Below are positions 1 to 64,000 of a stretch of 64,000 nt of DNA, piece by piece; the first letter of the stretch is position 1, and each line of letters opens with the position of its first letter. Source of the DNA: Candidatus Poseidoniaceae archaeon (GTDB lineage: Archaea > Thermoplasmatota > Poseidoniia > Poseidoniales > Poseidoniaceae); assembly GCA_949372645.1 (NCBI GenBank), contig CASIAP010000002.1, positions 1 through 64,000 on the forward strand. Reading direction: 5' to 3'. Under the pieces are notes generated by a model, which searched no databases, was not told where the DNA came from, and was given only the letters and a program-made list of their open reading frames with translations. A program made the position numbers and the translations under genes.

Positions 1-1
1 C

Positions 2-274
2 GAACTGTTAGGGAAGTCACATGTCCTCAACATGTTGTTTTTCATGTCTCGTACGAAAAAATCAATGAGATTTAATCAACTTAAGCGAGATATAGGCATT
101 ACTGCAACCACGCTCGCCCGTCGCTTGGATGAGATGATTAATCAGGGGCTGGTTGATCGAGAAGTTTTTGCTGAAGTTCCTGCAAGGGTTGAGTATGAAT
201 TGTCAGAAAAAGGCAGAACGCTGGGGCCAATCCTCAAATCTGTTTTTGAATGGGTTGGAAGCAATAATTCCTAG
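2..274 (+). CDS. HxlR-family winged-helix transcriptional regulator (5' end outside window)
   Basis: The reading frame is open from the window edge, so the start lies upstream; the visible part is 90 codons. It reads as the core of an HxlR winged helix: an ELLGKSHVLNML segment matching the usual 'LGGKW..LIL' opening, RFNQLKRDIGIT for the recognition region, TLARRLDEMINQGLVDREVF for helix and wing, then VEYELSEKGRTLGPIL, the family's closing signature. HxlR proteins are small DNA-binding dimers that often respond to electrophiles, thiol stress or metabolites. The family cysteine that usually precedes the core would lie outside the window. The next gene starts 12 nt downstream, so the two are probably co-transcribed. 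The ligand cannot be told from the sequence. Confidence 0.82.
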   Translation, partial: ELLGKSHVLNMLFFMSRTKKSMRFNQLKRDIGITATTLARRLDEMINQGLVDREVFAEVPARVEYELSEKGRTLGPILKSVFEWVGSNNS

Positions 275-286
275 GGTGATTCAGAA

Positions 287-550
287 ATGAAAGTAATATC
301 GAAATTCAAAGTGACCAAAGGTTACGGTGTATGGAAAAAAGAATTCGAGTCAAACGAAGCCATGAGGCTAAAAAATCACGTTCGAGTCTTAGCTTACGGT
401 CATGAAAACGGCAACGAAAGTAGCGTATACACAGTTTTCGAAATGAATTCGATTAAGGATAAGCAGTTGAAAGATCCTCGTATGATCGAATTTAGAAAGA
501 ATGCGGGCGTTGACCCCACCTCGTTGGAAATCATAGCATTGATTGAATAA
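287..550 (+). CDS. Small conserved protein, possible dimeric alpha/beta-barrel fold
   Basis: This is an 87-residue soluble protein without signal peptide or membrane segment. The pattern KVISKFKVTKGYGVWKKEF (strand then helix), a central VRVLAYGHENGNESSVYTVFEM (two strands) and a closing helix plus strand (LEIIALIE) suits a ferredoxin-like alpha+beta domain. Small proteins of this kind, such as those near DUF3764 or the antibiotic-biosynthesis monooxygenase fold, often act as dimers. No catalytic residues are recognised. It starts 12 nt after the HxlR regulator gene, a pairing that often means the regulator controls the small enzyme-like partner; that is inference. Fold assignment is weak, the reading frame itself is convincing. 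Confidence 0.55.
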   Translation: MKVISKFKVTKGYGVWKKEFESNEAMRLKNHVRVLAYGHENGNESSVYTVFEMNSIKDKQLKDPRMIEFRKNAGVDPTSLEIIALIE

Positions 551-604
551 AGTTACTGATTAAATCTAAGCAGTCGGTACCCTCTCGAAAGGCCCAGTTC
601 GGAA

Positions 605-1726
605 TCATTGCATTACGTAATTTCTCTCGTAGTCATTCGCATAGTTTTGATCCCAGTCAATGAATTCTTTAGCCATCATTTTGTTGTAGATAAATGGCGT
701 AATCAACAGCAAATATAACATCGATAAATATCCATATGGCAACAGTGGAGCATCTTCATGACATGGATGCAGTTCCCAGAATTTCAAACTTGCAGATCTG
801 TGATGGTCAGAATGTCTTGTAACATTGCATAGGTAAATACTGCTTAGCAGATGATTCGAGTTCCACGAGTGCCTCATTTCCACAGGCGTTCCTCTTTCTC
901 TTACGAGGCCATAATGCTCAATATAATTTATAGATTCCAAAAGAAATTTGGCCAATAAAGCGCATAAAAGAAAACTCAACATCCCTATTATTCCACCAAA
1001 AATAAACGCTACAACGGTTATACTTAGGCTTCTGAAATATCCAACAATCATTCTATTATGAATGCTGAAAAGATTATGATTTCTTCTTTCCAATCGTTCT
1101 GATTCAATTTTCCACCCGCTTATTTGTTCTTGTAAAGTGGCTCTCAAGATAAATAAATAGATATTTTCACCTCTTTTTGCGGAGGCTGGGTCTTCATCTA
1201 AACACACATCTTTGTGATGTCCGTGAACATGCTCGATAGCGAAGGTACAATCCCATGAAAACGCCAGTAGCCAGTTTCCAATGAACATGTCAAATTTATT
1301 CTTCTTTCGATGGACTAACTCATGACCGGGCACTGTTCCAAGTATACCCACGAATAAAGTGGTTTGGAATATCAAAGCGATTTTATCAATGAGAGTAAAA
1401 GATTCTTTTATTTGGATAAAATCAATATTCAGCTGTGAATTCAATCCATCGATATACCAACTCGGGTTCTCATTACTGAAAATAGATATTATCAAGAATA
1501 TCAAACAGAATAATATTGGTAGATTTATGTAAATCGAGAAATTTAGAATCCCTGGGTACGAAAAATCTTGTATTTCCTTATCTCTCGGTAAAACATAGTC
1601 CCCTATGATCAAAAATAATGACCAACTTATACAGAAATAAGTGGGGTAATTTTGACCCATTAAAAAAAACAAAATTGCCAAAACCCCTGATATGGCTGGA
1701 ATATAATATTTGAGATATTTCAGCAC
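605..1726 (-). CDS. alkB: AlkB-type alkane 1-monooxygenase (membrane di-iron hydroxylase)
   Basis: A 373-residue integral membrane protein with all four AlkB signatures in order: HELVH (residues 135-139), EHVHGHH (165-171), NYIEHYGL (267-274) and RHSDHH (304-309). These histidines bind the di-iron centre that hydroxylates the terminal carbon of medium-chain n-alkanes, using electrons from rubredoxin. About six hydrophobic helices surround them, and the length is close to the family's usual 380-410. The start is GTG, chosen because an AAGGAGGTGA Shine-Dalgarno lies four bases upstream. The gene is visibly more AT-rich than its neighbours, suggesting acquisition by transfer. No rubredoxin gene is seen beside it. 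The NYxEHYGL box argues for alkane hydroxylase over the related xylene monooxygenases and fatty-acid desaturases. Confidence 0.92.
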   Translation of the reverse strand: MLKYLKYYIPAISGVLAILFFLMGQNYPTYFCISWSLFLIIGDYVLPRDKEIQDFSYPGILNFSIYINLPILFCLIFLIISIFSNENPSWYIDGLNSQLNIDFIQIKESFTLIDKIALIFQTTLFVGILGTVPGHELVHRKKNKFDMFIGNWLLAFSWDCTFAIEHVHGHHKDVCLDEDPASAKRGENIYLFILRATLQEQISGWKIESERLERRNHNLFSIHNRMIVGYFRSLSITVVAFIFGGIIGMLSFLLCALLAKFLLESINYIEHYGLVRERGTPVEMRHSWNSNHLLSSIYLCNVTRHSDHHRSASLKFWELHPCHEDAPLLPYGYLSMLYLLLITPFIYNKMMAKEFIDWDQNYANDYERNYVMQ

Positions 1727-1758
1727 CAGATCACCTCCTTTCTTTATTCACACCATTG

Positions 1759-3168
1759 CTAATCATCTGCATCGAGCAACGCAGTTGTCCATTCATTTTG
1801 GAATACTCCTTGTGGGTCAAGCGTTTTACTGACTGTGCGAAAAGTATCGAACTTAGGATACAAGGAAGTCAGTTCACTGGCCTCCAGAGGGCTAATTTTA
1901 CCCCAATGAGGGCGTGCCTGAAAGAGTTTAGACATACTTCGGGCCATGAACCTAGAGAAGAGGTCGAACCCCGCTCTGCGTGACGGTTTTGCGTAACTGA
2001 TGAAACTCACCGCATACCAGTCTTGGTCTCCGCCACTCGCCATTGAAATCAAAGTTTCATCAGGGAGAACCCTTCGTACACAAATTGGGTAGTGCTGACA
2101 GTACTGGTTTTGGAGCCCTTTCAGGTCGTCTTGCATGCCTATATCATGAATTCGCTGCTGGTTAACCTCTGACAATGAGGTATCTTTACTCCCTGCAACC
2201 TCGATGACTTCTTTGGTAAAACTGAGTGCTTCAGGCAATTGGTCTCGGGACACGAATAATTCAATCTCAATGTGTCGAAAGGCCTCGTGTTTCATCACTA
2301 ACATGGACGAAGAGCGGTCCGTAACTCTCCACTTGCGAATAAGGAATAAAGATACTATACGGCGAAAACTAAACCGAATCATCCGACGGCTTCGCAAAAC
2401 ACGCTTTAGGAACAATATTTTGAGATGCATAGCATAGTCCATCACTCCCAGCCAGTAGAGGCGATACATCTTGGCAAAGAAGGAACGTTTACCAGTATCC
2501 TCACAGCGGTGTTGAATGAAGTATGACCAGCGCCACGGGATGAAGTAAAACTGCTGGAGTGGATATGACTCTTCGGCACTCAGAACGTCTTCCAACCTTC
2601 GAGCCTCGGTGAAATGCTCCTGCACGTTATACTGTGCGCGGCATCGAAGTTTCACGGACAGAATAATTCCAAGTGAACCGAGTGAACAACGAGCTGCCAA
2701 CAATTCATCTCCTGCACTTATCTCATCGATGAACGCCTTTCCGGTAGATTCGTCATACCTTGCCAGCCTGACCTCTTCGACATAGTGCGACATACTGTGA
2801 CGGCCTGAACCATGAGTGCCGGTGGAGATAGCCCCTGCTATAGTCTGTACATCGATTAGACCCAGAGAATGTAGGGTGGCACCGCCGCGATTGAGTTCTT
2901 TGAGAAGGCGCTTGACTTGACAACCAGCCCCAACAGTAGCAACAAACTGATCACCAGCTGGCTCGAGGAAGACATCGTTCATTCGACGCATATCCAATTG
3001 AACACCATCGCCGAGTATAGCCTTGCTCCAACTATGCAATCTCCCCACAGCACGGATACGCTGACCTTGATGCCGGTCGAGGATTTCCAATACTTCCTGC
3101 TCGTTGACAGGAGTATAGGCTGCCGAAGGCTGAAGCACACGGTTACGGCCGAAGTTCTTCCGATGCAT
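1759..3168 (-). CDS. FAD-linked aldonolactone oxidase (L-gulono/D-arabinono-1,4-lactone oxidase family)
   Basis: The 469-residue protein begins with a PCMH/VAO-type FAD domain: RAVGRLHSWSKAI near residue 40, VGAGCQVKRLLKELN, and the FAD-contact loop TIAGAISTGTHGSG near residues 108-121. The C-terminal half is an ALO domain ending with the RPHWGK motif (HWxK) typical of L-gulonolactone, L-galactonolactone and D-arabinonolactone oxidases, which make ascorbate-type compounds with O2 or a cytochrome as acceptor. Length is normal for the family (430-480). A covalent-FAD histidine cannot be assigned with confidence; THGSG is the candidate position. It lies 32 nt upstream of alkB on the same strand, so the pair is probably an operon. 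The true substrate is not known; sugar-lactone oxidase is the best family-level call. Confidence 0.85.
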   Translation of the reverse strand: MHRKNFGRNRVLQPSAAYTPVNEQEVLEILDRHQGQRIRAVGRLHSWSKAILGDGVQLDMRRMNDVFLEPAGDQFVATVGAGCQVKRLLKELNRGGATLHSLGLIDVQTIAGAISTGTHGSGRHSMSHYVEEVRLARYDESTGKAFIDEISAGDELLAARCSLGSLGIILSVKLRCRAQYNVQEHFTEARRLEDVLSAEESYPLQQFYFIPWRWSYFIQHRCEDTGKRSFFAKMYRLYWLGVMDYAMHLKILFLKRVLRSRRMIRFSFRRIVSLFLIRKWRVTDRSSSMLVMKHEAFRHIEIELFVSRDQLPEALSFTKEVIEVAGSKDTSLSEVNQQRIHDIGMQDDLKGLQNQYCQHYPICVRRVLPDETLISMASGGDQDWYAVSFISYAKPSRRAGFDLFSRFMARSMSKLFQARPHWGKISPLEASELTSLYPKFDTFRTVSKTLDPQGVFQNEWTTALLDADD

Positions 3169-3169
3169 G

Positions 3170-3337
3170 CTAGGACACCACCATGGATTGGATACCTATG
3201 CATTCGTCTTCTTTTGGAGATATGCAGCGATGAGTGGTTTTCTCATGTAATGACTGATTAGATTCACAACTTGGTCGAAAGGCGTCCATGGACGCCCCAA
3301 TGTTGCTGAAAAAGGGAGATTGGGGGTCTGCTGACAT
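3170..3337 (-). CDS. Possible small leaderless ORF upstream of the lactone oxidase gene
   Basis: A 55-codon frame starts with ATG 24-32 nt downstream of a clear TATA element on the same strand and stops two bases before the lactone oxidase start. That is the expected geometry for a leaderless archaeal gene leading an operon. The product is polar, has three cysteines, no membrane segment and no recognised domain. It could be a real microprotein, a translated leader that couples translation to the next gene, or simply a fortuitous frame in a 5' untranslated region. Confidence 0.25.
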   Translation of the reverse strand: MSADPQSPFFSNIGASMDAFRPSCESNQSLHEKTTHRCISPKEDECIGIQSMVVS

Positions 3338-3360
3338 GTCCTTACCAACAGGTTTAGTGG

Positions 3361-3369
3361 TATAAATTA
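3361..3369 (-). promoter_or_regulatory. TATA box for the lactone oxidase/alkB operon
   Basis: On the minus strand this reads TAATTTATA, the best TATA element upstream of the lactone oxidase gene. Transcription would start about 25 nt downstream, around the ATG of the small frame at 3337. No other good TATA element lies closer to the oxidase. Confidence 0.5.
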
Positions 3370-3370
3370 T

Positions 3371-3620
3371 GAGACTGAAAGAGCATCTCCGCATACCGTT
3401 GAAACATCATCGCTTTTGATTTTCATGCGTGTGTAGGTAGAGTACTGGGGGGCTAAACATCTATTGCACTCTTCCATAATGTTTTGAGGGGTTTGAGAGA
3501 ACCCTTTCGGTTTCACGGAAATGATATGTAGCTACTGTTGATTTTGCTCATCAATAACAGTCTGAGCAATCTGTCGAATATCGACTCAAAGTGATGTAAA
3601 TAGCCTCTTGTCGACGAAGG
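3371..3620. other. Intergenic stretch with no recognised gene
   Basis: Open frames on both strands here are short and lack ribosome sites or protein-like composition. Nothing is seen beyond the TATA element just before it and the tRNA-derived repeats that follow. Confidence 0.5.
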
Positions 3621-3798
3621 TGGTGGACGTGCCGAGCCAACAAAAGAAGCGTTTGATAGCATTTCTTTTGTGGCCGAACGGCTAACAAAGCCGCATTTAT
3701 TCATCTCTGGTGGACGTGCCGGGCCAACAAAGAAACTGTTTAAAATTGGTAATCTTTGTGGCGCAAGTCCACCATGGAGTTGATGAAATCTGTTCGAA
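3621..3798 (-). repeat. Two tandem copies of the tRNA-Ala 3' end, each joined to a hairpin
   Basis: The last 16 bases of tRNA-Ala including encoded CCA (TGGTGGACGTGCCGAG on the plus strand, 3799-3814) recur exactly at 3621-3636 and with one change at 3708-3723. Each copy is followed on the plus strand by CCAACAAA and a long inverted repeat: 3636-3648 pairs with 3663-3674, and 3723-3733 pairs with 3752-3762. Spacing between copies is 87 and 91 bases. On the minus strand each unit reads as hairpin, then the acceptor strand, then CCA, directly downstream of the tRNA. They could be remnants of integration at the tRNA 3' end or tRNA-like small RNAs. Confidence 0.75.
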
Positions 3799-3874
3799 TG
3801 GTGGACGTGCCGAGATTTGAACTCGGGGCCTCTACCATGCCAAGGTAGCGATCTTCCAACTGATCTACACGCCC
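3799..3874 (-). tRNA. tRNA-Ala (anticodon GGC), CCA encoded
   Basis: The minus strand folds into a complete cloverleaf. The acceptor pairs GGGCGTG with CACGTCC and includes the G3-U70 wobble that identifies alanine tRNAs. The D-arm is GATC/GATC, the anticodon stem CTACC/GGTAG around loop TTGGCAT (anticodon GGC), and the T-arm CCGAG/CTCGG around TTCAAAT. The discriminator is A and CCA is encoded (3799-3801). No intron is present. The last 16 bases occur twice more downstream of the gene. Confidence 0.96.
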
Positions 3875-4123
3875 AAATGGGTGCTTTCGCAATCCTTCCA
3901 CTTGCACGCCCATCATAAGCATTGCCAACTCGACATTGGTTGTTTCAGATTTCTTTTAGCTGTCCAGCACCTCGTTTATGAGATGGTGGCGGAAGAGGTG
4001 TATCGACGTTGTTGGGTTTTGTTAGACTGTTCCATCTCAAACTCAAACCTACTGGGTCGCTTCTACACGGTTGACTGAAGAGGTACTCATACAGTTCTTG
4101 AGGGTGAAGCCTTACCGCTTCAC

Positions 4124-4687
4124 ATGGGCGATAACCAAGAGGCTGCACCAATCGCTCTCGAGGAGATTCCAATCCCTCATCATGAGCCATATTTGCCTCT
4201 TGACTTAGTCGAATCAGCCTTGCGAATTTTATCTGGCGTGACCGATGCAGTGTTTCGTCCTTGGATCAGTGACCGAATCACACTCATTTGGTTAGAGAAT
4301 GAATCGCAACGACTTGGAATGACTCGTTTTGAAGAGGGTCCGAATGAATTGGCTCGTCGACGGCGCTTACGTATCGACCCTGGAGAAGTTACCATTGGAT
4401 TACATCCAGCATTACTCGAAGATGAGCGACTCTACAACCATACCTTTGTCCATGAGTTTCTCCATGCTGCTGGTTTGACTGCTCACTCGTCGCAACATGA
4501 TGAGTTGACTCAATCCGTTGCACCTTCACCCTCGATGAAGAATTCTCGGTTATTACAACGAATACGTGATTCTGTGCTTGGCAATGCTCGAGTTCAGGAG
4601 TGGAAATGCAACACGTGTGGCTATGAATGGAAGCGAACGACCGTTCGTCGCCCGACTCGCTGCCACAAATGTGCAAGGCCACTTTGA
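4124..4687 (+). CDS. SprT-like zinc metalloprotein with C-terminal zinc ribbon
   Basis: A 187-residue protein with HEFLH (about residues 109-113), the zinc-protease HExxH motif, in the context THTFVHEFLHAAGL. It ends in a zinc ribbon, CNTCGYEW...CHKC. This two-part layout is that of SprT/Spartan-like proteins; Spartan digests DNA-protein crosslinks in eukaryotes, while prokaryotic SprT proteins are poorly understood. There is no signal peptide, so it should act in the cytoplasm. It stands alone between tRNA genes. The HExxH motif and the two CxxC pairs are seen directly; a role in DNA-protein crosslink repair is inference from family. Confidence 0.75.
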   Translation: MGDNQEAAPIALEEIPIPHHEPYLPLDLVESALRILSGVTDAVFRPWISDRITLIWLENESQRLGMTRFEEGPNELARRRRLRIDPGEVTIGLHPALLEDERLYNHTFVHEFLHAAGLTAHSSQHDELTQSVAPSPSMKNSRLLQRIRDSVLGNARVQEWKCNTCGYEWKRTTVRRPTRCHKCARPL

Positions 4688-4740
4688 GCATGATGGCTAT
4701 GGTTAACCTTCATCAAGTGTGAGCGCCGCCCTTGGAATAA

Positions 4741-4813
4741 GGACGTATAGTGTAGTTGGATATCACTTTGGCCTTCTAAGCCGAAAACCCGGGTTCGAAT
4801 CCTGGTACGTCCG
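4741..4813 (+). tRNA. tRNA-Arg (anticodon TCT)
   Basis: The acceptor stem GGACGTA pairs with TACGTCC. The anticodon stem TTGGC/GCCGA encloses loop CTTCTAA, giving anticodon UCU, which reads AGA/AGG. The T-arm is CCGGG TTCGAAT CCTGG and the discriminator is G. CCA is not encoded, unlike the alanine and tryptophan tRNAs nearby. No intron is present. Confidence 0.95.
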
Positions 4814-4820
4814 CTTTTTT
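4814..4820 (+). terminator. Oligo-T terminator after tRNA-Arg
   Basis: Six T residues follow the tRNA 3' end by one base. Archaeal RNA polymerase commonly terminates on such oligo-T tracts, so this is a likely end for the tRNA transcript. Confidence 0.45.
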
Positions 4821-4898
4821 CCAAGGTATTGAGTGGTCTTGAAAGCCACACAAGGAAGTTTTTTAGAAAACGAACTCAAGGGTTTAACCCGATGCTAT

Positions 4899-4906
4899 CA
4901 TATATG
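4899..4906 (+). promoter_or_regulatory. TATA box for eL41
   Basis: CATATATG lies 27-34 nt before the ATG of the eL41 gene, the spacing expected for leaderless archaeal transcription. Confidence 0.55.
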
Positions 4907-4932
4907 GATGGTTGGTCGGAGGCTCGTTCACC

Positions 4933-5040
4933 ATGAAGCGAGGCTCACGTGCTTGGAAGAAAACCGGTAATCAACGGTGGAAGTGGCGTAAGAAGAAGTT
5001 GCGCCGTCGAAAGCGTGCTCGCCGACAAGCTAAGTCCTGA
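4933..5040 (+). CDS. rpl41e: Large-subunit ribosomal protein eL41
   Basis: A 35-codon gene whose product is almost entirely basic. The core WKWRKKKLRRRKRARRQAKS matches the eL41 pattern (a WRKKR core, then an RRLKRKRRKMR-type run, ending RSK). eL41 is a single helix at the subunit interface. This copy has about 13 additional residues before the core (MKRGSRAWKKTGN), while most archaeal eL41 proteins are about 25 residues. The start is supported by the TATA element about 30 nt upstream. Its size means automated gene callers often miss it. The main doubt is the N-terminal extension: a later start would need a non-ATG codon. Confidence 0.8.
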   Translation: MKRGSRAWKKTGNQRWKWRKKKLRRRKRARRQAKS

Positions 5041-5063
5041 TCTTCATAGTGAATTACTCACTC

Positions 5064-5139
5064 GGGGGTATAGTATAGCTTGGTAGTATCGGTGGCTCCA
5101 AACCACCTGGGGGGGGTTCAAATCCCTCTGCCCCCACCA
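5064..5139 (+). tRNA. tRNA-Trp (anticodon CCA), CCA tail encoded, no intron
   Basis: The acceptor GGGGGTA pairs with TGCCCCC. The anticodon stem GGTGG/CCACC encloses CTCCAAA, so the anticodon is CCA. The T-arm is GGGGG TTCAAAT CCCTC, the discriminator A, and CCA follows at 5137-5139. Many archaeal tRNA-Trp genes carry an intron; this one does not. Confidence 0.95.
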
Positions 5140-5227
5140 CTTTATATGTCCTCTTCGCAAGACTCTGTCTCTCAACCAAGGCATATCTTCTTGACTCATG
5201 GCAATACCGTTTACATGAGGGAAGTCC

Positions 5228-7414
5228 ATGCGTCGTCTACTAGCTCTGTTTCTTTTTGCTGTAATGATGGGTCCGGTTACCGGATCGCTTACTGTTGGCG
5301 ACTCTGATGGTCGCAACGCTTGGTCAAGTGTTGATACTGAAGGTCTGCAATGGATTCATTCCAGTCAAACATTCGAAGTTCCTCAACAAACCCCTCCTCA
5401 ATGGGTCGATGACGATACACCATGGTGGGAGCGAACCGTTCTTGATCTCGACCGCAATGAAATTCACGATTCACTTGAATCAATGATTGGCGTAACAGGT
5501 ATTGGTTTAGTCTATCAAACCGATGTTACTGAATCTCATCTGAATGCTCTTGAAGGACTCGGGTTGACTGTTGTTGATGTCATCGAAGCGGTTAATGGCG
5601 TTCTTTTAGGCCAAGTAAATACTTCTCTTGCTCCAACGCTTGCGGCTCTCGAAGATGTCGTGATGGTTGAGCGATACGGCAATGTCATCTTTTACGGCGA
5701 TGTCCAAACCCCTGCTGTCAAAGCAAGTAACTCGAGTTTCTATCCCGTTGGTGCTTGGGACCTCGGTGTCTCTGGTGCTGGGGTCAACATTGCCATGGTC
5801 GATACTGGCGTTGATAATGAGCACCCTGGGCTCAGCGAGAAATTCGTTGCTGGATACGATGCAGTTTGCTACCTCACTTCAGATCCAACATGTTATCTGG
5901 ACATCTCTCGCCGTACGGATGGAACATATGATCCAGATGATGGTAACCAACACGGGACCGCATGCATGGGTATGGCTGCAGCAACTGGAATTGATTCCAG
6001 TGGTGCTCAAACTGAATTCTACGGCGCTGCACCAAATGCGGCCTTGGTTGATGTTCGAATAGGTACTGATGCTGGTGCTGGACCTTTTGAGAACTATATT
6101 CTTGAACAAGAGTTTTATGAATCTGCCATGAATGGAGTTCAATGGATTATTGACAATAAGGACACTGCATGGGAAGGCGCCGACGGTACGAACTATGGAA
6201 TCGATATTCTTTCGTTATCGTGGGGCATTACCTCTCATGAAGGTGGTGGCTCAGATGGTAACGATATGCACAGTCAAATTCTGAATCGGGCAATGGAAGC
6301 TGGAATCATTGTCAGTGTGGCTGCAGGAAACGATGGCCCAGATAATGATGGCCTTTCTGGGATGGGCTCTTCTGACCTTTCACTCACCGTTGGTGCAACC
6401 GATGATCTGAACACCGTTAATCGTGAAGATGACACGATTGCTGGTTATTCATCTCGCGGGCCACGTGCAGATAACGGCGATGGTAATCCACTCAATGAAC
6501 TCAAACCTGAGATTTCAGCACCTGGTTCAAATATTATTCAAGCAGAAGGTTGTGTAACTTCGGGGTTGTGTAACAACCTCTTAGGCGGCGATGCTGCAGA
6601 TAATGGATATACCGGCCGTGGCTCAGGAACTTCGTATGCTACACCATCGGTTTCCGGAATTATGGCTTTGATGCTTGAAGCGAATCCTGACCTTTCTCCA
6701 GCAGAAATCAAAGAAATCATCAAATTCACTGCTGAACGACGTGGAGAAGCGACTCAACCCAACGTTGATCCGTTCTGGAATCGAGATTTCGGATGGGGTA
6801 TGGCCGATGCCTATGAAGCAACCAAGATGGCTTTCCTACTCAAAGAACAAAACCTAACAGGGGCCGTTGACGTTTTCACACAAATTCATATCACCAATAG
6901 TTCTGTTAATGAAAGAAATGGATTGTATGTCATTGAAGGTATGGCATGGAGTCAAGCGAGTGTTGTAAGTGCGGTCGAATATAGGGTTGGAGACGGTGCT
7001 TGGCAGAGTGCGGCCTTCAATGAAACCAGCGAACAATTAGCTGCTTTGGAACGATTCACTTGGTCCATCGGTTTGGATCTTACATCTTTAGAGAATGGTA
7101 ACCAAACAATCGAAATCCGTGGCCTGAACGACGCCGGCGTTCAATCTCTCCCAGTTTCTGTAACGGTCATGGGTTCAGGCGATACAAGTTCGATGAGTGA
7201 AGGGTTCAACCTTGCTTTGTCCCTCGGTGGCGTGGTTGTGATTTTTATGCTTCTTGCCACTTTGTTGAATACTCGTATTCAATCGCCTCTCAACCTTTTA
7301 CTGGTTGATTCAGAAGCATCTCCTGAAACAGTGATTGAGTCTGATGCGGATATGGCTGGCGCTATTGACGCCATTCTTGTCGAAGACGCAGTTGTGGAGA
7401 AAAAGGGTAATTGA
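5228..7414 (+). CDS. Secreted, membrane-anchored subtilisin-like (S8) serine protease
   Basis: A 728-residue protein with an N-terminal signal peptide (MRRLLALFLFAVMMGPVTGS), a prodomain to about residue 155, then an S8 catalytic domain with the triad D192 (VDTGVD), H242 (QHGTACMG) and S469 (GSGTSYATPS), plus the oxyanion asparagine N368 (AAGND). After it come a beta-rich segment (about 545-650), one membrane helix (about 665-688, LGGVVVIFMLLATLL) and a short acidic tail. The likely topology is an extracellular protease tethered to the membrane. Such proteases fit a protein-degrading heterotrophic lifestyle, as proposed for marine Euryarchaeota. It stands alone after tRNA-Trp and 50 nt before the aminotransferase gene. 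Confidence 0.93.
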   Translation: MRRLLALFLFAVMMGPVTGSLTVGDSDGRNAWSSVDTEGLQWIHSSQTFEVPQQTPPQWVDDDTPWWERTVLDLDRNEIHDSLESMIGVTGIGLVYQTDVTESHLNALEGLGLTVVDVIEAVNGVLLGQVNTSLAPTLAALEDVVMVERYGNVIFYGDVQTPAVKASNSSFYPVGAWDLGVSGAGVNIAMVDTGVDNEHPGLSEKFVAGYDAVCYLTSDPTCYLDISRRTDGTYDPDDGNQHGTACMGMAAATGIDSSGAQTEFYGAAPNAALVDVRIGTDAGAGPFENYILEQEFYESAMNGVQWIIDNKDTAWEGADGTNYGIDILSLSWGITSHEGGGSDGNDMHSQILNRAMEAGIIVSVAAGNDGPDNDGLSGMGSSDLSLTVGATDDLNTVNREDDTIAGYSSRGPRADNGDGNPLNELKPEISAPGSNIIQAEGCVTSGLCNNLLGGDAADNGYTGRGSGTSYATPSVSGIMALMLEANPDLSPAEIKEIIKFTAERRGEATQPNVDPFWNRDFGWGMADAYEATKMAFLLKEQNLTGAVDVFTQIHITNSSVNERNGLYVIEGMAWSQASVVSAVEYRVGDGAWQSAAFNETSEQLAALERFTWSIGLDLTSLENGNQTIEIRGLNDAGVQSLPVSVTVMGSGDTSSMSEGFNLALSLGGVVVIFMLLATLLNTRIQSPLNLLLVDSEASPETVIESDADMAGAIDAILVEDAVVEKKGN

Positions 7415-7464
7415 TACCTTCTTGTGTCCTTGACTTGAAAAGGACCCTTTGATTCGGTGATAAT

Positions 7465-8610
7465 ATGCGAACGTATAGTAACAGGGCTTTGAACCTTCAA
7501 CCGACTGGTGTTCGTAAGATGTTTGATTTGGCTGGAGACGATGTCATCTCTTTTGGCCTTGGTGAACCGGACTTCCAACCTCCCCCAATTGCCATTGAGG
7601 CCTTTCATCAAGCCATGCTTGATGGTCGAAACAAATACACAACGACTGCGGGCTATCCTCCCTTGCGTAAGAAAATTGCAGAATCATGGGAAGCGTATCA
7701 AACTGGAATGGATGAGGACAACGTCTGTATTACCATGTCAGGGACAAATGCCTTGCTCAATCTCTTTTTGACGCTTGTCAATCCAGGTGACAATGTCTTG
7801 TTGCCCGAGCCGTATTTCCCATTGTATGGTCCTGATGTTTCGATTGCAGGAGGCGATGCACGATTTTATTCATGCCTATTTGAAAACGAATTTATACCTC
7901 GTGTCGAAGATTTAGAAGCACTCGTCGATGAGAACACTGTTGCCATTCTCTACAACTTCCCAAGCAACCCGACAGGAGGGACATTAAACGAACAACAACG
8001 CGATGACTTGCTTGAATTTGCTGAGCGGCACGACCTTTGGCTGATTTCCGATGAAGTCTATGACCGAATCGTTTTCGAAAGTAAGCACGTCTCCTTTATG
8101 GGCACCGGATACGACAGGGTATTGCTGGTGAATTCTTTTTCGAAAACCTTTGCTATGACTGGATGGCGAATGGGATACATCGCATCGACCAATCTCGAAG
8201 CTATGGGTCAAATCATAAAGATGCAATATTACATTGCTGCGTGCTCCAACGATGCCATGCAGCATGCTATTTTAGCAGCCATGGAGCATGCCAGTGATTA
8301 TCCTGATGTACTTGCAGCAGAATTTCAAAAGCGTTGTGACCTTATTGTTGATCGGTTGAACGCAATGCCTGGTGTTGAATGCCACAAACCGAAAGGTGCA
8401 ATCTATGTCTTCCCCAAGGTCGATGTTCCAAACATGAGTTCTGAGGAAGTTGCTTTAGAATTACTCAAAGATGGCGTCTTATGTTCCCCAGGTTCAGCTT
8501 TTGGTCCGTCTGGAGAAGGTCATCTGCGATTTGCTTACACCATCAGCCAAGAAGATATTTCTCGGGGAATGGATAAAGTCGAAAAGACCCTGCAACGTCT
8601 CCAATCTTGA
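7465..8610 (+). CDS. PLP-dependent aminotransferase, aspartate aminotransferase family (class I)
   Basis: A 381-residue fold-type I aminotransferase. The PLP lysine is K227 in NSFSKTFAMTGWRMGY. The family's other markers are also present: FGLGEPDF near residue 30, the substrate loop YNFPSNPTGG (N168), SDEVYD with D196 that contacts the pyridine nitrogen, R235 after the lysine, and a C-terminal arginine in LRFAYT. These enzymes move the amino group between aspartate or related amino acids and 2-oxoglutarate. The exact amino donor cannot be told. The gene stands 50 nt after the protease and 13 nt before a membrane-protein gene, so it may lead a short operon. Confidence 0.9.
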   Translation: MRTYSNRALNLQPTGVRKMFDLAGDDVISFGLGEPDFQPPPIAIEAFHQAMLDGRNKYTTTAGYPPLRKKIAESWEAYQTGMDEDNVCITMSGTNALLNLFLTLVNPGDNVLLPEPYFPLYGPDVSIAGGDARFYSCLFENEFIPRVEDLEALVDENTVAILYNFPSNPTGGTLNEQQRDDLLEFAERHDLWLISDEVYDRIVFESKHVSFMGTGYDRVLLVNSFSKTFAMTGWRMGYIASTNLEAMGQIIKMQYYIAACSNDAMQHAILAAMEHASDYPDVLAAEFQKRCDLIVDRLNAMPGVECHKPKGAIYVFPKVDVPNMSSEEVALELLKDGVLCSPGSAFGPSGEGHLRFAYTISQEDISRGMDKVEKTLQRLQS

Positions 8611-8623
8611 AGGAAGTGAGCCG

Positions 8624-9214
8624 ATGAGTATGATTGCCGAAGTGGGATATTTTGCTCTCGGCTGCAGTATCGGCCATTTTCTTCCACGCTTTCCTTATCT
8701 GATGTTATCTCGAACGAAAGGATTCAACACTCGTTTCCCTCCACATCCGGAAGCAATTCCTCTTTCTCCCTATCTCACTCAACGCGTACTCCATATGAGA
8801 ATGTTTTACTGGATGGGCCTGATTGTTGTTTTCCTTCCATTGATTGTTGGGCTTGCTTCTGTTCGTTGGGGAGATGCAGCCTTTGGATTTGGTTTGTGGA
8901 TTTCAAGTGGCTGGTATTTGTTGAATCGACTTCAAACGCTGTTCGGAGGGCAAACACCTCCATGGACTAAGGAAATGGCGGTTGAGTTGCAGATTATTTT
9001 GAATCAAGAAGAATATTCCTCCGCCTGTTGTAACTGGGCATCCCCTTATTGGCAAGTTACAGGCGTTGTTTGTATGAATTGCAATACCAAACTTTCCAAC
9101 ATGGCTCGACCCGACCTCGGGCGAAAACGCAGTGAACGAAGACCAATGGGTTTCATTCGGTTGCTGCTTAGTGATGGTTATCCGATGGTTTCTTTGCCTG
9201 ATGAAGAAGAGTAA
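8624..9214 (+). CDS. Membrane protein of unknown function with cysteine-rich segment
   Basis: The start at 8624 follows the aminotransferase stop by 13 nt with a GGAAGTGAG ribosome site; longer frames upstream would overlap that gene. The 196-residue product has a short N-terminal hydrophobic segment, then two membrane helices (about residues 63-83 and 87-107). The soluble C-terminal part contains CC and CMNC about 20 residues apart in the context SACCNW...VCMNCNTKL, which resembles a zinc ribbon. The tail is acidic. It is not recognised as any named family. It probably belongs with the neighbouring aminotransferase operon by spacing only. Confidence 0.7.
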   Translation: MSMIAEVGYFALGCSIGHFLPRFPYLMLSRTKGFNTRFPPHPEAIPLSPYLTQRVLHMRMFYWMGLIVVFLPLIVGLASVRWGDAAFGFGLWISSGWYLLNRLQTLFGGQTPPWTKEMAVELQIILNQEEYSSACCNWASPYWQVTGVVCMNCNTKLSNMARPDLGRKRSERRPMGFIRLLLSDGYPMVSLPDEEE

Positions 9215-9299
9215 TGGCGAAAAGATGGCTCCTTACAATTAGCGTTTTGACTCTGAATTTAAGGGCAATCTTTGAGATGGGTCTGAGGCAGCGACAACA

Positions 9300-10622
9300 A
9301 TGGGGCGGCATGCAAGGCGGAAAACGCTGATACCCCGTATATGGCTGACAATAGTCGCTTTTTGTCAGGTATTCCTGACGCCTTTTATCGCCTTTTCAAT
9401 TACCTACTTTTTCCAAATATCCTTTGCAGATGAGGGGGCAGCGATTTCCTTTGATCGAGATATGCTACCATGGATTATCGCAGCTTCATTGATGTATGGA
9501 ATGATTGCATTAGTGTTGGCCCTCTTGTTTGGAGGGTTCCGACCACTTCGAGTTATTGAGAAGGGAGGTTGGAGGCGCTACTTAGGTCTCAGTCGAGGAA
9601 AAGGTGATGCATCCTCTCGTCGTATTGCTCGCAAACAATATGCGAATTCGCCCCATGGTAGGCTGACTGTACTTGCTCATGAACGCTGGGTGAATGGCCA
9701 CTCGATTCTTTCGACGCATGGTGGATTGATTTTGTTAGCAGTGCCCTTTCAAGTCCTGTTAGCAACAGTTCCATTATTTTTGGTTCTTATTATTCCAGAT
9801 ACGATTATGCATACCAATCGCCGCCTCGAACTTGCCCTCCTCGTCTACATTTTTGGACTTCTTTTCGTCATGAAAATCTATCCGCGTATTGCAGAAAAAT
9901 ACATTGGAATCGCCTCATTTACTCGGAAATGGTTAATTTCGATGACCAAGCTCTCTTGGCTTGCACCCGTTCTTGTGCTCTGGCTTCTCGGCAGAGTCGC
10001 CAGTGTTGCAGTTATTGGATGGATGGGTCCTGATCTCAACCTCAGTATTAACCTCGAAAAAGAATTATTTGAAACATCGTTGTCGATTGGCTCAATTCCA
10101 GAAACTTCGTTCCTGGATTTATTGACAGCATTGGCCGTCATGCCACTCGCAGCCTTTACCACAATAGCAGTACTTGGTGCAGGTTCCTCTGACCCACCGG
10201 AATGGATGTACGAATATCAGCCACCATTGCCTGAGAAGAAATCTCAATCTTCATCTTCCAAACTCATTGGCAAAAGCGTAGGTGTGGCGACAACAGCGGC
10301 AGTTCTTGCATCAACAGCTGTAGCCTCTAAGGCGGCAACCGCCGTTCAAGGGGTCAGTGCAGTGATCTCCGGTTCTTCTTCAGTGGCTCAAGCACCAACA
10401 GTTCTCCAATCAGTTGGGGACGGGATTTCACACCTTGAACATGCAGGAGGAATCACTGAACTCTTGCCGTTGGAAGGTGAGCAATTGGAATTCCAAGGCA
10501 TCAGCGATTTGTTTGACCAAGCAGGAAGTGAGGGGGATCTCCTTACCACTTCCGCCGATACAATTTCTTCTCCTGATTTCAATCAACCCTCGATAACAGG
10601 GTTGAGGAAATCAAATGAATAA
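9300..10622 (+). CDS. Polytopic membrane protein of unknown function
   Basis: A 440-residue protein with about six hydrophobic helices: two in the first 80 residues (LTIVAFCQVFLTPFIAFSI, then WIIAASLMYGMIALVLALL), two near 145-190, and two near 215-290. A basic cytoplasmic segment (GWRRYLGLSRGKGDASSRR) follows the second helix. The C-terminal third is Ala/Ser-rich, with a possible weak hydrophobic stretch, then acidic and probably soluble. No catalytic motif or named family is recognised. The ATG is placed about 40 nt after an AATTTAAG element that may be its TATA box. A perfect palindrome and a TATA box separate it from the next gene. Confidence 0.65.
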   Translation: MGRHARRKTLIPRIWLTIVAFCQVFLTPFIAFSITYFFQISFADEGAAISFDRDMLPWIIAASLMYGMIALVLALLFGGFRPLRVIEKGGWRRYLGLSRGKGDASSRRIARKQYANSPHGRLTVLAHERWVNGHSILSTHGGLILLAVPFQVLLATVPLFLVLIIPDTIMHTNRRLELALLVYIFGLLFVMKIYPRIAEKYIGIASFTRKWLISMTKLSWLAPVLVLWLLGRVASVAVIGWMGPDLNLSINLEKELFETSLSIGSIPETSFLDLLTALAVMPLAAFTTIAVLGAGSSDPPEWMYEYQPPLPEKKSQSSSSKLIGKSVGVATTAAVLASTAVASKAATAVQGVSAVISGSSSVAQAPTVLQSVGDGISHLEHAGGITELLPLEGEQLEFQGISDLFDQAGSEGDLLTTSADTISSPDFNQPSITGLRKSNE

Positions 10623-10637
10623 TATTCGATTTTCTAC

Positions 10638-10654
10638 TGACCCCTACGGGGTCA
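10638..10654. promoter_or_regulatory. Perfect palindrome between two genes (operator or terminator)
   Basis: TGACCCC-TAC-GGGGTCA is a perfect seven-base inverted repeat with a three-base centre, 15 nt after the preceding stop and 15 nt before the TATA box of the next gene. It could bind a dimeric repressor at the promoter or form a terminator hairpin; no T-tract follows, which slightly favours an operator. Confidence 0.5.
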
Positions 10655-10668
10655 TCAAAAGGCCATCT

Positions 10669-10675
10669 CTATATG
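10669..10675 (+). promoter_or_regulatory. TATA box for the large surface protein
   Basis: CTATATG sits about 35 nt before ATG 10707. A TTG codon at 10680 in the same frame lies only a few bases after this element and so could not be in the transcript, which decides the start in favour of 10707. Confidence 0.5.
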
Positions 10676-10706
10676 CCACTTGAAACTCCGAGGTTCTGTT
10701 GGTCTT

Positions 10707-13700
10707 ATGCGTCGTATCTCTCCATTGACTCTTGTTGCCCTTATGCTGCTCCAAACTCTTGCTGTCGGCATAGGTGCTCCAGTGAGCGCTGCTGGAGCGC
10801 GAGGTGGTGCCAATGATGACTTCCGAGTGGTTCAATTGACCATTGGAAATGCAAGTAATGATGCTGAAGTCTGGACACAATCCAATGGTTCGACCATTGA
10901 TTATTTATTTGAAGGCGATGCGATTGAAATTGTCATGGAAATTGCTCGTGGAGGCAGCTCTTTTACTCAAAAAGACAGCGGAGCGTTGATCCAAGTGATT
11001 CACCCAATCGGCTATGTGATGGAAACATTCACTTGGACATCAAATAGCCTTGTAGGAGGGCAGAGTGATTCTCAAAGCTTTGTTTGGACTCCAACTGCAG
11101 CCCATTCCATTCTCAACACCACGACCAACGACCTTTCCGGGGGTCTCATTCTGCGAGCAATGGTCGACAAAAACTCCAACGGTGATGACCGCAATGAAAA
11201 CGATATGCTCGAAAAGACTGTTCCAATTGCCATTATGAAAGATCCCTTTGATGGAACTACGACACAATCTTCGACGTTTGTGTCTGCTCGTTATCCAGCG
11301 AACGGCGGCGATGCAACAGGCCAAGGTTCTTGGCAAGATTTGACTGGGGGAGCAGTTGGATCAAAGCACTGGGCTAATGCTGCTGAAGGTAATAATTATC
11401 CTTCCAATGCACACGACCGTTTGGTCCATTCTTTCTATGCTCCTGTTATAAACAATCAACCACAATGTGGCTCAGACGGCCAACTTGATTCAGGAATGAC
11501 TCAAACATATCAGAGTTATATTTGCCGAAAAATATTCTATGCATCGAACTACATCTCTTCACAGATCCACATTCAAGCGTGGGGGAGTGTTGCTGCGGGC
11601 GACAGTGTCTCCATTGAAATGTGGAGAGGTTCTGGTTCTCAAAACATCAACGAATCAATTGTCTACGACATCAGTGCAGCTAACCCAAGTCAAGCAGCTG
11701 ACCAATGGACTCGATTGAGTTGGGATCCTCAAGTCACCTATCTTGACAGTCCTTACGTGACCAATCAGAACGTGTTCCTTGGTGGCAATGCCTATTCCAT
11801 GGGATTGGTACTTCGCAGCGACAACGGTGATGCATCTGGAGGTTTCCACATCGATGACTGGATTCAATTCGGTGTTCGCAAAGTCCAAGAATATACTTTG
11901 GACCTTTCATGTGATGCTCCCGGAAATGGCTATTCAGCCCCACCAAGCGCCCTCTTGTCTCTCTACTGTGTAGTGACGAACAATGGTTATTCACCAGCAA
12001 CAATCCGTTCGGATTCCAATATCTCAAACATAACATGGATGGACCCAGCAAATCCAATGATTCGCCAAGATGCAGTTTACATGAACACTGCAGGTAATTC
12101 GATTTTAGTTCCAGATCATGATACAAGCATCCTCATTCCTCCTATTCCTGGAGGCGCTTCAATCGACCTTTGGGTGAATCTTACTGTACCTCCTGGTGCT
12201 GATGTTCAGCAATTAACTTGGGAACTTTGGTTGACGGATGCCTCTGGACAAAATGCGGGTGAAAAAGCGCGAGTATCCACTCCAGTCGGTGTCATTGAAC
12301 AATACGGTGTCTCCCTTTCTTCAACCGTCGGTTTGCAAGCAGGATCTCTCGGTCCCGGTGAATCTGGAATGGTCCCCTTCCGTTTGCAAAACGCTGGTAA
12401 CAGAGATGCTTCGTTTAACCTAGCAACAACCTTCTCTCAAGATAATTGGAATGCCGTGATTGTCAATGAAACTGGTGCTCCAGTATCGAGTCCAGTGTTC
12501 ATCAGCCGTGGAATGAGTCTCAACTTGCAATTGAATATTTCCGCTGCCACTCAAGCCAATCCTGGGGTAGTGTCCTTCACTTTACGTGCAACATGCCCTT
12601 CATGCGGTGCATTGTTTGGTAACGATGTGTTGGTTCGGAACATCGAAGTTCCAATCTATCGTGAAGTATCACTTGAGACCGAACAAACCGACTTTAACGG
12701 TGCTGCCAATGGTATTTCACGGAAAGTCTTCATCTCAATTTCCAATACCGGTAACGATGATGAACAATACGACCTGACACTCAGTCAACAAAATTGGCAA
12801 CTCGGAGCTAATTTGGGAGCAAGTCAAACTGCGATTATGGATGCTTGGGATGGCTCTTCTATTATTCAGCTCAATTTACCGATGCCTATTGGCCTTAATC
12901 CCGGGTTGTATAGCTTTACAGTCAAAGCAACCAGCGTAGATGACCCTACAGTATCAGATTCAATTTCCATGACGATTGATATTCTTGATACTGCAGCCAC
13001 TTACGTATCAGATGAAGATGCAGACGATTCCTATATTCCAGGGGAATCTCCTCAAACCATGACCTTCGAAGTTCGAAACGATGGAAACAGTGTTGACCGT
13101 TTTGCAATGTCACTTGAATTGCCAACGGGAATGGTTGCTGAATTTACCAACCTTTACGATGGTAAAACTCCAGAAATTCAAACTGGTGCGAGTTACAATG
13201 TTTCAGTCCGCTTCTCATTCCTTGACGGAACCGAAGGCCGATTGACACTTGGGGTAACTGCTACAAGCGTTAATGATGCAAACGTCAGTGCAACTGGTTC
13301 AGCAATCTATTTGGTCGGTTCTCAAAACTGGCTCAAAATAATCCCAACTACCCTTTTGGTCATTGATGAGGCTGACCCTGTAGTGGCTTGGTCAAGGACG
13401 GTTACGGTTCGTAATCAATATACCACTGCTCAATCAGTGTCCATGAATTTAGACAGCCGTGATTCCTCGAACTGGATTCAATCCCGTATTGCAACCAGTG
13501 ACCGGAGCTTTTCTCTCGACGTTAATGAAGCACGAGAAGTTACGGTTCTTTTCACCGTCTCGAAAACCACATTGAACAATCTTGGCGAAGATTCGCTTTT
13601 CACCAACCTCACCTTGTGGGCCCAATCGGAAACAGTGAGTGACGCAGCCAGTACCACTTTACAACTGCAACTTATCAAGACCGGTTCACAAACTTCAGAC

Positions 13701-14249
13701 GATGGTGCAAGTTCAGGTTCAGACGGTATCGATGTGGGTTCAATTTTGATGTGGGTCGGTTTTATCATGGTTTTCCTTGTCGGTGTCGGCGTCATGTATC
13801 GAATACTCACCGTGGAAGAAGAAGAAGACGATCATGGAGGATGGGGTGCTGAAGGATACGAAGGTAGTGTTGAGGCAACCTATGGCGCAGTCGCTGCCGC
13901 CCCTACCGTTCCTGTAGCCGGTGCTGCATACGAGGTGCCCAAATCTCTTCCAGGAGTTAACTCTTCAATGCCTCCTGCCTCAGCGCCTCCTGCGCAGCTT
14001 GCTTCTTCGACAGTAGTTCAAAACATCACGTACAATATCCACGATAGTGCCGTCTCGGGTGATATTAGCCCGCCTCCTGCGCAGATGGCCCCTCCGCCAG
14101 CATTCCCTGAACCATCTGCCCCTTCTCCTGATTTGGGGACTGCAGATTCGGCACCACCTGTGCCAGCTGCAGGATTGCCTGAAGGCTGGACCATGGACCA
14201 ATGGAATGTCTACGGTCAGATGTGGCTTGAGCAAAATGGGCAGGCTTGA
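10707..14249 (+). CDS. Large secreted surface protein with NEW3/CARDB-like beta domains and C-terminal membrane anchor
   Basis: About 1,180 residues. It begins with a signal peptide (MRRISPLTLVALMLLQTLAVG then a small-residue site). The long middle is made of repeated beta-sandwich units with phrases such as RNDGNSVDRFAMSLELP, NTGNDDEQYDLTLSQ and NAGNRDASFNLATTF; these are typical of NEW3/CARDB-like adhesive or stalk domains. A cysteine-containing segment (CPSCGA) lies in one unit. Near the end are a membrane helix (GSILMWVGFIMVFLVGVGVMY), an acidic stretch (EEEEDD) and a Pro/Ala-rich cytoplasmic tail. It is therefore an outward-facing, single-pass surface protein, possibly part of the cell envelope or a polymer-binding stalk. 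No enzyme domain is recognised. Confidence 0.8.
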   Translation: MRRISPLTLVALMLLQTLAVGIGAPVSAAGARGGANDDFRVVQLTIGNASNDAEVWTQSNGSTIDYLFEGDAIEIVMEIARGGSSFTQKDSGALIQVIHPIGYVMETFTWTSNSLVGGQSDSQSFVWTPTAAHSILNTTTNDLSGGLILRAMVDKNSNGDDRNENDMLEKTVPIAIMKDPFDGTTTQSSTFVSARYPANGGDATGQGSWQDLTGGAVGSKHWANAAEGNNYPSNAHDRLVHSFYAPVINNQPQCGSDGQLDSGMTQTYQSYICRKIFYASNYISSQIHIQAWGSVAAGDSVSIEMWRGSGSQNINESIVYDISAANPSQAADQWTRLSWDPQVTYLDSPYVTNQNVFLGGNAYSMGLVLRSDNGDASGGFHIDDWIQFGVRKVQEYTLDLSCDAPGNGYSAPPSALLSLYCVVTNNGYSPATIRSDSNISNITWMDPANPMIRQDAVYMNTAGNSILVPDHDTSILIPPIPGGASIDLWVNLTVPPGADVQQLTWELWLTDASGQNAGEKARVSTPVGVIEQYGVSLSSTVGLQAGSLGPGESGMVPFRLQNAGNRDASFNLATTFSQDNWNAVIVNETGAPVSSPVFISRGMSLNLQLNISAATQANPGVVSFTLRATCPSCGALFGNDVLVRNIEVPIYREVSLETEQTDFNGAANGISRKVFISISNTGNDDEQYDLTLSQQNWQLGANLGASQTAIMDAWDGSSIIQLNLPMPIGLNPGLYSFTVKATSVDDPTVSDSISMTIDILDTAATYVSDEDADDSYIPGESPQTMTFEVRNDGNSVDRFAMSLELPTGMVAEFTNLYDGKTPEIQTGASYNVSVRFSFLDGTEGRLTLGVTATSVNDANVSATGSAIYLVGSQNWLKIIPTTLLVIDEADPVVAWSRTVTVRNQYTTAQSVSMNLDSRDSSNWIQSRIATSDRSFSLDVNEAREVTVLFTVSKTTLNNLGEDSLFTNLTLWAQSETVSDAASTTLQLQLIKTGSQTSDDGASSGSDGIDVGSILMWVGFIMVFLVGVGVMYRILTVEEEEDDHGGWGAEGYEGSVEATYGAVAAAPTVPVAGAAYEVPKSLPGVNSSMPPASAPPAQLASSTVVQNITYNIHDSAVSGDISPPPAQMAPPPAFPEPSAPSPDLGTADSAPPVPAAGLPEGWTMDQWNVYGQMWLEQNGQA

Positions 14250-14320
14250 AAGTCTGTTCACCTCAAGCGTAGGGTTCAAGGCGTATTCGCCCTCGGCAAA
14301 GTTGCAACGGAGACGTTATC

Positions 14321-15952
14321 ATGTATGGAAATGGACAAGCACCAATCTTCATTTTGAAGGATGGAACACAACGCACACGTGGACGAACAGCTCAATCGAA
14401 CAACATAGCGGCTGCAAAAGCAGTGGCTGATGCCGTTCGTTCAACTCTCGGTCCTAAAGGAATGGACAAGATGTTAGTTGACTCAATGGGCGATGTTGTC
14501 ATCACCAATGACGGTGCTACAATTCTCAAGGAAATGGATATTGACCATCCAGCCGCAAAGATGATCATTGAAGTCGCAAAAACTCAAGAACAACATTGCT
14601 ATGACGGAACAACTTCTGCAGTTATTCTCTCTGGTGAACTTCTCAAGCGCAGTGAAGACCTCATTGAGCAAAATGTGCATCCTACCGTCATTTGTGAAGG
14701 ATTCCGATTGGCTGCTGAAAAGGCTGTTGAACTCCTTGAAGCACATGGTATCTCGACTGAAAACCAAGACGCAGTTTTGATGGAAGTAGCAAAGACCGCT
14801 CTTACCGGTAAATCCGCTGGTGCAGTCAAGAGTTTCATGGCTGACATTTGTGTCCGTGCAGTCAACGCTGTTGGAATTATCGAAAACGATGAGCGTATCG
14901 TCGACCTTTCAGATATCAAAGTCGAAAAGCGACAAGGTGGCTCGATTAAGGATTCCTCTCTTATCGATGGAATACTTTTGGATAAAGAACGAGTCCATGC
15001 AGGTATGCCACGTTCAATGGCTAATGCAAGCATCGCTCTCATCAATTCGGCAATTGAAGTCAAGAAGACGGAAGTTGACGCTAAAATTCAAATCACAGAC
15101 CCAAACCAACTTTCCCTCTTCTTGGAAGAAGAAGAAAACTACATTCGTGGTTTAGTTGAGAAGATTCAAGCCTCTGGTGCTACTGTTTTAGTTTGCCAGA
15201 AAGGCATTGATGAATTGGCTCAACACTACATGTCGAAAGCAGGAATCTTTGCTATCCGCCGTGCGAAGAAATCAGATATGGAAGCTCTTTCAAAAGCAAC
15301 AGCAGGCCGTATTGTTACGAACCTTGACGATCTTACTGCTGATGACCTTGGTCATGCAGCAAAAGTCGAAGAGCGTAAAATTGGAGAATCAAACATGACC
15401 TTCATTACTGGATGCCCTGAAGCAAAATCGGTTTCAGTTCTCCTTCGAGGTGGTACTGAACACGTTGTCGATGAAATCCGTCGAGCCTTTGATGACGCAG
15501 TCGGCGTTGTTTCTGTTGCTTGGGAAGATGGCGCAGTCCTTACCGGTGGCGGCAGTGTCTTAGCAGCCCTCTCGCGTGATCTTCGAACCTTTGCAGAATC
15601 CGTCGGTGGCCGTGAACAAATGGCCATTGAAGCATTTGCTTCTGCTCTTGAAATCATTCCACGAACATTGGCGGAGAACGCAGGATTAGATCCCGTGACC
15701 ACCCTCATTGAATTACGTAAAGCGCATGCTGATGGTCAATCACATGCAGGAATTAACGTGTATGAAGGTGGCGTTGTCGATATGAAAGCAGCAAATGTTA
15801 TCGAACCAATGCGTGTTGTCGAACAAGCGATTCAGTCCGCAACAGAAACGGCCATCATGATTCTCCGAATTGACGATGTCATTTCATCGAAAGGTGTTTC
15901 GATGGATGGCGGCATGGGTGGAATGGGCGACATGGGCGACTTCCAAATGTGA
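14321..15952 (+). CDS. thsA: Thermosome subunit (group II chaperonin) with altered ATPase motifs
   Basis: A 543-residue chaperonin with the full archaeal layout: [40 protein letters not shown], the apical domain, and a [14 protein letters not shown] tail. It assembles into a double ring and folds proteins using ATP. Two core motifs differ from the family. The ATP loop usually reads GDGTT; here it is YDGTT (residues 94-98), preceded by the unusual QEQHC. The intermediate segment usually GGGAxE reads GGGSVL. The aspartate of DGTT is kept. Such changes suggest a specialised subunit in a hetero-oligomer or altered ATP turnover. The assignment of subunit letter is arbitrary; another thermosome gene probably lies elsewhere in the genome. 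Confidence 0.93.
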
Positions 15953-15975
15953 AGTTTACTTCTGAATCCATAGTA

Positions 15976-16004
15976 GAATTCGGCGTTGAATCAACGTTCA
16001 ATTC
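15976..16004 (+). terminator. Inverted repeat after the thermosome gene
   Basis: GAATT..CGTTGA and TCAACG..AATTC form a hairpin 24 nt after the thermosome stop codon. There is no T-tract, so it may be an mRNA 3'-end structure rather than a true terminator. Confidence 0.35.
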
Positions 16005-16097
16005 TCGACCTCCTTTGATACGGGCAAAAGCGAACCTTGAAAGGCCCCTCCATGGTGGCAATCTTTGCTTACGACGACGTAAGTAGGGGTGATTTAG

Positions 16098-18068
16098 ATG
16101 ACCATCGTTGCAAAGGTGTGGATTGAAGAAGATTGTATTACCTGTGACGCTTGTCAAGACATCTGTCCTGAAGTGTTTTCAATTACCGACGACACTTCAC
16201 AAATTTTAGCTGCAGTTCGGACTGACGGTCTCTTCGATCGTAACGTCGGTGGCGCAACAATGTCAGGTTCTTTTGGAACTGATTACGGTGAAATGATTCT
16301 TGAAGCTGCTGAGGCTTGCCCTGTTGAAATTATCAAGTTTGAACTCCAAGGCGCTGGAACAGATGAAGCAGTTACCGAAGCTGCACCTGCTGCAGCCGTA
16401 GCTGACGCAGTAGCACCTGCTGCAGCAGCAGTCGTTGCCACTGGTGGCAGTGACGCATTGCAAGGCTTACTTGGCGGTGACCGCTCATTAGCAATCTTGT
16501 TTGGTTCTCAAACTGGAAATGCTGCCGGCCTTGCTGAAAAGACCGCTAAGTTAGCAGCGAACTACGGTTTGATTCCAACCGTCTATGATATGGATGGGTT
16601 TGACCCTGCTACACTTGGCAGCCACAAGCGCACCCTGATCATCACCTCGACATGGGGAGAAGGCGAAATGCCAGATAATGCTGAAACATTGTGGCAATCA
16701 GTGAATTCCCAATCCCCTTCACTCTCAGGTGTCTCTTTCAGCATCTGTGCAATCGGTGACACCTCCTATGATGAATTCTGTAAGGCAGGAACAGATTGGG
16801 ATGAGAAATACGTCGCTCTTGGAGCAAACCGTATCCATGCAATTCAATTATGCGATGTTGATTTTGACATCGCTTATGGTCAATGGGTTGCAGAAGCACT
16901 TCCAATGATTGCTTGTGTGGATGAGTCGGGAACACTCCAAGAAGTTCTTCTCGAGGAAATGATCGAATATGGATCAGGTTCTGGGGAAGACGTCGTTTCA
17001 GGAGACTTTACTCCTGCATCGATTGTTCAAAATGAATTATCCATCACCCTTTCTTTGTTCCGTTACTGCCCATCAGCTGCAGATACCGGATGGGATACAA
17101 TTGCTTGTGCCATCCCCGGTCATGCTACCATTGAAGACCTTCTTGTTGCAGTCCAACATGATGTCGACGGCAGCCTTGCGTTCCGTCGTGGAAATGGAAA
17201 CGGCAGTCCAACTTCCGGCCTCAGAGTGAATGGTCGTCTTGTTCTTGCCGATTTGATTCAAATCAGCGATTTGGTTAGTGATGGAGGAGTCTTGAAGATT
17301 GAACCGATCCCAGGCTATCCAGTCATTCGAGATTTAGTGGTGGATTATTCTTCGTTTGAATCCCAACGAAGTGCAGCTAAGCCGTGGATGCGTGCAGACC
17401 CTCGTGATGGCCACACCTTGCTCAATGGAAGTGCAATGGGGACGATGGAAATTTCCACCGCCGCTACGCTCCATGCTATGTCAGACGTGGTCTCCTATCA
17501 GTTACTGCAATCCATGTCGGATACCTTTGCTTATGATTCAGAATACAAAGGGCCAGGAGTACTTCTCCAACAATGGACTCGAAGTATCGACCCTCGTTCC
17601 GGCACTGCTCAACAGAAAGAACTCATCGATTCAATTGGAAGCGAACACGGTGTATGGTCTGAAGCTGATTTCGCCTCTGTCGCACGCTATGGCTCCGACG
17701 GTCGAACAGCATCAAGGGCCTTGAACACAGCTCGTGGAAAACTCTTGAATTCGACAAATTACACTGGACCTCATGGCCGATTGGTCAAATGGTATGGTCG
17801 CAGTGTTAAATGGAGTGGTAAAGTCAATGAAACAACTCTTTACCGTCAAGTTCTCGGCCCACTTGGCCTCTTGGGTAACATCTTTGATGGCGTTTCAGCA
17901 CGAATGGTCCTTGGATTCACTCGAACCGGCTCACCTCCATTCCGAAGTTTACAAGCACTTTTACTTCCTCCAGCCGGTATTGGTAAAATTCCAAACATGA
18001 TTAACAGCAAAGTCGCAGCTCATCATGAAGTCGTCAATTTGTTTAATGAAATTGACCAGAGATTCTGA
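16098..18068 (+). CDS. Ferredoxin-flavodoxin-SdhB-like fusion protein with cysteine-free SdhB part
   Basis: A 656-residue multidomain protein. Residues 8-80 are a [4Fe-4S] ferredoxin (C13, C16, C19, C23 and C74). An Ala/Val-rich linker follows (84-115). Residues 130-272 are a flavodoxin-like domain with the FMN loop GSQTGNA (136-142), TSTWGEGE and AIGDTSYDEFC. Residues 312-550 follow the iron-sulfur subunit of succinate dehydrogenase/fumarate reductase: FRYCPSAA, SLAFRR, VNGR, LKIEPIPGYPVIRDLVVD, KPWM, KGPGVLLQQWTRSIDPR and HGVW. Yet every cluster cysteine is gone: after SLAFRR the loop reads GNGNGSPTSG, and the CxxCxxC segments read STAATLHAM and SEADFASVARYG. The last hundred residues are not recognised. 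It could be an electron-transfer or scaffold protein. The gene lies 9 nt before an HdrB-like gene. Confidence 0.8.
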   Translation: MTIVAKVWIEEDCITCDACQDICPEVFSITDDTSQILAAVRTDGLFDRNVGGATMSGSFGTDYGEMILEAAEACPVEIIKFELQGAGTDEAVTEAAPAAAVADAVAPAAAAVVATGGSDALQGLLGGDRSLAILFGSQTGNAAGLAEKTAKLAANYGLIPTVYDMDGFDPATLGSHKRTLIITSTWGEGEMPDNAETLWQSVNSQSPSLSGVSFSICAIGDTSYDEFCKAGTDWDEKYVALGANRIHAIQLCDVDFDIAYGQWVAEALPMIACVDESGTLQEVLLEEMIEYGSGSGEDVVSGDFTPASIVQNELSITLSLFRYCPSAADTGWDTIACAIPGHATIEDLLVAVQHDVDGSLAFRRGNGNGSPTSGLRVNGRLVLADLIQISDLVSDGGVLKIEPIPGYPVIRDLVVDYSSFESQRSAAKPWMRADPRDGHTLLNGSAMGTMEISTAATLHAMSDVVSYQLLQSMSDTFAYDSEYKGPGVLLQQWTRSIDPRSGTAQQKELIDSIGSEHGVWSEADFASVARYGSDGRTASRALNTARGKLLNSTNYTGPHGRLVKWYGRSVKWSGKVNETTLYRQVLGPLGLLGNIFDGVSARMVLGFTRTGSPPFRSLQALLLPPAGIGKIPNMINSKVAAHHEVVNLFNEIDQRF

Positions 18069-18077
18069 GGTGATTGT

Positions 18078-18938
18078 ATGGCTATTAAAATCGCATATTA
18101 TCCCGGTAACGCTGCACGAGCAGCCTCTTCTGAAATTGAAGACTGTATCCAACCCTTGTGCAAGACGCTCGGAATACAGTTGGTCGAAATTCCCAAGGCA
18201 AGCAGTGATGGTGCAAACATCATCAAACAATCCTCTCCAAAACTTCAACATGCTCTGGTAGCCCGTAATCTTGCTTTGGCAGAATCCAAGGGCTTAGATG
18301 TCTTGACGACCTGTGCAACCAGCCATGGAATTATGTGTGATACCATTGAAGAATTCCGTGAAGATCTCAGTTTTGCCAACCATGTCAACAATATTGTTGC
18401 CCGAACTTCCAATGTTGAATATATGGGTGAATCCCAATCTCGCCATTTGTTACATTTCCTCGTCGAAGAAATTGGACTTGACAAAATCCGAGATGCTGTC
18501 ATTAATCCGATTCGATTGAACGTTGCTGCCTATTACGGGCCAAACATGCAACGCCAGGGTGCTTGTGGAGAGGATGATGCGTTTATGCCAACCTACATGG
18601 AACAACTCATTACTGCCATAGGAGGCACACCTGTTGAATATGATTTGAAATGCCAGAGTGTCGGAGCTCCTTCTTTGCTAACCATCAACAAACCTGTTAT
18701 GCAAATGACTGCAGCTGTGCTTTCTGATGCAAAAAGTAGTGGAGCAGACATTCTTGTCTCAGCGTGCACTCTTTCTCATTCCAACCTTGACTCGTATCAA
18801 TCCAAGGCCGGAAAAGTAGCTCGAAAAGATACGACAATGCCGATTCTTCATCTTGCTGAAATGGTTGCCTTTGCTTTGGGGCATTACCCAACTCGATTTG
18901 CACAGCTTCGCACACGTGCGTTAGTAATCGGTGGCTAA
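18078..18938 (+). CDS. HdrB/SdhE-like CCG-domain protein lacking most cluster cysteines
   Basis: A 286-residue protein with the two-repeat layout of HdrB, SdhE and related CCG-domain proteins: AYYPG at the start, GLDVLTTCATS in the middle, AAYYGPNMQRQ opening the second half, GADILVSACTLSHSNLD near residue 222-238. In active relatives these repeats carry PGC, CCG, CATC, YYGC, CCGG and ACPLC cysteines that bind non-cubane iron-sulfur clusters. Here the matching positions read PGN, SDG, CATS, YYGP, CQSVG and ACTLS, so only single cysteines remain. A GAGGTGA ribosome site lies four bases before the ATG. It follows the SdhB-like fusion by 9 nt; both genes show the same kind of cysteine loss, so they very likely work together. 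Confidence 0.78.
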   Translation: MAIKIAYYPGNAARAASSEIEDCIQPLCKTLGIQLVEIPKASSDGANIIKQSSPKLQHALVARNLALAESKGLDVLTTCATSHGIMCDTIEEFREDLSFANHVNNIVARTSNVEYMGESQSRHLLHFLVEEIGLDKIRDAVINPIRLNVAAYYGPNMQRQGACGEDDAFMPTYMEQLITAIGGTPVEYDLKCQSVGAPSLLTINKPVMQMTAAVLSDAKSSGADILVSACTLSHSNLDSYQSKAGKVARKDTTMPILHLAEMVAFALGHYPTRFAQLRTRALVIGG

Positions 18939-21689
18939 TTACCCGTGAAGCATCTCAAACACAGTTAGAGCACTGGCAGCTCCAACACCTTCACAAGCGC
19001 TGAGTTCCTCAACGCTGGCAGCAAATACACTCGAAAGCGTTGAGAAAGCATCAATTAGAGAGCCAGCCTTCTTCTTTCCAATACCTGGTATGGCTGAAAG
19101 AACTTCTACTGATTCCGTTTTTTGGAAGGAAATCCAACGTTCAGCCAAAGGGGCATCGATGTTTTCACTCAATTCAATCGCTTTAATTTCAGCTACAGCT
19201 GCTGAGATGGCACGCTCAAGACTTCTTTCATCATCAAAACGTGTTGTTCTCGTGAGTGCTAAAGTAGCCATTCGTTCGATTAAGTCATGTTCCCGTTTTG
19301 CTGCAGCAGCAAGAAAATGAGCTGATTCTTCAGGACTTTTTGTCATCATGATTGGGATTCCTAAGTCGAGACTCACATGAGCAAGCGCCCCATGTACTGC
19401 GTTTGGATGAACAAATTGTCCATGTCCTTGTCCGATTTCAATGAGCAACATTGGTCTTGAGGCAGCGGCAACCAATCGTCGACATTGGTGTAAGAGTCTT
19501 CCATCAGTCAATGATTGAACTAAATCCCGAGCAGTTTTACGTTCAATAAGAATACGATCTGAGATTCGGATGTCGCCGTGGAGAAGATGACTGAATTGTA
19601 TTTTTACGCCTAAACTCCTCAAGTAGGGGCCCAAGGTAGACGACGACTCGCGATGGTCAAGAGTCATTGTGATTCCTTCATTTTCAGTCATCTTCATTTC
19701 TGTCACGACAGCTGAAGCAGCAGCAGATGACAGGTTCTCTTGATGTCGGTGTGCTTGACCATCAAGGATTGGAGGAGGGTAGGTCGTTCGCAAGTTCTCG
19801 ACCTTCTTTGTATCTTTATGAGTCTGCGTTTCAGAGTCTTCTCGGAATTGTTCAAGTCCCATTTGTTGGCTATGTCGGCGTTCAGAAGGCGAGATAATCG
19901 GCGGTCCACGTTCTGGTTTGGTCTCAACGACAACCTTTGGTTCTTCTTTTGGTCGATTTTTTTCCAGCTCAGCTAGAATTCTTCTTTGCTGCTGTTCGAT
20001 GAATTCGGGGACGCTGATGATCGATCCTTCAGTTTGAACCGAAAAAAATTCAAACACTTCATCGGTAGGGGGTGGGCGTGAAGGAATCAATCCTCTCGAC
20101 CGTATTCTTTGCAGTAAACGATACATACGTTGTTCTCTTTTTTCAGCTGCACTATTGACATATTCATCACGTGTCCCTTCTGCGATGAGGGTATGAACCG
20201 TTCCTGCTTGTTGACGTGCGGTTCGTCCTCTCCGTTGAATTGCTCGAATAGCACTTGGCACAGGTTCGTAGAGAATAACGAGTTCTGCAGCAGGGACATC
20301 CAATCCTTCTTCTCCAACTGAGGTTGCCACTAAGACATTGATCTCTCCAGCCCTAAATCGGCGTAATTGCTCAAGTTGTTGCTTTTGTGTCATCCCTTTT
20401 CGTTTACCTTTGCCTGATTGGCCAATGAAGCGATCCGGGTTTATATTTCCTATAGAGCCAAGCATTGTGACGATATTATCGACGGTATCTCTATATTCAG
20501 TAAAGACGATGATCTTACTTGAGGGATGTTCTGCGATTTGAGTTTCTACTAAGTGCTGAACATGATTTGGTTTGGGATGAAGCTCCGGAATATCTTTTGC
20601 AGCAATCCGGAATTGATGAACGGCTGGTTTTGCAACAAACCGATTCGTTGTTCGCTCGCCACTCCGCCCGTCCTCTTCGGCCCGGTTCAAGAAAGATAAG
20701 GCAGCCTTAAGCCCCTGGGTTTGAATCAGGTCTAAGAGAATGTGCGTCCTACGTAAATCTCCAATTCGACGTGCAGCATCGTATCCGCGAACATCTCGGC
20801 GTTGAATGGCTTGACTTGCTCGATGCTGTGCTTCATCAATCATCTTCCCGGAGATGTATGCGGTTGGTGAAAGGAAACCAAGGTCTTGCAGATGTTTCGA
20901 TTCCTGTTCAAAATGGGCTTTCAAGGGTTTGATGAGCGTTGTGAGGGTATTTGGGAGTGGGAGTCTGTGGGGTACTGTACTCATGTCAACAGCATAAGGT
21001 TGTAACATCGGGTCTTCTTTCCGCGAAACATCCAAACAATCAAACCCGTATGTTCGAATAACTTCCATAATGTTTTGTTCAGTTGATCCTGGGCTTGCAG
21101 TTGCACCTAATACGAGTGGTGCGTGTTCATGTGCTTCCCGGTACAGATGTCCGACTTGGGCATAGGCGTGCTTCCCAGTACCATGATGTGCCTCATCGAC
21201 AATGAGTAAGCCAACTTCCGATAAATCGATCAATTCATTCATTGCATCGTTTCGAATGACTTGTGAAGTCGCCATCACTATACGCGCCATGTTCCAAACA
21301 GGAGGTCGCTTTGCTGGAGTAATATCTCCAGTATACGTTTGAATGGATTCTGGGTCGATATTCAACATCTCACGAGCCATGCGTTGCTGTTGTTCAACCA
21401 ATCCAGTGGTAGGGGCTATGAGGAGGATTTTGCCATTATTCAACCGTAATGTCTCAGCCATAGCCATCCATTCTACTGCTGTTTTGCCAAACCCAGTGGG
21501 CATAATCATCAATGTAGAGGTAGCCAATGCATTGCGCAGCGCCATCATTTGATAGGCTCGAGCGCTGACCCCGTCCTTCAAGAAAGGATGAACCACGACT
21601 GCCATATCAACAGTTTCGAGTCGAGGGTTCAAAAGCATAGTGTGAACACTTGCACCTAAAACTGAATGTGAAAGTCGAATTTCTGCCAC
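18939..21689 (-). CDS. hef: Hef-like helicase/nuclease (FANCM/XPF family)
   Basis: A 916-residue protein. The N-terminal SF2 helicase has a Walker A MPTGFGKTA near residue 60, VDEAHHG (DEAH box), GATASPG, and motif VI AIQRRGRTARQ near 495. A low-complexity linker follows (about 575-680). Then comes an ERCC4 nuclease domain with ERKTARDL (ERKxxxD) and a tandem helix-hairpin-helix end (IPGIGKKKA and CEGVGAASA). This order, helicase then nuclease then HhH, is that of euryarchaeal Hef, which processes stalled replication forks. It is encoded on the opposite strand, ending at the base after the HdrB-like gene (convergent). The start ATG is the first in frame; an ATG 17 codons on is also possible. 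Confidence 0.93.
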   Translation of the reverse strand: MAEIRLSHSVLGASVHTMLLNPRLETVDMAVVVHPFLKDGVSARAYQMMALRNALATSTLMIMPTGFGKTAVEWMAMAETLRLNNGKILLIAPTTGLVEQQQRMAREMLNIDPESIQTYTGDITPAKRPPVWNMARIVMATSQVIRNDAMNELIDLSEVGLLIVDEAHHGTGKHAYAQVGHLYREAHEHAPLVLGATASPGSTEQNIMEVIRTYGFDCLDVSRKEDPMLQPYAVDMSTVPHRLPLPNTLTTLIKPLKAHFEQESKHLQDLGFLSPTAYISGKMIDEAQHRASQAIQRRDVRGYDAARRIGDLRRTHILLDLIQTQGLKAALSFLNRAEEDGRSGERTTNRFVAKPAVHQFRIAAKDIPELHPKPNHVQHLVETQIAEHPSSKIIVFTEYRDTVDNIVTMLGSIGNINPDRFIGQSGKGKRKGMTQKQQLEQLRRFRAGEINVLVATSVGEEGLDVPAAELVILYEPVPSAIRAIQRRGRTARQQAGTVHTLIAEGTRDEYVNSAAEKREQRMYRLLQRIRSRGLIPSRPPPTDEVFEFFSVQTEGSIISVPEFIEQQQRRILAELEKNRPKEEPKVVVETKPERGPPIISPSERRHSQQMGLEQFREDSETQTHKDTKKVENLRTTYPPPILDGQAHRHQENLSSAAASAVVTEMKMTENEGITMTLDHRESSSTLGPYLRSLGVKIQFSHLLHGDIRISDRILIERKTARDLVQSLTDGRLLHQCRRLVAAASRPMLLIEIGQGHGQFVHPNAVHGALAHVSLDLGIPIMMTKSPEESAHFLAAAAKREHDLIERMATLALTRTTRFDDERSLERAISAAVAEIKAIELSENIDAPLAERWISFQKTESVEVLSAIPGIGKKKAGSLIDAFSTLSSVFAASVEELSACEGVGAASALTVFEMLHG

Positions 21690-21804
21690 GTTGAGGCCTA
21701 TTCGGATTTAATCTTATTGAATCTACTTTCTGGCAAAGGTTTCAAGACCCTTGAATGTGACCACAAATCACGCAACCTCTCGGCTATTCATAACCGAACC
21801 ACTC

Positions 21805-21833
21805 ATATACGGGAGGTAAGTCGCATGGTTGCT
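21805..21833 (+). promoter_or_regulatory. Promoter of the ribosomal protein operon, sharing a 29-nt element with the 16S promoter
   Basis: A TATA element (ATATAC) is followed directly by GGGAGGTAAG, TCGCA and TGGTTGCT. The same block, with 26 of 29 positions identical, occurs at 38522-38550 before the 16S rRNA gene. Transcription should start near the end of the block, about 25 nt after the TATA box. A shared sequence between TATA and start site is unusual and suggests a common activator or repressor, or a strong growth-regulated core promoter. Confidence 0.7.
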
Positions 21834-22002
21834 CAAAGGTGAGCAGCCAGACACAACGGGCCATCCCCCGAGGACCCCTATTGTCTTGTTTCCCGTTCTG
21901 GGAGATGAGGCGCAGTGTCACGGCTACTCCTTTCCAGCGAGCCCTCGTATGCCCCCCCACGGTGGGGCCAATGCGCTGTAAAAAACATAGGAGGAATCCC
22001 AC
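21834..22002 (+). promoter_or_regulatory. GC-rich structured leader of the ribosomal protein operon
   Basis: Between the promoter and the uL3 start lie about 170 nt that are much more GC-rich than the surroundings. They contain the hairpin CCCCAC/GTGGGG near 21956-21969 and other complementary runs such as GGGCC against GGCCC. An AGGAGG ribosome site follows just before the uL3 start. A leader this long and structured suits feedback control by a ribosomal protein; a separate small RNA cannot be excluded. Confidence 0.5.
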
Positions 22003-23022
22003 ATGGCAAAGAAAAGTCACCCACGACGAGGATCAATGGCGTTTAGCCCGCGAAAGCGTGCAACCCGTCCATTTGGTTTGGTTAAATCGTGGCCTACAAC
22101 CGATGCGAACGAAGTAAGAATGCAAGGATTTGCTGGTTGGAAAGCCGGTATGACTCACATTCTCGCTCGAGATTTAAACCCACGAAGCCTATCTGCTGGA
22201 CAAGAAGTTCGAATTCCAGTGACCGTTGTAGAATGCCCGAAAATGCGCATTCTCGGCGTTCGTGGCTACACAATGACGCCATATGGCAAGCAAGCTGCTG
22301 GTGAAGCATGGGCAGATGCAAGTCAAATTAGTGAAGCATTCCCAGACCTCTTCAAGCGCCTACCAGCGCGCAAAGAACACGATGCTGATAAGCACTTCGA
22401 GAACCTCGATAAAGCAGATCTTGTCGAAGTCCGTCTCATTGCAGCAACTCAACCAGCAGGAGTTGCAAGCCTCTCTTCAAAGACCCCTGACCTCATGGAA
22501 ATTGGTCTTGATGGTGGCAACATCGGTGAACAACTTGCCTTCGCTAAGGAAAAGTTCGGTGAAGAATACTCTTTTGCTGACGCTTTTACTGAAGGCGGCT
22601 TCACAGATATCGTTGCAGTTACCAAGGGATACGGATGGCAAGGTGTTATCAAGCGATTCGGTGGAAAATTACAATCTCACAAAAACTCGAAGAAACGCCG
22701 TCAACACGGTAACATGGGTGCATTCGGTGACGGATACGTTCGAAAGTCTATTCGACAAGGTGGTCAAACAGGATATCATCAACGCACAGAATACAACAAG
22801 CGTATTCTCCGCGTTGCATCTCCTGAAGAACACGCAATCACGCCAGCTGGCGGCTTCCTCCACTACGGTGAAGTCAATTCCGATTACATTCTCGTTAAGG
22901 GAAGCGTTCCAGGACCTGCCAAGCGTTTGATTCGTTTCCGAGACGCTACACGTGGATCTGATAAAGAACTAACACCTTACGAAATCACTTACGTAAGCAC
23001 ATCATCTAAGCAGGGGGTCTGA
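22003..23022 (+). CDS. rpl3: Ribosomal protein uL3
   Basis: A 339-residue uL3 of archaeal length. It begins with the archaeal signature PRRGSMAFSPRKRA and has the conserved W-loop region with KGYGWQGVIKRFG, then KRRQHGNMGAFGDGYVRKSIRQGGQTGYHQRTEYNKRI, split here as KRRQHGNMGAF and GQTGYHQRTEYNKRI. The long loop reaches the peptidyl-transferase centre in the large subunit. It is the first gene of the long ribosomal protein operon, preceded by an AGGAGG ribosome site, and the stop is two bases before the start of uL4. Assignment is firm. Confidence 0.97.
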   Translation: MAKKSHPRRGSMAFSPRKRATRPFGLVKSWPTTDANEVRMQGFAGWKAGMTHILARDLNPRSLSAGQEVRIPVTVVECPKMRILGVRGYTMTPYGKQAAGEAWADASQISEAFPDLFKRLPARKEHDADKHFENLDKADLVEVRLIAATQPAGVASLSSKTPDLMEIGLDGGNIGEQLAFAKEKFGEEYSFADAFTEGGFTDIVAVTKGYGWQGVIKRFGGKLQSHKNSKKRRQHGNMGAFGDGYVRKSIRQGGQTGYHQRTEYNKRILRVASPEEHAITPAGGFLHYGEVNSDYILVKGSVPGPAKRLIRFRDATRGSDKELTPYEITYVSTSSKQGV

Positions 23023-23024
23023 AG

Positions 23025-23906
23025 TTGAAAGTCAATGTTATCGATATTACAAACACTGTCAGTCAAGACGAAGTCGACGCTGGTCGTCTTCAAGAGAATT
23101 TCGAAATTTCCGTAGAGAACGGAAAGAAAGTTACACTCTCTGAAGCCTTTTCCACCGAACTCCGTACCGACCTAATTAAGTTGGCAGTGGCCTCAAGCCG
23201 AGCCAACCGTCGTCAAGCATACGGTTCACGGGCACACGTTGGAAAGCGTGCACCAATGGCTGGTATGAAGCACTCCGTCGAATGGTGGGGGAAGGGCCGT
23301 GGAGTTTCACGTATTATGCGTAGAACCGGTCAAAGCCGAGCTGCACAAAACCCGCACACCAAAGGTGGACGTCGTGCTCACGGGCCAAAGGTCGAAAAGA
23401 ACTGGGGTCGTAAACTCAATCTCAAGGAACGACGTATTGCTCGAGACTCCGCATTGGCTGCAACCACTTCTATTGATACAGTCAGTTCCCGAGGTCACCG
23501 ATTCTCTGAAGAGATCTCTTCTCTCCCAATCGTTCTCGGCAACTACGTCGAAGTCCGAGATGGTAAAACAGAGAAATTCGACATTGAATCCTTTAACCAT
23601 GGTTCCGCTACTCGTAAGGTCATTGCAATCTTCAACGAAATTGGTCTTGGAGATGACTTGATGCGTGCTCGTGACGGACGAAACATCCGTGCTGGTAAAG
23701 GTACAATGCGTGGACGTGTCCACAAAACACCGAAATCAATTCTTCTTGTTGTCAAGGAGAAATCCGGCTTGGCTCATGCTGCTCGAAACCTTCCAGGTGT
23801 CGATGTAGTCGCAGCCCGTGACTTGTGTGCTGAAGATTTGGCACCTGGTGGCGCAATTGGTCGTTTGACTGTCTTTACAAAAGATGCCGTGGAGGCACTT
23901 AACTGA
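23025..23906 (+). CDS. rpl4: Ribosomal protein uL4
   Basis: A 293-residue uL4. The central loop that lines the exit tunnel is seen in RQAYGSRAHVGKRAPMAG and WGKGRGVSRIMRR, followed by GGRRAHGPKVEKNW. The C-terminal part (PGVDVVAARDLCAEDLAPGG) is typical of archaeal and eukaryotic L4. The start is TTG two bases after the uL3 stop; no ATG is available in frame near it. At 293 residues it is somewhat longer than many archaeal homologues (about 255). It is the second gene of the operon. Confidence 0.96.
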   Translation: MKVNVIDITNTVSQDEVDAGRLQENFEISVENGKKVTLSEAFSTELRTDLIKLAVASSRANRRQAYGSRAHVGKRAPMAGMKHSVEWWGKGRGVSRIMRRTGQSRAAQNPHTKGGRRAHGPKVEKNWGRKLNLKERRIARDSALAATTSIDTVSSRGHRFSEEISSLPIVLGNYVEVRDGKTEKFDIESFNHGSATRKVIAIFNEIGLGDDLMRARDGRNIRAGKGTMRGRVHKTPKSILLVVKEKSGLAHAARNLPGVDVVAARDLCAEDLAPGGAIGRLTVFTKDAVEALN

Positions 23907-23916
23907 GGTGAATATC

Positions 23917-24174
23917 ATGAATGCATACGATATAATTATTCAACCATGGTTGACTGAAAAATCGATGGAAGCTCGTACACAAGAGCACCGTCTTGAATTC
24001 ATTGTCCACCGCAGCGCTACAAAAGGTCAAATCGCACGTGCGGTTGCAACTATCTTCGAAGTCGAAGTTGCTAAAGTCAACGTTCGAAACACAAAACACG
24101 GCAAGCACGCTTCCGTCAAGCTTGCCGAAGGTTATGACGCAGAAGACGCAGCAATGCGCTTGGGAGCATTCTGA
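23917..24174 (+). CDS. rpl23: Ribosomal protein uL23
   Basis: An 85-residue uL23, the protein at the exit-tunnel rim that docks SRP and chaperones. The start at 23917 is chosen because a GAGGTGA site lies a few bases upstream; the longer frame from 23884 would overlap uL4. Conserved features are QPWLTEKSM, the FIVHRSATKGQIARAVATIF helix region (split as FIVHRSATKGQ and ARAVATIF) and the strand VAKVNVRNTKHGK. Length is normal. Confidence 0.95.
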   Translation: MNAYDIIIQPWLTEKSMEARTQEHRLEFIVHRSATKGQIARAVATIFEVEVAKVNVRNTKHGKHASVKLAEGYDAEDAAMRLGAF

Positions 24175-24185
24175 GGTGATTTATC

Positions 24186-24902
24186 ATGGGTAAGAGAATA
24201 CGAGCACAACGAAAAGGTTCCTCTCCACGTTACCGTGTAGCTAGCCATCGGTTCCCAGGTGAGAATCGCATGCCTCGTGTCAGCGGCGTCGTCGGTGAGA
24301 TCACAGAATTACTCCACAGCCCTGTTCATTCAGCACCTCTCGCTCGAATGAAATTACCAGATGGTGCATCAACACTCGTTGTTGCAACTGAAGGACTCGC
24401 AGTCGGATCAAAAGTCGCTATCGGTGATAACGCTGCTCTTCGACCGGGTAACATTACAGCTCTTTACAACATTCCTGAAGGAACTGCTATCAACAATCTC
24501 GAACTTCGTCCTGGTGACGGAGGCAAAGTCGCTCGTGCTGCTGGTAACTCATGTTACGTTGAAGCACGAATCGGTGACAAAGTCCGTATCCGTATGCCAT
24601 CCGGTTCACTTCGTGAACTTCCTGCAAACTGCCGTGCAACTATCGGCGTTCTTGCAGGTCATGGCCGAGACGAGATGCCACTGCGAACTGCTGGTGCAGC
24701 ATACTACAAGGCCAAGGCCCGTGGTAAGCTCTTCCCTCACGTGAGTGGTGTAGCAATGAATCCAGTGGATCACCCGCACGGTGGTGGAAATCACCAAGCC
24801 GTTCACGGTCCAAGCTCAGTAGGTCGAGGCACCCCTCCGGGTGCTAAGGTCGGTCTGATTGCACCAAGCCGCTCCGGACGAGGTCGCGGTAAGAAAATTT
24901 GA
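24186..24902 (+). CDS. rpl2: Ribosomal protein uL2
   Basis: A 238-residue archaeal uL2. It starts MGKRIRAQRKG and carries the conserved peptidyl-transferase-proximal segment GVAMNPVDHPHGGGNHQ near residues 193-209, including the histidine important for catalysis in other ribosomes, followed by RGTPPGAKVGLIAPSRSGRGRG. It is separated from uL23 by a short GAGGTGA-bearing gap. Length fits archaeal uL2 (about 240). Confidence 0.97.
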   Translation: MGKRIRAQRKGSSPRYRVASHRFPGENRMPRVSGVVGEITELLHSPVHSAPLARMKLPDGASTLVVATEGLAVGSKVAIGDNAALRPGNITALYNIPEGTAINNLELRPGDGGKVARAAGNSCYVEARIGDKVRIRMPSGSLRELPANCRATIGVLAGHGRDEMPLRTAGAAYYKAKARGKLFPHVSGVAMNPVDHPHGGGNHQAVHGPSSVGRGTPPGAKVGLIAPSRSGRGRGKKI

Positions 24903-24913
24903 GGTGATGATGT

Positions 24914-25411
24914 ATGGCACGTAAGAATAAGAAGTCCTTTATGACCCCTAAAGCCAGTCGACGTAAGGCACGTAAGCGCCTTTCGACAACCACTGGCCGT
25001 GTAAAGAAAGAATTCACCTACCGTGGTTATTCAGTCGAAGAGTTGTCAAACATGCCTCTCTTCCCTCCAGAAGAAGATCCTGCGGCAATCTCTATTGCCA
25101 CAGTTCTTTCTTCTCGTGCTCGCCGTTCAATGGTTCGTGGCTTCTCTGAAGAGAATGAACACTTCCTCGACCGAGTTCGCCGTTCGAATGGTAGAACCGT
25201 TCGTACTCATCGCCGAGATATGCCTATACTCCCTGAATTTGTTGGTAAGACCATCTCTGTCTACAGTGGACAGAACTTCATTCCTGTCGAAATTAAGCCA
25301 GAAATGATTGGTCATTACCTTGGTGAATTCGCAATTACCCGAAGAGGCGTCGCACACAGCGGCCCTGGTGTCGGTGCAACACGTTCTTCAAAGCACGTGG
25401 CCCTAAAGTGA
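24914..25411 (+). CDS. rps19: Ribosomal protein uS19
   Basis: A 165-residue uS19 of the small-subunit head. The core is FTYRGYSVEELSNMPL, RTHRRDMPILPEFVGKTISVYSG split by the conserved RDMPILPE motif, and the end GEFAITRRGVAHSGPGVGATRSS. It is about 15-25 residues longer than typical archaeal uS19, the excess lying in the N-terminal 25 residues and in the PPEEDPAAISIATV segment. It starts 11 nt after uL2. Confidence 0.96.
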   Translation: MARKNKKSFMTPKASRRKARKRLSTTTGRVKKEFTYRGYSVEELSNMPLFPPEEDPAAISIATVLSSRARRSMVRGFSEENEHFLDRVRRSNGRTVRTHRRDMPILPEFVGKTISVYSGQNFIPVEIKPEMIGHYLGEFAITRRGVAHSGPGVGATRSSKHVALK

Positions 25412-25421
25412 GGTGTGATAT

Positions 25422-26015
25422 ATGGTAAAGACACAATTAGACCGACGTTCAAAGCGACGTGAGAGCCCTCAAAAAGGTTACACGCAATTACTTCAAGGCA
25501 GCCGCCTTGCAACAGCTCGTGCAGTCAACATGGACATGCACGTCAAGCACTGTTTCGAAATTTGCCGATATGTCAAGAACATGAAGGCTGGAGAAGCAAT
25601 CGCTTTCCTCAACGAAGTACTGAAGATTGACTCGGACCGTGCAGATATCCGTCGAAAGGCAGCTGCAGTTCCTTTCCGCCTTGGTAGTGGAAACAAGAAG
25701 AAGCGCCGAACTGGGCCTTCTATGGTTGGACACCGCAAAGGGAAGATCGGTCCTGGCCGTTACCCTGTTAAGGGGTCTCGTGCAATCATCAAGTTGATTC
25801 AAAGTGCAATGGAAAACGCTCGACATCAATACGAAGATGTTGATCCGGAAGAAATGCAAATTACACATATCGCAGCACACCGTGGACAAATCCGTAAGGG
25901 ATTCATCGCACGTGCTCGTGGACGTGCAACCCCTTCGAATCACTACCAAGTGAATCTCGAAATTTTCCTAGAAGACTTTACTGTTCAAGACGATGAGTTG
26001 GAGGACGACTTCTGA
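25422..26015 (+). CDS. rpl22: Ribosomal protein uL22
   Basis: A 197-residue uL22 whose beta-hairpin lines the exit tunnel. It has the archaeal features RAVNMDMHVKHCFEICRYVK, KAGEAIAFLNEVL and HRKGKIGPGRYPVKGSRAI, then the C-terminal ITHIAAHRGQ. Archaeal uL22 is usually about 150-155 residues; the additional length here is mostly the C-terminal acidic tail (LEDFTVQDDELEDDF) and the inter-strand region. It starts 10 nt after uS19. Confidence 0.95.
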   Translation: MVKTQLDRRSKRRESPQKGYTQLLQGSRLATARAVNMDMHVKHCFEICRYVKNMKAGEAIAFLNEVLKIDSDRADIRRKAAAVPFRLGSGNKKKRRTGPSMVGHRKGKIGPGRYPVKGSRAIIKLIQSAMENARHQYEDVDPEEMQITHIAAHRGQIRKGFIARARGRATPSNHYQVNLEIFLEDFTVQDDELEDDF

Positions 26016-26026
26016 GGTGATTGATT

Positions 26027-26710
26027 ATGGCTGGAAAACAAAGTACTCTCAGAACAATAGTTAACCGTAACGTCGAACGCCTTCTCGTCAAGGAATTCTT
26101 GATGAAGAACACCAAGAACTCTGGTTTTGGTGATTTGGTTATTCGTCGAACTCCACAAGGAACAGAAGTCACCGTTCACGCAGAACGCCCAGGTATGGTC
26201 ATTGGCCGTAAGGGTAAGATCATCAATGAACTCCAAAAGCGCCTTAATGAGGAATTCAATATCGAAAACCCTAAACTTAAGGTTGAAGAAATTGATCGAA
26301 AGGCTGCAACCTTGAATGCTCAAGTCATGGCTGAAAAGATTGCTTCTGCTCTCGAGCGTGGTTGGTATTACCGCCGTGCTGGAGCCAGTGCAGCTCAGAA
26401 CATTATGGAATCCGGTGCACGTGGTGTCATCGTTACCGTTGCAGGTAAGTTGACTGGTTCACGAAACCGAACTCAGAAGTTTATTCTTGGTCACGTCAAG
26501 TATTGCGGTGAAACTGCTCTACAACACATGGACAAGGGTTACGCTGTTGCAGTTAAGAAGCTTGGAACCATTGGATGCACAGTTGAAATCATGCGAGCTG
26601 GAACTCGTCTACCTCACGAGATCAGTATCTTCAGCGATGAAGAACTTCGAATTCGTGCAGAGCAAGCAGCTGCTGAAGAAGCAGCAGCACCAACGGGGGC
26701 GAGCGAATGA
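26027..26710 (+). CDS. rps3: Ribosomal protein uS3
   Basis: A 227-residue uS3 with the KH domain loop VIGRKGKIINELQKRL near residues 58-73, followed by the S3 C-terminal domain with GARGVIVTVAGKLTGSRNR. The ATG at 26027 follows GAGGTGATTGATT; an upstream TTG in frame gives only two more residues and is less likely. The C-terminus is Ala-rich. uS3 sits at the mRNA entry channel. Confidence 0.96.
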   Translation: MAGKQSTLRTIVNRNVERLLVKEFLMKNTKNSGFGDLVIRRTPQGTEVTVHAERPGMVIGRKGKIINELQKRLNEEFNIENPKLKVEEIDRKAATLNAQVMAEKIASALERGWYYRRAGASAAQNIMESGARGVIVTVAGKLTGSRNRTQKFILGHVKYCGETALQHMDKGYAVAVKKLGTIGCTVEIMRAGTRLPHEISIFSDEELRIRAEQAAAEEAAAPTGASE

Positions 26711-26901
26711 GTCACGTCTCAAACCGTGACATTGCGTCTATGAGTCAGGAGGCTCGTGAATCACGCCTTCTCGAACTCCAAGAAGAATTGCTCCAACTAC
26801 GTGCTGAAAAAGCACTTGGTGGCACACCTTCGAACGTCGGAGCTTACAAGGCAACACGCAGGAGTATTGCTCGACTTAAGACCCATCTGAATACAAAGTG
26901 A
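26707..26901 (+). CDS. rpl29: Ribosomal protein uL29
   Basis: A 64-residue two-helix protein with SQEARESRLLELQEELLQLR and the family end RRSIARLKTHLN. Its ATG overlaps the uS3 stop by four bases, which points to translational coupling. It binds near the exit tunnel beside uL23. Confidence 0.93.
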   Translation: MSHVSNRDIASMSQEARESRLLELQEELLQLRAEKALGGTPSNVGAYKATRRSIARLKTHLNTK

Positions 26902-26922
26902 AACCATAAGGAGTAGAATATA

Positions 26923-27222
26923 ATGGCAGCTATTTGTAATGTATGCGGACTTCCAGATGAGCTCTGCATATGCCAAGAAATAGCCAAAGAACAACAAAGA
27001 GCAATCATATCAACCGACCGAAGACGCTATGGAAAGATCGTAACAAAAGTGGAAGGTATTGAAGACTCAGCAATTGACATTAATCAACTCGCAAAATTAC
27101 TCAAAAACAAATGTGCAGCTGGTGGAACCGTGAAAGGACGAACAATAGAACTTCAAGGCGATCACAAAAAGAAAGCATCAGGCGTACTCAAAAATAACGG
27201 ATTCAATGTGGAGGTGCGATGA
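26923..27222 (+). CDS. Translation initiation factor aIF1 (SUI1 family)
   Basis: A 99-residue protein. The N-terminus carries CNVCGLPDELCIC, a zinc-binding knuckle that is common in archaeal aIF1. The SUI1 core follows: YGKIVTKVEGI, INQLAKLLKNKCAAGGTVKG and IELQGDHKKKASGVLKNNGF. aIF1 scans start codon fidelity on the 30S subunit. It sits in its usual archaeal place between uL29 and the Rpp29 gene, with its own AAGGAG site. Confidence 0.95.
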   Translation: MAAICNVCGLPDELCICQEIAKEQQRAIISTDRRRYGKIVTKVEGIEDSAIDINQLAKLLKNKCAAGGTVKGRTIELQGDHKKKASGVLKNNGFNVEVR

Positions 27223-27223
27223 T

Positions 27224-27481
27224 ATGGAAATCTACAACAACACTTGGATTGGAACGACTTTGAATGTCGTTGAATCGAGCGACTCAACACTTGTTGGTCG
27301 CTCTGGTATCGTTCTTGACGAAACCAAAAACACACTGGTTCTTCTCGAGGGTGACGCACGCGTTACACTCGGAAAGGCCGCAATCACATTTACCATTGAC
27401 AACAGCGATGTTGTCATTCAAGGCGCATTCGTGGGTCAGCGCCCAGAAGACAGAACCCATCGAAAATACAGGAAGGCCTGA
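27224..27481 (+). CDS. rnp1: RNase P protein subunit Rpp29 (Pop4 family)
   Basis: An 85-residue Sm-like beta-barrel protein. It matches archaeal Rnp1: TWIGTTLNVVESSDSTLVG, GIVLDETKNTLVLL and VIQGAFVGQRPEDRTHRKYR. The ATG at 27224 is taken because an upstream frame would overlap aIF1 and has no ribosome site. Rpp29 pairs with Rpp21 on the RNase P specificity domain and helps tRNA 5'-end maturation. Its place between aIF1 and uS17 is standard in Euryarchaeota, which strongly supports the assignment. Confidence 0.9.
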   Translation: MEIYNNTWIGTTLNVVESSDSTLVGRSGIVLDETKNTLVLLEGDARVTLGKAAITFTIDNSDVVIQGAFVGQRPEDRTHRKYRKA

Positions 27482-27485
27482 TACC

Positions 27486-27821
27486 ATGCGAGACATTGGA
27501 ATTGACGTAAAAAACCCCGCCGGTGAGTGGGATGGAGATGCAAACTGCCCGTTCTATGGGTCCCTTCGCTTGCGCGGTCAAGTGCTTGAAGGAACCGTTT
27601 CGAACGTTGGAATGCAGAAAACGATTACTATCAAGCGTCATAATGTCCGCTATATGGATAAGTATGAGCGATATGAAAAGCGCACAAGTGCAGTTTCGGC
27701 TCACTTGCCAGCTTGTATTGGTGATGTCAGTATTGGCGATTCAGTCAAGATCATGGAATGCCGTCCCCTTTCAAAGACAATTTCATTCTGTGTCGTAGAA
27801 AACTCAGGGGGTGAAGTTTGA
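27486..27821 (+). CDS. rps17: Ribosomal protein uS17
   Basis: A 111-residue uS17 with FYGSLRLRGQVLEGTVSNVG, KTITIKRHNVRYMDKYERYEKR (split at DKYERYEKR) and the closing GDSVKIMECRPLSKTISFCV, all diagnostic of the S17 OB fold. The ATG at 27486 is the only sensible start because longer frames overlap rnp1. The stop overlaps the uL14 start by one base. Confidence 0.95.
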   Translation: MRDIGIDVKNPAGEWDGDANCPFYGSLRLRGQVLEGTVSNVGMQKTITIKRHNVRYMDKYERYEKRTSAVSAHLPACIGDVSIGDSVKIMECRPLSKTISFCVVENSGGEV

Positions 27822-28219
27822 TGCGAGGAATTGCAGGCAAGCAAACCCGTGGTCTTCCAACTGCAGCACGTCTACACGTCGCAGATAATACAGGTGCTAA
27901 GGTTGTTCAAATCATTAACATTCTCCGACTTGGAAACACCATTCGCCGATACCCGGCTGGTGGTGTCGGTGACCTCGCAAAGGTTTCCGTCAAGAAAGGA
28001 ACTCCTGAGACTCGTCGTCAGATGTTCAATGCAGTGATTATTCGGCAACGCCGACCTTTCCGTCGTGTTGACGGAACCTGGGTACAATTCGAAGACAATG
28101 CTTGTGTCATCACCAACGAAAAAGGTGACGTGCAAGGGTCGGATATCAAAGGGCCAGTGTCCCGAGAGGCTGCAGAACGATGGCCTCGTATTGCGGCAAA
28201 CGCAAAGCAAATTATTTGA
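27821..28219 (+). CDS. rpl14: Ribosomal protein uL14
   Basis: A 132-residue uL14. Key segments are LHVADNTGAKVVQIINILR, PAGGVGDLAKVSVKKGTPE and VIIRQRRPFRR. The ATG overlaps the uS17 stop. uL14 forms an inter-subunit bridge with 16S rRNA. Length is normal. Confidence 0.96.
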   Translation: MRGIAGKQTRGLPTAARLHVADNTGAKVVQIINILRLGNTIRRYPAGGVGDLAKVSVKKGTPETRRQMFNAVIIRQRRPFRRVDGTWVQFEDNACVITNEKGDVQGSDIKGPVSREAAERWPRIAANAKQII

Positions 28220-28228
28220 GGTGAGATT

Positions 28229-28636
28229 ATGGTCAAAAGTATGAAACCAACCAAACAACGCAAGGCACATTTCAACGCTCCTCTTCACGAGAAGCGTAAG
28301 CGTATTTCCGCTCGCCTTCAGCTCGACAAGCCAGATTCACGATTCGATAGTGTCCGAACGGTCACTGTCCGTATCGGTGACACAGTTCGTGTAACCCGTG
28401 GCGATCTCGCCAATGGTGGAAAGCGACACGGTGGAAAGCGTGGAACTGACCCGTTGACGGGTCCAGTCATCCGTATTGATTCTGAAAAGGGTCGCCTTTA
28501 CATCGAAGGTGCCAAGGCCAGTAAGGCCGATAACAAAGAAGAGGCGGTCCCGGTCCACTCTTCCAATGTCGTTGTCGTCAAAATTGACGAGACAGACAAG
28601 TTGCGTGTTCAGCAACTAACCGGTAACAGGAGTTGA
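28229..28636 (+). CDS. rpl24: Ribosomal protein uL24 with inserted glycine/lysine loop
   Basis: A 135-residue uL24. The N-terminal MKPTKQRKAHFNAPLHEKRK and the KOW region with IGDTVRVTRGDL and KGRLYIEGAKA are family features. The KOW turn, usually GDFKGHEGKV, is replaced by a longer basic loop GDLANGGKRHGGKRGTDPLTG. uL24 starts large-subunit assembly by binding 23S rRNA. A GAGGTGA site precedes the start. Confidence 0.93.
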   Translation: MVKSMKPTKQRKAHFNAPLHEKRKRISARLQLDKPDSRFDSVRTVTVRIGDTVRVTRGDLANGGKRHGGKRGTDPLTGPVIRIDSEKGRLYIEGAKASKADNKEEAVPVHSSNVVVVKIDETDKLRVQQLTGNRS

Positions 28637-28641
28637 AAGAT

Positions 28642-29343
28642 ATGGGAAGCAGTAACCACTTGAAGCGATTGGCCATGCCCCGTAGCTGGCCTCTTCCACG
28701 TAAGACCAGTATTTGGGTAACACGCCCAACACCTGGATCACATTCACTTGAATTGTGCATGCCAATTAGTTTGGTTATTCGAGATGTTCTCGGATACGCA
28801 CACACCACTCGTGAAGTCCGCCACATTTTGCACAATGGTAACGCTCTTATCGATGGCCGAGTTTGTAAAGATGTTCGCCGAGGCGTTGGCCTCATGGATG
28901 TCCTCACTCTTGGTGATAGCAATTACCGATGCGTCCTCGACCACAATGGTCGTCTTCGTTACCGCACTATCTCGGCAGACGAAGCCGGATGGAAAGTGTG
29001 TAGAATTGAAGGCAAGTCTACCATTAAAGGTGGAAAGACACAATTGAATCTTCACGACGGCCGCAACCTCATTGTTGATGATGCGACTGAATATTCGTCT
29101 GGAAGCTCTCTCAAAATCTCTTTACCGAGCCAAGATATTCTTGAACATATCAAATTCGATGAAGGCGTTCGCTGCTACCTCATTGGTGGTGCTCACGTTG
29201 GAGACTTTGCGAACATGAAATCCTATGACGTTAAGCGTTCCAGTATGCCAAACGAAGTTCTGTTTGATGATTTCGGTACTACAGCTTCGAATGTGTTTGT
29301 AGTTGGAAAGTCGACACTTCCACATACAGAGGTGGTTGAATGA
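28642..29343 (+). CDS. rps4e: Ribosomal protein eS4
   Basis: A 233-residue eS4, an archaeal/eukaryotic small-subunit protein. It starts NHLKRLAMPRSWPLPRK, has the S4-like RNA-binding segment TREVRHILHNGNALIDGRVCKDVR (split at GNALIDGRVCKDVR) and a KOW end with GGAHVGDFANM. The start is the ATG preceded by the uL24 stop and a GGAGTTGA site. Its position after uL24 is standard for archaea. Confidence 0.96.
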   Translation: MGSSNHLKRLAMPRSWPLPRKTSIWVTRPTPGSHSLELCMPISLVIRDVLGYAHTTREVRHILHNGNALIDGRVCKDVRRGVGLMDVLTLGDSNYRCVLDHNGRLRYRTISADEAGWKVCRIEGKSTIKGGKTQLNLHDGRNLIVDDATEYSSGSSLKISLPSQDILEHIKFDEGVRCYLIGGAHVGDFANMKSYDVKRSSMPNEVLFDDFGTTASNVFVVGKSTLPHTEVVE

Positions 29344-29867
29344 GTCAGACTACAAACCCTATGACTCACCCTCGCATCACGAAAGTGAGCGTCAATATTG
29401 GTGTTGGTGAAGGTGGAGACCGCTTAGTCAATGCCGAGAATGTTCTTGAACTTGTGACCGGCGTTAAACCACAACGCACACTCGGTCGAATTCAAAACCG
29501 CGACTTAAAGGTCCGCCAAGGCGCACCTATTGGGTGCAAAGCAACCATGCGAAATTCGGATACCATCAAGAAATTCTTGACCGATGCCTTTTGGGTTCGT
29601 GAAAACATGATTCCAGCTTGGAACTTTGATCGTGAAGGTAACCTTTCGTTCGGAATTCGAGACTACACCGATTTCCCAGGTCAGAAATATGACCCAGATA
29701 TCGGAATCTACGGTATGGATATTACCGTTGTTCTAGAGCGACCTGGCCACCGTGTCAGTCGCCGCCGTCGTGCAAAAGCGAAGGTCGGAATGGGCCATCG
29801 CTTAGATGCGGATGAAGCTCGAGCCTGGTTCACAGAACACTTTGGCGTCACAATCATGGAGGAATGA
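29340..29867 (+). CDS. rpl5: Ribosomal protein uL5
   Basis: A 175-residue uL5. It has [20 protein letters not shown], the P-loop contact segments with [24 protein letters not shown] (split at [10 protein letters not shown]) and [23 protein letters not shown]-like strand ([16 protein letters not shown]). The start overlaps the eS4 stop by four bases. uL5 contacts 5S rRNA and the P-site tRNA. Confidence 0.96.
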
Positions 29868-29869
29868 AT

Positions 29870-30022
29870 ATGGCAAGAGATCACGGAGAAAGAATTGGAC
29901 GAAGCAATGGTTGCCGACGCTGTGGACGACGACGTGGAATGATTCGACGACACGGATTACGTGTTTGCCGACAATGCTTCCGCGACATCGCCCCTCAAAT
30001 AGGCTTCAAGAAAATGAATTAA
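29870..30022 (+). CDS. rps14: Ribosomal protein uS14 (zinc-binding form)
   Basis: A 50-residue gene, too short for many gene callers. The product has two CxxC pairs (NGCRRCG and VCRQCFRD) that bind zinc, and the archaeal end GFKKMN. It lies two bases after the uL5 stop and 13 nt before uS8, exactly where uS14 occurs in archaeal spc operons. Assignment is firm. Confidence 0.96.
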
Positions 30023-30035
30023 GGAGGAGAAAGAT

Positions 30036-30425
30036 ATGCAATTTGATCCACTCAACGACGCACTCATCAAGATGTACAACGCAGAGCAAGCAGGTAAGTT
30101 CAATGTCGAACTATCACCGGCTTCCAAACTGCTCGGAAACGTTCTTGAAATTATGCAAAAATCAGGCTATGTAGGCTCGATCGACCGAACTGAAAACGGT
30201 CGTGGCGGCACTTACCTGGTAGAACTACGCGGCGCAATCAACCGTTGTGGCACAGTTAAGCCACGACACAGTATTCGCCGTCAAGAATACGACCAATGGG
30301 AGACACGCTATTTGCCTGCTCAAGACTTTGGTCTGTTAATTCTCACAACGAACTCCGGCATTATGCATCACTACGATGCGAAAGATGCCCGCATAGGTGG
30401 TAAGCTACTCGCTTACGTATATTGA
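30036..30425 (+). CDS. rps8: Ribosomal protein uS8
   Basis: A 129-residue uS8 with DPLNDALIKMYNAEQAGK at the start, NVLEIMQKSGYVGSI, and the diagnostic end GLLILTTNSGIMHHYDA. A GGAGGAGA ribosome site lies just upstream. uS8 binds the central domain of 16S rRNA. Length is normal for archaea (130). Confidence 0.96.
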   Translation: MQFDPLNDALIKMYNAEQAGKFNVELSPASKLLGNVLEIMQKSGYVGSIDRTENGRGGTYLVELRGAINRCGTVKPRHSIRRQEYDQWETRYLPAQDFGLLILTTNSGIMHHYDAKDARIGGKLLAYVY

Positions 30426-30435
30426 GGTGAATAAT

Positions 30436-30978
30436 ATGGTAAAACTCGACAGAATCGAACACATCGTAACCATCCCTGAAGGCGTTAACGCATCGGTCAG
30501 CGAAGATGGCGTCGTCACTATCCAAGGTCCAAAAGGCTCCTTGTCACGAGAATTCACAAGCACGTTCCTTCAGTTATTGCAAGATGGCAATGGCTTGATT
30601 GTCCGTGTAGATATGCCTCGTCGTAGGCAACGTGCTCTTGCGGGAACATGGAATGCTCACTTGAACAACATGATTAAGGGAGTTACAGAAGGTTTCACAT
30701 ACAATTTGAAAGCTTTCTATTCTCACTTCCCTATGACCATGGCTGTGAAAGGAAACATCTTCGTAGTCAACAACTACTTCGGAGAACGAGTTCCTCGAAA
30801 CGCAGATATTCTTTCTGGCGTCGTAGTCAAGGTCAACAATAAAGTTGAAGTTGTTGTTTCCGGTATCGACAAAGAAAACGTCGGCCAAACAGCTGCGAAC
30901 ATCGAAAAGTGCGCAACGGTCAAAAACCGAGATCGCCGTGTATTCCAAGATGGAATATACCTCATCAACAAGGAGTGA
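30436..30978 (+). CDS. rpl6: Ribosomal protein uL6
   Basis: A 180-residue uL6 with two similar domains. Landmarks are IPEGVNASVSEDGVVTIQGPKG, here split as EDGVVTIQGPKG, the central NMIKGVTEGFTYNLKAFYSHFP-type segment (NMIKGVTEGFTYNLK) and VVVSGIDKENVGQTAANIE. The ATG at 30436 follows GAGGTGA; an earlier start would overlap uS8. It lies near the sarcin-ricin loop. Confidence 0.95.
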   Translation: MVKLDRIEHIVTIPEGVNASVSEDGVVTIQGPKGSLSREFTSTFLQLLQDGNGLIVRVDMPRRRQRALAGTWNAHLNNMIKGVTEGFTYNLKAFYSHFPMTMAVKGNIFVVNNYFGERVPRNADILSGVVVKVNNKVEVVVSGIDKENVGQTAANIEKCATVKNRDRRVFQDGIYLINKE

Positions 30979-30983
30979 TATGA

Positions 30984-31598
30984 ATGGCAGAAGATTATGA
31001 AACAATGACTGTTGCAGAACTCAAAGACCTTCTCAAAGAAGCAGGCTTGCCTGTATCTGGAAAGAAAGCCGACCTTGTTGCCCGCTTGGCTGAATCAAGC
31101 GCTACCGAGGAAGTAGAATCATCTGATTCCGAAGAAGATTGGGAAGAAGATGGCGATTGGGACGATGAGGCTGTTGTAGGCCACGTTGCAAAGCAAAAAC
31201 CTGTTCTCGATGAAGAAACTAAGGCTGCTCTTTCCCTTCGTTCAGAGCAAAAGAAAAAGACACCCTCTTTCCGCCGAACTGAATGGTTCCGATACAAGCG
31301 TCTTTCACGCTCGGGATGGAGAGCACCTCACGGTATGGACAGCAAACAACGACGTAACTACAGATACCGAAGTTCACTTGTTCGTGTTGGTCACGGCAAG
31401 GTTTCTCTTACTCGAGGATATCACTCCTCTGGATTCCGAGAAGTTATGGTCCAAAACACCGTTGATCTTGAGACCATTGACCCAGAGACCGAAGCAGCAC
31501 GCGTCGGTCGTGGTGTCGGTGGACGAAAGCGAGAACACATTTATTCACGTGCCGATGAACTCGGTATTCGTGTCCTTAACCGAAGGAGGGATATCTGA
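30984..31598 (+). CDS. rpl32e: Ribosomal protein eL32 with N-terminal SAP-like domain
   Basis: A 204-residue protein. Residues about 93-204 are eL32: FRRTEWFRYKRLSRSGWRAP, RNYRYRSSLVRVGHG, then the C-terminal ADELGIRVLNRR. In front lies a domain absent from the basic eL32 fold. Residues 6-38 (MTVAELKDLLKEAGLPVSGK then KADLVARL) match the SAP helix-turn-helix, a small nucleic-acid-binding motif, followed by a very acidic linker (41-63). Halophilic eL32 proteins also carry N-terminal extensions with a different helical motif, so extra N-terminal domains are a known tendency. The gene sits in its usual place between uL6 and eL19. The SAP call rests on the two-helix pattern and the conserved G-K turn. 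Confidence 0.9.
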   Translation: MAEDYETMTVAELKDLLKEAGLPVSGKKADLVARLAESSATEEVESSDSEEDWEEDGDWDDEAVVGHVAKQKPVLDEETKAALSLRSEQKKKTPSFRRTEWFRYKRLSRSGWRAPHGMDSKQRRNYRYRSSLVRVGHGKVSLTRGYHSSGFREVMVQNTVDLETIDPETEAARVGRGVGGRKREHIYSRADELGIRVLNRRRDI

Positions 31599-32059
31599 TG
31601 CAAATTACAAATCAAAAGCGTCTTGCTGCTAAACTACTCAAGTGCGGTGTTCACCGTGTTTGGATTAACCCTGCATACCTTGACCAAATCACATCTGCTG
31701 TTCAAACCGATGATATACGCGAGTTTATCGAAGAAGGTTGGATTAAAGCTAAGCCGATCAAGGGAACTTCCCGAGTTCGTGCTCGTGCTCGTCTCGAGCA
31801 AAAGCGTAAGGGACGCCGTAAAGGTCAAGGAAAGCGAGCGGGTACTGCTAACGCTCGTAACCCTCGTAAGAACCGCTGGATGCGAACCATTCGCTCCCAA
31901 CGCCGAACCCTCAAGGAGATGCGTGAAGATGAAACCATCAAGCCATCTCAATACCGCCGATATTATCTCAAAGCTAAGGGCGGATCATACCGTTCCATTG
32001 CACACATGCGTTCTCAGATGACTATCGAAGGCGTTGAATTCAAAGGGGGTGAAGTCTGA
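31598..32059 (+). CDS. rpl19e: Ribosomal protein eL19
   Basis: A 153-residue, highly basic eL19. It has LAAKLLKCGVHRVWINP near the start and the arginine-rich long helix with QKRKGRRKGQGKRAGTANAR, then NRWMRTIRSQRR. Start and stop each overlap the flanking genes by one base. It binds 23S rRNA and forms a bridge to the small subunit. Confidence 0.95.
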   Translation: MQITNQKRLAAKLLKCGVHRVWINPAYLDQITSAVQTDDIREFIEEGWIKAKPIKGTSRVRARARLEQKRKGRRKGQGKRAGTANARNPRKNRWMRTIRSQRRTLKEMREDETIKPSQYRRYYLKAKGGSYRSIAHMRSQMTIEGVEFKGGEV

Positions 32060-32568
32060 TGCGAGGCACTCGTCGTCGCTCTATCTTCCGTCGTCGTAAG
32101 TCTGGTTTGACAGACTACCGTCGTCGTTTGAAGCTTCTTCGTGGACGAAAGCCTCGTGCTGTTGTCCGTGTGTCGAACTCTCGAACAACCTGTCAACTCG
32201 TTGACTGGTCAGCTTCAGGAGACCTTGTTAAAATTTCAATGACTGGTTCTGAACTGTCGAAGAAATACGGATGGCCTGCTGACTTCTCGAAGAAGTCAGT
32301 CCCTGCTTCCTACCTTGTAGGATATGCAATGGGTAAGGCTGCAATTGCCCAAGGTGTCGAAGAAGCAATTCTTGACATCGGTTTGGCAGCAAGCACTCCT
32401 GGTAACCGTGTCTTCTCTGCTCTCAAGGGTATGGTCGACGCTGGACTTGAGATTCCTCACAGCGATGGAATCCTACCTGATGAAAGCCGTATTAGCGGAA
32501 CTCACATCAGTGACGATATCGCAGCAGCAGTTGAATCTGCAAAAACGAACATTGAGGGGGCATACTGA
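32059..32568 (+). CDS. rpl18: Ribosomal protein uL18
   Basis: A 169-residue uL18 of the 5S rRNA complex. It has RRRKSGLTDYRRRLKLLRGRK (split at DYRRRLKLLRGRK), VVRVSNSRTTCQLVDW, VGYAMGKAAIAQGVEEAILDIG-type helix (GYAMGKAAIAQGVEEA) and GLEIPHSDGILPDESRISG, matching archaeal L18. Start and stop overlap with eL19 and uS5. Confidence 0.95.
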   Translation: MRGTRRRSIFRRRKSGLTDYRRRLKLLRGRKPRAVVRVSNSRTTCQLVDWSASGDLVKISMTGSELSKKYGWPADFSKKSVPASYLVGYAMGKAAIAQGVEEAILDIGLAASTPGNRVFSALKGMVDAGLEIPHSDGILPDESRISGTHISDDIAAAVESAKTNIEGAY

Positions 32569-33335
32569 TGACAGAAGAAGAAATCGTACAAATGGCACCA
32601 GGGCTTATGCAAGCTCTTGCACCAGAAGAAGTTGAAGAGTCTCCAACTGGTCGTCCTCGTCGTCGCAAGACAGACGATCCAATGTCGGGCCTCCGTAAGT
32701 GGGTTCCAAAGACACGATTGGGTCAAATGGTCATGGCTGGTAAAGTCTTGACCTATGAGCAAGCACTCGCTACTGGTCTTCCAATTCGTGAAGTTGAAAT
32801 TATTGATGCATTGATTCCTAACCTCGAAGACGATGTTATCAAGGTGAACATGGTTCAAAGAATGACAGACAGTGGACGTCGTGTTCGCTTCAACGTCATG
32901 GCTTGTGTCGGAAACCGAGATGGCTATGTTGGTCTAGGAATGGGTAAGGCAAAGGAAGTCGCTGCTGCTATTCGCAAGGCGATTATGGCTGCTAAACTCA
33001 ATCTTATCGCAGTTCAACGTGGAAACGGTTCTTGGGAATCATCCGCAGGACCTGGAACTTCGATTCCATTCAAGACCAACGGTCGTGCAGCTTCTACTCG
33101 AGTTACACTCATGCCTGCTGCAAAGGGCAAGGGATTGGTTATCGGAGAAACTGGCAAGCGTGTTCTTGACCTTGCTGGTGTTTCTGACGTTCTTTCTCAA
33201 ACCAAAGGCCAGACCAGAACCACCATCAATTTTGCTGGTGCAACATTCAACGCTCTTCAGAACATGAACACTACTCGTGTTTCAGAAGAATCGAAAGAGC
33301 GATTGTTTATTCACAAAGGGAGGCTATTAGAATGA
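32568..33335 (+). CDS. rps5: Ribosomal protein uS5
   Basis: A 255-residue uS5 with the double-stranded RNA-binding-like fold. Landmarks: WVPKTRLGQMVMAGKVLTYEQ, RRVRFNVMACVGNRDGYVGLG (split at GNRDGYVGLG), KGKGLVIGETGKRVLDLAGVSD. It is longer than typical archaeal uS5 (about 210), with an N-terminal segment (first 45 residues, acidic then basic) as the excess. uS5 sits at the mRNA entry and takes part in decoding fidelity. Confidence 0.95.
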   Translation: MTEEEIVQMAPGLMQALAPEEVEESPTGRPRRRKTDDPMSGLRKWVPKTRLGQMVMAGKVLTYEQALATGLPIREVEIIDALIPNLEDDVIKVNMVQRMTDSGRRVRFNVMACVGNRDGYVGLGMGKAKEVAAAIRKAIMAAKLNLIAVQRGNGSWESSAGPGTSIPFKTNGRAASTRVTLMPAAKGKGLVIGETGKRVLDLAGVSDVLSQTKGQTRTTINFAGATFNALQNMNTTRVSEESKERLFIHKGRLLE

Positions 33336-33802
33336 GTTGGATTGTCGTACGAGCACGAAGTAACGTCGGTGTTGAACGCCGTATCAAAGATACAATGTTG
33401 CACATGAACTTGACGAAGGTCAATCACGCTGTGATTATCCCAGATAATGAGCAATACCGTGGTATGCTTCAAAAGGCCAAGGATTACATCACTTGGGGAG
33501 AAGCTACGCCTGAACTCGTCGAAATGATGCTTTCAGGTCGTGGCCGTATGGTCGGTGACTCTCCTTTGACGGATGCTCTTGTTGCTGAACATACAGATTA
33601 TACTGACATCAGTGCTTTCGCTAAGGCTATTGCTGCTGGTGAATCTACGGTCAAGGCAATTCCTGACCTAAAGAGAGTTTTCCGACTTCACCCACCTCGC
33701 GGTGCAAAAGGATGGGGCGGAATCAAGCGCTCCTTCGTCGTAGGTGGAGCACTCGGATCTCGAGGAAGTGAAATTGGTGCGCTCGTAGAGCGTATGATTT
33801 GA
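33332..33802 (+). CDS. rpl30: Ribosomal protein uL30
   Basis: A 156-residue archaeal uL30 (longer than bacterial L30). It has VRARSNVGVERRIKDTMLHMNL, split as DTMLHMNLTKVNHAV, and the closing FRLHPPRGAKGWGGIKRSFVVGGALG (GAKGWGGIKRSFVVGG). Overlaps the uS5 stop by four bases. Confidence 0.94.
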   Translation: MSWIVVRARSNVGVERRIKDTMLHMNLTKVNHAVIIPDNEQYRGMLQKAKDYITWGEATPELVEMMLSGRGRMVGDSPLTDALVAEHTDYTDISAFAKAIAAGESTVKAIPDLKRVFRLHPPRGAKGWGGIKRSFVVGGALGSRGSEIGALVERMI

Positions 33803-33812
33803 GGTGATTATG

Positions 33813-34229
33813 ATGGGTACAAAAGCAAACAAACATCGTGGACGAAACCGTTACCATGGACGTGGAAAGAAAGCTGGCCGTGGTGCTGGTAAGCGTGGTG
33901 GACGTGGACTTGCTGGTATTAACAAGCACCGTGTCATGACCCGTATCAAGTACATGCCAAACCATTGGGGTATGCACGGTTTCAACCGTCATCCAACACT
34001 TCGTACTGTTTTCGTTACTGTAAATGTCAGTCAACTTGAAGACATGGCAAAAGGTAGCGATACCATTGATTTGACCGAACTTGGAATCGATAAGATTCTC
34101 GGTAGTGGCCGAATTAACTCTGCTCTAAATGTGGTTGTTCAAGAAGCAAGCGCCCGAGCAATTGAAAAGATTGAAGCCGCAGGTGGAAGCATCGATGTCG
34201 GTAACGATCGTCAAAGTGATGAAGACTGA
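33813..34229 (+). CDS. rpl15: Ribosomal protein uL15
   Basis: A 138-residue archaeal uL15. The start is one of two tandem ATGs (33810 or 33813); 33813 gives the six-base spacing from GAGGTG seen in this operon. Conserved parts are the GRGKKAGRGAGKRGGRG tail-like start that threads 23S rRNA, KYMPNHWGMHGFNR and LGIDKILGSGRIN. It is followed 28 nt later by secY. Confidence 0.94.
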   Translation: MGTKANKHRGRNRYHGRGKKAGRGAGKRGGRGLAGINKHRVMTRIKYMPNHWGMHGFNRHPTLRTVFVTVNVSQLEDMAKGSDTIDLTELGIDKILGSGRINSALNVVVQEASARAIEKIEAAGGSIDVGNDRQSDED

Positions 34230-34257
34230 TTCACGAATCACATAAGGAGGAATAACG

Positions 34258-36195
34258 ATGAAACATAAGCAAATGCCAATTGCAGTAGCAGTAACGGGTC
34301 TTCTCTATTGGGGACTTCTTGTGTATTGGGTTTCAGACGATCTCAAAGCCGGTATGGATACTCTTGCAGGCGAAGCAGCTATTTTTGGTCTTGTTTTCTC
34401 AGTTATTTACGTTGGTTATCTCTTAGCATGTCTCAAAATTGACATCCCTGAAGGTATGAAAACCATGCCGATTGTTGGCCGATATGGTAAGTTACTTGGA
34501 TGGCTTGCAATGCTTGGATTTGCAGCTTGGTATGTTCGCCCATCAGCATGGGGCGGCTATGACGAAGGTGTCGGTTTCTTCCTTGTAGGTATCTGTTTAC
34601 TTGGTTTTGGTGCTGCAGCAATCCTCACATGTTTCATGTGGAGTGGAGACAAGAGCAGTCGTCTTTACGCTCTACGTCGCTTCGTCGATGTTTATCCAAC
34701 CATCACCAAGCCAGAACGCCACGTTCGATTCAACGAAAAGATGTGGACGACAACCTTCGTTCTCATTATTTACTTCGCTATGACTAACGTCATGTTGTAT
34801 GGACTTTCTGGACAAGCTCTTGACTTGTTCAGTGGTTTCCGTTCGATTATGGCTGGTGCATCTGGAACCATTATGCATTTGGGTATTGGGCCAATCGTTA
34901 CCGGTTCCATTATCATGCAATTGTTCGCTGGTGCAAAGATTATCCGATTGGACTTGAGTGACTCTGAAGACAAGGCAATGTATCAGGGTGTTCAGAAACT
35001 TTTGGTTCTCATTATGATACCTATTGAATCGATTCCGCAAACCTACGGTTTCCTTGACCCTCAAGAATTTTTGATTGACTCCTATGGGTTGGGTTGGGCA
35101 AACTTTGTGATTGTAGCTCAACTCTTTGCTGGTTCATACCTCGTGTTCTTACTTGATGAATTAGTCAGTAAGTGGGGTATCGGTTCTGGTATTTCCTTAT
35201 TCATCGCAGCTGGTGTAGCTCAATCGACATTCGTAGGAACCCTCTCTCCTCTACCAACGACCTCTGGAGTTCCTTATTCTCTTCAAAACCCACCGTCAGG
35301 GACTTTACCGATGATTTTCTATATGTTCCGTGAAGCGACGAACGGTGAAATGATTTCGAACAATGGTTTCGAACAGATCTTACTGACGCACGTCAATCCT
35401 GTGGCAGCATTGTTTTCATCCGTCGTAGTGTTCCTTGTCGTTGCGTTTGCAGAATCAAGTAAACTCGAATTGCCATTGACTCATGGAAAGGTCAGAGGTC
35501 ATCGTGGTAAATACCCGATCCGTTTGGTCTATGCATCGAACATTCCAGTTATTTTGATGGCGGCACTTCTTGCAAACATCAACATGTTTTCTCTCTTGTT
35601 CTGGAGCCACCCTACTCTCTCTCAAACTCCAATTCTTGGGCGTAACGGTTGGATGAGTGCCTCGGATTATATCGGGACGTATGAGGCAGGTCAAACGACT
35701 GCTTCGGGAGGGTTTGCCTGGTATGCGAGCATGGTCAATGGTGTCAACGACTGGCTGATGCCTCTTTTGAATCAAACGGGGGACGTATTTGGGCATAGTT
35801 TGACACAAATAATGGTTCACGTCATCTTCTATGTCGCTTTGATGACGGTCGGTTCAATGGTTTTCGCGAAGTTTTGGATCGATACGACCAACATGGGTAC
35901 GAAGGACGTAGCCAAGCAAATTGAACGAACTGGAATGCAAATTCCAGGTTTCCGTAAGAATCCTAAGATTTTAGAAAAGATTCTTGAAAATTATATTCCA
36001 CCAGTCACCTACTTTTCAGGTGCTTTCGTCGGATTACTCGCCGCAGGTGCTGATTTACTCGGAACGGTAGGTAATGCTTCTGGAACCGGTCTTTTACTCG
36101 CCGTAGGTATCATTCTAAGGACCTATGAGCAGATTCAGAAGGAACAGGCTATGGAAATGCATCCAATGATACGCCAGTTCTTCGGTGCTGACTGA
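34258..36195 (+). CDS. secY: Preprotein translocase SecY with extra four-helix N-terminal domain
   Basis: A 645-residue protein. From about residue 141 it is a full SecY: FVDVYPTITKPERHVRFNEK, plug-region GTIMHLGIGPIVTGSIIMQL, KWGIGSGISLFIAAGV and the C-terminal GTGLLLAVGIILRTYEQI. SecY is the channel of the Sec system. Archaeal SecY is normally about 430-490 residues; here residues 1-130 hold four more predicted membrane helices (VTGLLYWGLLVYWV, AAIFGLVFSVIYVGYLLACL, LLGWLAMLGFAAWYV, GFFLVGICLLGFGAAAILTC). The AAGGAGGAATAACG ribosome site supports this start. A recombination of two genes is unlikely because the frame is continuous. What the extra helices do is unknown. Confidence 0.94.
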   Translation: MKHKQMPIAVAVTGLLYWGLLVYWVSDDLKAGMDTLAGEAAIFGLVFSVIYVGYLLACLKIDIPEGMKTMPIVGRYGKLLGWLAMLGFAAWYVRPSAWGGYDEGVGFFLVGICLLGFGAAAILTCFMWSGDKSSRLYALRRFVDVYPTITKPERHVRFNEKMWTTTFVLIIYFAMTNVMLYGLSGQALDLFSGFRSIMAGASGTIMHLGIGPIVTGSIIMQLFAGAKIIRLDLSDSEDKAMYQGVQKLLVLIMIPIESIPQTYGFLDPQEFLIDSYGLGWANFVIVAQLFAGSYLVFLLDELVSKWGIGSGISLFIAAGVAQSTFVGTLSPLPTTSGVPYSLQNPPSGTLPMIFYMFREATNGEMISNNGFEQILLTHVNPVAALFSSVVVFLVVAFAESSKLELPLTHGKVRGHRGKYPIRLVYASNIPVILMAALLANINMFSLLFWSHPTLSQTPILGRNGWMSASDYIGTYEAGQTTASGGFAWYASMVNGVNDWLMPLLNQTGDVFGHSLTQIMVHVIFYVALMTVGSMVFAKFWIDTTNMGTKDVAKQIERTGMQIPGFRKNPKILEKILENYIPPVTYFSGAFVGLLAAGADLLGTVGNASGTGLLLAVGIILRTYEQIQKEQAMEMHPMIRQFFGAD

Positions 36196-36459
36196 AACGA
36201 ATACGCATTGAAGAGAGTGTTTCAGTCACACGAGTGACTGCTCTTGACTTCAACTTGTCACTCAAGTGCTGACTGATTTGGCCTTGCCAAATCATTCGCT
36301 GGCTGAATTGTAACACTGCTTGATGGATGTTCAGCCATGCTGACTGAAACGAATACGCATTGAAGAGAGTGTTTCAGTCACACGAGTGACTGCTCTTGAT
36401 TTCAACTTGTCACACGAGTGACAGCTCTTGATTTCAACTTGTCACTCAAGTGCTGACTG
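36186..36459. repeat. Duplicated hairpin-rich repeat after secY
   Basis: A block that starts TGCTGACTGAAACG inside the secY stop region (36186-36275) recurs at 36338-36459. The shared part includes inverted repeats: GACTGAAAC/GTTTCAGTC, GTCAC(ACGA)GTGAC and CACTCAAGTG. The second copy holds an internal tandem duplication of about 32 bases (CACACGAGTGAC..GCTCTTGATTTCAACTTG). Between the copies are two more hairpins, GATTTGG-CCTTG-CCAAATC (36274-36294) and GGCTGAA/TTCAGCC (36301-36336). Functions could be mRNA 3'-end formation for the ribosomal operon, protein binding or a repeat-driven recombination point. No protein-coding frame fits this 345-nt gap. Confidence 0.8.
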
Positions 36460-36511
36460 GAATTGATAAGCGTCCGATTTTCAGCTCTCTACTGTTTTGT
36501 CCGGTGAATAA

Positions 36512-36517
36512 TTTATA
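36512..36517 (+). promoter_or_regulatory. TATA box for the calcium-repeat protein gene
   Basis: TTTATA lies 24-29 nt before the ATG at 36541, the right distance for a leaderless archaeal transcript. Confidence 0.6.
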
Positions 36518-36540
36518 GTCTCCATCGGGAATCTTTTCCT

Positions 36541-38406
36541 ATGACTGCTGAACAATCTTCTTCTCCATGGCAGAAATCCGGTTCAAATCCCTCAGCTCCG
36601 CCTCAATTAGTGCTCAATTTACCTTCAAAAGGCGTCTCTATTGGACTCTTTATTTTTGCAACTATCGTCGTTTTTATTGCTCTTGGATTGGTTTTTGCAA
36701 CGACCTTTTCGACCGAGTCAATCGCTTCTACTCTGGATACAGATGATGATGGATATCTCGACCGAGATGACGCATTTCCGAATGATTCTACTGAATGGCG
36801 AGATTCTGATTTTGACGGTAAGGGTGATAATAAAGATCTCGATGATGATGGAGATGGCTATTCCGACTTTGATGAGTCGAAACGTTGTCTTGCCCATACA
36901 GATCCTCTCGATTACCAAGATGTCCCATTAGATACTGATGGAGACGGGCTTTGCAACACTATTGATCTTGATGATGATGGTGATGGCTTTTCTGATGAGC
37001 TCGATGTATTTCCAATGGATTCTTCAGAGTGGTATGATACAGATGGTGATGGGATTGGAAACACCCTTGATTCTGATGATGACAACGATGGTTATCCTGA
37101 CGCTTTCGATGATTTACCACTTGACCCAACGGATTGGTCAGACCTTGATGGCGATGGTCTGGGTGATATTATCGACACCGATGATGATGGCGATACATAC
37201 CATGACTTTGTCGATGAATTTCCTCGCGACAGCACTGAATGGATTGATTTTGACGGGGATGGAATAGGCGATAATAGCGATTTGGATGATGATGATGATG
37301 GTGTTTCCGATGATATGGATGCCAACGATCATTCAGATTCTGCTTTATCTCTCACGATTCATTCATTTACCCTTCTTGAGTCCTTAGACTTCCTTGATGA
37401 TTATTCTGAAATCTATTTTTGTATTGAAGTGAACGAAGTAAACATTGGATGTTCTCCAACTGGTGAAGAGGATAATTTCTACACGATGACCACAGATATT
37501 GAAGTGACTTTTGAGTATGAATTTTTCTATGATCTGCCTGAGCAAAACTCTCTTCATGAGATTCAAATTCTTGTGTGGGATTCGGACCCATTCATCGACG
37601 ATTCTGTTGATATTAATGTCGACAGTGACCTTGATGCATATGTGTTCTATATCAATAGCAGTGTGGCGAATGTCGGCGAAGAACACGCACTTACTGTGTC
37701 GGGTATTGGCGATAATAATGGTTATGATGGAGTGCTCGACTTTTCCTACGAATTCCAAGATTTACGGGTCATGAATGAGCCTCTTTTTGATTGGGTTTTT
37801 GACTTTAAAGCGTACAGCATTTCACTTGATTTTGATTACTCATTGTATCGCACTTTCAAACTCTACGATCATTCGACATATTCTTGGGCAGATTACCAAC
37901 GTTTTGTAACTCCAAATGAGGCATATGTGCAGGACCTTGGCATTGAATTACGCGATATGGCTTTAGAGAATGGATATACCTCGGAACTCGAAATTGCCAA
38001 CTTTATACTGGCATTTGTCGGAGGGATTCCGTATCAATTCGATATTGATGGAATGGGTGTGAATGAGTATCCGAAATATCCGATCGAAATGCTTTGGGAG
38101 CATGCGGGGGATTGCGAAGACGCAGCCTCACTGTATATCTCCTTGATCGAATCTATCGGTTATGACGGTATTTTGATTCTTCTCTTGGTGAAGTCCAGCG
38201 ATAGTGAAGATTGGGGTGGCCATGCAATGCCAGGTATCCATATTCCAAATTATACCGGTGGGGAAGGTGTCGAATTGGACGATCCGGAAAAGTCTTCAAA
38301 GACCTTCTTCTTTGCAGAAGCAACGGCTTGGTATGACGGTTATTCGGGTGTAGGAGTCAACGGATGGTACGATATGAAAGATATTCATATGTATGATATT
38401 GAATGA
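36541..38406 (+). CDS. Membrane-anchored protein with thrombospondin-3-type calcium repeats and transglutaminase-like domain
   Basis: A 621-residue protein. One membrane helix (residues 32-56) follows a short cytoplasmic tail. Residues about 64-270 hold tandem thrombospondin type 3 repeats, DxDxDGxxD units such as DTDGDGIGNTLDSDDDNDG and DLDGDGLGDIIDTDDDGD, spaced by FP..STEW linkers; these bind calcium and form stiff rods. A beta-rich region follows. The C-terminal part has GDCED with C525, then GGHAMPG with H561 and an acidic residue near 593, the Cys-His-Asp/Glu layout of transglutaminase-like cysteine peptidases. The product is thus an external rod tipped with a likely cysteine peptidase or crosslinker. 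The repeat DNA also gives spurious open frames on both strands. Confidence 0.8.
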   Translation: MTAEQSSSPWQKSGSNPSAPPQLVLNLPSKGVSIGLFIFATIVVFIALGLVFATTFSTESIASTLDTDDDGYLDRDDAFPNDSTEWRDSDFDGKGDNKDLDDDGDGYSDFDESKRCLAHTDPLDYQDVPLDTDGDGLCNTIDLDDDGDGFSDELDVFPMDSSEWYDTDGDGIGNTLDSDDDNDGYPDAFDDLPLDPTDWSDLDGDGLGDIIDTDDDGDTYHDFVDEFPRDSTEWIDFDGDGIGDNSDLDDDDDGVSDDMDANDHSDSALSLTIHSFTLLESLDFLDDYSEIYFCIEVNEVNIGCSPTGEEDNFYTMTTDIEVTFEYEFFYDLPEQNSLHEIQILVWDSDPFIDDSVDINVDSDLDAYVFYINSSVANVGEEHALTVSGIGDNNGYDGVLDFSYEFQDLRVMNEPLFDWVFDFKAYSISLDFDYSLYRTFKLYDHSTYSWADYQRFVTPNEAYVQDLGIELRDMALENGYTSELEIANFILAFVGGIPYQFDIDGMGVNEYPKYPIEMLWEHAGDCEDAASLYISLIESIGYDGILILLLVKSSDSEDWGGHAMPGIHIPNYTGGEGVELDDPEKSSKTFFFAEATAWYDGYSGVGVNGWYDMKDIHMYDIE

Positions 38407-38521
38407 AGTTTGCCGCCCGTTTGACATCGAATAGCAAATCTTTAGCCGAGTATGGATGTTTTTGAAGGTTAATTGCGGCTCAGTCCGCCTTTTTCACCGC
38501 CCGTGCCGAGAGGGTACGTTG

Positions 38522-38550
38522 ATATATGGGAGGTAAGTGGCAAGGTTGCT
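38522..38550 (+). promoter_or_regulatory. Promoter of the 16S rRNA gene, sharing a 29-nt element with the ribosomal protein operon
   Basis: ATATAT followed by GGGAGGTAAG, TGGCA and AGGTTGCT. It differs at three of 29 positions from 21805-21833. The TATA box is about 290 nt before mature 16S, which allows a long pre-rRNA leader. Confidence 0.7.
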
Positions 38551-38814
38551 TGCGTAGTTGAGAACGGCGTTGGCGGCTGAGTCTTCGGACGATGACCGTC
38601 GCCATCCTCTTGACACGTGAAGCCGAAGCTATTGCGATCTTGAGAAACCTTCCCCCACGGAAGCTCGCTCTTGGTCAGGTAGGTGATCGAGATTATGACG
38701 TATTTTTGTGTAAGAAGCATAAGTGCATTATACTCTCGCCAATTTTTTTAGGACAGTAATTCAATTTCAATAAATGAATTTGCGACAAGTAGCCTAAGGA
38801 TCATAACAAGAGAA
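38551..38814 (+). ncRNA. 16S pre-rRNA leader with hairpins
   Basis: This stretch has no plausible protein gene. It contains a hairpin with a UUCG tetraloop (38572-38603, GTC-TTCG-GAC at the tip, GGCG/CGCC at the base) and CTTCC-CCCAC-GGAAG (38649-38663), then an AT-rich part with a T7 run (38746-38752). The leader is expected to be removed during 16S maturation. A second, weaker promoter near TTATACTC (38730s) is possible. Confidence 0.5.
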
Positions 38815-40279
<1,465 letters not shown>

Positions 40280-40288
40280 AAGAAAAAC

Positions 40289-40333
40289 GGAGGCTGGAGC
40301 TCTTTGTCGAGCTCCAGTCTCCACCCTTTTTTT
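40289..40333 (+). terminator. Strong hairpin plus T7 terminator after 16S rRNA
   Basis: GGAGGCTGGAGCTC pairs with GAGCTCCAGTCTCC around TTTGTC (40289-40322), followed within a few bases by seven T residues (40327-40333). Starting nine bases after mature 16S, it should end the transcript there and separate 16S from any 23S gene. Confidence 0.85.
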
Positions 40334-40489
40334 ACTCCTATGGCAGTTTACTTTTTACACCGGTTGTATGTTTCGTATGTAGCTCTCTTCTTTTAGTGAG
40401 GCTACGCACGAATGCTGACGTATCTCGATCACTTCATCTCTCTTCACAGTCATCCCTCAGGAATACTTGTGAAATGATACTTTCTAAAC

Positions 40490-41383
40490 TCAATCAATCC
40501 CTGCGATGTCCTCGAGGCTCTCCTTCATTGTTCGTCGGAAGGTGAGGAGATGCAGTTTCGGTGCTTCTGCATTCACTGTAATGGTGGCTCCTCTATTGAA
40601 ATGTACTTCATCCCAGCCATCTGGTACAATGTATCCACGATGCATATCCGATGTGATTGTGGTCGATTGTTCTGTCCAATCCATCCATGACCAGGGCATT
40701 CCTTCTCGCTCAGCTGGAGCAATGTCTCGTGCTAGTACAAAATAGTGAGTTGACTTTTGTTCATCCTTCACTCGCCGAAGCAATTTTTCAAGATCATCTT
40801 TACCTGCTGCATTGCTCAGCCAAGCACCTTGGCCCAGCCAAGTGGAAAAGAGCAATCCACTGCTCTGTTGAAGGCATTTTTCATCCCCTCTTCGGAGATG
40901 GTACTTACTCGGAGCGTATTGGTGCGTATTGGCAATCAATAAATCATTCATTGCTGGGTCTGTTGTGAATCTGTTTCCTGAAGTGGTGTCGATTATCGCC
41001 TGAAGTCGCGGGAGCTCATTGATGATTGCATTGCCATCGAGTGCCGTTTCCAAATCCTCCGCAAATGTGTCGAGATTGGAGCCCATGTAAAACCCAAAAC
41101 TCCCTTGAGGGTCTTCTGTTCGTGGATGAGAATTTATTCCCATCACAGGAGTGGACGCATCGATATTGTGGGATATACTTGTCAGTGTTCCATCTCCACC
41201 CAACACAAGTACGAAATCACGTCCAATGAAGTCGGCACGCCGTACTTGTTCTCGTGCACGAACATCGATCCGCATACCACCTCGTCGTTGACTTGATTCA
41301 TCCAGTGCTTTAGTCACTAAACCGAGGCTAACATCATGAACAGCCTCGAAGTTTTTTTTGTAGACCAGTAATATATCAGTCAT
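40490..41383 (-). CDS. nadK: NAD kinase
   Basis: A 297-residue NAD kinase, which makes NADP from NAD and ATP. The signature GGDGT is at residues 62-66 and a second family segment reads MNDLLIAN (the NDE-like motif), followed by LSNAAGKDD late in the chain. The overall form is closer to the NADK2/mitochondrial branch, without the extended basic region of bacterial NadK. It lies on the opposite strand from 16S rRNA and converges towards it. A divergent pair with the next gene shares the 41384-41488 region. A few sequence features (THQYAPSKYHLR) are lineage-specific; catalytic GGDGT is intact. Confidence 0.88.
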   Translation of the reverse strand: MTDILLVYKKNFEAVHDVSLGLVTKALDESSQRRGGMRIDVRAREQVRRADFIGRDFVLVLGGDGTLTSISHNIDASTPVMGINSHPRTEDPQGSFGFYMGSNLDTFAEDLETALDGNAIINELPRLQAIIDTTSGNRFTTDPAMNDLLIANTHQYAPSKYHLRRGDEKCLQQSSGLLFSTWLGQGAWLSNAAGKDDLEKLLRRVKDEQKSTHYFVLARDIAPAEREGMPWSWMDWTEQSTTITSDMHRGYIVPDGWDEVHFNRGATITVNAEAPKLHLLTFRRTMKESLEDIAGID

Positions 41384-41488
41384 TCAAAGCCTCCTTGGTA
41401 TTGCCAAGTGGTCCTCCCTCTTCAACACCACCATGGTCGGTGAACCTTGTGGACAAGGATTGATATGTAAGTCCGGATATCGTTATGT

Positions 41489-42157
41489 ATGCAACCGAAC
41501 CCTTGGGACGATGGAGAAGTTTCGATTCAAGACAGCGCTATTGCTGGAGATGTTCATACGGGGGCTACGATACACAATCACTCTCATGGTGTACAACCAA
41601 CTTCGGGGGCACCTCAGCCTGCATCACAAGTAATACCTCATGACTCCCTCATTGTCGGTGTTCCACAGAACATCACTCCCCACATGGGTCAACAAATTGT
41701 ATATTTACAACAACAATCATCAGCTCCAAAAGTGATTGGTATTTTCGTCATTATTTGGGGTGCTATTTCTTTCGTAGGGGCTCTTTTGAGTTTCCTTCCT
41801 GTTGAAGATCCGATGACGGGTGAAGAACTTGTCATCCCTACTTCGGTCATTTTAGTTGACGTGCTGCATTCAGTTGTGATTGGATCCATGAGTATTTTGG
41901 GGGGGTATTGGATGACTCAATACCAGAAAAAAGGAATTCATCTTGTATTGTTCAGCCTGATTCTTTCTTACGTACTTACGCTCTTGAGCGTCTTATTAGG
42001 AGGTGATGGAGGCTTGGGTGAACTTCTCGGAAGCGATTCAGCAGTCTTTACCCTTATTGCTGTGACGCAAGGCATTTGTTCTGTGATCTGTGGATTAATT
42101 GTGGCCATTCCTTTGATGACAGCATCCCACGGTCTTGATAATTCCTCTTTGTTTTAA
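41489..42157 (+). CDS. Four-helix membrane protein of unknown function with soluble N-terminal region
   Basis: A 222-residue protein. Residues 1-78 are polar and rich in Pro, His, Asn and Gly (MQPNPWDDGEVS then a GATIHNHSHGVQ segment), likely cytoplasmic and flexible. Four hydrophobic helices follow: about 82-103 (VIGIFVIIWGAISFVGALLS), 116-135, 145-168 and 184-212. It has no recognised catalytic motif. The gene is divergent from NAD kinase and is not obviously in an operon with the following YjbQ gene, which starts 42 nt later. Confidence 0.65.
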   Translation: MQPNPWDDGEVSIQDSAIAGDVHTGATIHNHSHGVQPTSGAPQPASQVIPHDSLIVGVPQNITPHMGQQIVYLQQQSSAPKVIGIFVIIWGAISFVGALLSFLPVEDPMTGEELVIPTSVILVDVLHSVVIGSMSILGGYWMTQYQKKGIHLVLFSLILSYVLTLLSVLLGGDGGLGELLGSDSAVFTLIAVTQGICSVICGLIVAIPLMTASHGLDNSSLF

Positions 42158-42198
42158 CAACTGAAATAATCAACAACTACCGACTCTTCAGTTGGGGT

Positions 42199-42696
42199 AT
42201 GGGCAAACTCATCACCGGTCAGGCAGCCACTTATGTCGAAGAATTATGGATAAACACCAATGAGCGTTATGAAATTCGCTGTATTACGCAAGAGGTTGAA
42301 CGCATCGTATCAGAAAGTGGTATTCATGACGGACTTGTACTTGTGAATCCCATGCATATCACAGCTTCATGCTACGTGAATGACCTTGAACGAGGTTTGC
42401 ATCATGATATCATGAAATGGCTTGAGAAGGTTGCACCTTTTTACGGTCGAGACGGTCGTGAAGGAGAGGAATACCATCACCATCGGACCGGAGAGGACAA
42501 TGGTGATGCTCATTTGAAACGCCAATTACTCGGCCAACAAGTCACGATGCCGGTCCGAGATGGGAAACTCCATCTTGGCACCTGGGAGCAAATACACTAT
42601 GCCGAATTTGATGGCTGCCGCGATAAACGGATACTTGTCAAAGTATTCGGAATTCTGGCACCTCGCTCTCAAAGTACCTCGGTTTACAGCAGATAA
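42199..42696 (+). CDS. YjbQ/UPF0047 family protein
   Basis: A 165-residue protein that matches the whole YjbQ/UPF0047 fold: GLVLVNPMHITASCYVND (usual form HTTA..INE), YHHHRTGEDNGDAHLKRQLLG, then VPV-like VTMPVRDGKLHLGTWEQI and EFDGCRDKRILVKVFG. The family is sometimes annotated as secondary thiamine-phosphate synthase; its main cellular role is uncertain. Histidines in HHH and AHL are candidates for metal binding. Normal length for the family (about 140-165). Confidence 0.9.
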   Translation: MGKLITGQAATYVEELWINTNERYEIRCITQEVERIVSESGIHDGLVLVNPMHITASCYVNDLERGLHHDIMKWLEKVAPFYGRDGREGEEYHHHRTGEDNGDAHLKRQLLGQQVTMPVRDGKLHLGTWEQIHYAEFDGCRDKRILVKVFGILAPRSQSTSVYSR

Positions 42697-42726
42697 GGCT
42701 TTACTACTCCTTGCTTTGGAACATTT

Positions 42727-44100
42727 ATGCAACTTGAAGGTGTCAATCTCGATCGTGGATTTTTCCAACTTACCGTGCCCTACCATTGGCTCAGTTGGGT
42801 TGGTTGGGTTATTGGACTTTTGATGGTTATCGTTGGTTTGATTACTTTCATGGATGGGGGGGGGCTCCTCGCTGCTTTCGGATTTTTAGTGATTGCACTT
42901 TTATCTCCTGCTTCACTCGAAACTGACCTTCATAACATCCGTAAGAACGCTCCACAGGCAGACGATTTAGAAGAGGCTGCATTAAAAAATGGTCTTGAGG
43001 TGGAATCTTGGTTTTTTGGGCGTTCTTCCTACAGCCCAACAAACGACCCAAATGATTGGATTCTCCCAGCCCCTGGGCCCTCGACTTGGAATCAAGAGGA
43101 CCGTTACGCCCCTGATGGGGATGGTTCCGCACTTTCAGAACATCCAACGAAAGTTGGAACCCCTCACCCTGCCACATTTGCAACGTTTGGAGTGAGTATG
43201 ATTTTGTTCGTCATCCTTCTTGCAATCTCACTTGGCATGCTTCTTCTTGATGAAAAAGCAATGCTTGAGAACGGTGAAATCCTGGATGATGAAGCAGTAA
43301 TGAAATTTGCGCCATTGATTATGAGTATTATCGGTTTTATCTGGTTGCTTATTGGATACTTCCAACATAAAAGGCAGCAACAAATGATTGACACTCCTAC
43401 ATCTTTAGTTCGTTCAGTTGCAGTTGGTTCAGCAGAACTCGTTGGCCAGGTCCGTCCAGCACCTGAGCAATGGATTAACGTCGTAGTTGATGGAAATCAA
43501 CATCGCAGGATTCCCGGATGTGTTGATTTCAAATGGGAATACGAGGTTTATGTTTGCCGACAGGTGACTTCCACGGACTCTGAAGGGAATACGACAACCA
43601 GAGAAGAATGTAATTGGCAGAGTGTTCGGTCAGATCACGGTAATGTTCCCTTCATGCTTCATGATGGTACCGGTGCAATCCGGGTTGAGTCCAGTACTTT
43701 CAAGAAGAAGAATCTTGGAAACTTCATTAAACGATGGACTTCAAGCCATGCAGATACATTGCGTGACCATTTCAAAACGGAATTTGCAGCTCGTCTCTTT
43801 AGAGATGGAGATGTTCGTAAGCACCGTTGGACTGCGTATGCACTGCGTATCGGAAATCCAGTCTACATGTTGGGTATGGTCAAACCTCGTCCGAGAGAAG
43901 AACTCACAAACGAGGGCCTTGATGGAACCATTGGCCACTCAACGATTTCAGTCTTTGGTGAAAACTCTCCTGGCATGAAAGCAAATCTCCAACGCGGTAC
44001 TGAACTTGCAAATTTAGGAACGATTCGTTCTTCGGCTGAATTATTGATGATGCCAATTGTCTGTTTCATTTGTGGGATTGCAATGTTCGCACTCCTTTGA
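42727..44100 (+). CDS. Membrane protein with GIDE (MUL1/BAM)-like domain, paralogue 1
   Basis: A 457-residue protein. Two hydrophobic helices lie near residues 18-60, two more near 147-172 and 196-216, and one at the C-terminus (MMPIVCFICGIAMFALL). Between residues about 235 and 420 is a domain resembling the GIDE/BAM domain of mitochondrial MUL1: PTSLVRSVAVGSAELVGQVR, a strand-rich centre with VPFMLHDGTGAIRVESS, and IGNPVYMLGMVKPR. No RING finger follows, so it is not a ubiquitin ligase. The next gene (41 nt downstream) encodes a protein of the same layout and equal length. The function is unknown; a membrane-stress or envelope role is only a guess. Confidence 0.7.
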   Translation: MQLEGVNLDRGFFQLTVPYHWLSWVGWVIGLLMVIVGLITFMDGGGLLAAFGFLVIALLSPASLETDLHNIRKNAPQADDLEEAALKNGLEVESWFFGRSSYSPTNDPNDWILPAPGPSTWNQEDRYAPDGDGSALSEHPTKVGTPHPATFATFGVSMILFVILLAISLGMLLLDEKAMLENGEILDDEAVMKFAPLIMSIIGFIWLLIGYFQHKRQQQMIDTPTSLVRSVAVGSAELVGQVRPAPEQWINVVVDGNQHRRIPGCVDFKWEYEVYVCRQVTSTDSEGNTTTREECNWQSVRSDHGNVPFMLHDGTGAIRVESSTFKKKNLGNFIKRWTSSHADTLRDHFKTEFAARLFRDGDVRKHRWTAYALRIGNPVYMLGMVKPRPREELTNEGLDGTIGHSTISVFGENSPGMKANLQRGTELANLGTIRSSAELLMMPIVCFICGIAMFALL

Positions 44101-44141
44101 AACACCACAGACTTCAATACCTTCGTTGAAGACCATTTGTT

Positions 44142-45515
44142 ATGGATGGCAAAGCGCCAGAGCAAGATGGTGGATTTTTTGTCGCATCTCTCCCCTATAA
44201 CCAAGAGATGTGGATTGGATGGGCTATTGGCGCGTTGATCTTTGTGTTCGGCTTTTTTTACAGTCCATTCTGGGGTTTTATTGGTCTTTATCTTCTCTTT
44301 TTGAACACACCTCACCCCTTTGCCCAAAAACTCGAACAATTCAAAACAAAAACAAGCAATGAAGAATATCTTGGTAAGTATGCCAAAGATCGAGGCCATA
44401 CCTTTGAGCGGTACTGGCTTCCGGAAAGTCTGGATGGCTTGAAAAATGATGCGGGTAAATGGCACTTTCCAACCCCGAGTCAATATGTTTGGAACTGGAA
44501 AAAGCCTTACAATGAAGATAAAGATGGGTCTTTACTTTTTGAACATCCGTTTATGGTTGGTGCACCGAAGCCTCCACTTTTCACACTTCGTGCGGTATAT
44601 CTCACACTCGGTCTTGTTATGCTCTACTTCTGGGGTGCAATTTCGGTTTTCAAGTATCACTTGGAGACCTTTGTCTCTGTTTTTGTGTTCTTAATCGATA
44701 TTACTTCGAGTCAGTTCTTTGGAATTCTTTTGGGCATTCTTCTTGTGCTTTCTCTGCTGTATTTTGTCATCTTCTTTTTCTCTTCGTTGTCCAAATCAGT
44801 GACGAATATGCAAATGGTGGAAATGCCAACTTCTCTTGTTAACTCAGTTGAAGTGGGGGAAGCAGAATTGATTGGGCAAGCTCGACCAGGCCCCCATGGC
44901 GCTTTGAAAATATTTGTTGATGATAACCCTTCAATGTCGTGTGAAAACCTCGTCTGCTATGAATGGGTGCGTGAAGACTTTCCACCCCAGGGAAATATTC
45001 CAAAATGGGCTGAAAAAAACTTTTTGATGTATGGACTTGGAAAGGTGTACAACGGTTTGTATTCCTTATACCAGCATTCGTTCAACATTGTCGAGTCACA
45101 CACGCATGAAACTGCACGGCAGAGTGGAGGTTTACCTTTCATCCTCCACGATGGAAGCGGTGGTATACGCGTAGAACCTTCAATGTTTAATCGAGTTCTC
45201 TACCAAGTTCCACTCAATGTATGGAATATTGGTACGACACGTTGGACACTTTACGGATTGAGACTTGGCGATCCATTATACATCCATGGAGAAGTAACGT
45301 CTCGTTCGGAAGAAGAATTATCTGAGGAAAAAATAGATGGCACATTGAGTAATTCTCTTCTCAAAGTCATTGGCAATGAAGACCCTCCAGGCCAAGAATT
45401 AATTTTGATTCAGGGCACTGAATACAGTATTCTTGCCTACACGTATTCCTTGTTCGAAACTCTCTATTTGCCGGTTTTCTATCTCGCTGTATTTTTCATC
45501 CTCGGAATAGTATGA
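44142..45515 (+). CDS. Membrane protein with GIDE (MUL1/BAM)-like domain, paralogue 2
   Basis: A 457-residue paralogue of the preceding gene, diverged over most of its length but keeping the same landmarks: DKDGSLLFEHPFMVGAPKPP (partner of GDGSALSEHPTKVGTPHPA), MPTSLVNSVEVGEAELIGQAR, LPFILHDGSGGIRVEPSMF and LGDPLYIHGEVTSRSEEEL. The loop between the GIDE strands differs strongly (FPPQGNIPKWAEKNF versus a Cys-containing one), which may set partner specificity. It ends with a membrane helix. The order suggests tandem duplication in the lineage; both genes may be co-transcribed. Confidence 0.7.
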   Translation: MDGKAPEQDGGFFVASLPYNQEMWIGWAIGALIFVFGFFYSPFWGFIGLYLLFLNTPHPFAQKLEQFKTKTSNEEYLGKYAKDRGHTFERYWLPESLDGLKNDAGKWHFPTPSQYVWNWKKPYNEDKDGSLLFEHPFMVGAPKPPLFTLRAVYLTLGLVMLYFWGAISVFKYHLETFVSVFVFLIDITSSQFFGILLGILLVLSLLYFVIFFFSSLSKSVTNMQMVEMPTSLVNSVEVGEAELIGQARPGPHGALKIFVDDNPSMSCENLVCYEWVREDFPPQGNIPKWAEKNFLMYGLGKVYNGLYSLYQHSFNIVESHTHETARQSGGLPFILHDGSGGIRVEPSMFNRVLYQVPLNVWNIGTTRWTLYGLRLGDPLYIHGEVTSRSEEELSEEKIDGTLSNSLLKVIGNEDPPGQELILIQGTEYSILAYTYSLFETLYLPVFYLAVFFILGIV

Positions 45516-45545
45516 AGTTATCAATCGTTACGCTTTCGAAGTAGC

Positions 45546-46766
45546 ATGGCAGATGATGTAGTCATTGTTGGCGGAGCAAGAACACCATTTTGTGAATGGG
45601 TTGGCGGAAAACGTGGCGATGGTAAGCAAGGTGGATTATTGAAGTCAATGACTGCTCAAGACCTCGGTGGTTTGGCCATCAAAGGCGCTCTTGAAAAGAC
45701 AGGTACCGACCCTTCATCAGTCGACCATGTCGTCATGGGGTATGCTTTACAGACATGTTCTCAATCAATTTATGGTTCACGTCATGCAGGTCTCAAAGGC
45801 GGTATACCTCAAGAAGTTCCAATGCTGACACTCTCTCGAATTTGTGGTTCTGGTGTCCAGTCTATCATCACTGGGGCACAAATGATCATGCTTGGGGAAG
45901 CATCGACCGTCGTTTCAGGCGGGATGGAAAACCTCAGTCAAGCCCCCCATGTTATGCGAGGTGGCCGTGAAGGTTGGAGACTTGGCCGTTCACCTCAAGT
46001 CGAAGATTACATGATGACGAATCTTCAAGACATGACCTGTGGCCTCTTTATGGCCCAAACGTCAGATGAATTATGCAACAGAAAAGGAATCACCCGTGAA
46101 GAAATCGATGCATTTGCAGCGCGCTCACATGCTCGAACTACTTCTTCAATCGAAAACGATGTTTTTGAACAAGAAATTGTCTCCGTGACCATCAAGGGTC
46201 GCCGAGGAGATACGGTTGTCACTCACAAAGACGAAGACCATGTGGTCAAGGGTACAACTGCAGAATCTTTGGCAAAACTACCAACTGCCTTTGGACCTGA
46301 TTCTTTTGTGACTGCCGGTAATGCCTCTGGTGTTGTCGATGGCGCAGCAGCAGTCGTCATCAAGTCAGCATCACAAGCAGAAGCCGATGGCGATGCTCCA
46401 TTGGCTCGAATTGTCTCCTGGGGGATAGTTGGGCTTGAACCTGCCATCATGGCATATGGGCCTGTCCCTTCATCTCGCAAGGCCTTAGAGAAGGCTGGGT
46501 TGACCACAGGTGATATTGACCGCTGGGAGATCAACGAAGCTTTCGCTGGCCAAGCAGTCGCTTGTATCAAGGATCTTGAAATCGATGTGGAGAAAGTCAA
46601 TGTCAACGGCGGTGCTGTTGGTTTAGGTCATCCACTTGCTGCAACAGGTACTCGTTTGGTTCTCACTCTCGCGTATGAATTAAAGCGCTGTGGTGGACGC
46701 TACGGTGTTGCTACAGCATGTATCGGTGGCGGTCAAGGCATTGCCATGGTTATCGAATCGCTTTGA
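45546..46766 (+). CDS. Acetyl-CoA C-acyltransferase (thiolase)
   Basis: A 406-residue thiolase with the three active-site elements: C100 in SRICGSG (nucleophile), H362 in GLGHPLAATG, C392 in ACIGGGQG, plus NEAFAGQAV. Thiolases join or split beta-ketoacyl-CoA; the sequence cannot tell biosynthetic (acetoacetyl-CoA) from degradative thiolase. The archaeal mevalonate pathway commonly uses a thiolase with a partner DUF35 protein, which is not seen next to it. It lies between the GIDE-like pair and the RND transporter and is preceded by a separate untranslated gap of 30 nt. Confidence 0.94.
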   Translation: MADDVVIVGGARTPFCEWVGGKRGDGKQGGLLKSMTAQDLGGLAIKGALEKTGTDPSSVDHVVMGYALQTCSQSIYGSRHAGLKGGIPQEVPMLTLSRICGSGVQSIITGAQMIMLGEASTVVSGGMENLSQAPHVMRGGREGWRLGRSPQVEDYMMTNLQDMTCGLFMAQTSDELCNRKGITREEIDAFAARSHARTTSSIENDVFEQEIVSVTIKGRRGDTVVTHKDEDHVVKGTTAESLAKLPTAFGPDSFVTAGNASGVVDGAAAVVIKSASQAEADGDAPLARIVSWGIVGLEPAIMAYGPVPSSRKALEKAGLTTGDIDRWEINEAFAGQAVACIKDLEIDVEKVNVNGGAVGLGHPLAATGTRLVLTLAYELKRCGGRYGVATACIGGGQGIAMVIESL

Positions 46767-46814
46767 AGGCCTTCATCTCCAAAAGAACTTGGTTGAACAA
46801 TCTCCGAACACGAA

Positions 46815-46822
46815 TATATATA
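46815..46822 (+). promoter_or_regulatory. TATA box for the RND/MMPL transporter gene
   Basis: TATATATA lies 22-29 nt before ATG 46844, the expected place for a leaderless gene, and argues against starts upstream that would overlap the thiolase. Confidence 0.6.
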
Positions 46823-46843
46823 CTGATTCGCGTAGCACGGTTC

Positions 46844-49621
46844 ATGAAAAATCCCTTTACGTGGATGAGTCAAACCAGTGTTGAATATCCCAAAAGGGCA
46901 TTTGCAGTCATCATGATGATTGTCGTCTGCTTTTCAAGTGGAGCAATGCATCTACAATTTGACAACAGTGAGGATGGTTTTTTCCCTGACGATGAGAATG
47001 TGCAATTATTGAATCAACTCGAATTGGAATACCAGGCATCGGTGGATTTTGTTCGTACCATCAAAGATGTTGAGCAAGGGGATTTATTTCAAAATACAAC
47101 GTGGGCTGAACTTGCAGAAATTGAAGCCATGATGCTGGAGAATGAAGACTTCAAGCCTCACCATTATCCCTTATTTGGAACTCAAGCCAACAGTGGTATG
47201 GCAAGTTCTGCCATTCAATGGCAACTTTGGCAAGATGATGCACAGGCAGGATGGATCGACGAGATTCAAGCGGCACTCAACGGTGTTCAGAATTCCAACT
47301 CTTCCCAATTGCAGGTTGCATTGAGCAATGTCTCCACAGCATCATCTTCAATTCCAGAGGTTTCAGCAATTACACCAGAAAATCTTCGGGCATGGTCGCC
47401 CGATGAGCCAAGTGAGTGGCTCGCTCGAATGGACTCGGGTCAAAACCTCTCGTCCCGATTGGGTTCTTTACTCGGACAACTTGAAGCGCTAACTCTCGAC
47501 AGAGACGCTGGAGAAGTTGGTCAAATAATGGCCGTTACAGGGCCATTGAAGGGCCAACTCATTCCTCTTAATGCTCTTCAAAACATTGACTACCGTGAAG
47601 CAATCTTGAGTTGCATGCCGGTGGAGAGCCGTGATGACCCATGGAATCTTTCTGGGCCTATTCTAACGACATTAGTCATCAGCAGTGAACCTTCTGACTA
47701 TGGCCACGACGTTCTGGATAATGTTCAAGCAGATATTGATGCTTGGTCATCAACAATGCTAGTAAACATGACCAACACAACAGGAAATGAACAAGTTCGT
47801 ACCTTTTCATTCTCGCAACTCGCCATAGGGGCAAATGGTAATCTCGGTAAAGAAATTGGCATGCTTACCAGTGCTGCAATGTTACTTCTCGCTGGAATTC
47901 TTTGGTTGAATTTCCGGAGTATCCGAGATACAGCTTACGTCACCTTCCTAACAATTATTTCCATTGCTGCCACCTATGGTGTAGCGGGGTGGTTACAATT
48001 CATGGGTGTCAATATGGTGTTCAATGCTGCCATGAATTCAATACCGGTCTTATTACTGGCCATCGGGGTCGATTATGGTCTTCACGTGGTGCTGAGGATA
48101 CGAGAAGAGATGCAAAACCTTGACAGTCAAGATTCTATAGAAAGGGAGACACTCAAAGACTTCTCTTACGAAGCACGAAAAATCGCAGTAACGAGAGGGA
48201 CAGTATTGACATCCATTGCTTTGGTCATTGCCATTTTCACCGACATGGTTGGTTTTCTCTCGTTCAGATTCTCTGCCCTTTCCTTCTTACAAGTCTTTGG
48301 AACGGTTATCGCCATCGGATTGTTCGTAGTTTACTTACTGAGTATCACGGCTTTGCCGGCATTGATGCTCATGTTCCCACCGAAACGTCTCGCACTCTCC
48401 AAAGCCAGCAAACTCTCTATTGGCCGTATCTCATCCGCCATTGGGCGATTATCGACACAGCCAGTGAAGGTAGGCGTAATCGCAGTGCTGTTGCTGACGC
48501 CGATGTACTTTGGATTCCAACAATTGGAAGTTGGCTTTGACCAACGTGATCAATTGGACCAGGATATTCCCGTTGTTGGAGACTTCTTGATGCTTTCTGA
48601 TGACTTCCAAAGCAGTCGTTCACCGTTGTACCTTGTCATTGACACTAAAATCATCTCTCATGAAGGTAGAATGACTTGGAATGCTGCTGAAGCGATGTTG
48701 TTACAGAGTGAAGATGTAAATGGCGTTCCAAACGGTTTGTGGAATTTACTTGCTGAAGCCCAAGGGCGCGACCCAGTGCTGAATACACTGATGACCGAAT
48801 TGGATGCATCCACCCCCGCCTCTTATCAAGCGCTTTCGAACTATCTTTTGGAAAATTCAACAGGCCGTGAATTAACCTCGGCCGTTTTGTCTTCTGACGG
48901 TCAACAAACGGTTCTCTCGTTCCAAGCAGAGACACTTGACTGGCAAGCCACCATCGACCTTTACGGCCGTTTGACTCTTGCATTGCAGAATACTGAGGAC
49001 TCTTTGGACAACGATGCTACTCTTCGTATAGGTGGTCGCAGTCTTATTGTTGCTCAAACCAGCGCTGATGTGGCAGAATCGGCCGTTATTTCCACTTCAG
49101 TTGTGGCATTGGTAATTTTAGCTATGCTTGTGGGGATTCATACGACTCGTCAGAAAAACTTCAAACAGGGATTAGCAAGAGGTTTTGTCTCCTGGATTCC
49201 ATTGATGATGGTTGTCGGCTGGGTGTACGGTATCATGGGCTTTACAGGGTATCAAATCAATGCCCAAACGGTGACGATTGGTGCCTTATCGCTGGGTCTC
49301 GGTGTTGATTATGCGGTTCACTTTTCAGTTCGTTTGGAGGAAGAGGTCGAGCACAACCCTCTGGCATCACAAGAGATGTGGGTCACCAATGCCTCTGCTA
49401 CAACGGGTCGGGCTATGTTTGCTGCAGCTCTCACTACAGCAGGTGGATTTTCAGTTCTCAATTTGTCGGCATTGCTCCCACTGCGATTGTTCGGCCAAGC
49501 ATTCGTCGTTGCAATTGCACTTGCTTTGCTGTCAAGTTTGCTTCTACTCCCCGCATTCTACACCCCTTTCCTTAAGCGGGATGCCGAGAAGTTCGCAGCA
49601 ACTCATTTGGAGGCTGAATGA
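46844..49621 (+). CDS. RND superfamily (MMPL-like) membrane transporter
   Basis: A 925-residue protein with the RND two-half layout: one helix near the N-terminus (FAVIMMIVVCFSSGAM), a large outside loop, then five helices (about 340-510) with IGVDYGLHVVLRIREE and RGTVLTSIALVIAIFTDMVGFLSF. The second half repeats the plan, with LGLGVDYAVHFSVRLEEEVE and TTGRAMFAAALTTAGGFSVL. These sterol-sensing-like segments mark MMPL/hydrophobe exporters, which use proton motive force to move lipids or other hydrophobic molecules. The start is fixed by the TATA box. The next gene overlaps its stop by four bases. The substrate is unknown. Confidence 0.88.
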   Translation: MKNPFTWMSQTSVEYPKRAFAVIMMIVVCFSSGAMHLQFDNSEDGFFPDDENVQLLNQLELEYQASVDFVRTIKDVEQGDLFQNTTWAELAEIEAMMLENEDFKPHHYPLFGTQANSGMASSAIQWQLWQDDAQAGWIDEIQAALNGVQNSNSSQLQVALSNVSTASSSIPEVSAITPENLRAWSPDEPSEWLARMDSGQNLSSRLGSLLGQLEALTLDRDAGEVGQIMAVTGPLKGQLIPLNALQNIDYREAILSCMPVESRDDPWNLSGPILTTLVISSEPSDYGHDVLDNVQADIDAWSSTMLVNMTNTTGNEQVRTFSFSQLAIGANGNLGKEIGMLTSAAMLLLAGILWLNFRSIRDTAYVTFLTIISIAATYGVAGWLQFMGVNMVFNAAMNSIPVLLLAIGVDYGLHVVLRIREEMQNLDSQDSIERETLKDFSYEARKIAVTRGTVLTSIALVIAIFTDMVGFLSFRFSALSFLQVFGTVIAIGLFVVYLLSITALPALMLMFPPKRLALSKASKLSIGRISSAIGRLSTQPVKVGVIAVLLLTPMYFGFQQLEVGFDQRDQLDQDIPVVGDFLMLSDDFQSSRSPLYLVIDTKIISHEGRMTWNAAEAMLLQSEDVNGVPNGLWNLLAEAQGRDPVLNTLMTELDASTPASYQALSNYLLENSTGRELTSAVLSSDGQQTVLSFQAETLDWQATIDLYGRLTLALQNTEDSLDNDATLRIGGRSLIVAQTSADVAESAVISTSVVALVILAMLVGIHTTRQKNFKQGLARGFVSWIPLMMVVGWVYGIMGFTGYQINAQTVTIGALSLGLGVDYAVHFSVRLEEEVEHNPLASQEMWVTNASATTGRAMFAAALTTAGGFSVLNLSALLPLRLFGQAFVVAIALALLSSLLLLPAFYTPFLKRDAEKFAATHLEAE

Positions 49622-50103
49622 TGGAAACTCTCGCTGTGGCAATGTTTTGGGTTTCTTCTGTGTTGATTCTACCGTTTTGGACTCTGATGTGGTTCATGCC
49701 GAAGCACGAACTTACCAAGCGATTTGTGGGGGATATTCGTTGGTCGATACTCCCTCTTCTCATACCATATGCGATTCTCGCCCTTCCAAATGCTCCTGAG
49801 GTTATTTTTACCTTTGCAAGCCAAATGCCAACCCCAGAAATAGTCGTTGAACTGTTTGGTAATGACGAAATAATTGCCTTGGCATGGATTCATTTGCTTG
49901 CTCTTGATTTGTTTGTTGGACGATATGTTTGGCTTCGAATGTTAGCTGCAGGACGGCCAATGTATGTTTCAACTCCAGTTCTCATCTTGTGTACAATGAT
50001 GGGGCCACTTGGATTTTTACTTGGGATACTTTCGACATGGTCGGTGAAGGATTTGGAATCAATTGCTTCGGACTCTGAATCGGTCGAACCAATGAAGGTT
50101 TAG
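49618..50103 (+). CDS. ABA4-like membrane protein (DUF4281)
   Basis: A 161-residue protein with four hydrophobic helices and the family pattern: ALAWIHLLALDLFVGRYVWLRML, then TPVLILCTMMGPLGFLLGIL. Plant ABA4 works in neoxanthin formation, and prokaryotic members often occur near carotenoid or rhodopsin genes, but its exact role is unclear. It overlaps the RND transporter stop by four bases, so both are probably translated from one transcript. A second ATG directly follows the first. Confidence 0.75.
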   Translation: MMETLAVAMFWVSSVLILPFWTLMWFMPKHELTKRFVGDIRWSILPLLIPYAILALPNAPEVIFTFASQMPTPEIVVELFGNDEIIALAWIHLLALDLFVGRYVWLRMLAAGRPMYVSTPVLILCTMMGPLGFLLGILSTWSVKDLESIASDSESVEPMKV

Positions 50104-50140
50104 TGGATGTATTCAAGTCAATACAGTTGGTGCAAGAACC

Positions 50141-50896
50141 ATGGCAGCAACCCATGACTTGGATTGTAGCCATATTCCGTTTCCGATGCCGGAACGAAAA
50201 TGTGTGTTGTATCAGAATTGGATTCATTTGACATTTATGCATTGGAAAGTCGATGCATCCCTCATACAAGCCTACCTCCCAGAGGGATTAGATTTAGATT
50301 TATTTAATGGAAATGCCTACATTGGCGTAATCCCTTTCACCATGGAAAAAGTTCGTCCACGAGGTCTGCCTTGGATTCCATTCATTTCCACATTTGGAGA
50401 ATTTAATATTCGAACGTATGTCACAAAAGATGGTGTTCCCGGAATCTTATTTCTCACACTTGATGCACAAAGCCGAGTCACATGCTTTCACGCTCCTCGT
50501 TCCTATGGCCTCCCGTATCGTTATGCAAAGGCCAAAGTTCAAGTTGAAGAAGATGGACACTATTCATGGTCTTCTGAACGTAAGGCTGGTGGAGAATCCT
50601 TGATTGGTAGGACCAAGAGTTCAGGTCCGATGGAACATGCAGTTGAAGGTTCACTTGAATATTTTCTGTTCGAGCGTTACAGCCTGTATACCTGGCACAA
50701 AGGCATATTGCATCGAGCCTATACCCATCATCTTCCATGGAATTATTGTGTTGCAGAGGTGGAAGTGGATACCAATACTTTGTTGGAATCATACAACCTT
50801 GGAATTGACCGGCCACTACACCCTGAACAGATCCATATGAGCTCTGGAGTCAATGTCCAGACTTGGAATGTTGAACCAATCGAGGTGATGAACTGA
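50141..50896 (+). CDS. YqjF-family protein (DUF2071)
   Basis: A 251-residue protein with the YqjF/DUF2071 signature: YQNWIHLTFMHWKVDASLIQAYLPEGL, split here as MHWKVDASLIQAYLPEGL, then GNAYIGVIPFTMEKVRPRGLP (AYIGVIPFTMEKVRPRG), FGEFNIRTYV and RYSLYTW. These resemble the acetoacetate-decarboxylase-like beta fold but lack a known reaction. It is the second member of an ABA4-like/YqjF/DCC cluster. A GAGGTGATG segment at its 3' end serves the next gene. Confidence 0.85.
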   Translation: MAATHDLDCSHIPFPMPERKCVLYQNWIHLTFMHWKVDASLIQAYLPEGLDLDLFNGNAYIGVIPFTMEKVRPRGLPWIPFISTFGEFNIRTYVTKDGVPGILFLTLDAQSRVTCFHAPRSYGLPYRYAKAKVQVEEDGHYSWSSERKAGGESLIGRTKSSGPMEHAVEGSLEYFLFERYSLYTWHKGILHRAYTHHLPWNYCVAEVEVDTNTLLESYNLGIDRPLHPEQIHMSSGVNVQTWNVEPIEVMN

Positions 50897-51273
50897 CAAG
50901 TACAGATGCAATTTTAATGGATGGTGATTGTGGACTTTGTACACATCTGGCAGTGATTCTTAGTCCACGATTGAAACAAAAAAAGTCAGTTCGTTTCCTC
51001 GCTATTGAAAGTGAAGAAGGGCAGGTCCTGGTTTCGACTTTCTCTGAAAAGCTCCAGCGTGCAGATACTGTATATCTCATCCGTGATGGCAAATCATACA
51101 TGCGTTCAGGAGCAGCAATTCGATGTCTTCTTTACCTAAAATGGTATTATTCGATGTGGTTTCCACTTCTTTGGTTGATTCCTTTACCACTCCGCGATTT
51201 AGTCTACCGATTTGTAGCCCGGTATCGCCATCGTGTGTTCAAGCGCCCGGCAACCTGTGTTTTTCCAGTTTGA
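50893..51273 (+). CDS. DCC-family thiol-disulfide oxidoreductase-like protein (DUF393), probable CTG start
   Basis: About 126 residues. The DCC motif DGDCGLC follows a short strand (TDAILM). The rest, with RFLAIESEEG, TVYLIRDGKSYMRSGAAIRCLLYL and WYYSMWFPLLWLIPLPLRD, is a usual DUF393 protein, a thioredoxin-like fold. The first in-frame ATG lies immediately before DGDC and would cut off the first strand. A GAGGTGA ribosome site stands at 50882-50888, four bases before a CTG at 50893 that overlaps the YqjF stop; no ATG, GTG or TTG lies in frame between the previous stop and ATG 50917. CTG initiation is therefore the likely start. A start at 50917 would need a 28-base spacing. Confidence 0.75.
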   Translation: MTSTDAILMDGDCGLCTHLAVILSPRLKQKKSVRFLAIESEEGQVLVSTFSEKLQRADTVYLIRDGKSYMRSGAAIRCLLYLKWYYSMWFPLLWLIPLPLRDLVYRFVARYRHRVFKRPATCVFPV

Positions 51274-51315
51274 ATCCAGAGTGAAATCTATCACCTTCGA
51301 CGAACTGGCATTGCC

Positions 51316-53214
51316 ATGACGCAGAACTGGGTCGTTGACTCTAATTGTTTCATACATCTTGGTTCGATGGCTTCAGACACTTTCATCAAAGACCTGAAGA
51401 AGATACTCCAAAAAAGTAATCAGATGCTTTTTGTGACTCCAGGAGTCCATGATGAAATCAGGAATGTGCGCTTTCAAAAGTGGTCAAAGAAACCGAAAGT
51501 ATTGGATGAATTTGATTCACTCATGACCACCACCGCTATCGATGATGGTCAAATCAGAGGTCTCGCACAATTGATTGGTGAGAAGACCTCACCTCAAGAT
51601 GTTGACCTCTCTTTGATGGTACTTGCTTCACAACTTCAGAGAGAAGGCCGCGATGTTATCTTGGTTACTGACGATTTCAAAATGACGACATCGGGTGAAA
51701 AAGCAAATCTTGGCTATACGACATGCCCTCCTTCGACTTTCATTCAACGGCTTTCGGCGCAAAGCCCTTCTGACAAGAAAGGTCGAATGAAGAGCCTATC
51801 TCGCCGTGTAAGGGCTGCAGAGATGCGTTATGCAATCAGCCGTGTCCATCAATATGATATTCAAGCCAAATTGACATGGATGGTCGATTCACTCATTGAA
51901 GACCGACCTCAATCACAAAAAACAACTTCGAGTGGGGTGTCTGAAGTCAACCTCAAACGGGCTTTACAGCGAACACTGGGTGGTGAACAAATCAAAGGGA
52001 ACCATTTGAAAAAGTTGGGTGATTTGCCAGAGATTTGTCAACCAATTCTCTTACTCGACACCCACCTCTCTCAGTTGACTTCGACCAATACTTCAGAGCA
52101 CCTTCGCGAAGTCTATGATGAAACATTACTCCTACTCAGTGAGGTTTTGGAGGCCATTGGACTTGATTTAGCACCGCTTGATGAATCATCAGCAGAATTG
52201 GCGAACAGTGCGCTAAGCGGATATTTGTATCGCACAGAGACTGCTTTGGGCCTGATGGCGAAAATGTCAGGGAAACGGGAAACGGCGCGATTACATTTGT
52301 CTCGTGCCCTTCAATCAGCTACATTGATTGATGACTCGTTTGCCGAGATGCATGCGGTATTCCAACTTGGACTTCTTGCCATTGCTTCAGAAAAGTGGGA
52401 ACGTTCAGCTCGACTCTTTGAGACTGCAAATCGGCAAGCCCAATTGATTTCAGCTCCACGGACCTCCTATCTGGTATGTGCGGGAATCTCTCGACATCTT
52501 CATGGTGAGACGCAGGCAGCAGAACATCACATTCTTGAGGCAAAGAATTTACTTTTAGCTGATAAAAAGCAAGCTACACTGGACTTGATGAACCTCGGTG
52601 AAGCTTTGTTGGCCATCGACCAACCCGGTTTGGCTTTGGAAGTTCTCGATGAGGCGATGGAGTGTGCATTGCAACTCGGTTCTCAAGAACATCTTGAGAT
52701 ACTTTCTGAATACCTTTTGATGGCCAATGCTGCGATGACACAGACTGACATTCTTCAACATGAAGGGCTTCGAAATCTTCTCGATGGATTGAACCAATTG
52801 AGTGAACAAGAGGCAGAAGAATTCGCAAAGAAGATCAAAGTCATTGAGCAGAGAGTCAGTGAACATAATCAACCCTTTGAGGAAACTTGGAAAGTTTGGC
52901 AACCTTCAAGTAAACTGATTCCAGAAGCAGCTACTCTTCGAGTTGTGCGTGCTGAGGTGGATGAAAACCAAGATACTCTTGTTGTTGTTCACCACCCGGA
53001 ACTTGGTTCCATCGGACTTTGGTTGCCAGAGGGTGACTGGAACGTCTCTTCAGGTCATTTACTTTCATTTGCCGCCACCCGTGTAAAACTCGCTCAGCCA
53101 ACTTTAGAGCTTCAAGAAAAGCACAGTATTCGTGGTATCGTCGCTGTCGAAGATACATCTCAACTGATGTTCAATGCTCCAATTGATGAAATTCGCACCG
53201 ATCATGAAGGTTAA
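51316..53214 (+). CDS. PIN-domain ribonuclease-like protein fused to TPR-like repeats
   Basis: A 632-residue protein. Residues 1-150 are a PIN domain: D8 in WVVDSN, E47 in GVHDEI, an acidic DVDLSLMVLAS near residue 115 and TDDFKM near 130, the four acidic residues expected for a metal-dependent RNase. The middle (about 240-520) is a series of helical pairs with TPR character, such as KMSGKRETARLHLSRAL and EVLDEAMECALQLGSQEH. The C-terminal 110 residues are strand-rich (LVVVHHPELGSIGLWLPEG). The order PIN-TPR-beta is uncommon; ribosome- or RNA-associated quality control is a guess. No antitoxin gene is adjacent, which argues against a VapBC pair. Confidence 0.8.
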   Translation: MTQNWVVDSNCFIHLGSMASDTFIKDLKKILQKSNQMLFVTPGVHDEIRNVRFQKWSKKPKVLDEFDSLMTTTAIDDGQIRGLAQLIGEKTSPQDVDLSLMVLASQLQREGRDVILVTDDFKMTTSGEKANLGYTTCPPSTFIQRLSAQSPSDKKGRMKSLSRRVRAAEMRYAISRVHQYDIQAKLTWMVDSLIEDRPQSQKTTSSGVSEVNLKRALQRTLGGEQIKGNHLKKLGDLPEICQPILLLDTHLSQLTSTNTSEHLREVYDETLLLLSEVLEAIGLDLAPLDESSAELANSALSGYLYRTETALGLMAKMSGKRETARLHLSRALQSATLIDDSFAEMHAVFQLGLLAIASEKWERSARLFETANRQAQLISAPRTSYLVCAGISRHLHGETQAAEHHILEAKNLLLADKKQATLDLMNLGEALLAIDQPGLALEVLDEAMECALQLGSQEHLEILSEYLLMANAAMTQTDILQHEGLRNLLDGLNQLSEQEAEEFAKKIKVIEQRVSEHNQPFEETWKVWQPSSKLIPEAATLRVVRAEVDENQDTLVVVHHPELGSIGLWLPEGDWNVSSGHLLSFAATRVKLAQPTLELQEKHSIRGIVAVEDTSQLMFNAPIDEIRTDHEG

Positions 53215-54026
53215 AATCCACCGAGGTCCGTTACATACTTCAAACCTACAACAATAATGACCAACAAGAATATTTTCATCAGTTGATGTTCAGAAAGGTA
53301 CTTTATGCCATATTGAGCACCATTTCGTGCACCGAGGAAGGTCAAGGCCATGAAAATCAGAATCAATAAGAGTTCTTCACCGAGTTTTGAATACATTTCA
53401 GAAGGTAACGTTATGAGATGAGCAAAGATGGCAACAGGCACCACGATCATCATGAAATGAAGGCTTGTACCAATGGCTTTGCGAGGCTCAAGGTGGGCAA
53501 ACGTTCGTAACACGGGGACATAAATGATACCTGCTCCAATAGCCAAGACACTTGATAGTACTCCAGCGATACCTGCACCTATTTGCACAGACATTGGTTG
53601 AATCTCATCGTTCGACTTAGCAGTGGAAGGTTGTTGATTCTCTGAATCCTTTTTCATTTTCCCAGCAGTTTTGTAAATCGCCCATGAAATCATTCCAAGA
53701 CTTAATACTTTGAATACCAAATCCATCTTTTCACCGATAAGGACCACAATTCCAACCCCAAGCAGTGCGCCAGGTATCGCTCCTTTCATCCCGATTTTGA
53801 GTGCTAAATCATCGTAGTGCTTTTCATTTCTGTGAGCCAGACCGCTCCCCCAACTCACAACGGCCGTAAGCGAGAGTGATACGGCAAAGAGTGCCCCATT
53901 AATTTCCCAGCCTAATCCATAGTGAAGTAAAGGCACAAACAGCATCCCTCCACCCATCCCGAGTGGCGCAAACAAGAACGCTACAACAAAGACTCCCAAT
54001 GAAATAATGAGTGTTTCAGCAATCAT
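53211..54026 (-). CDS. TauE/SafE-family membrane permease
   Basis: A 271-residue membrane protein with about eight helices and the TauE/SafE pattern: GVFVVAFLFAPLGMGGGMLFVPLL, split as APLGMGGGMLFVPLL, and GIAGVLSSVLAIGAGIIYVPVLR, split as LSSVLAIGAGIIYVPVL. The family exports sulfite, sulfoacetate or takes up organic anions. The start at 54026 is taken because earlier in-frame codons run across the promoter and the opposite-strand LemA start. The last four bases overlap the PIN-TPR gene end (convergent). The substrate is unknown. Confidence 0.85.
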   Translation of the reverse strand: MIAETLIISLGVFVVAFLFAPLGMGGGMLFVPLLHYGLGWEINGALFAVSLSLTAVVSWGSGLAHRNEKHYDDLALKIGMKGAIPGALLGVGIVVLIGEKMDLVFKVLSLGMISWAIYKTAGKMKKDSENQQPSTAKSNDEIQPMSVQIGAGIAGVLSSVLAIGAGIIYVPVLRTFAHLEPRKAIGTSLHFMMIVVPVAIFAHLITLPSEMYSKLGEELLLILIFMALTFLGARNGAQYGIKYLSEHQLMKIFLLVIIVVGLKYVTDLGGF

Positions 54027-54145
54027 TTGAATTCCTCTGAGGTGCTGTTCTCCATTTTTGCCGTATTCAACATGCAGGGATGGTCTTGGCAATCGTTCTT
54101 GCTTGAAGACATTGTCTCTCTCCGAGGGAGCAAACCAATGGTTTG

Positions 54146-54154
54146 ATAGTATAG
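54146..54154 (+). promoter_or_regulatory. TATA-like element for lemA
   Basis: ATAGTATAG lies about 20-26 nt before ATG 54172, a fitting position for a leaderless gene. Confidence 0.45.
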
Positions 54155-54171
54155 CTGTTTGACGCAACAAT

Positions 54172-54747
54172 ATGGCTGGGATTGGACTCATTATTGGGAT
54201 TATTGCTGGATTTGTTTTACTAGTGGTTGCTATCTGGTTCTTCTCCAGTTGGAATCGATTGATTAATCTTGAAGAGAATGTCAATAAGTCCTGGGCTGAC
54301 ATTGATGTATTACTCAAACAAAGATATGATATGATCCCGAATTTAGTGAACATGGTAAAGGGTTATGCAAAGCATGAAAAAGATCTTTTCATGGAATTTG
54401 CTAAGGCTCGTCAATCCGCAGCAGGGGCTCTTTCTTCAGGCGATGTTCAAGCAGTAGGTGCTGCTGAGAGCGTCTTTTCAGGATTAATGCCAAGAATCAA
54501 TATGGTTTCTGAACAATACCCTGAATTAAAAGCAAACGCTTCTTTCATCAATCTACAGAACCAATTGGTTTCTCTTGAAAATCAAGTTGCAGACCGTCGT
54601 GAATTTTACAACTCTTCAGTCACTTCATTTAACAAAACTATTCAAATGATTCCGACAGTTATTGTAGCGAATTTCAAAGGCTGTGAACGCCGCGTCCTTT
54701 TCGAAGTAACTGCTCAAGAGCGTGAAAATGTCGTCATTGAATTCTGA
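54172..54747 (+). CDS. lemA: LemA-family protein
   Basis: A 191-residue protein with a single N-terminal membrane helix (MAGIGLIIGIIAGFVLLVVA) and the LemA helical bundle. Signatures include NRLINLEENVNKSWADIDVLLKQRYDMIPNLV (split as NKSWADIDVLLKQRYDMIPN) and NLQNQLVSLENQVADRREFYN. Usual length. The molecular role of LemA is unknown; in bacteria it is often next to TPM-domain or HtpX genes, which are absent here. The gene is divergent from TauE. Confidence 0.93.
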   Translation: MAGIGLIIGIIAGFVLLVVAIWFFSSWNRLINLEENVNKSWADIDVLLKQRYDMIPNLVNMVKGYAKHEKDLFMEFAKARQSAAGALSSGDVQAVGAAESVFSGLMPRINMVSEQYPELKANASFINLQNQLVSLENQVADRREFYNSSVTSFNKTIQMIPTVIVANFKGCERRVLFEVTAQERENVVIEF

Positions 54748-54815
54748 GATGTTCAACATCACACCTCGGGCGTAACTTCAAATCGCAAGAGAGGGAAGAC
54801 AGGTTTGGTGGCGTT

Positions 54816-56216
54816 ATGTTTCTCATCATCGGTTCGGGACAACTTTCCATTCGACTCAGTCAATGGTGTGCTGAACGACGCAGAAGTATCTTGATCGGAC
54901 TTGCCGCCCATCTTCCTATTGAAGGTCCATTGGAAGGATGTGAAATCATAGCACTGCCGAGCCCTACTTTACTCAATTCTTTACCGCTCGACTCCCATAA
55001 ACCAACAGCAGTTCTTTTGCTCAACCCTGAAGCATTAGCAGATGTAGCCCCCATAGCTGCATTACAAAATCGCTGGCCGGATATACCAATACTGACGACC
55101 TTACCTTTGGAAGGTGATGGTATTGATTTAATCAGTGTTGATGATGTGTCCTTTGCGGCAATGCAAGACCGTATACGTTCTTGGGAACAAAAAGATGGGG
55201 CAAGTGTCGTGTTGCATTACCTTCGATCTATACCTCCAAATTCGAAAGTGGCAATATTTTGTCATGACAACCCCGACCCCGATGCATTAGGTGCTGGATT
55301 AGCGATGTATGAATTGGTGCAGCAAATGGGCTTGGTTCCTGAATTGTTACATGGTGGACTGATTGAACACCAACAGAACCGTGCCATGGTGCGTTTACTT
55401 GACATTCCAGTTCGACGCCTGATTCTCGATTGGGAAGTTCAAGATGTTCTTCGGGATGCTGCAGTAGTGATGACTGTTGATTTCCATCGACCGGGTGCCA
55501 ACAACATTCTCCCTGATGACTGCGTACCTCATATCGTTCTTGACCACCATTCAATGGAAGAATCAGTGGCAGCAGACATCTCACTGGTTCGTCCAGAGTT
55601 TTCAGCAACCTCTTCACTGGTTGCAAGTCTTCTTATGAGTCACAATCACCCAATTACAGCGCGTATTGCTACTGCACTTGCCTTTGGTATTCGAACCGAC
55701 ACACTCGGGTTCACACGTGATTTCAATCCGGTTGATATCAGGGCCTTAGCGTGGCTTAATGCCTTTGTCGATAAAGACTTACTCCGTTCTATAGAAGAGC
55801 CGCCTCGATCACAAGAAACGCTTGAAGCATTTGCTGAGGCATTAGGTTCTCGTTCATTGTGTGATTCGACACTGCTCGCCCCACTCACCTCGATGCCAAA
55901 TCGAGACTCATTGGCGCAAATTGCAGACTTCCTTCTTCCAACTGAAGGTATTGACACTGTGATTGTCTTTGGACCACGGCGTGGTAAAATCATTCTCTCT
56001 GCTCGTACAACTGATGAATCAATCCATCTTGGGCGGCTTTTGTCTGAGAAGTGGGGCGGCGGTTTATCAGGAGGGCACAAAGCGTTAGCTGGAGGTCAAA
56101 TCCCATTTGAAACCCTTCTTTCCACCGTTCCAGATGACCCCGATGAAGCAGCAAATGCCGCTGTTCAAGCTATGGGTTCAGAATTAGAAGAACTCTTCCA
56201 AAAGGAGGTGGCCTGA
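54816..56216 (+). CDS. DHH-family phosphoesterase with N-terminal nucleotide-binding-like domain
   Basis: A 466-residue protein. The first 125 residues look like a Rossmann TrkA-N domain (FLIIGSGQLSIRLSQ). Next is a DHH domain with CHDNPDPDALG (DNPDPD at 151-156) and VLDHHSM near residue 250. The C-terminal DHHA1 part contains GGGLSGGHKALAGGQIP. DHH proteins of this layout (NrnA/RecJ-like) cleave short RNAs, pAp or cyclic dinucleotides using Mn2+. TrkA-N plus DHH fusions are known in archaea, but substrate is not settled. The stop overlaps the TraB start by one base. Confidence 0.85.
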   Translation: MFLIIGSGQLSIRLSQWCAERRRSILIGLAAHLPIEGPLEGCEIIALPSPTLLNSLPLDSHKPTAVLLLNPEALADVAPIAALQNRWPDIPILTTLPLEGDGIDLISVDDVSFAAMQDRIRSWEQKDGASVVLHYLRSIPPNSKVAIFCHDNPDPDALGAGLAMYELVQQMGLVPELLHGGLIEHQQNRAMVRLLDIPVRRLILDWEVQDVLRDAAVVMTVDFHRPGANNILPDDCVPHIVLDHHSMEESVAADISLVRPEFSATSSLVASLLMSHNHPITARIATALAFGIRTDTLGFTRDFNPVDIRALAWLNAFVDKDLLRSIEEPPRSQETLEAFAEALGSRSLCDSTLLAPLTSMPNRDSLAQIADFLLPTEGIDTVIVFGPRRGKIILSARTTDESIHLGRLLSEKWGGGLSGGHKALAGGQIPFETLLSTVPDDPDEAANAAVQAMGSELEELFQKEVA

Positions 56217-57379
56217 TGACCGAAACTCCGATGATTGATGTGTCTCCAACACTTCGAATTCTTGGTACTGCTCACGTATCAACCGCAAGTGTCGAAGCAG
56301 TTCGTGAACAAATCAAGTCGTATCAACCTGATATTGTGGCCGTCGAGCTTTGTGCTTCACGTCACCAAGCCCTTACCAGTAATCGTCGGCTCGATAAAGA
56401 AGGATTGCTCAAAGTGGTCAAAGAAGGTAAAGCACCTCTTGTGCTTCTTCAATCTTTATTGGCTGCAGAACAGCGAAAGATGGGACTTGATGAGGGTCAA
56501 CAACCTGGAGCAGAATTGCTTGTTGCGGTTCAAGAAGCGGAAGCAGCTGAACTCGAAGTTGCGTTGATTGACCGTGATATTCAGACGACATTACGACGAG
56601 CATGGAAGAAAATGAGGTTTCGTGAAAAAGTTAGAATTCTTTGGTCTTTACTCGGTGATGAGGACGATGACGAAGGCCCAGGTGTAGGGGAATTACTTGA
56701 AGACCAAGATTTGTTGACTTCACTCATGGAAGAATTACGCACATTCTCCCCTGGTGCAGGTGTCGTTTTAATCGATGAAAGAGATTCGTATCTTGCAGGT
56801 AAGATTTCTTCGCTCCATTCTGAGAAGAAGATCTTGGCCGTGGTTGGAGCCGGTCACCTCAAAGGCATTGAAGAACATCTGACCAATGCAACTGTTCCGG
56901 ATGAACAGGGCCTAAGACAACTCGAACATCTTCCTGTGCGGGGTCGCTTTTCGAAAAGTATTCCTTGGTTGATTCCTCTCTTTGTGATGAGTTTAGTGGT
57001 CTATTTTGTAGCGAATGGAGAAGGTGTTAATCTGCTTGAGATGTTCACTGTTTGGACTGCAGCGAATGCCGTCTTTGCAGCGCTTGGCTGTGCACTTGCC
57101 CGAGGACATCCTTTAGCGATTCTCACAGCTGCCGCCGCTTCTCCAATTACCTCATTGAATCCGACTCTTGCAGCTGGTTGGTTTGCTGGTTATGTTCAAC
57201 TCAAAATGAGAGAACCAACAGCTGAGGATTTACAACAATTTCTCAAACTCGAAAGTTTAGGCTCTTTTTGGAGTAATAAAGCAGGGAGAGTCTTGATGGT
57301 GACTTCTCTTTCGAATGTTGGTAGTATGGCTGGAGCATGGTTTGCTGCTGCCGGACTCTTGGGTAGCATCGGGCTTTAG
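56216..57379 (+). CDS. TraB/PrgY-family membrane protein
   Basis: A 387-residue protein. N-terminal domain: LRILGTAHVSTASVEAVREQI, split as RILGTAHVSTASV, then DIVAVELCASRHQAL, ERDSYLAGKI and VVGAGHLKGIEEHL, the paired GTAH/GAGH motifs of the TraB/PrgY/TIKI fold, thought to be a metal-dependent peptidase-like family. The C-terminal third has about four helices (IPLFVMSLVVYFVA to LAAGWFAGYVQL). Archaeal members are common but uncharacterised. Its start overlaps the DHH gene stop, so the two are probably coupled. Convergent with folP, four bases overlap. Confidence 0.88.
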   Translation: MTETPMIDVSPTLRILGTAHVSTASVEAVREQIKSYQPDIVAVELCASRHQALTSNRRLDKEGLLKVVKEGKAPLVLLQSLLAAEQRKMGLDEGQQPGAELLVAVQEAEAAELEVALIDRDIQTTLRRAWKKMRFREKVRILWSLLGDEDDDEGPGVGELLEDQDLLTSLMEELRTFSPGAGVVLIDERDSYLAGKISSLHSEKKILAVVGAGHLKGIEEHLTNATVPDEQGLRQLEHLPVRGRFSKSIPWLIPLFVMSLVVYFVANGEGVNLLEMFTVWTAANAVFAALGCALARGHPLAILTAAAASPITSLNPTLAAGWFAGYVQLKMREPTAEDLQQFLKLESLGSFWSNKAGRVLMVTSLSNVGSMAGAWFAAAGLLGSIGL

Positions 57380-58242
57380 TCAAGTGCGTTGAGAACATTG
57401 AACACATCAATGTGTTCCTGAACATCATGAACTCGAACAACATCAATGCGTTCGAAATGTGCGAGAGATGCAACTGCGAGTGTCCCACTTAATCGTTCGG
57501 AGGGGTTTGCATGGCCAGTGAGTGTTCCGATGATGGATTTACGTGATACGCCCCAGAGTACGGCGAACCCTTCTACTCCACGAAACAATTCATGCCGTTG
57601 TAAAAGTTCAATATTATGGTCGAATGTTTTACCAAAGCCGATTCCTGGATCAAGTACAATACATTCGGGTGGATGGCCAGCTGCAACCAGACCTCGTGCA
57701 GTTTCGAGTAATTGCGAACTGACTTCTCTTGCGCAGTCCTCGTAAGTCGGTTGATTTTGCATCGTTTGAGGAGTTCCTTGCATATGCATGATACAAACGC
57801 CACAACCACTGTCGAGAACTATTTTCACCATTTCAGGGTCTCGTAAACCAGACACATCATTGATTAAATCCGCTCCAGCATCAAGTGCTGCCTGAGCCAC
57901 CTGAGGTCTTCGGGTGTCGATGGAAATTAAACCCTCTGCATTTGCTGCACGCAGTGCTTCAATGACGGGTATGACGCGCTCAATTTCTTCTTCGATTGAA
58001 ACCGGATTGGCATTTGGGCGAGTTGATTCTCCACCAACATCGACCCATGTAGCTCCTTGTTGCCACATACGAAGTCCAGCTTTGACTGCAACCTCAAGTG
58101 TACTCTGGCGACTTTCTTGATGAAATGAGTCTGGTGTGATATTGAGGATTCCCATCACGCGGCATGACTCCGTTTCATCTCTGTGTAAAGCAGCAGAAAT
58201 ACGGCTTCGGTGAACAATCAGTGGTCGAAAGGTTCCGCTCAT
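57376..58242 (-). CDS. folP: Dihydropteroate synthase
   Basis: A 288-residue enzyme that joins p-aminobenzoate to a pterin diphosphate. All conserved segments are there: GILNITPDSFHQ near residue 32, DVGGESTRPNA, ISIDTRR, INDVSGL, IMHMQGTP and DPGIGFGKTFDHN, then WGVSRKSIIG. Archaeal DHPS genes are not universal, since many methanogens use other pterin routes, but marine heterotrophic archaea may use folate. The start lies 36 nt from the next gene on the other strand. Confidence 0.93.
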   Translation of the reverse strand: MSGTFRPLIVHRSRISAALHRDETESCRVMGILNITPDSFHQESRQSTLEVAVKAGLRMWQQGATWVDVGGESTRPNANPVSIEEEIERVIPVIEALRAANAEGLISIDTRRPQVAQAALDAGADLINDVSGLRDPEMVKIVLDSGCGVCIMHMQGTPQTMQNQPTYEDCAREVSSQLLETARGLVAAGHPPECIVLDPGIGFGKTFDHNIELLQRHELFRGVEGFAVLWGVSRKSIIGTLTGHANPSERLSGTLAVASLAHFERIDVVRVHDVQEHIDVFNVLNALD

Positions 58243-58287
58243 GAACCCTGCGAGTTCGGCAGATTTGATAACATGTGAGTGTCAAGC

Positions 58288-58932
58288 ATGAGCATGTCCG
58301 GTGATGCTATGGAGAGTTCTTTAGATGGATTCGGGCAAGAAGAAGAGGGACTCGTTAGTGATGGCCCTACTGCACATCGACGAGAACTGGCAGATCGGCT
58401 GATTCGACGACTTAATGTTAAAAATCATAATGCCATTTACGAAATGATTTCTGCAAAGGCTTACTACAGCGGTATTTTGATTGCCATACTGGTCTTCTTT
58501 TATTGGATTTTCATTTATTCAGCGAAAGATAACTCCGAGGTAGGTGTTTCGATTCTCATGGCATTTAGTTTTGCAAATGTGGCCATTGCCGTTATGTTTT
58601 TGGGACTTTTCTCAGCTTTCTTCCGAGATTACAGCCGGGAATTGGGCCAACTTTTACCGTCACTCATCTCTGGAGGGATGATTATCGTATGCGGATTTTA
58701 TTTCATCGAACCTCTGGTCTATGGTTTTGTATCGAATGAACTTGAAATCCAAACGGCTATTTGGCGAAGTGCTCGTCTTGGATTCCTTTGGGGAGGGGTG
58801 ACCTTTTGTGCCCACTTTCTCGTCGATGCATCTCTCCTGCTATGGTTGAAGCAATTCTGTGTAAATCATGATATTGACATTTCTCCTGCTGAAGTACGCC
58901 CTCGTGACCTTTCGGCAGATTCAATCGCTTGA
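58288..58932 (+). CDS. Four-helix membrane protein of unknown function
   Basis: A 214-residue protein, polar and acidic up to about residue 55, then four helices: LIAILVFFYWIFIYSA, ILMAFSFANVAIAVMFLGLFSAF, LLPSLISGGMIIVCGFYFIE and LGFLWGGVTFCAHFLVDASLLLW. The tail is soluble. No known domain is recognised. A GTG nine bases upstream is an alternative start, giving three further residues. It is followed 39 nt later by the aTrm56 gene; no functional link is evident. Confidence 0.65.
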   Translation: MSMSGDAMESSLDGFGQEEEGLVSDGPTAHRRELADRLIRRLNVKNHNAIYEMISAKAYYSGILIAILVFFYWIFIYSAKDNSEVGVSILMAFSFANVAIAVMFLGLFSAFFRDYSRELGQLLPSLISGGMIIVCGFYFIEPLVYGFVSNELEIQTAIWRSARLGFLWGGVTFCAHFLVDASLLLWLKQFCVNHDIDISPAEVRPRDLSADSIA

Positions 58933-58971
58933 GACTGCACCTTTCTTGTAGGATTGCCATCTCGAAGCATC

Positions 58972-59541
58972 ATGACAGGTGAACGAGTCGACGTTTTGCG
59001 GCTTGGGTATCGCCTTGGTCGAGATCCACGAATCACGACTCACTTGGCGTTGGTTGGCCGTGCACTTGGCGCAGATCGTTTTCTTTTGGCAGGCGATAAA
59101 GACTCAAAGATGTTTGAAAACCTCGAATCAGTTGCTAGTCGCTTCGGTGGCGGAATGGATTGTGAGCACATCAAAAGCCCGATGGGCTGGTTACGGCGCT
59201 TTGTCGAAGAAGATGCAGGTGATGGAATGCCCGGTGTTGCCGTTCATTTGACGATGTATGGCGAACCGTTCCGTGAAGCAATTCCTCGTATTCGCCGAGA
59301 TCGTCCAATGGTCATTGTTGTGGGTGGTGCTAAAGTCCCAGGAGATGTTTACAAATACAGTCAATACAATATTGCAGTTGGAAATCAACCCCATTCAGAA
59401 GTTGCTGCTTTGGCGTTGTTTTTGGATGCCTGGTATGGCGAGGCAGGAAGCAACCGTTCATTCGACGACGCTCGGCTCATTATCGAGCCATCGGCGAAAG
59501 GAAAGAGCGTTCGGGATTTAGACCGTGAGGAAGAAGAGTAG
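58972..59541 (+). CDS. tRNA (cytidine(56)-2'-O)-methyltransferase (aTrm56)
   Basis: A 189-residue SPOUT-class enzyme specific to archaea. The conserved opening VDVLRLGYRLGRDPRITTHLALVGRALGAD is split here as VLRLGYRLGRDP and RITTHLALVGRALGA; later come VAVHLTMYGEP, PMVIVVGGAKVPGDVYKYSQYNIAVGNQPHSEVAALALFLD, split as VVGGAKVPGDVY and NIAVGNQPHSEVAALALFLD, with the SAM-binding knot. It methylates C56 of the T-loop. ATG 58972 is chosen over an upstream TTG. Confidence 0.94.
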   Translation: MTGERVDVLRLGYRLGRDPRITTHLALVGRALGADRFLLAGDKDSKMFENLESVASRFGGGMDCEHIKSPMGWLRRFVEEDAGDGMPGVAVHLTMYGEPFREAIPRIRRDRPMVIVVGGAKVPGDVYKYSQYNIAVGNQPHSEVAALALFLDAWYGEAGSNRSFDDARLIIEPSAKGKSVRDLDREEEE

Positions 59542-59571
59542 TTTAGTACTTACTTGCTTGCTTGCTCACGA

Positions 59572-59580
59572 TTATAATTT
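59572..59580 (+). promoter_or_regulatory. TATA box for the carAB operon
   Basis: TTATAATTT lies about 45-50 nt before the carA ATG, leaving a short leader of roughly 20-25 nt. No closer element is seen. Confidence 0.45.
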
Positions 59581-59622
59581 CTTTAACCCCTTCTTTGTAC
59601 TGATACTTTCCGCACCTGCCCC

Positions 59623-60969
59623 ATGCCAATCATTATGGGGGTTCGTTTTCGACCAAAACTGATGTCGGGATTGGGTTCACAAACCGGCACATTTTGTCCG
59701 GGGGCAAATCAACGTGGAGTTTCCGACGCTCCAGCCTTTCAAGATGCTGCAGATGGCTTGGTTCATGGCCTTGATTTACCTCCATCGGCAGACGGTCCTG
59801 GGTTGCTTCTCACTGCAGACGGTGGGCGCTATTGTGGCACCCTCTTTGGAGCGCGTGGCCATGGTGAAGGTGAGTTGGTTTTCACGACGGGTATGATGGG
59901 GTATCAAGAATCGTTAACCGATCCATCTTTTGCAGGCCAAGTACTGACGTTCACCTATCCATTAATTGGGAATTATGGCATTCATGCAGGAGCATCAGAA
60001 TCCGCAGCTGTATGGCCGCGAGGTGTCGTGGTCCGACATGCTATGCATCAACCAGACCATCGCTTTTCTATCGGGAAAGTTGAAGATTTGCTCCGTTTGC
60101 ATGGTGTGCCTGGTATCCAAGGAATTGATACCCGTTCGATTACCAGAAGAGTTCGAGAACTTGGAACGGTACTCTGTGTCTTTGGACCAGAATCCGAAGA
60201 AGAACTTCTTCAACAACGCCTCAAACAATTGACCTCTCCTGACCTTGAAGACTTGGTAGACCAAGTATCGCTTTCAGCAGCAGTGATTCTTAATCCGGGT
60301 GCGTTGGATGCTCTTGACCACCCACTGCCTCGGCTTGGTGTTCTTGATTGTGGAATAAAATACAATATTCTAAGAAATCTATGTCTTCATTTTGAAGTAG
60401 TTTGGTGTCCTCCTGAAACACCCTATGAGGTGCTGGTTCATGAGTATCAAATCGATGCATTGTTTTGTTCAAATGGACCCGGCGACCCCGCCCATCCTGG
60501 TAAAGCAACTCGAGCGCGTAACACATTGGCTCAGGCAGTGCAAGCGAAATTACCGGTGATGGGTATCTGTCTTGGACACCAATTGATGGGCCTTGCATCC
60601 GGCTTACAAACCTATAAGATGCGCTATGGGCATCGAGGAGCAAATCAACCCGTCGTCGATTTGAAGACAGGCTTAATCTCCATCACCAGTCAAAATCATG
60701 GTTTTGCTGTTGCAGACCCTGATGCAGGTATGCTTGCAGCTCATCCCAGTGGTGCATGCTCTGAGCCAGGTGTCAATCAACATGGAGCTGAAGTTGTTGT
60801 TCGATTTGTCAATGCCAACGACCGAACAGTCGAAGGGTTAGATCTTGTTGGACATCCTTCGTTTACCGTCCAATTCCACCCGGAGGCTTGCCCTGGACCT
60901 CATGATGCGGCACCTTTATTCAAACAATTCAGAGATATTGTCGACCGAGCTTTGGGGGGTGCAAACTAA
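59623..60969 (+). CDS. carA: Carbamoyl-phosphate synthase small subunit
   Basis: A 448-residue glutaminase subunit. The N-terminal CPSase domain starts near residue 60 (LLTADGGRYCGTLFGARG) with FTTGMMGYQESLTDPSFAGQ, split as MMGYQESLTDPSF, and GIQGIDTRSITRRVRELG. The GATase part has NGPGDP, the nucleophile C316 in MGICLGHQLMG and FHPEACPGPHD. It supplies ammonia from glutamine to CarB for pyrimidine and arginine synthesis. The first 58 residues are not part of the usual domain, so the product is longer than typical CarA (about 370-390); a later start is possible. The stop overlaps the carB start by one base. Confidence 0.94.
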   Translation: MPIIMGVRFRPKLMSGLGSQTGTFCPGANQRGVSDAPAFQDAADGLVHGLDLPPSADGPGLLLTADGGRYCGTLFGARGHGEGELVFTTGMMGYQESLTDPSFAGQVLTFTYPLIGNYGIHAGASESAAVWPRGVVVRHAMHQPDHRFSIGKVEDLLRLHGVPGIQGIDTRSITRRVRELGTVLCVFGPESEEELLQQRLKQLTSPDLEDLVDQVSLSAAVILNPGALDALDHPLPRLGVLDCGIKYNILRNLCLHFEVVWCPPETPYEVLVHEYQIDALFCSNGPGDPAHPGKATRARNTLAQAVQAKLPVMGICLGHQLMGLASGLQTYKMRYGHRGANQPVVDLKTGLISITSQNHGFAVADPDAGMLAAHPSGACSEPGVNQHGAEVVVRFVNANDRTVEGLDLVGHPSFTVQFHPEACPGPHDAAPLFKQFRDIVDRALGGAN

Positions 60970-63900
60970 TGCCACGCCGAGATGACTTGAAGACGATACT
61001 CGTACTTGGCAGTGGACCAATTAAGATTGGTCAGGCAGCTGAGTTCGATTTCTCAGGAAGTCAAGCTGTTCGTGCACTGAGGGAAGATGGCTACGAAGTC
61101 ATCTTGGTTAATTCCAATCCTGCAACGATACAAAACGACCCGGAAATGGCCGATAAAGTCTACATTGAACCTTTACTGCCCGATACCGTTCGTCGAATCT
61201 TAGAAATTGAGAGGCCTTGCGCATTACTTGCAGGTATGGGTGGACAAACCGCCCTCAACATTGCCAGTGAACTTGCCCATGATGGTTCACTTGAACGTCT
61301 TGGCGTGGAATTGATTGGTTCGGATTTAGATGCGATTGATAAGGCTGAAGACCGTGAATTGTTCAATCAAGTCTGCAAATCAATCAATCTTCCAATTTCA
61401 AATGCGATCGCTTGCAATACGATGGATGGAGTCATCGCTGCTGCTGAATCAATCGGTACATGGCCAATTCTTATTCGTCCTGCCTTCACTCTTGGTGGAC
61501 TTGGAGGCGGAACTGCATGGGATATGGGTCAATTAGTGGAAATCGCTTCACTTGGATTACGCAACTCTCGTATTAATCAAGTGCTAATTGAGGAATCGAT
61601 TCTCGGGTGGCAAGAATTAGAGTATGAAGTCATGCGTGACGGTGCGGATAACGCAACGATTGTTTGTACGATGGAAAACATTGACCCAATGGGCGTCCAC
61701 ACTGGTGAATCGACGGTAGTTGCCCCCTTGCAATCCTTTTCCGATGCTGACCATCAGATTCTACGAAACCAAGCCCTTGCCCTGATTCGAGAACTCAACA
61801 TCAAAGGTGGATGTAATGTTCAATTTGCATACAATCAATCAACTGGTGAGACACGCGTGATTGAAGTCAATCCTCGTGTTTCACGTTCCTCTGCACTCGC
61901 AAGTAAGGCAACTGGATATCCAATCGCTCGGATGGCTGCAAAAATCGCAGTCGGTTATACACTGGATGAATTGCCAAATCCAATTACTGGTCAAGGCACC
62001 ACAGCAGCGTTTGAACCCACGCTTGATTATTGTGTCGTGAAAATTCCTCGATGGCCCTTTGACAAATTCAGAACAGCAGACAGAACTCTTGGTACTTCGA
62101 TGAAATCGACTGGTGAAGTGATGGCTATTGGGAGAAATTTCGAAGAGGCTTTCCTCAAAGCCTGGGCTTCCTTAGAGCAAGGATGTGCTCACCCTCGTCC
62201 ATTGACGCGGGCTGATGAATCCGAAGGCGAAGGCATGGTTGAACGGGCCCTGACCGCCTTACCCGACTCGACGCTTGTCGAATGGTGTCGGGTTGCCACA
62301 GACCGTCGCATGGGTGCATTAATCGAAGCATTCCGACGAGGTTGGAGTGTAGAGAAAGTTCACGAAATCACTCGAATTACACGTTGGTTTTTGTATCGAT
62401 TTGAACACATTGCACAAATTGAAAAGGAAATTACTAACACCTCAGCACTTCCAACTGAATTGAATAGAGAACAACTGCGATCATGGAAGAGTCATGGTTT
62501 CTCGGATGAACACATTGCTGATGCTTTATCTGGTTTCCCATCAACTGGTCCACGCTCTTTACCGATTGGTCGAGATGAGGATGCTGTCATGCGCCGCCGT
62601 CATGCCCTTGCGCTGCACCCTCGATTCAGGATGGTTGATTCATGTGCTGCAGAATTTGCTGCGGAAACTCCGTATTATTACTCGACCTATGAGTTGGATG
62701 ATGCCAAAGGTATCGACTTGCTTCCAGACCTTGAGACTCGAACTAAAGAACGCCTTGTCACCGTAGGCAGTGGGCCAATTCGAATCGGCCAGGGGATTGA
62801 ATTTGATTATGGCTGTGTCCATGCAGTGAAAGCTATTCGTGCAGCAGGAAAAGATGCAATTATCATCAACAATAACCCCGAAACAGTTTCTACCGACTTC
62901 GATACATCCGATCGGTTGTATTTTGACCCGCTCACGCTCGAATGTGTTTCAGAAATTCTACTTAGAGAACAAGCGCATGGAATCCTTTTGCAATTCGGAG
63001 GCCAAACTGCAATCAACTTGGCTTTGCCTTTGAACGAACGTCTTCCAATTTTACAACCTCTTGGTTTGAACTTGATGATTAAAGGAACTTCATGTGATGC
63101 GGTAGATGAAGCAAGCGACCGAGAGCGCTTTGAGGCATTTGCTAAGCGTGCAGGGCTACGTATGCCGAATGGAATGACTGGCACCAGTGCGGAAGATGTA
63201 CGTGCTGCAGCCATGCACATTGGTTTCCCAGTCTTGATTCGTCCCTCCTATGTTCTCGGCGGCCGGGGTATGGAGATTCTTTCTAATCAACAACAACTCG
63301 ATGCGTATCTCAAGGAAGCCTATCTTGCTCCAGATAAACCTCTCTTAATCGACGATTACCTTGGCCATGCTACTGAAATTGATGTTGATGCAGTTTGTGA
63401 CGGTGAGGATGTATTGATTGGAGCAATCATGGAACATCTTGAGGAAGCAGGAATTCACTCCGGTGATTCAACTTGCTTTATTCCTGCTCAGAATATTTCA
63501 GCAGCCATGCTTGAGCTGATTGCTGAACAAACGAAAATTATCGGTCTCGGTCTCAAAATCAGAGGTTGCTATAACATACAATTTGCACTCCAAGGTGATG
63601 ATCTCTATGTGCTTGAAGTCAATCCACGTTCATCGCGAACAGTACCCTTTGTGGCTAAGGCAACCGGTCTCCCTATGGCTCGAATCGCAGCCAACATTAC
63701 CATTGGAATACCTCTTTCCGAACAAGAAATACCGCGAAGAACCTCGGGTCAAGTCTGTGTGAAGGCGCCGGTATTCCCGTTCATTAAATTGCGTGGTCTT
63801 GATCCGGCACCAGGTCCTGAGATGAAATCAACAGGTGAAGTGTATGGATCAGATGTCTCCGCTGACCTTGCTTATCTTAAAGCGAGATTAGCAACAGAAG

Positions 63901-64000
63901 TACCTGTAGCTACCTCTGGGGGAGCCTATCTTACTGTGCGTGATGAGGACAAGACTTCTCTGATTCCAATTGCTCGAGATCTCGCTGAAATTGGATTTAC
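60969..64000 (+). CDS. carB: Carbamoyl-phosphate synthase large subunit (3' end outside window)
   Basis: The frame starts with MPRRDDLKTILVLGSGPIKI and is open to the window end (about 1,010 codons of the roughly 1,070 usual). It carries both synthetase halves: GSGPIKIGQAAEFDFSG and later GSGPIRIGQGIEFDYG, each followed by an ATP-grasp domain with VNPRVSRSSALASKATG and VNPRSSRTVPFVAKATG. The allosteric MGS domain lies beyond the edge. It makes carbamoyl phosphate from bicarbonate, ATP and glutamine-derived ammonia. It forms an operon with carA. Confidence 0.96.
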   Translation, partial: MPRRDDLKTILVLGSGPIKIGQAAEFDFSGSQAVRALREDGYEVILVNSNPATIQNDPEMADKVYIEPLLPDTVRRILEIERPCALLAGMGGQTALNIASELAHDGSLERLGVELIGSDLDAIDKAEDRELFNQVCKSINLPISNAIACNTMDGVIAAAESIGTWPILIRPAFTLGGLGGGTAWDMGQLVEIASLGLRNSRINQVLIEESILGWQELEYEVMRDGADNATIVCTMENIDPMGVHTGESTVVAPLQSFSDADHQILRNQALALIRELNIKGGCNVQFAYNQSTGETRVIEVNPRVSRSSALASKATGYPIARMAAKIAVGYTLDELPNPITGQGTTAAFEPTLDYCVVKIPRWPFDKFRTADRTLGTSMKSTGEVMAIGRNFEEAFLKAWASLEQGCAHPRPLTRADESEGEGMVERALTALPDSTLVEWCRVATDRRMGALIEAFRRGWSVEKVHEITRITRWFLYRFEHIAQIEKEITNTSALPTELNREQLRSWKSHGFSDEHIADALSGFPSTGPRSLPIGRDEDAVMRRRHALALHPRFRMVDSCAAEFAAETPYYYSTYELDDAKGIDLLPDLETRTKERLVTVGSGPIRIGQGIEFDYGCVHAVKAIRAAGKDAIIINNNPETVSTDFDTSDRLYFDPLTLECVSEILLREQAHGILLQFGGQTAINLALPLNERLPILQPLGLNLMIKGTSCDAVDEASDRERFEAFAKRAGLRMPNGMTGTSAEDVRAAAMHIGFPVLIRPSYVLGGRGMEILSNQQQLDAYLKEAYLAPDKPLLIDDYLGHATEIDVDAVCDGEDVLIGAIMEHLEEAGIHSGDSTCFIPAQNISAAMLELIAEQTKIIGLGLKIRGCYNIQFALQGDDLYVLEVNPRSSRTVPFVAKATGLPMARIAANITIGIPLSEQEIPRRTSGQVCVKAPVFPFIKLRGLDPAPGPEMKSTGEVYGSDVSADLAYLKARLATEVPVATSGGAYLTVRDEDKTSLIPIARDLAEIGF

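Follow-up and report, generated by a model that had tools for sequence, protein, structure and literature searches.

In the thiol:fumarate reductase of methanogens, TfrB has the domain order of an SdhB-HdrB fusion, and homologues of HdrB have heterodisulfides as their substrates. The same order, SdhB and then an HdrB-like SdhE with CCG motifs, is described for the type-E (SdhABE) enzymes, a non-classical SQR type that includes the Wolinella methylmenaquinol:fumarate reductase (PMC2680327, available text). Two further precedents concern electron carriers: Campylobacter complex I, which is without NuoE and NuoF, is fed by flavodoxin (PMC4178425), and in phytoplankton flavodoxin replaces ferredoxin under iron limitation (PMC5322553, PMC10287166), according to the available parts of these papers. 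We analyzed a window of 64,000 nucleotides (the whole stretch of DNA, positions 1 to 64,000 of contig CASIAP010000002.1) from a Candidatus Poseidoniaceae archaeon, here genome G000. It encodes an SdhB-like and an HdrB-like protein, side by side, in which the cluster sites are disabled and to which ferredoxin and flavodoxin domains have been added. A survey of archaeal fusions (PMC11237513) covers Poseidoniales and Hdr fusions but, in its available part, not this SdhB-like fusion, and we found no published description of the protein in the accessible full-text literature (subscription papers and supplements aside).

The first gene is an intact open reading frame on the + strand (positions 16098-18068) that encodes 656 aa. 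It begins with a single-cluster [4Fe-4S] ferredoxin domain (residues 1-85, positions 16098..16352), identified by Pfam Fer4_13 at residues 10-80 (39.4 bits, cut-off 24.5). The ligands C13, C16, C19 and C74 are invariant in all 29 aligned relatives that carry this domain. A first-pass annotation, made from the sequence alone, had correctly recognized an intact ferredoxin but had counted C23 as well, a position at which only 12 of the 29 retain Cys. An Ala-rich linker (residues 86-127, 16353..16478) leads to a flavodoxin (FMN) domain of the CysJ/P450-reductase type (residues 128-275, 16479..16922). Its placement after the ferredoxin, as first annotated, is supported by Flavodoxin_1 (Pfam; residues 133-253, E 1.3e-25), by the NCBIfam cysJ model (residues 129-272, E 1.1e-33, far under the curated cut-off) and by PDB matches to CysJ and P450 reductase. 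Three motif patterns that we defined for this domain occur in 48/49, 49/49 and 42/49 core domains, the first count being that of the P-loop. Overall, the chain has the FMN domain and binding loops of a diflavin reductase, and the FAD/NADPH half is absent from it.

The remainder of the protein consists of the SdhB-like region (residues 313-550, 17034..17747) and a conserved C-terminal tail (residues 551-656, 17748..18065). Profile searches uphold the first of these, previously placed at residues 312-550, with matches to Pfam Fer2_3 (PF13085; residues 318-420, 39.0 bits, cut-off 27) and to the NCBIfam SdhB model PRK05950 (residues 315-521, E 2.1e-20, far under the curated cut-off). The tail, on which the first-pass annotation was silent, aligns with the tails of two type-E SdhBs (L214 and L216), with which it was found to be shared in an HMM search of selected loci. 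A 9-nt intergenic gap, in frame with both genes (18069..18077), separates this gene from one for a 286-aa HdrB/SdhE homologue on the same strand (18078..18938). The HdrB-like protein matches TIGR03288 (130.8 bits, E 5.8e-38, under the curated cut-off of 345) and NF042965 (E 3e-37), and in the NCBIfam search there was also a weak match to the TfrB model NF004898. Its gene starts 3-12 nt 3' of the first gene in 80/80 loci, where it was detected by direct tblastn (79/80 by an earlier search) and where start positions were inferred from alignment. In genome G005 the two form one open reading frame of 987 aa, with about 25 residues missing at the joint. A second apparent fusion, L154, comes from a stop codon that contains an ambiguous base; a conserved gene fusion was thus rejected, and G005 is the one case left. 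Upstream lies a thermosome gene, and downstream, on the opposite strand, are a helicase/nuclease-type gene and then ribosomal protein genes (names by inspection). No SdhA gene adjoins the 16098-18068 reading frame.

We aligned the SdhB-like region with five type-E SdhBs from other Thermoplasmatota (L207, L209, L214, L216, L219) and one normal SdhB from Poseidoniales. All 12 cluster-cysteine positions are substituted here, as the first-pass annotation had claimed. The aligned residues are N,S,S,D,V,Y,L,S,E,F,V,G, so its list of replacements (Gly, Asn, Ser, Thr and Ala) was partly right: G, N and S are present, T and A are not, and D, V, Y, L, E and F also occur. The loss is common to homologues across the order: 46 of 49 have no Cys at any of the 12 positions, and the other three (L078, L079 and L088) retain one each. 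A Cys stands directly before the eighth position (window residue M473) in 9/49, and an alignment shift there is thus conceivable; the eighth position itself is Ser in 49/49. Compared with SdhB/FrdB, the region has the homology in sequence and predicted fold, and it has neither the cluster cysteines nor an adjacent catalytic SdhA.

An AlphaFold2 model of the first protein joined to the HdrB-like protein has a mean pLDDT of 62.6 and a pTM of 0.36, with values mostly 76-91 in the FMN domain, about 63-86 in the SdhB-like region except for one weak stretch, mixed values in the HdrB-like part and values below 50 in the ferredoxin and tail. Foldseek aligned this model with SdhB 6lum_B over 246 columns (target TM 0.81, E 6.2e-12) and with HdrB 8rvu_B (target TM 0.83). 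In a second model, made without the N-terminal domains (pLDDT 62.4, pTM 0.46), the HdrB fit was retained (target TM 0.85) and the SdhB fit was poorer (0.45-0.54). The predicted SdhB fold stands with moderate confidence. The interface between the SdhB-like and HdrB-like parts is unreadable, as the models average a pLDDT of 62-63 and fall below 50 in the ferredoxin and tail.

The closest cysteine-bearing relatives that we saw are encoded in SdhA-SdhB-HdrB operons of other Thermoplasmatota. These type-E homologues (five SdhB, five HdrB) retain the cluster cysteines, and the HdrB-like profile matches the HdrBs of such operons with E values as low as 4e-72. The pair in the window probably descended from a type-E SdhB-SdhE pair. 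A third component may have followed a similar course. An SdhA-like protein of about 540 aa forms a separate PF02910 family in G000 (L292), G002 (L293) and other genomes; in G000, the two PF02910 matches are this protein and NadB (the latter by inspection). The best NCBIfam match of L292 is sdhA_frdA (258 bits, far under the cut-off of 567), followed by nadB (207). We compared 14 such sequences (in G024 there is only a diverged 202-aa open frame) at five residues that have catalytic roles. The Arg of RGEGG is replaced by Leu in 14/14, the Arg of HGANRLGG and the His of AH(F/Y)xMGG are lost in 14/14, the His of HPTG is lost in 11/14, and the FAD-linking His is lost in 14/14, in eight of them by a gap. 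The remaining 15 SdhA-type sequences, a set without NadB, keep all five. An SdhA that lacked just the FAD-linking His would not be inactive for that reason, since FAD is bound non-covalently in the Wolinella enzyme (PMC2680327, available text). The SdhA-like proteins share DQD and RDDxxxxKHT motifs with type-E SdhA and group with it in a tree without NadB (SH-aLRT 96.9; the branches are long); when NadB was added, the tree program gave a warning of long branches meeting. The gene is not adjacent to that of the SdhB-like protein, so placing both in one complex is a guess.

The slot before the constant FMN domain is variable. It is occupied either by a ferredoxin (architecture Fd-Fld) or by a second flavodoxin (Fld-Fld), or it is empty (Fld), and the ferredoxin trait changed at least 14 times on a quick tree of 49 SdhB-like sequences whose rows were enriched for contrasting architectures. 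Some architectures were assigned by match range and open reading frame length rather than from the locus sequence. A separately encoded CysJ-type FAD/NADPH reductase was detected in 136/145 genomes, including 33/33 of high quality; in G000, it is outside the window and was not found in the assembly, which is 84% complete. The reductase is FAD-only, with no FMN domain, in 65 of 88 genomes. It has its own FMN domain in 0/43 Fd-Fld, 13/33 Fld-Fld and 10/12 Fld-only genomes, that is, in none of the 43 with ferredoxin versus 23/45 without (Fisher p 5.8e-9, not corrected for the tree). The 88 genomes are those with both an assigned architecture (which leaves aside G073 and G137) and a retrieved reductase locus. 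G003 was counted among them as FAD-only, although its reading frame meets a contig edge, and was excluded from a comparison of independent pairs. In that comparison (45 rows, 11 pairs), the two traits changed in opposite directions in 5-7 pairs and in the same direction in none, with no difference in the rest (median p 0.03, range 0.016-0.063). The link between ferredoxin and the reductase FMN domain is one-sided, as 20 of the 33 Fld-Fld genomes also have a reductase without this domain. In a quick FMN-domain tree (in which the reductase FMN domains of G037 and G072 were included twice), reductase and N-terminal copies fall close to core domains in each of the two families separately, and the N-terminal (N1) and reductase FMN domains of G144 are sisters. 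The FMN domains of the two proteins share ancestry, and the tree suggests that FMN modules have been traded between these proteins, which would belong to a single electron path.

On balance, we think that the gene pair serves as an electron-transfer hub, a split diflavin relay mounted on a cluster-free complex-II scaffold. Electrons from NADPH would enter FAD on the separately encoded CysJ-type reductase and pass to the FMN domain, which is always fused to the SdhB-like region, the two proteins together acting as a split diflavin reductase. The FMN would then reduce a second one-electron carrier, here the ferredoxin domain and, in most relatives without ferredoxin, a second flavodoxin or the FMN domain on the reductase. 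From this carrier, electrons could reach a partner docked on the scaffold formed by the SdhB-like and HdrB-like parts; a docking role is suggested by the persistence of selection without the cluster sites. Beyond the domains, their conservation, the cysteine loss, the type-E homology, the gene pairing and the common ancestry of the FMN domains in both proteins, for all of which there is evidence in the sequences, we infer that the cofactor sites are occupied, that electrons flow in this direction and that the proteins form a complex.

Potential acceptors were sought in 48 genomes of the order. Complex I was searched for with the families NuoE, NuoF, FrhB_C and NuoH. NADHdh (NuoH) is present in 46/48, FrhB_C in 0/48, and Complex1_51K and NuoE each in 2/48 (G017 and G018), where they are in the same reading frames. 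Complex I in most of the genomes searched is therefore without a recognized input module of the NuoE/NuoF or FrhB type. In the two exceptions, the NuoEF-type reading frame adjoins a NuoG/hydrogenase/formate-dehydrogenase-type gene, and the SdhB-like protein is also present. By its best scores, the neighbor in G018, read from a truncated stretch, is of the hydrogenase/NuoG type, and a formate-dehydrogenase alpha model matches its end; these two genomes may thus have an NADH or formate module. Canonical NADH dehydrogenases have been described in these archaea, according to the available part of a survey (PMC6336850). We conjecture that complex I is the acceptor. It is the leading candidate given the lack of a recognized input module and the flavodoxin-fed complex I of Campylobacter, although the missing NuoE and NuoF would fit a soluble ferredoxin donor equally well. 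A sulfite reductase, the partner that similarity to CysJ would suggest, was rejected, as siroheme sulfite reductase (NIR_SIR) was found in 0/48 genomes.

Alternatively, the pair could be a general electron donor to biosynthetic enzymes, such as radical SAM enzymes, ribonucleotide reductase or desaturases, in place of soluble ferredoxin and flavodoxin systems, with the SdhB-like and HdrB-like parts only docking these clients. The near-universal occurrence in Poseidoniales, the CysJ/P450-reductase-type FMN domain with its separate FAD/NADPH reductase and the lack of a sulfite reductase to serve all suit such a role, but no client is encoded among the neighboring genes and the retention of complex-II subunits would be left unexplained. 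We consider this possible but unlikely. The hub proposal can be extended. The SdhA-like, SdhB-like and HdrB/SdhE-like proteins could together form a ghost complex II, an iron-sparing docking platform with exchangeable carriers that feeds electrons from NAD(P)H to complex I; we regard this as tentative and rather doubtful. The iron-sparing element is itself a conjecture, by analogy with phytoplankton, for the repeated replacement of Fe-S carriers by flavin carriers.

The residues kept in the HdrB-like protein raise another possibility, that the SdhB-like and HdrB-like parts are an enzyme in which a pocket at C79 and C230 binds or reduces a thiol, disulfide or metal substrate with electrons from the FMN and ferredoxin. 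C79 and C230 are invariant in 47/47 sequences, as are H123, H234, D238, Y240, Q241, R63, R273 and R280, and HdrB homologues act on heterodisulfides. The N-terminal CCG site is intact in 7/47, so some catalysis may survive there. These seven, from two families (L048, L074, L078 and L079 in one; L066, L075 and L077 in the other), all have the ferredoxin-bearing architecture, and the window sequence is not among them. The C-terminal CCG site is intact in 0/47, with C230 the sole Cys left. However, the two CxxC motifs lack their second Cys in 40/47 and 47/47, respectively, no metal or thiol motif was identified, and the pair is retained in 40 relatives with neither cluster site, all of which makes an enzyme unlikely. 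The protein has the sequence and fold homology of HdrB/SdhE, and two complete CCG sites are absent from it. Judged against cysteine-bearing outgroups, which set the direction of change, cluster loss looks stepwise in both families.

The product of the 16098-18068 reading frame was matched in 138/145 Poseidoniales genomes (seven gave no match), including 33/33 that are at least 90% complete, and in CM001443.1, an MG-II genome in a single contig. When 292 genomes of the phylum were searched with a profile, no full-length relatives from beyond the order were among the matches listed; the listed matches from outside span positions 2-216 of the 351 in the profile, and the listed class-mates of family f3, six in number, have none either. 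A normal sdhB, the presence of which the first-pass annotation had proposed checking, is indicated by a Fer2_3 match with E 1.1e-24 or better in 46/48 genomes of the order. The exceptions are G039 and G000, in whose assembly (84% complete) none was found; the second Fer2_3 match in G000 is a xanthine-dehydrogenase-type small subunit (by inspection). Normal SdhA is followed by normal SdhB in G002, G047 and G024, and in G002, where the gene order is SdhC-like, SdhA, SdhB, the FAD reductase is encoded about 2.5 kb upstream of the locus. Succinate oxidation is presumably carried out by this separate, normal SdhCAB.

We calculated dN/dS between the window sequence and seven relatives chosen from the 80 loci; 8/42 values were not computable, and dS is close to saturation in many pairs. 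Values are lowest in the tail (0.010-0.045) and highest in the linker (0.159-0.369); those of the HdrB-like protein (0.032-0.047), the FMN domain (0.035-0.062), the SdhB-like region (0.026-0.127 in computable pairs) and the ferredoxin (0.057-0.092) lie between. The SdhB-like region, tail and HdrB-like protein are under purifying selection. Were the SdhB-like and HdrB-like parts decaying relics carried with a useful ferredoxin-flavodoxin, the loss of cluster sites (SdhB 49/49, HdrB C-terminal 47/47, N-terminal 40/47) would be expected, but dN/dS of 0.010-0.127 across these parts, the retention of both genes and the variation of the N-terminal carrier on an unvarying scaffold make this very improbable. 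A sequencing or assembly artefact or chimeric gene model, of which the ambiguous stop codon in L154 is an actual example and which the first-pass annotation had named as its possible refutation, is ruled out by the orthologues in 138/145 genomes and in CM001443.1, none of the 49 aligned having a full cysteine set.

The electron-transfer hub remains our preferred reading. The suggestion in the first-pass annotation, a redox protein in which the SdhB fold is a scaffold, gains partial support from the shared cysteine loss, the moderate-confidence fold and the selection on the SdhB-like region; it had missed the HdrB-like neighbor, type-E ancestry, the SdhA-like protein, the ferredoxin/flavodoxin swap and the coupling to a reductase. 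A respiratory Fe-S module has lost its cluster residues, yet is strongly selected and joined to flavin carriers throughout a widespread order of marine archaea. The genomes document, in the slot, how ferredoxin and flavodoxin have repeatedly been exchanged at a single step, and the hub suggests a testable answer to the question of what donates electrons to complex I in these archaea.

Among the known systems most like the pair are the type-E enzymes, to which both of its subunits are homologous in sequence. The pair differs from them in the loss of the SdhB and most SdhE cluster cysteines, the lack of an adjacent SdhA and the added ferredoxin and flavodoxin domains. TfrB has the same SdhB-HdrB order, which G005 reproduces in a single chain, but here the clusters are absent, FMN and ferredoxin modules are present and there are usually two genes. 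CysJ and NADPH-cytochrome P450 reductase have the same type of FMN domain, which here is attached to the SdhB-like region and not to the FAD half encoded elsewhere in relatives' genomes, and a siroheme sulfite reductase was found in none of the 48 genomes searched. A likeness to the H. pylori hypothetical protein 3kwl consists of a Foldseek match that extends across both parts of the joined model (661 columns, E 1.6e-14, 14% identity, target TM 0.44, rmsd 19.9), and a sequence profile search gave no match to it. As in Campylobacter, complex I in most of the genomes searched is without NuoE and NuoF, and a flavodoxin that is the donor there is a candidate donor here; however, Campylobacter uses soluble FldA with adaptor proteins (PMC4178425, available text), whereas in these archaea the scaffold probably derives from complex II and its link to complex I is conjectural. 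The swap of ferredoxin for flavodoxin under iron limitation likewise exchanges an Fe-S carrier for an FMN carrier at one step (PMC5322553, PMC10287166, available text), but in these archaea the domains are fused and the exchange is a fixed genomic state, not a regulated one, with a conjectural link to iron. Overall, the single parts are of known kinds; going by our literature search, their combination, exchangeable carriers on a complex-II scaffold that is free of clusters, is a new arrangement.

NuoH of complex I, the putative electron acceptor, is encoded in 46 of the 48 Poseidoniales genomes searched, and no match was identified in the remaining two, G005 and G030. NuoE/NuoF are present in two of the 48, and FrhB_C in none. 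Both NuoEF ORFs (L285 and L286) are adjoined by a NuoG/hydrogenase/formate dehydrogenase-type gene. In G030, one of the two genomes lacking a NuoH match, SdhB*, the SdhB-homologous region without cluster cysteines, forms an unusually long branch.

An SdhA paralogue of ~540 aa was identified in the genome under study (G000 C9:55295-55618; L292) and at L293, L298-L309, and L312, and it has lost the FAD-linking His and the catalytic Arg/His residues. A gene named by inspection as HIT family lies near it in several loci. Another full SdhA, distinct and 585-590 aa long, is encoded in G003 and G113 (L310 and L311) and retains the catalytic motifs; no adjacent SdhB was recognized within the fetched stretch. 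In G002, sdhCAB is close to the separately encoded FAD/NADPH reductase, which is flanked by biotin carboxylase-type and CrtI-like genes, both named by inspection (L041:1478-11000).

In G005, two flavodoxin domains, SdhB*, and HdrB* (the HdrB/SdhE homologue with disabled cluster sites) form a single 987-aa ORF (L051:3871-6834), with ~25 residues missing at the SdhB*-HdrB* joint. A second SdhB*-HdrB* fusion, in L154, is only apparent, resulting from an ambiguous base in the stop codon (L154:7054). The joined SdhB*-HdrB* predicted models (m7a0ce3e116d4 and me69c054435b9) match PDB 3kwl, an H. pylori protein of unknown function, over 647-661 columns spanning both parts, and this protein may represent a parallel case.
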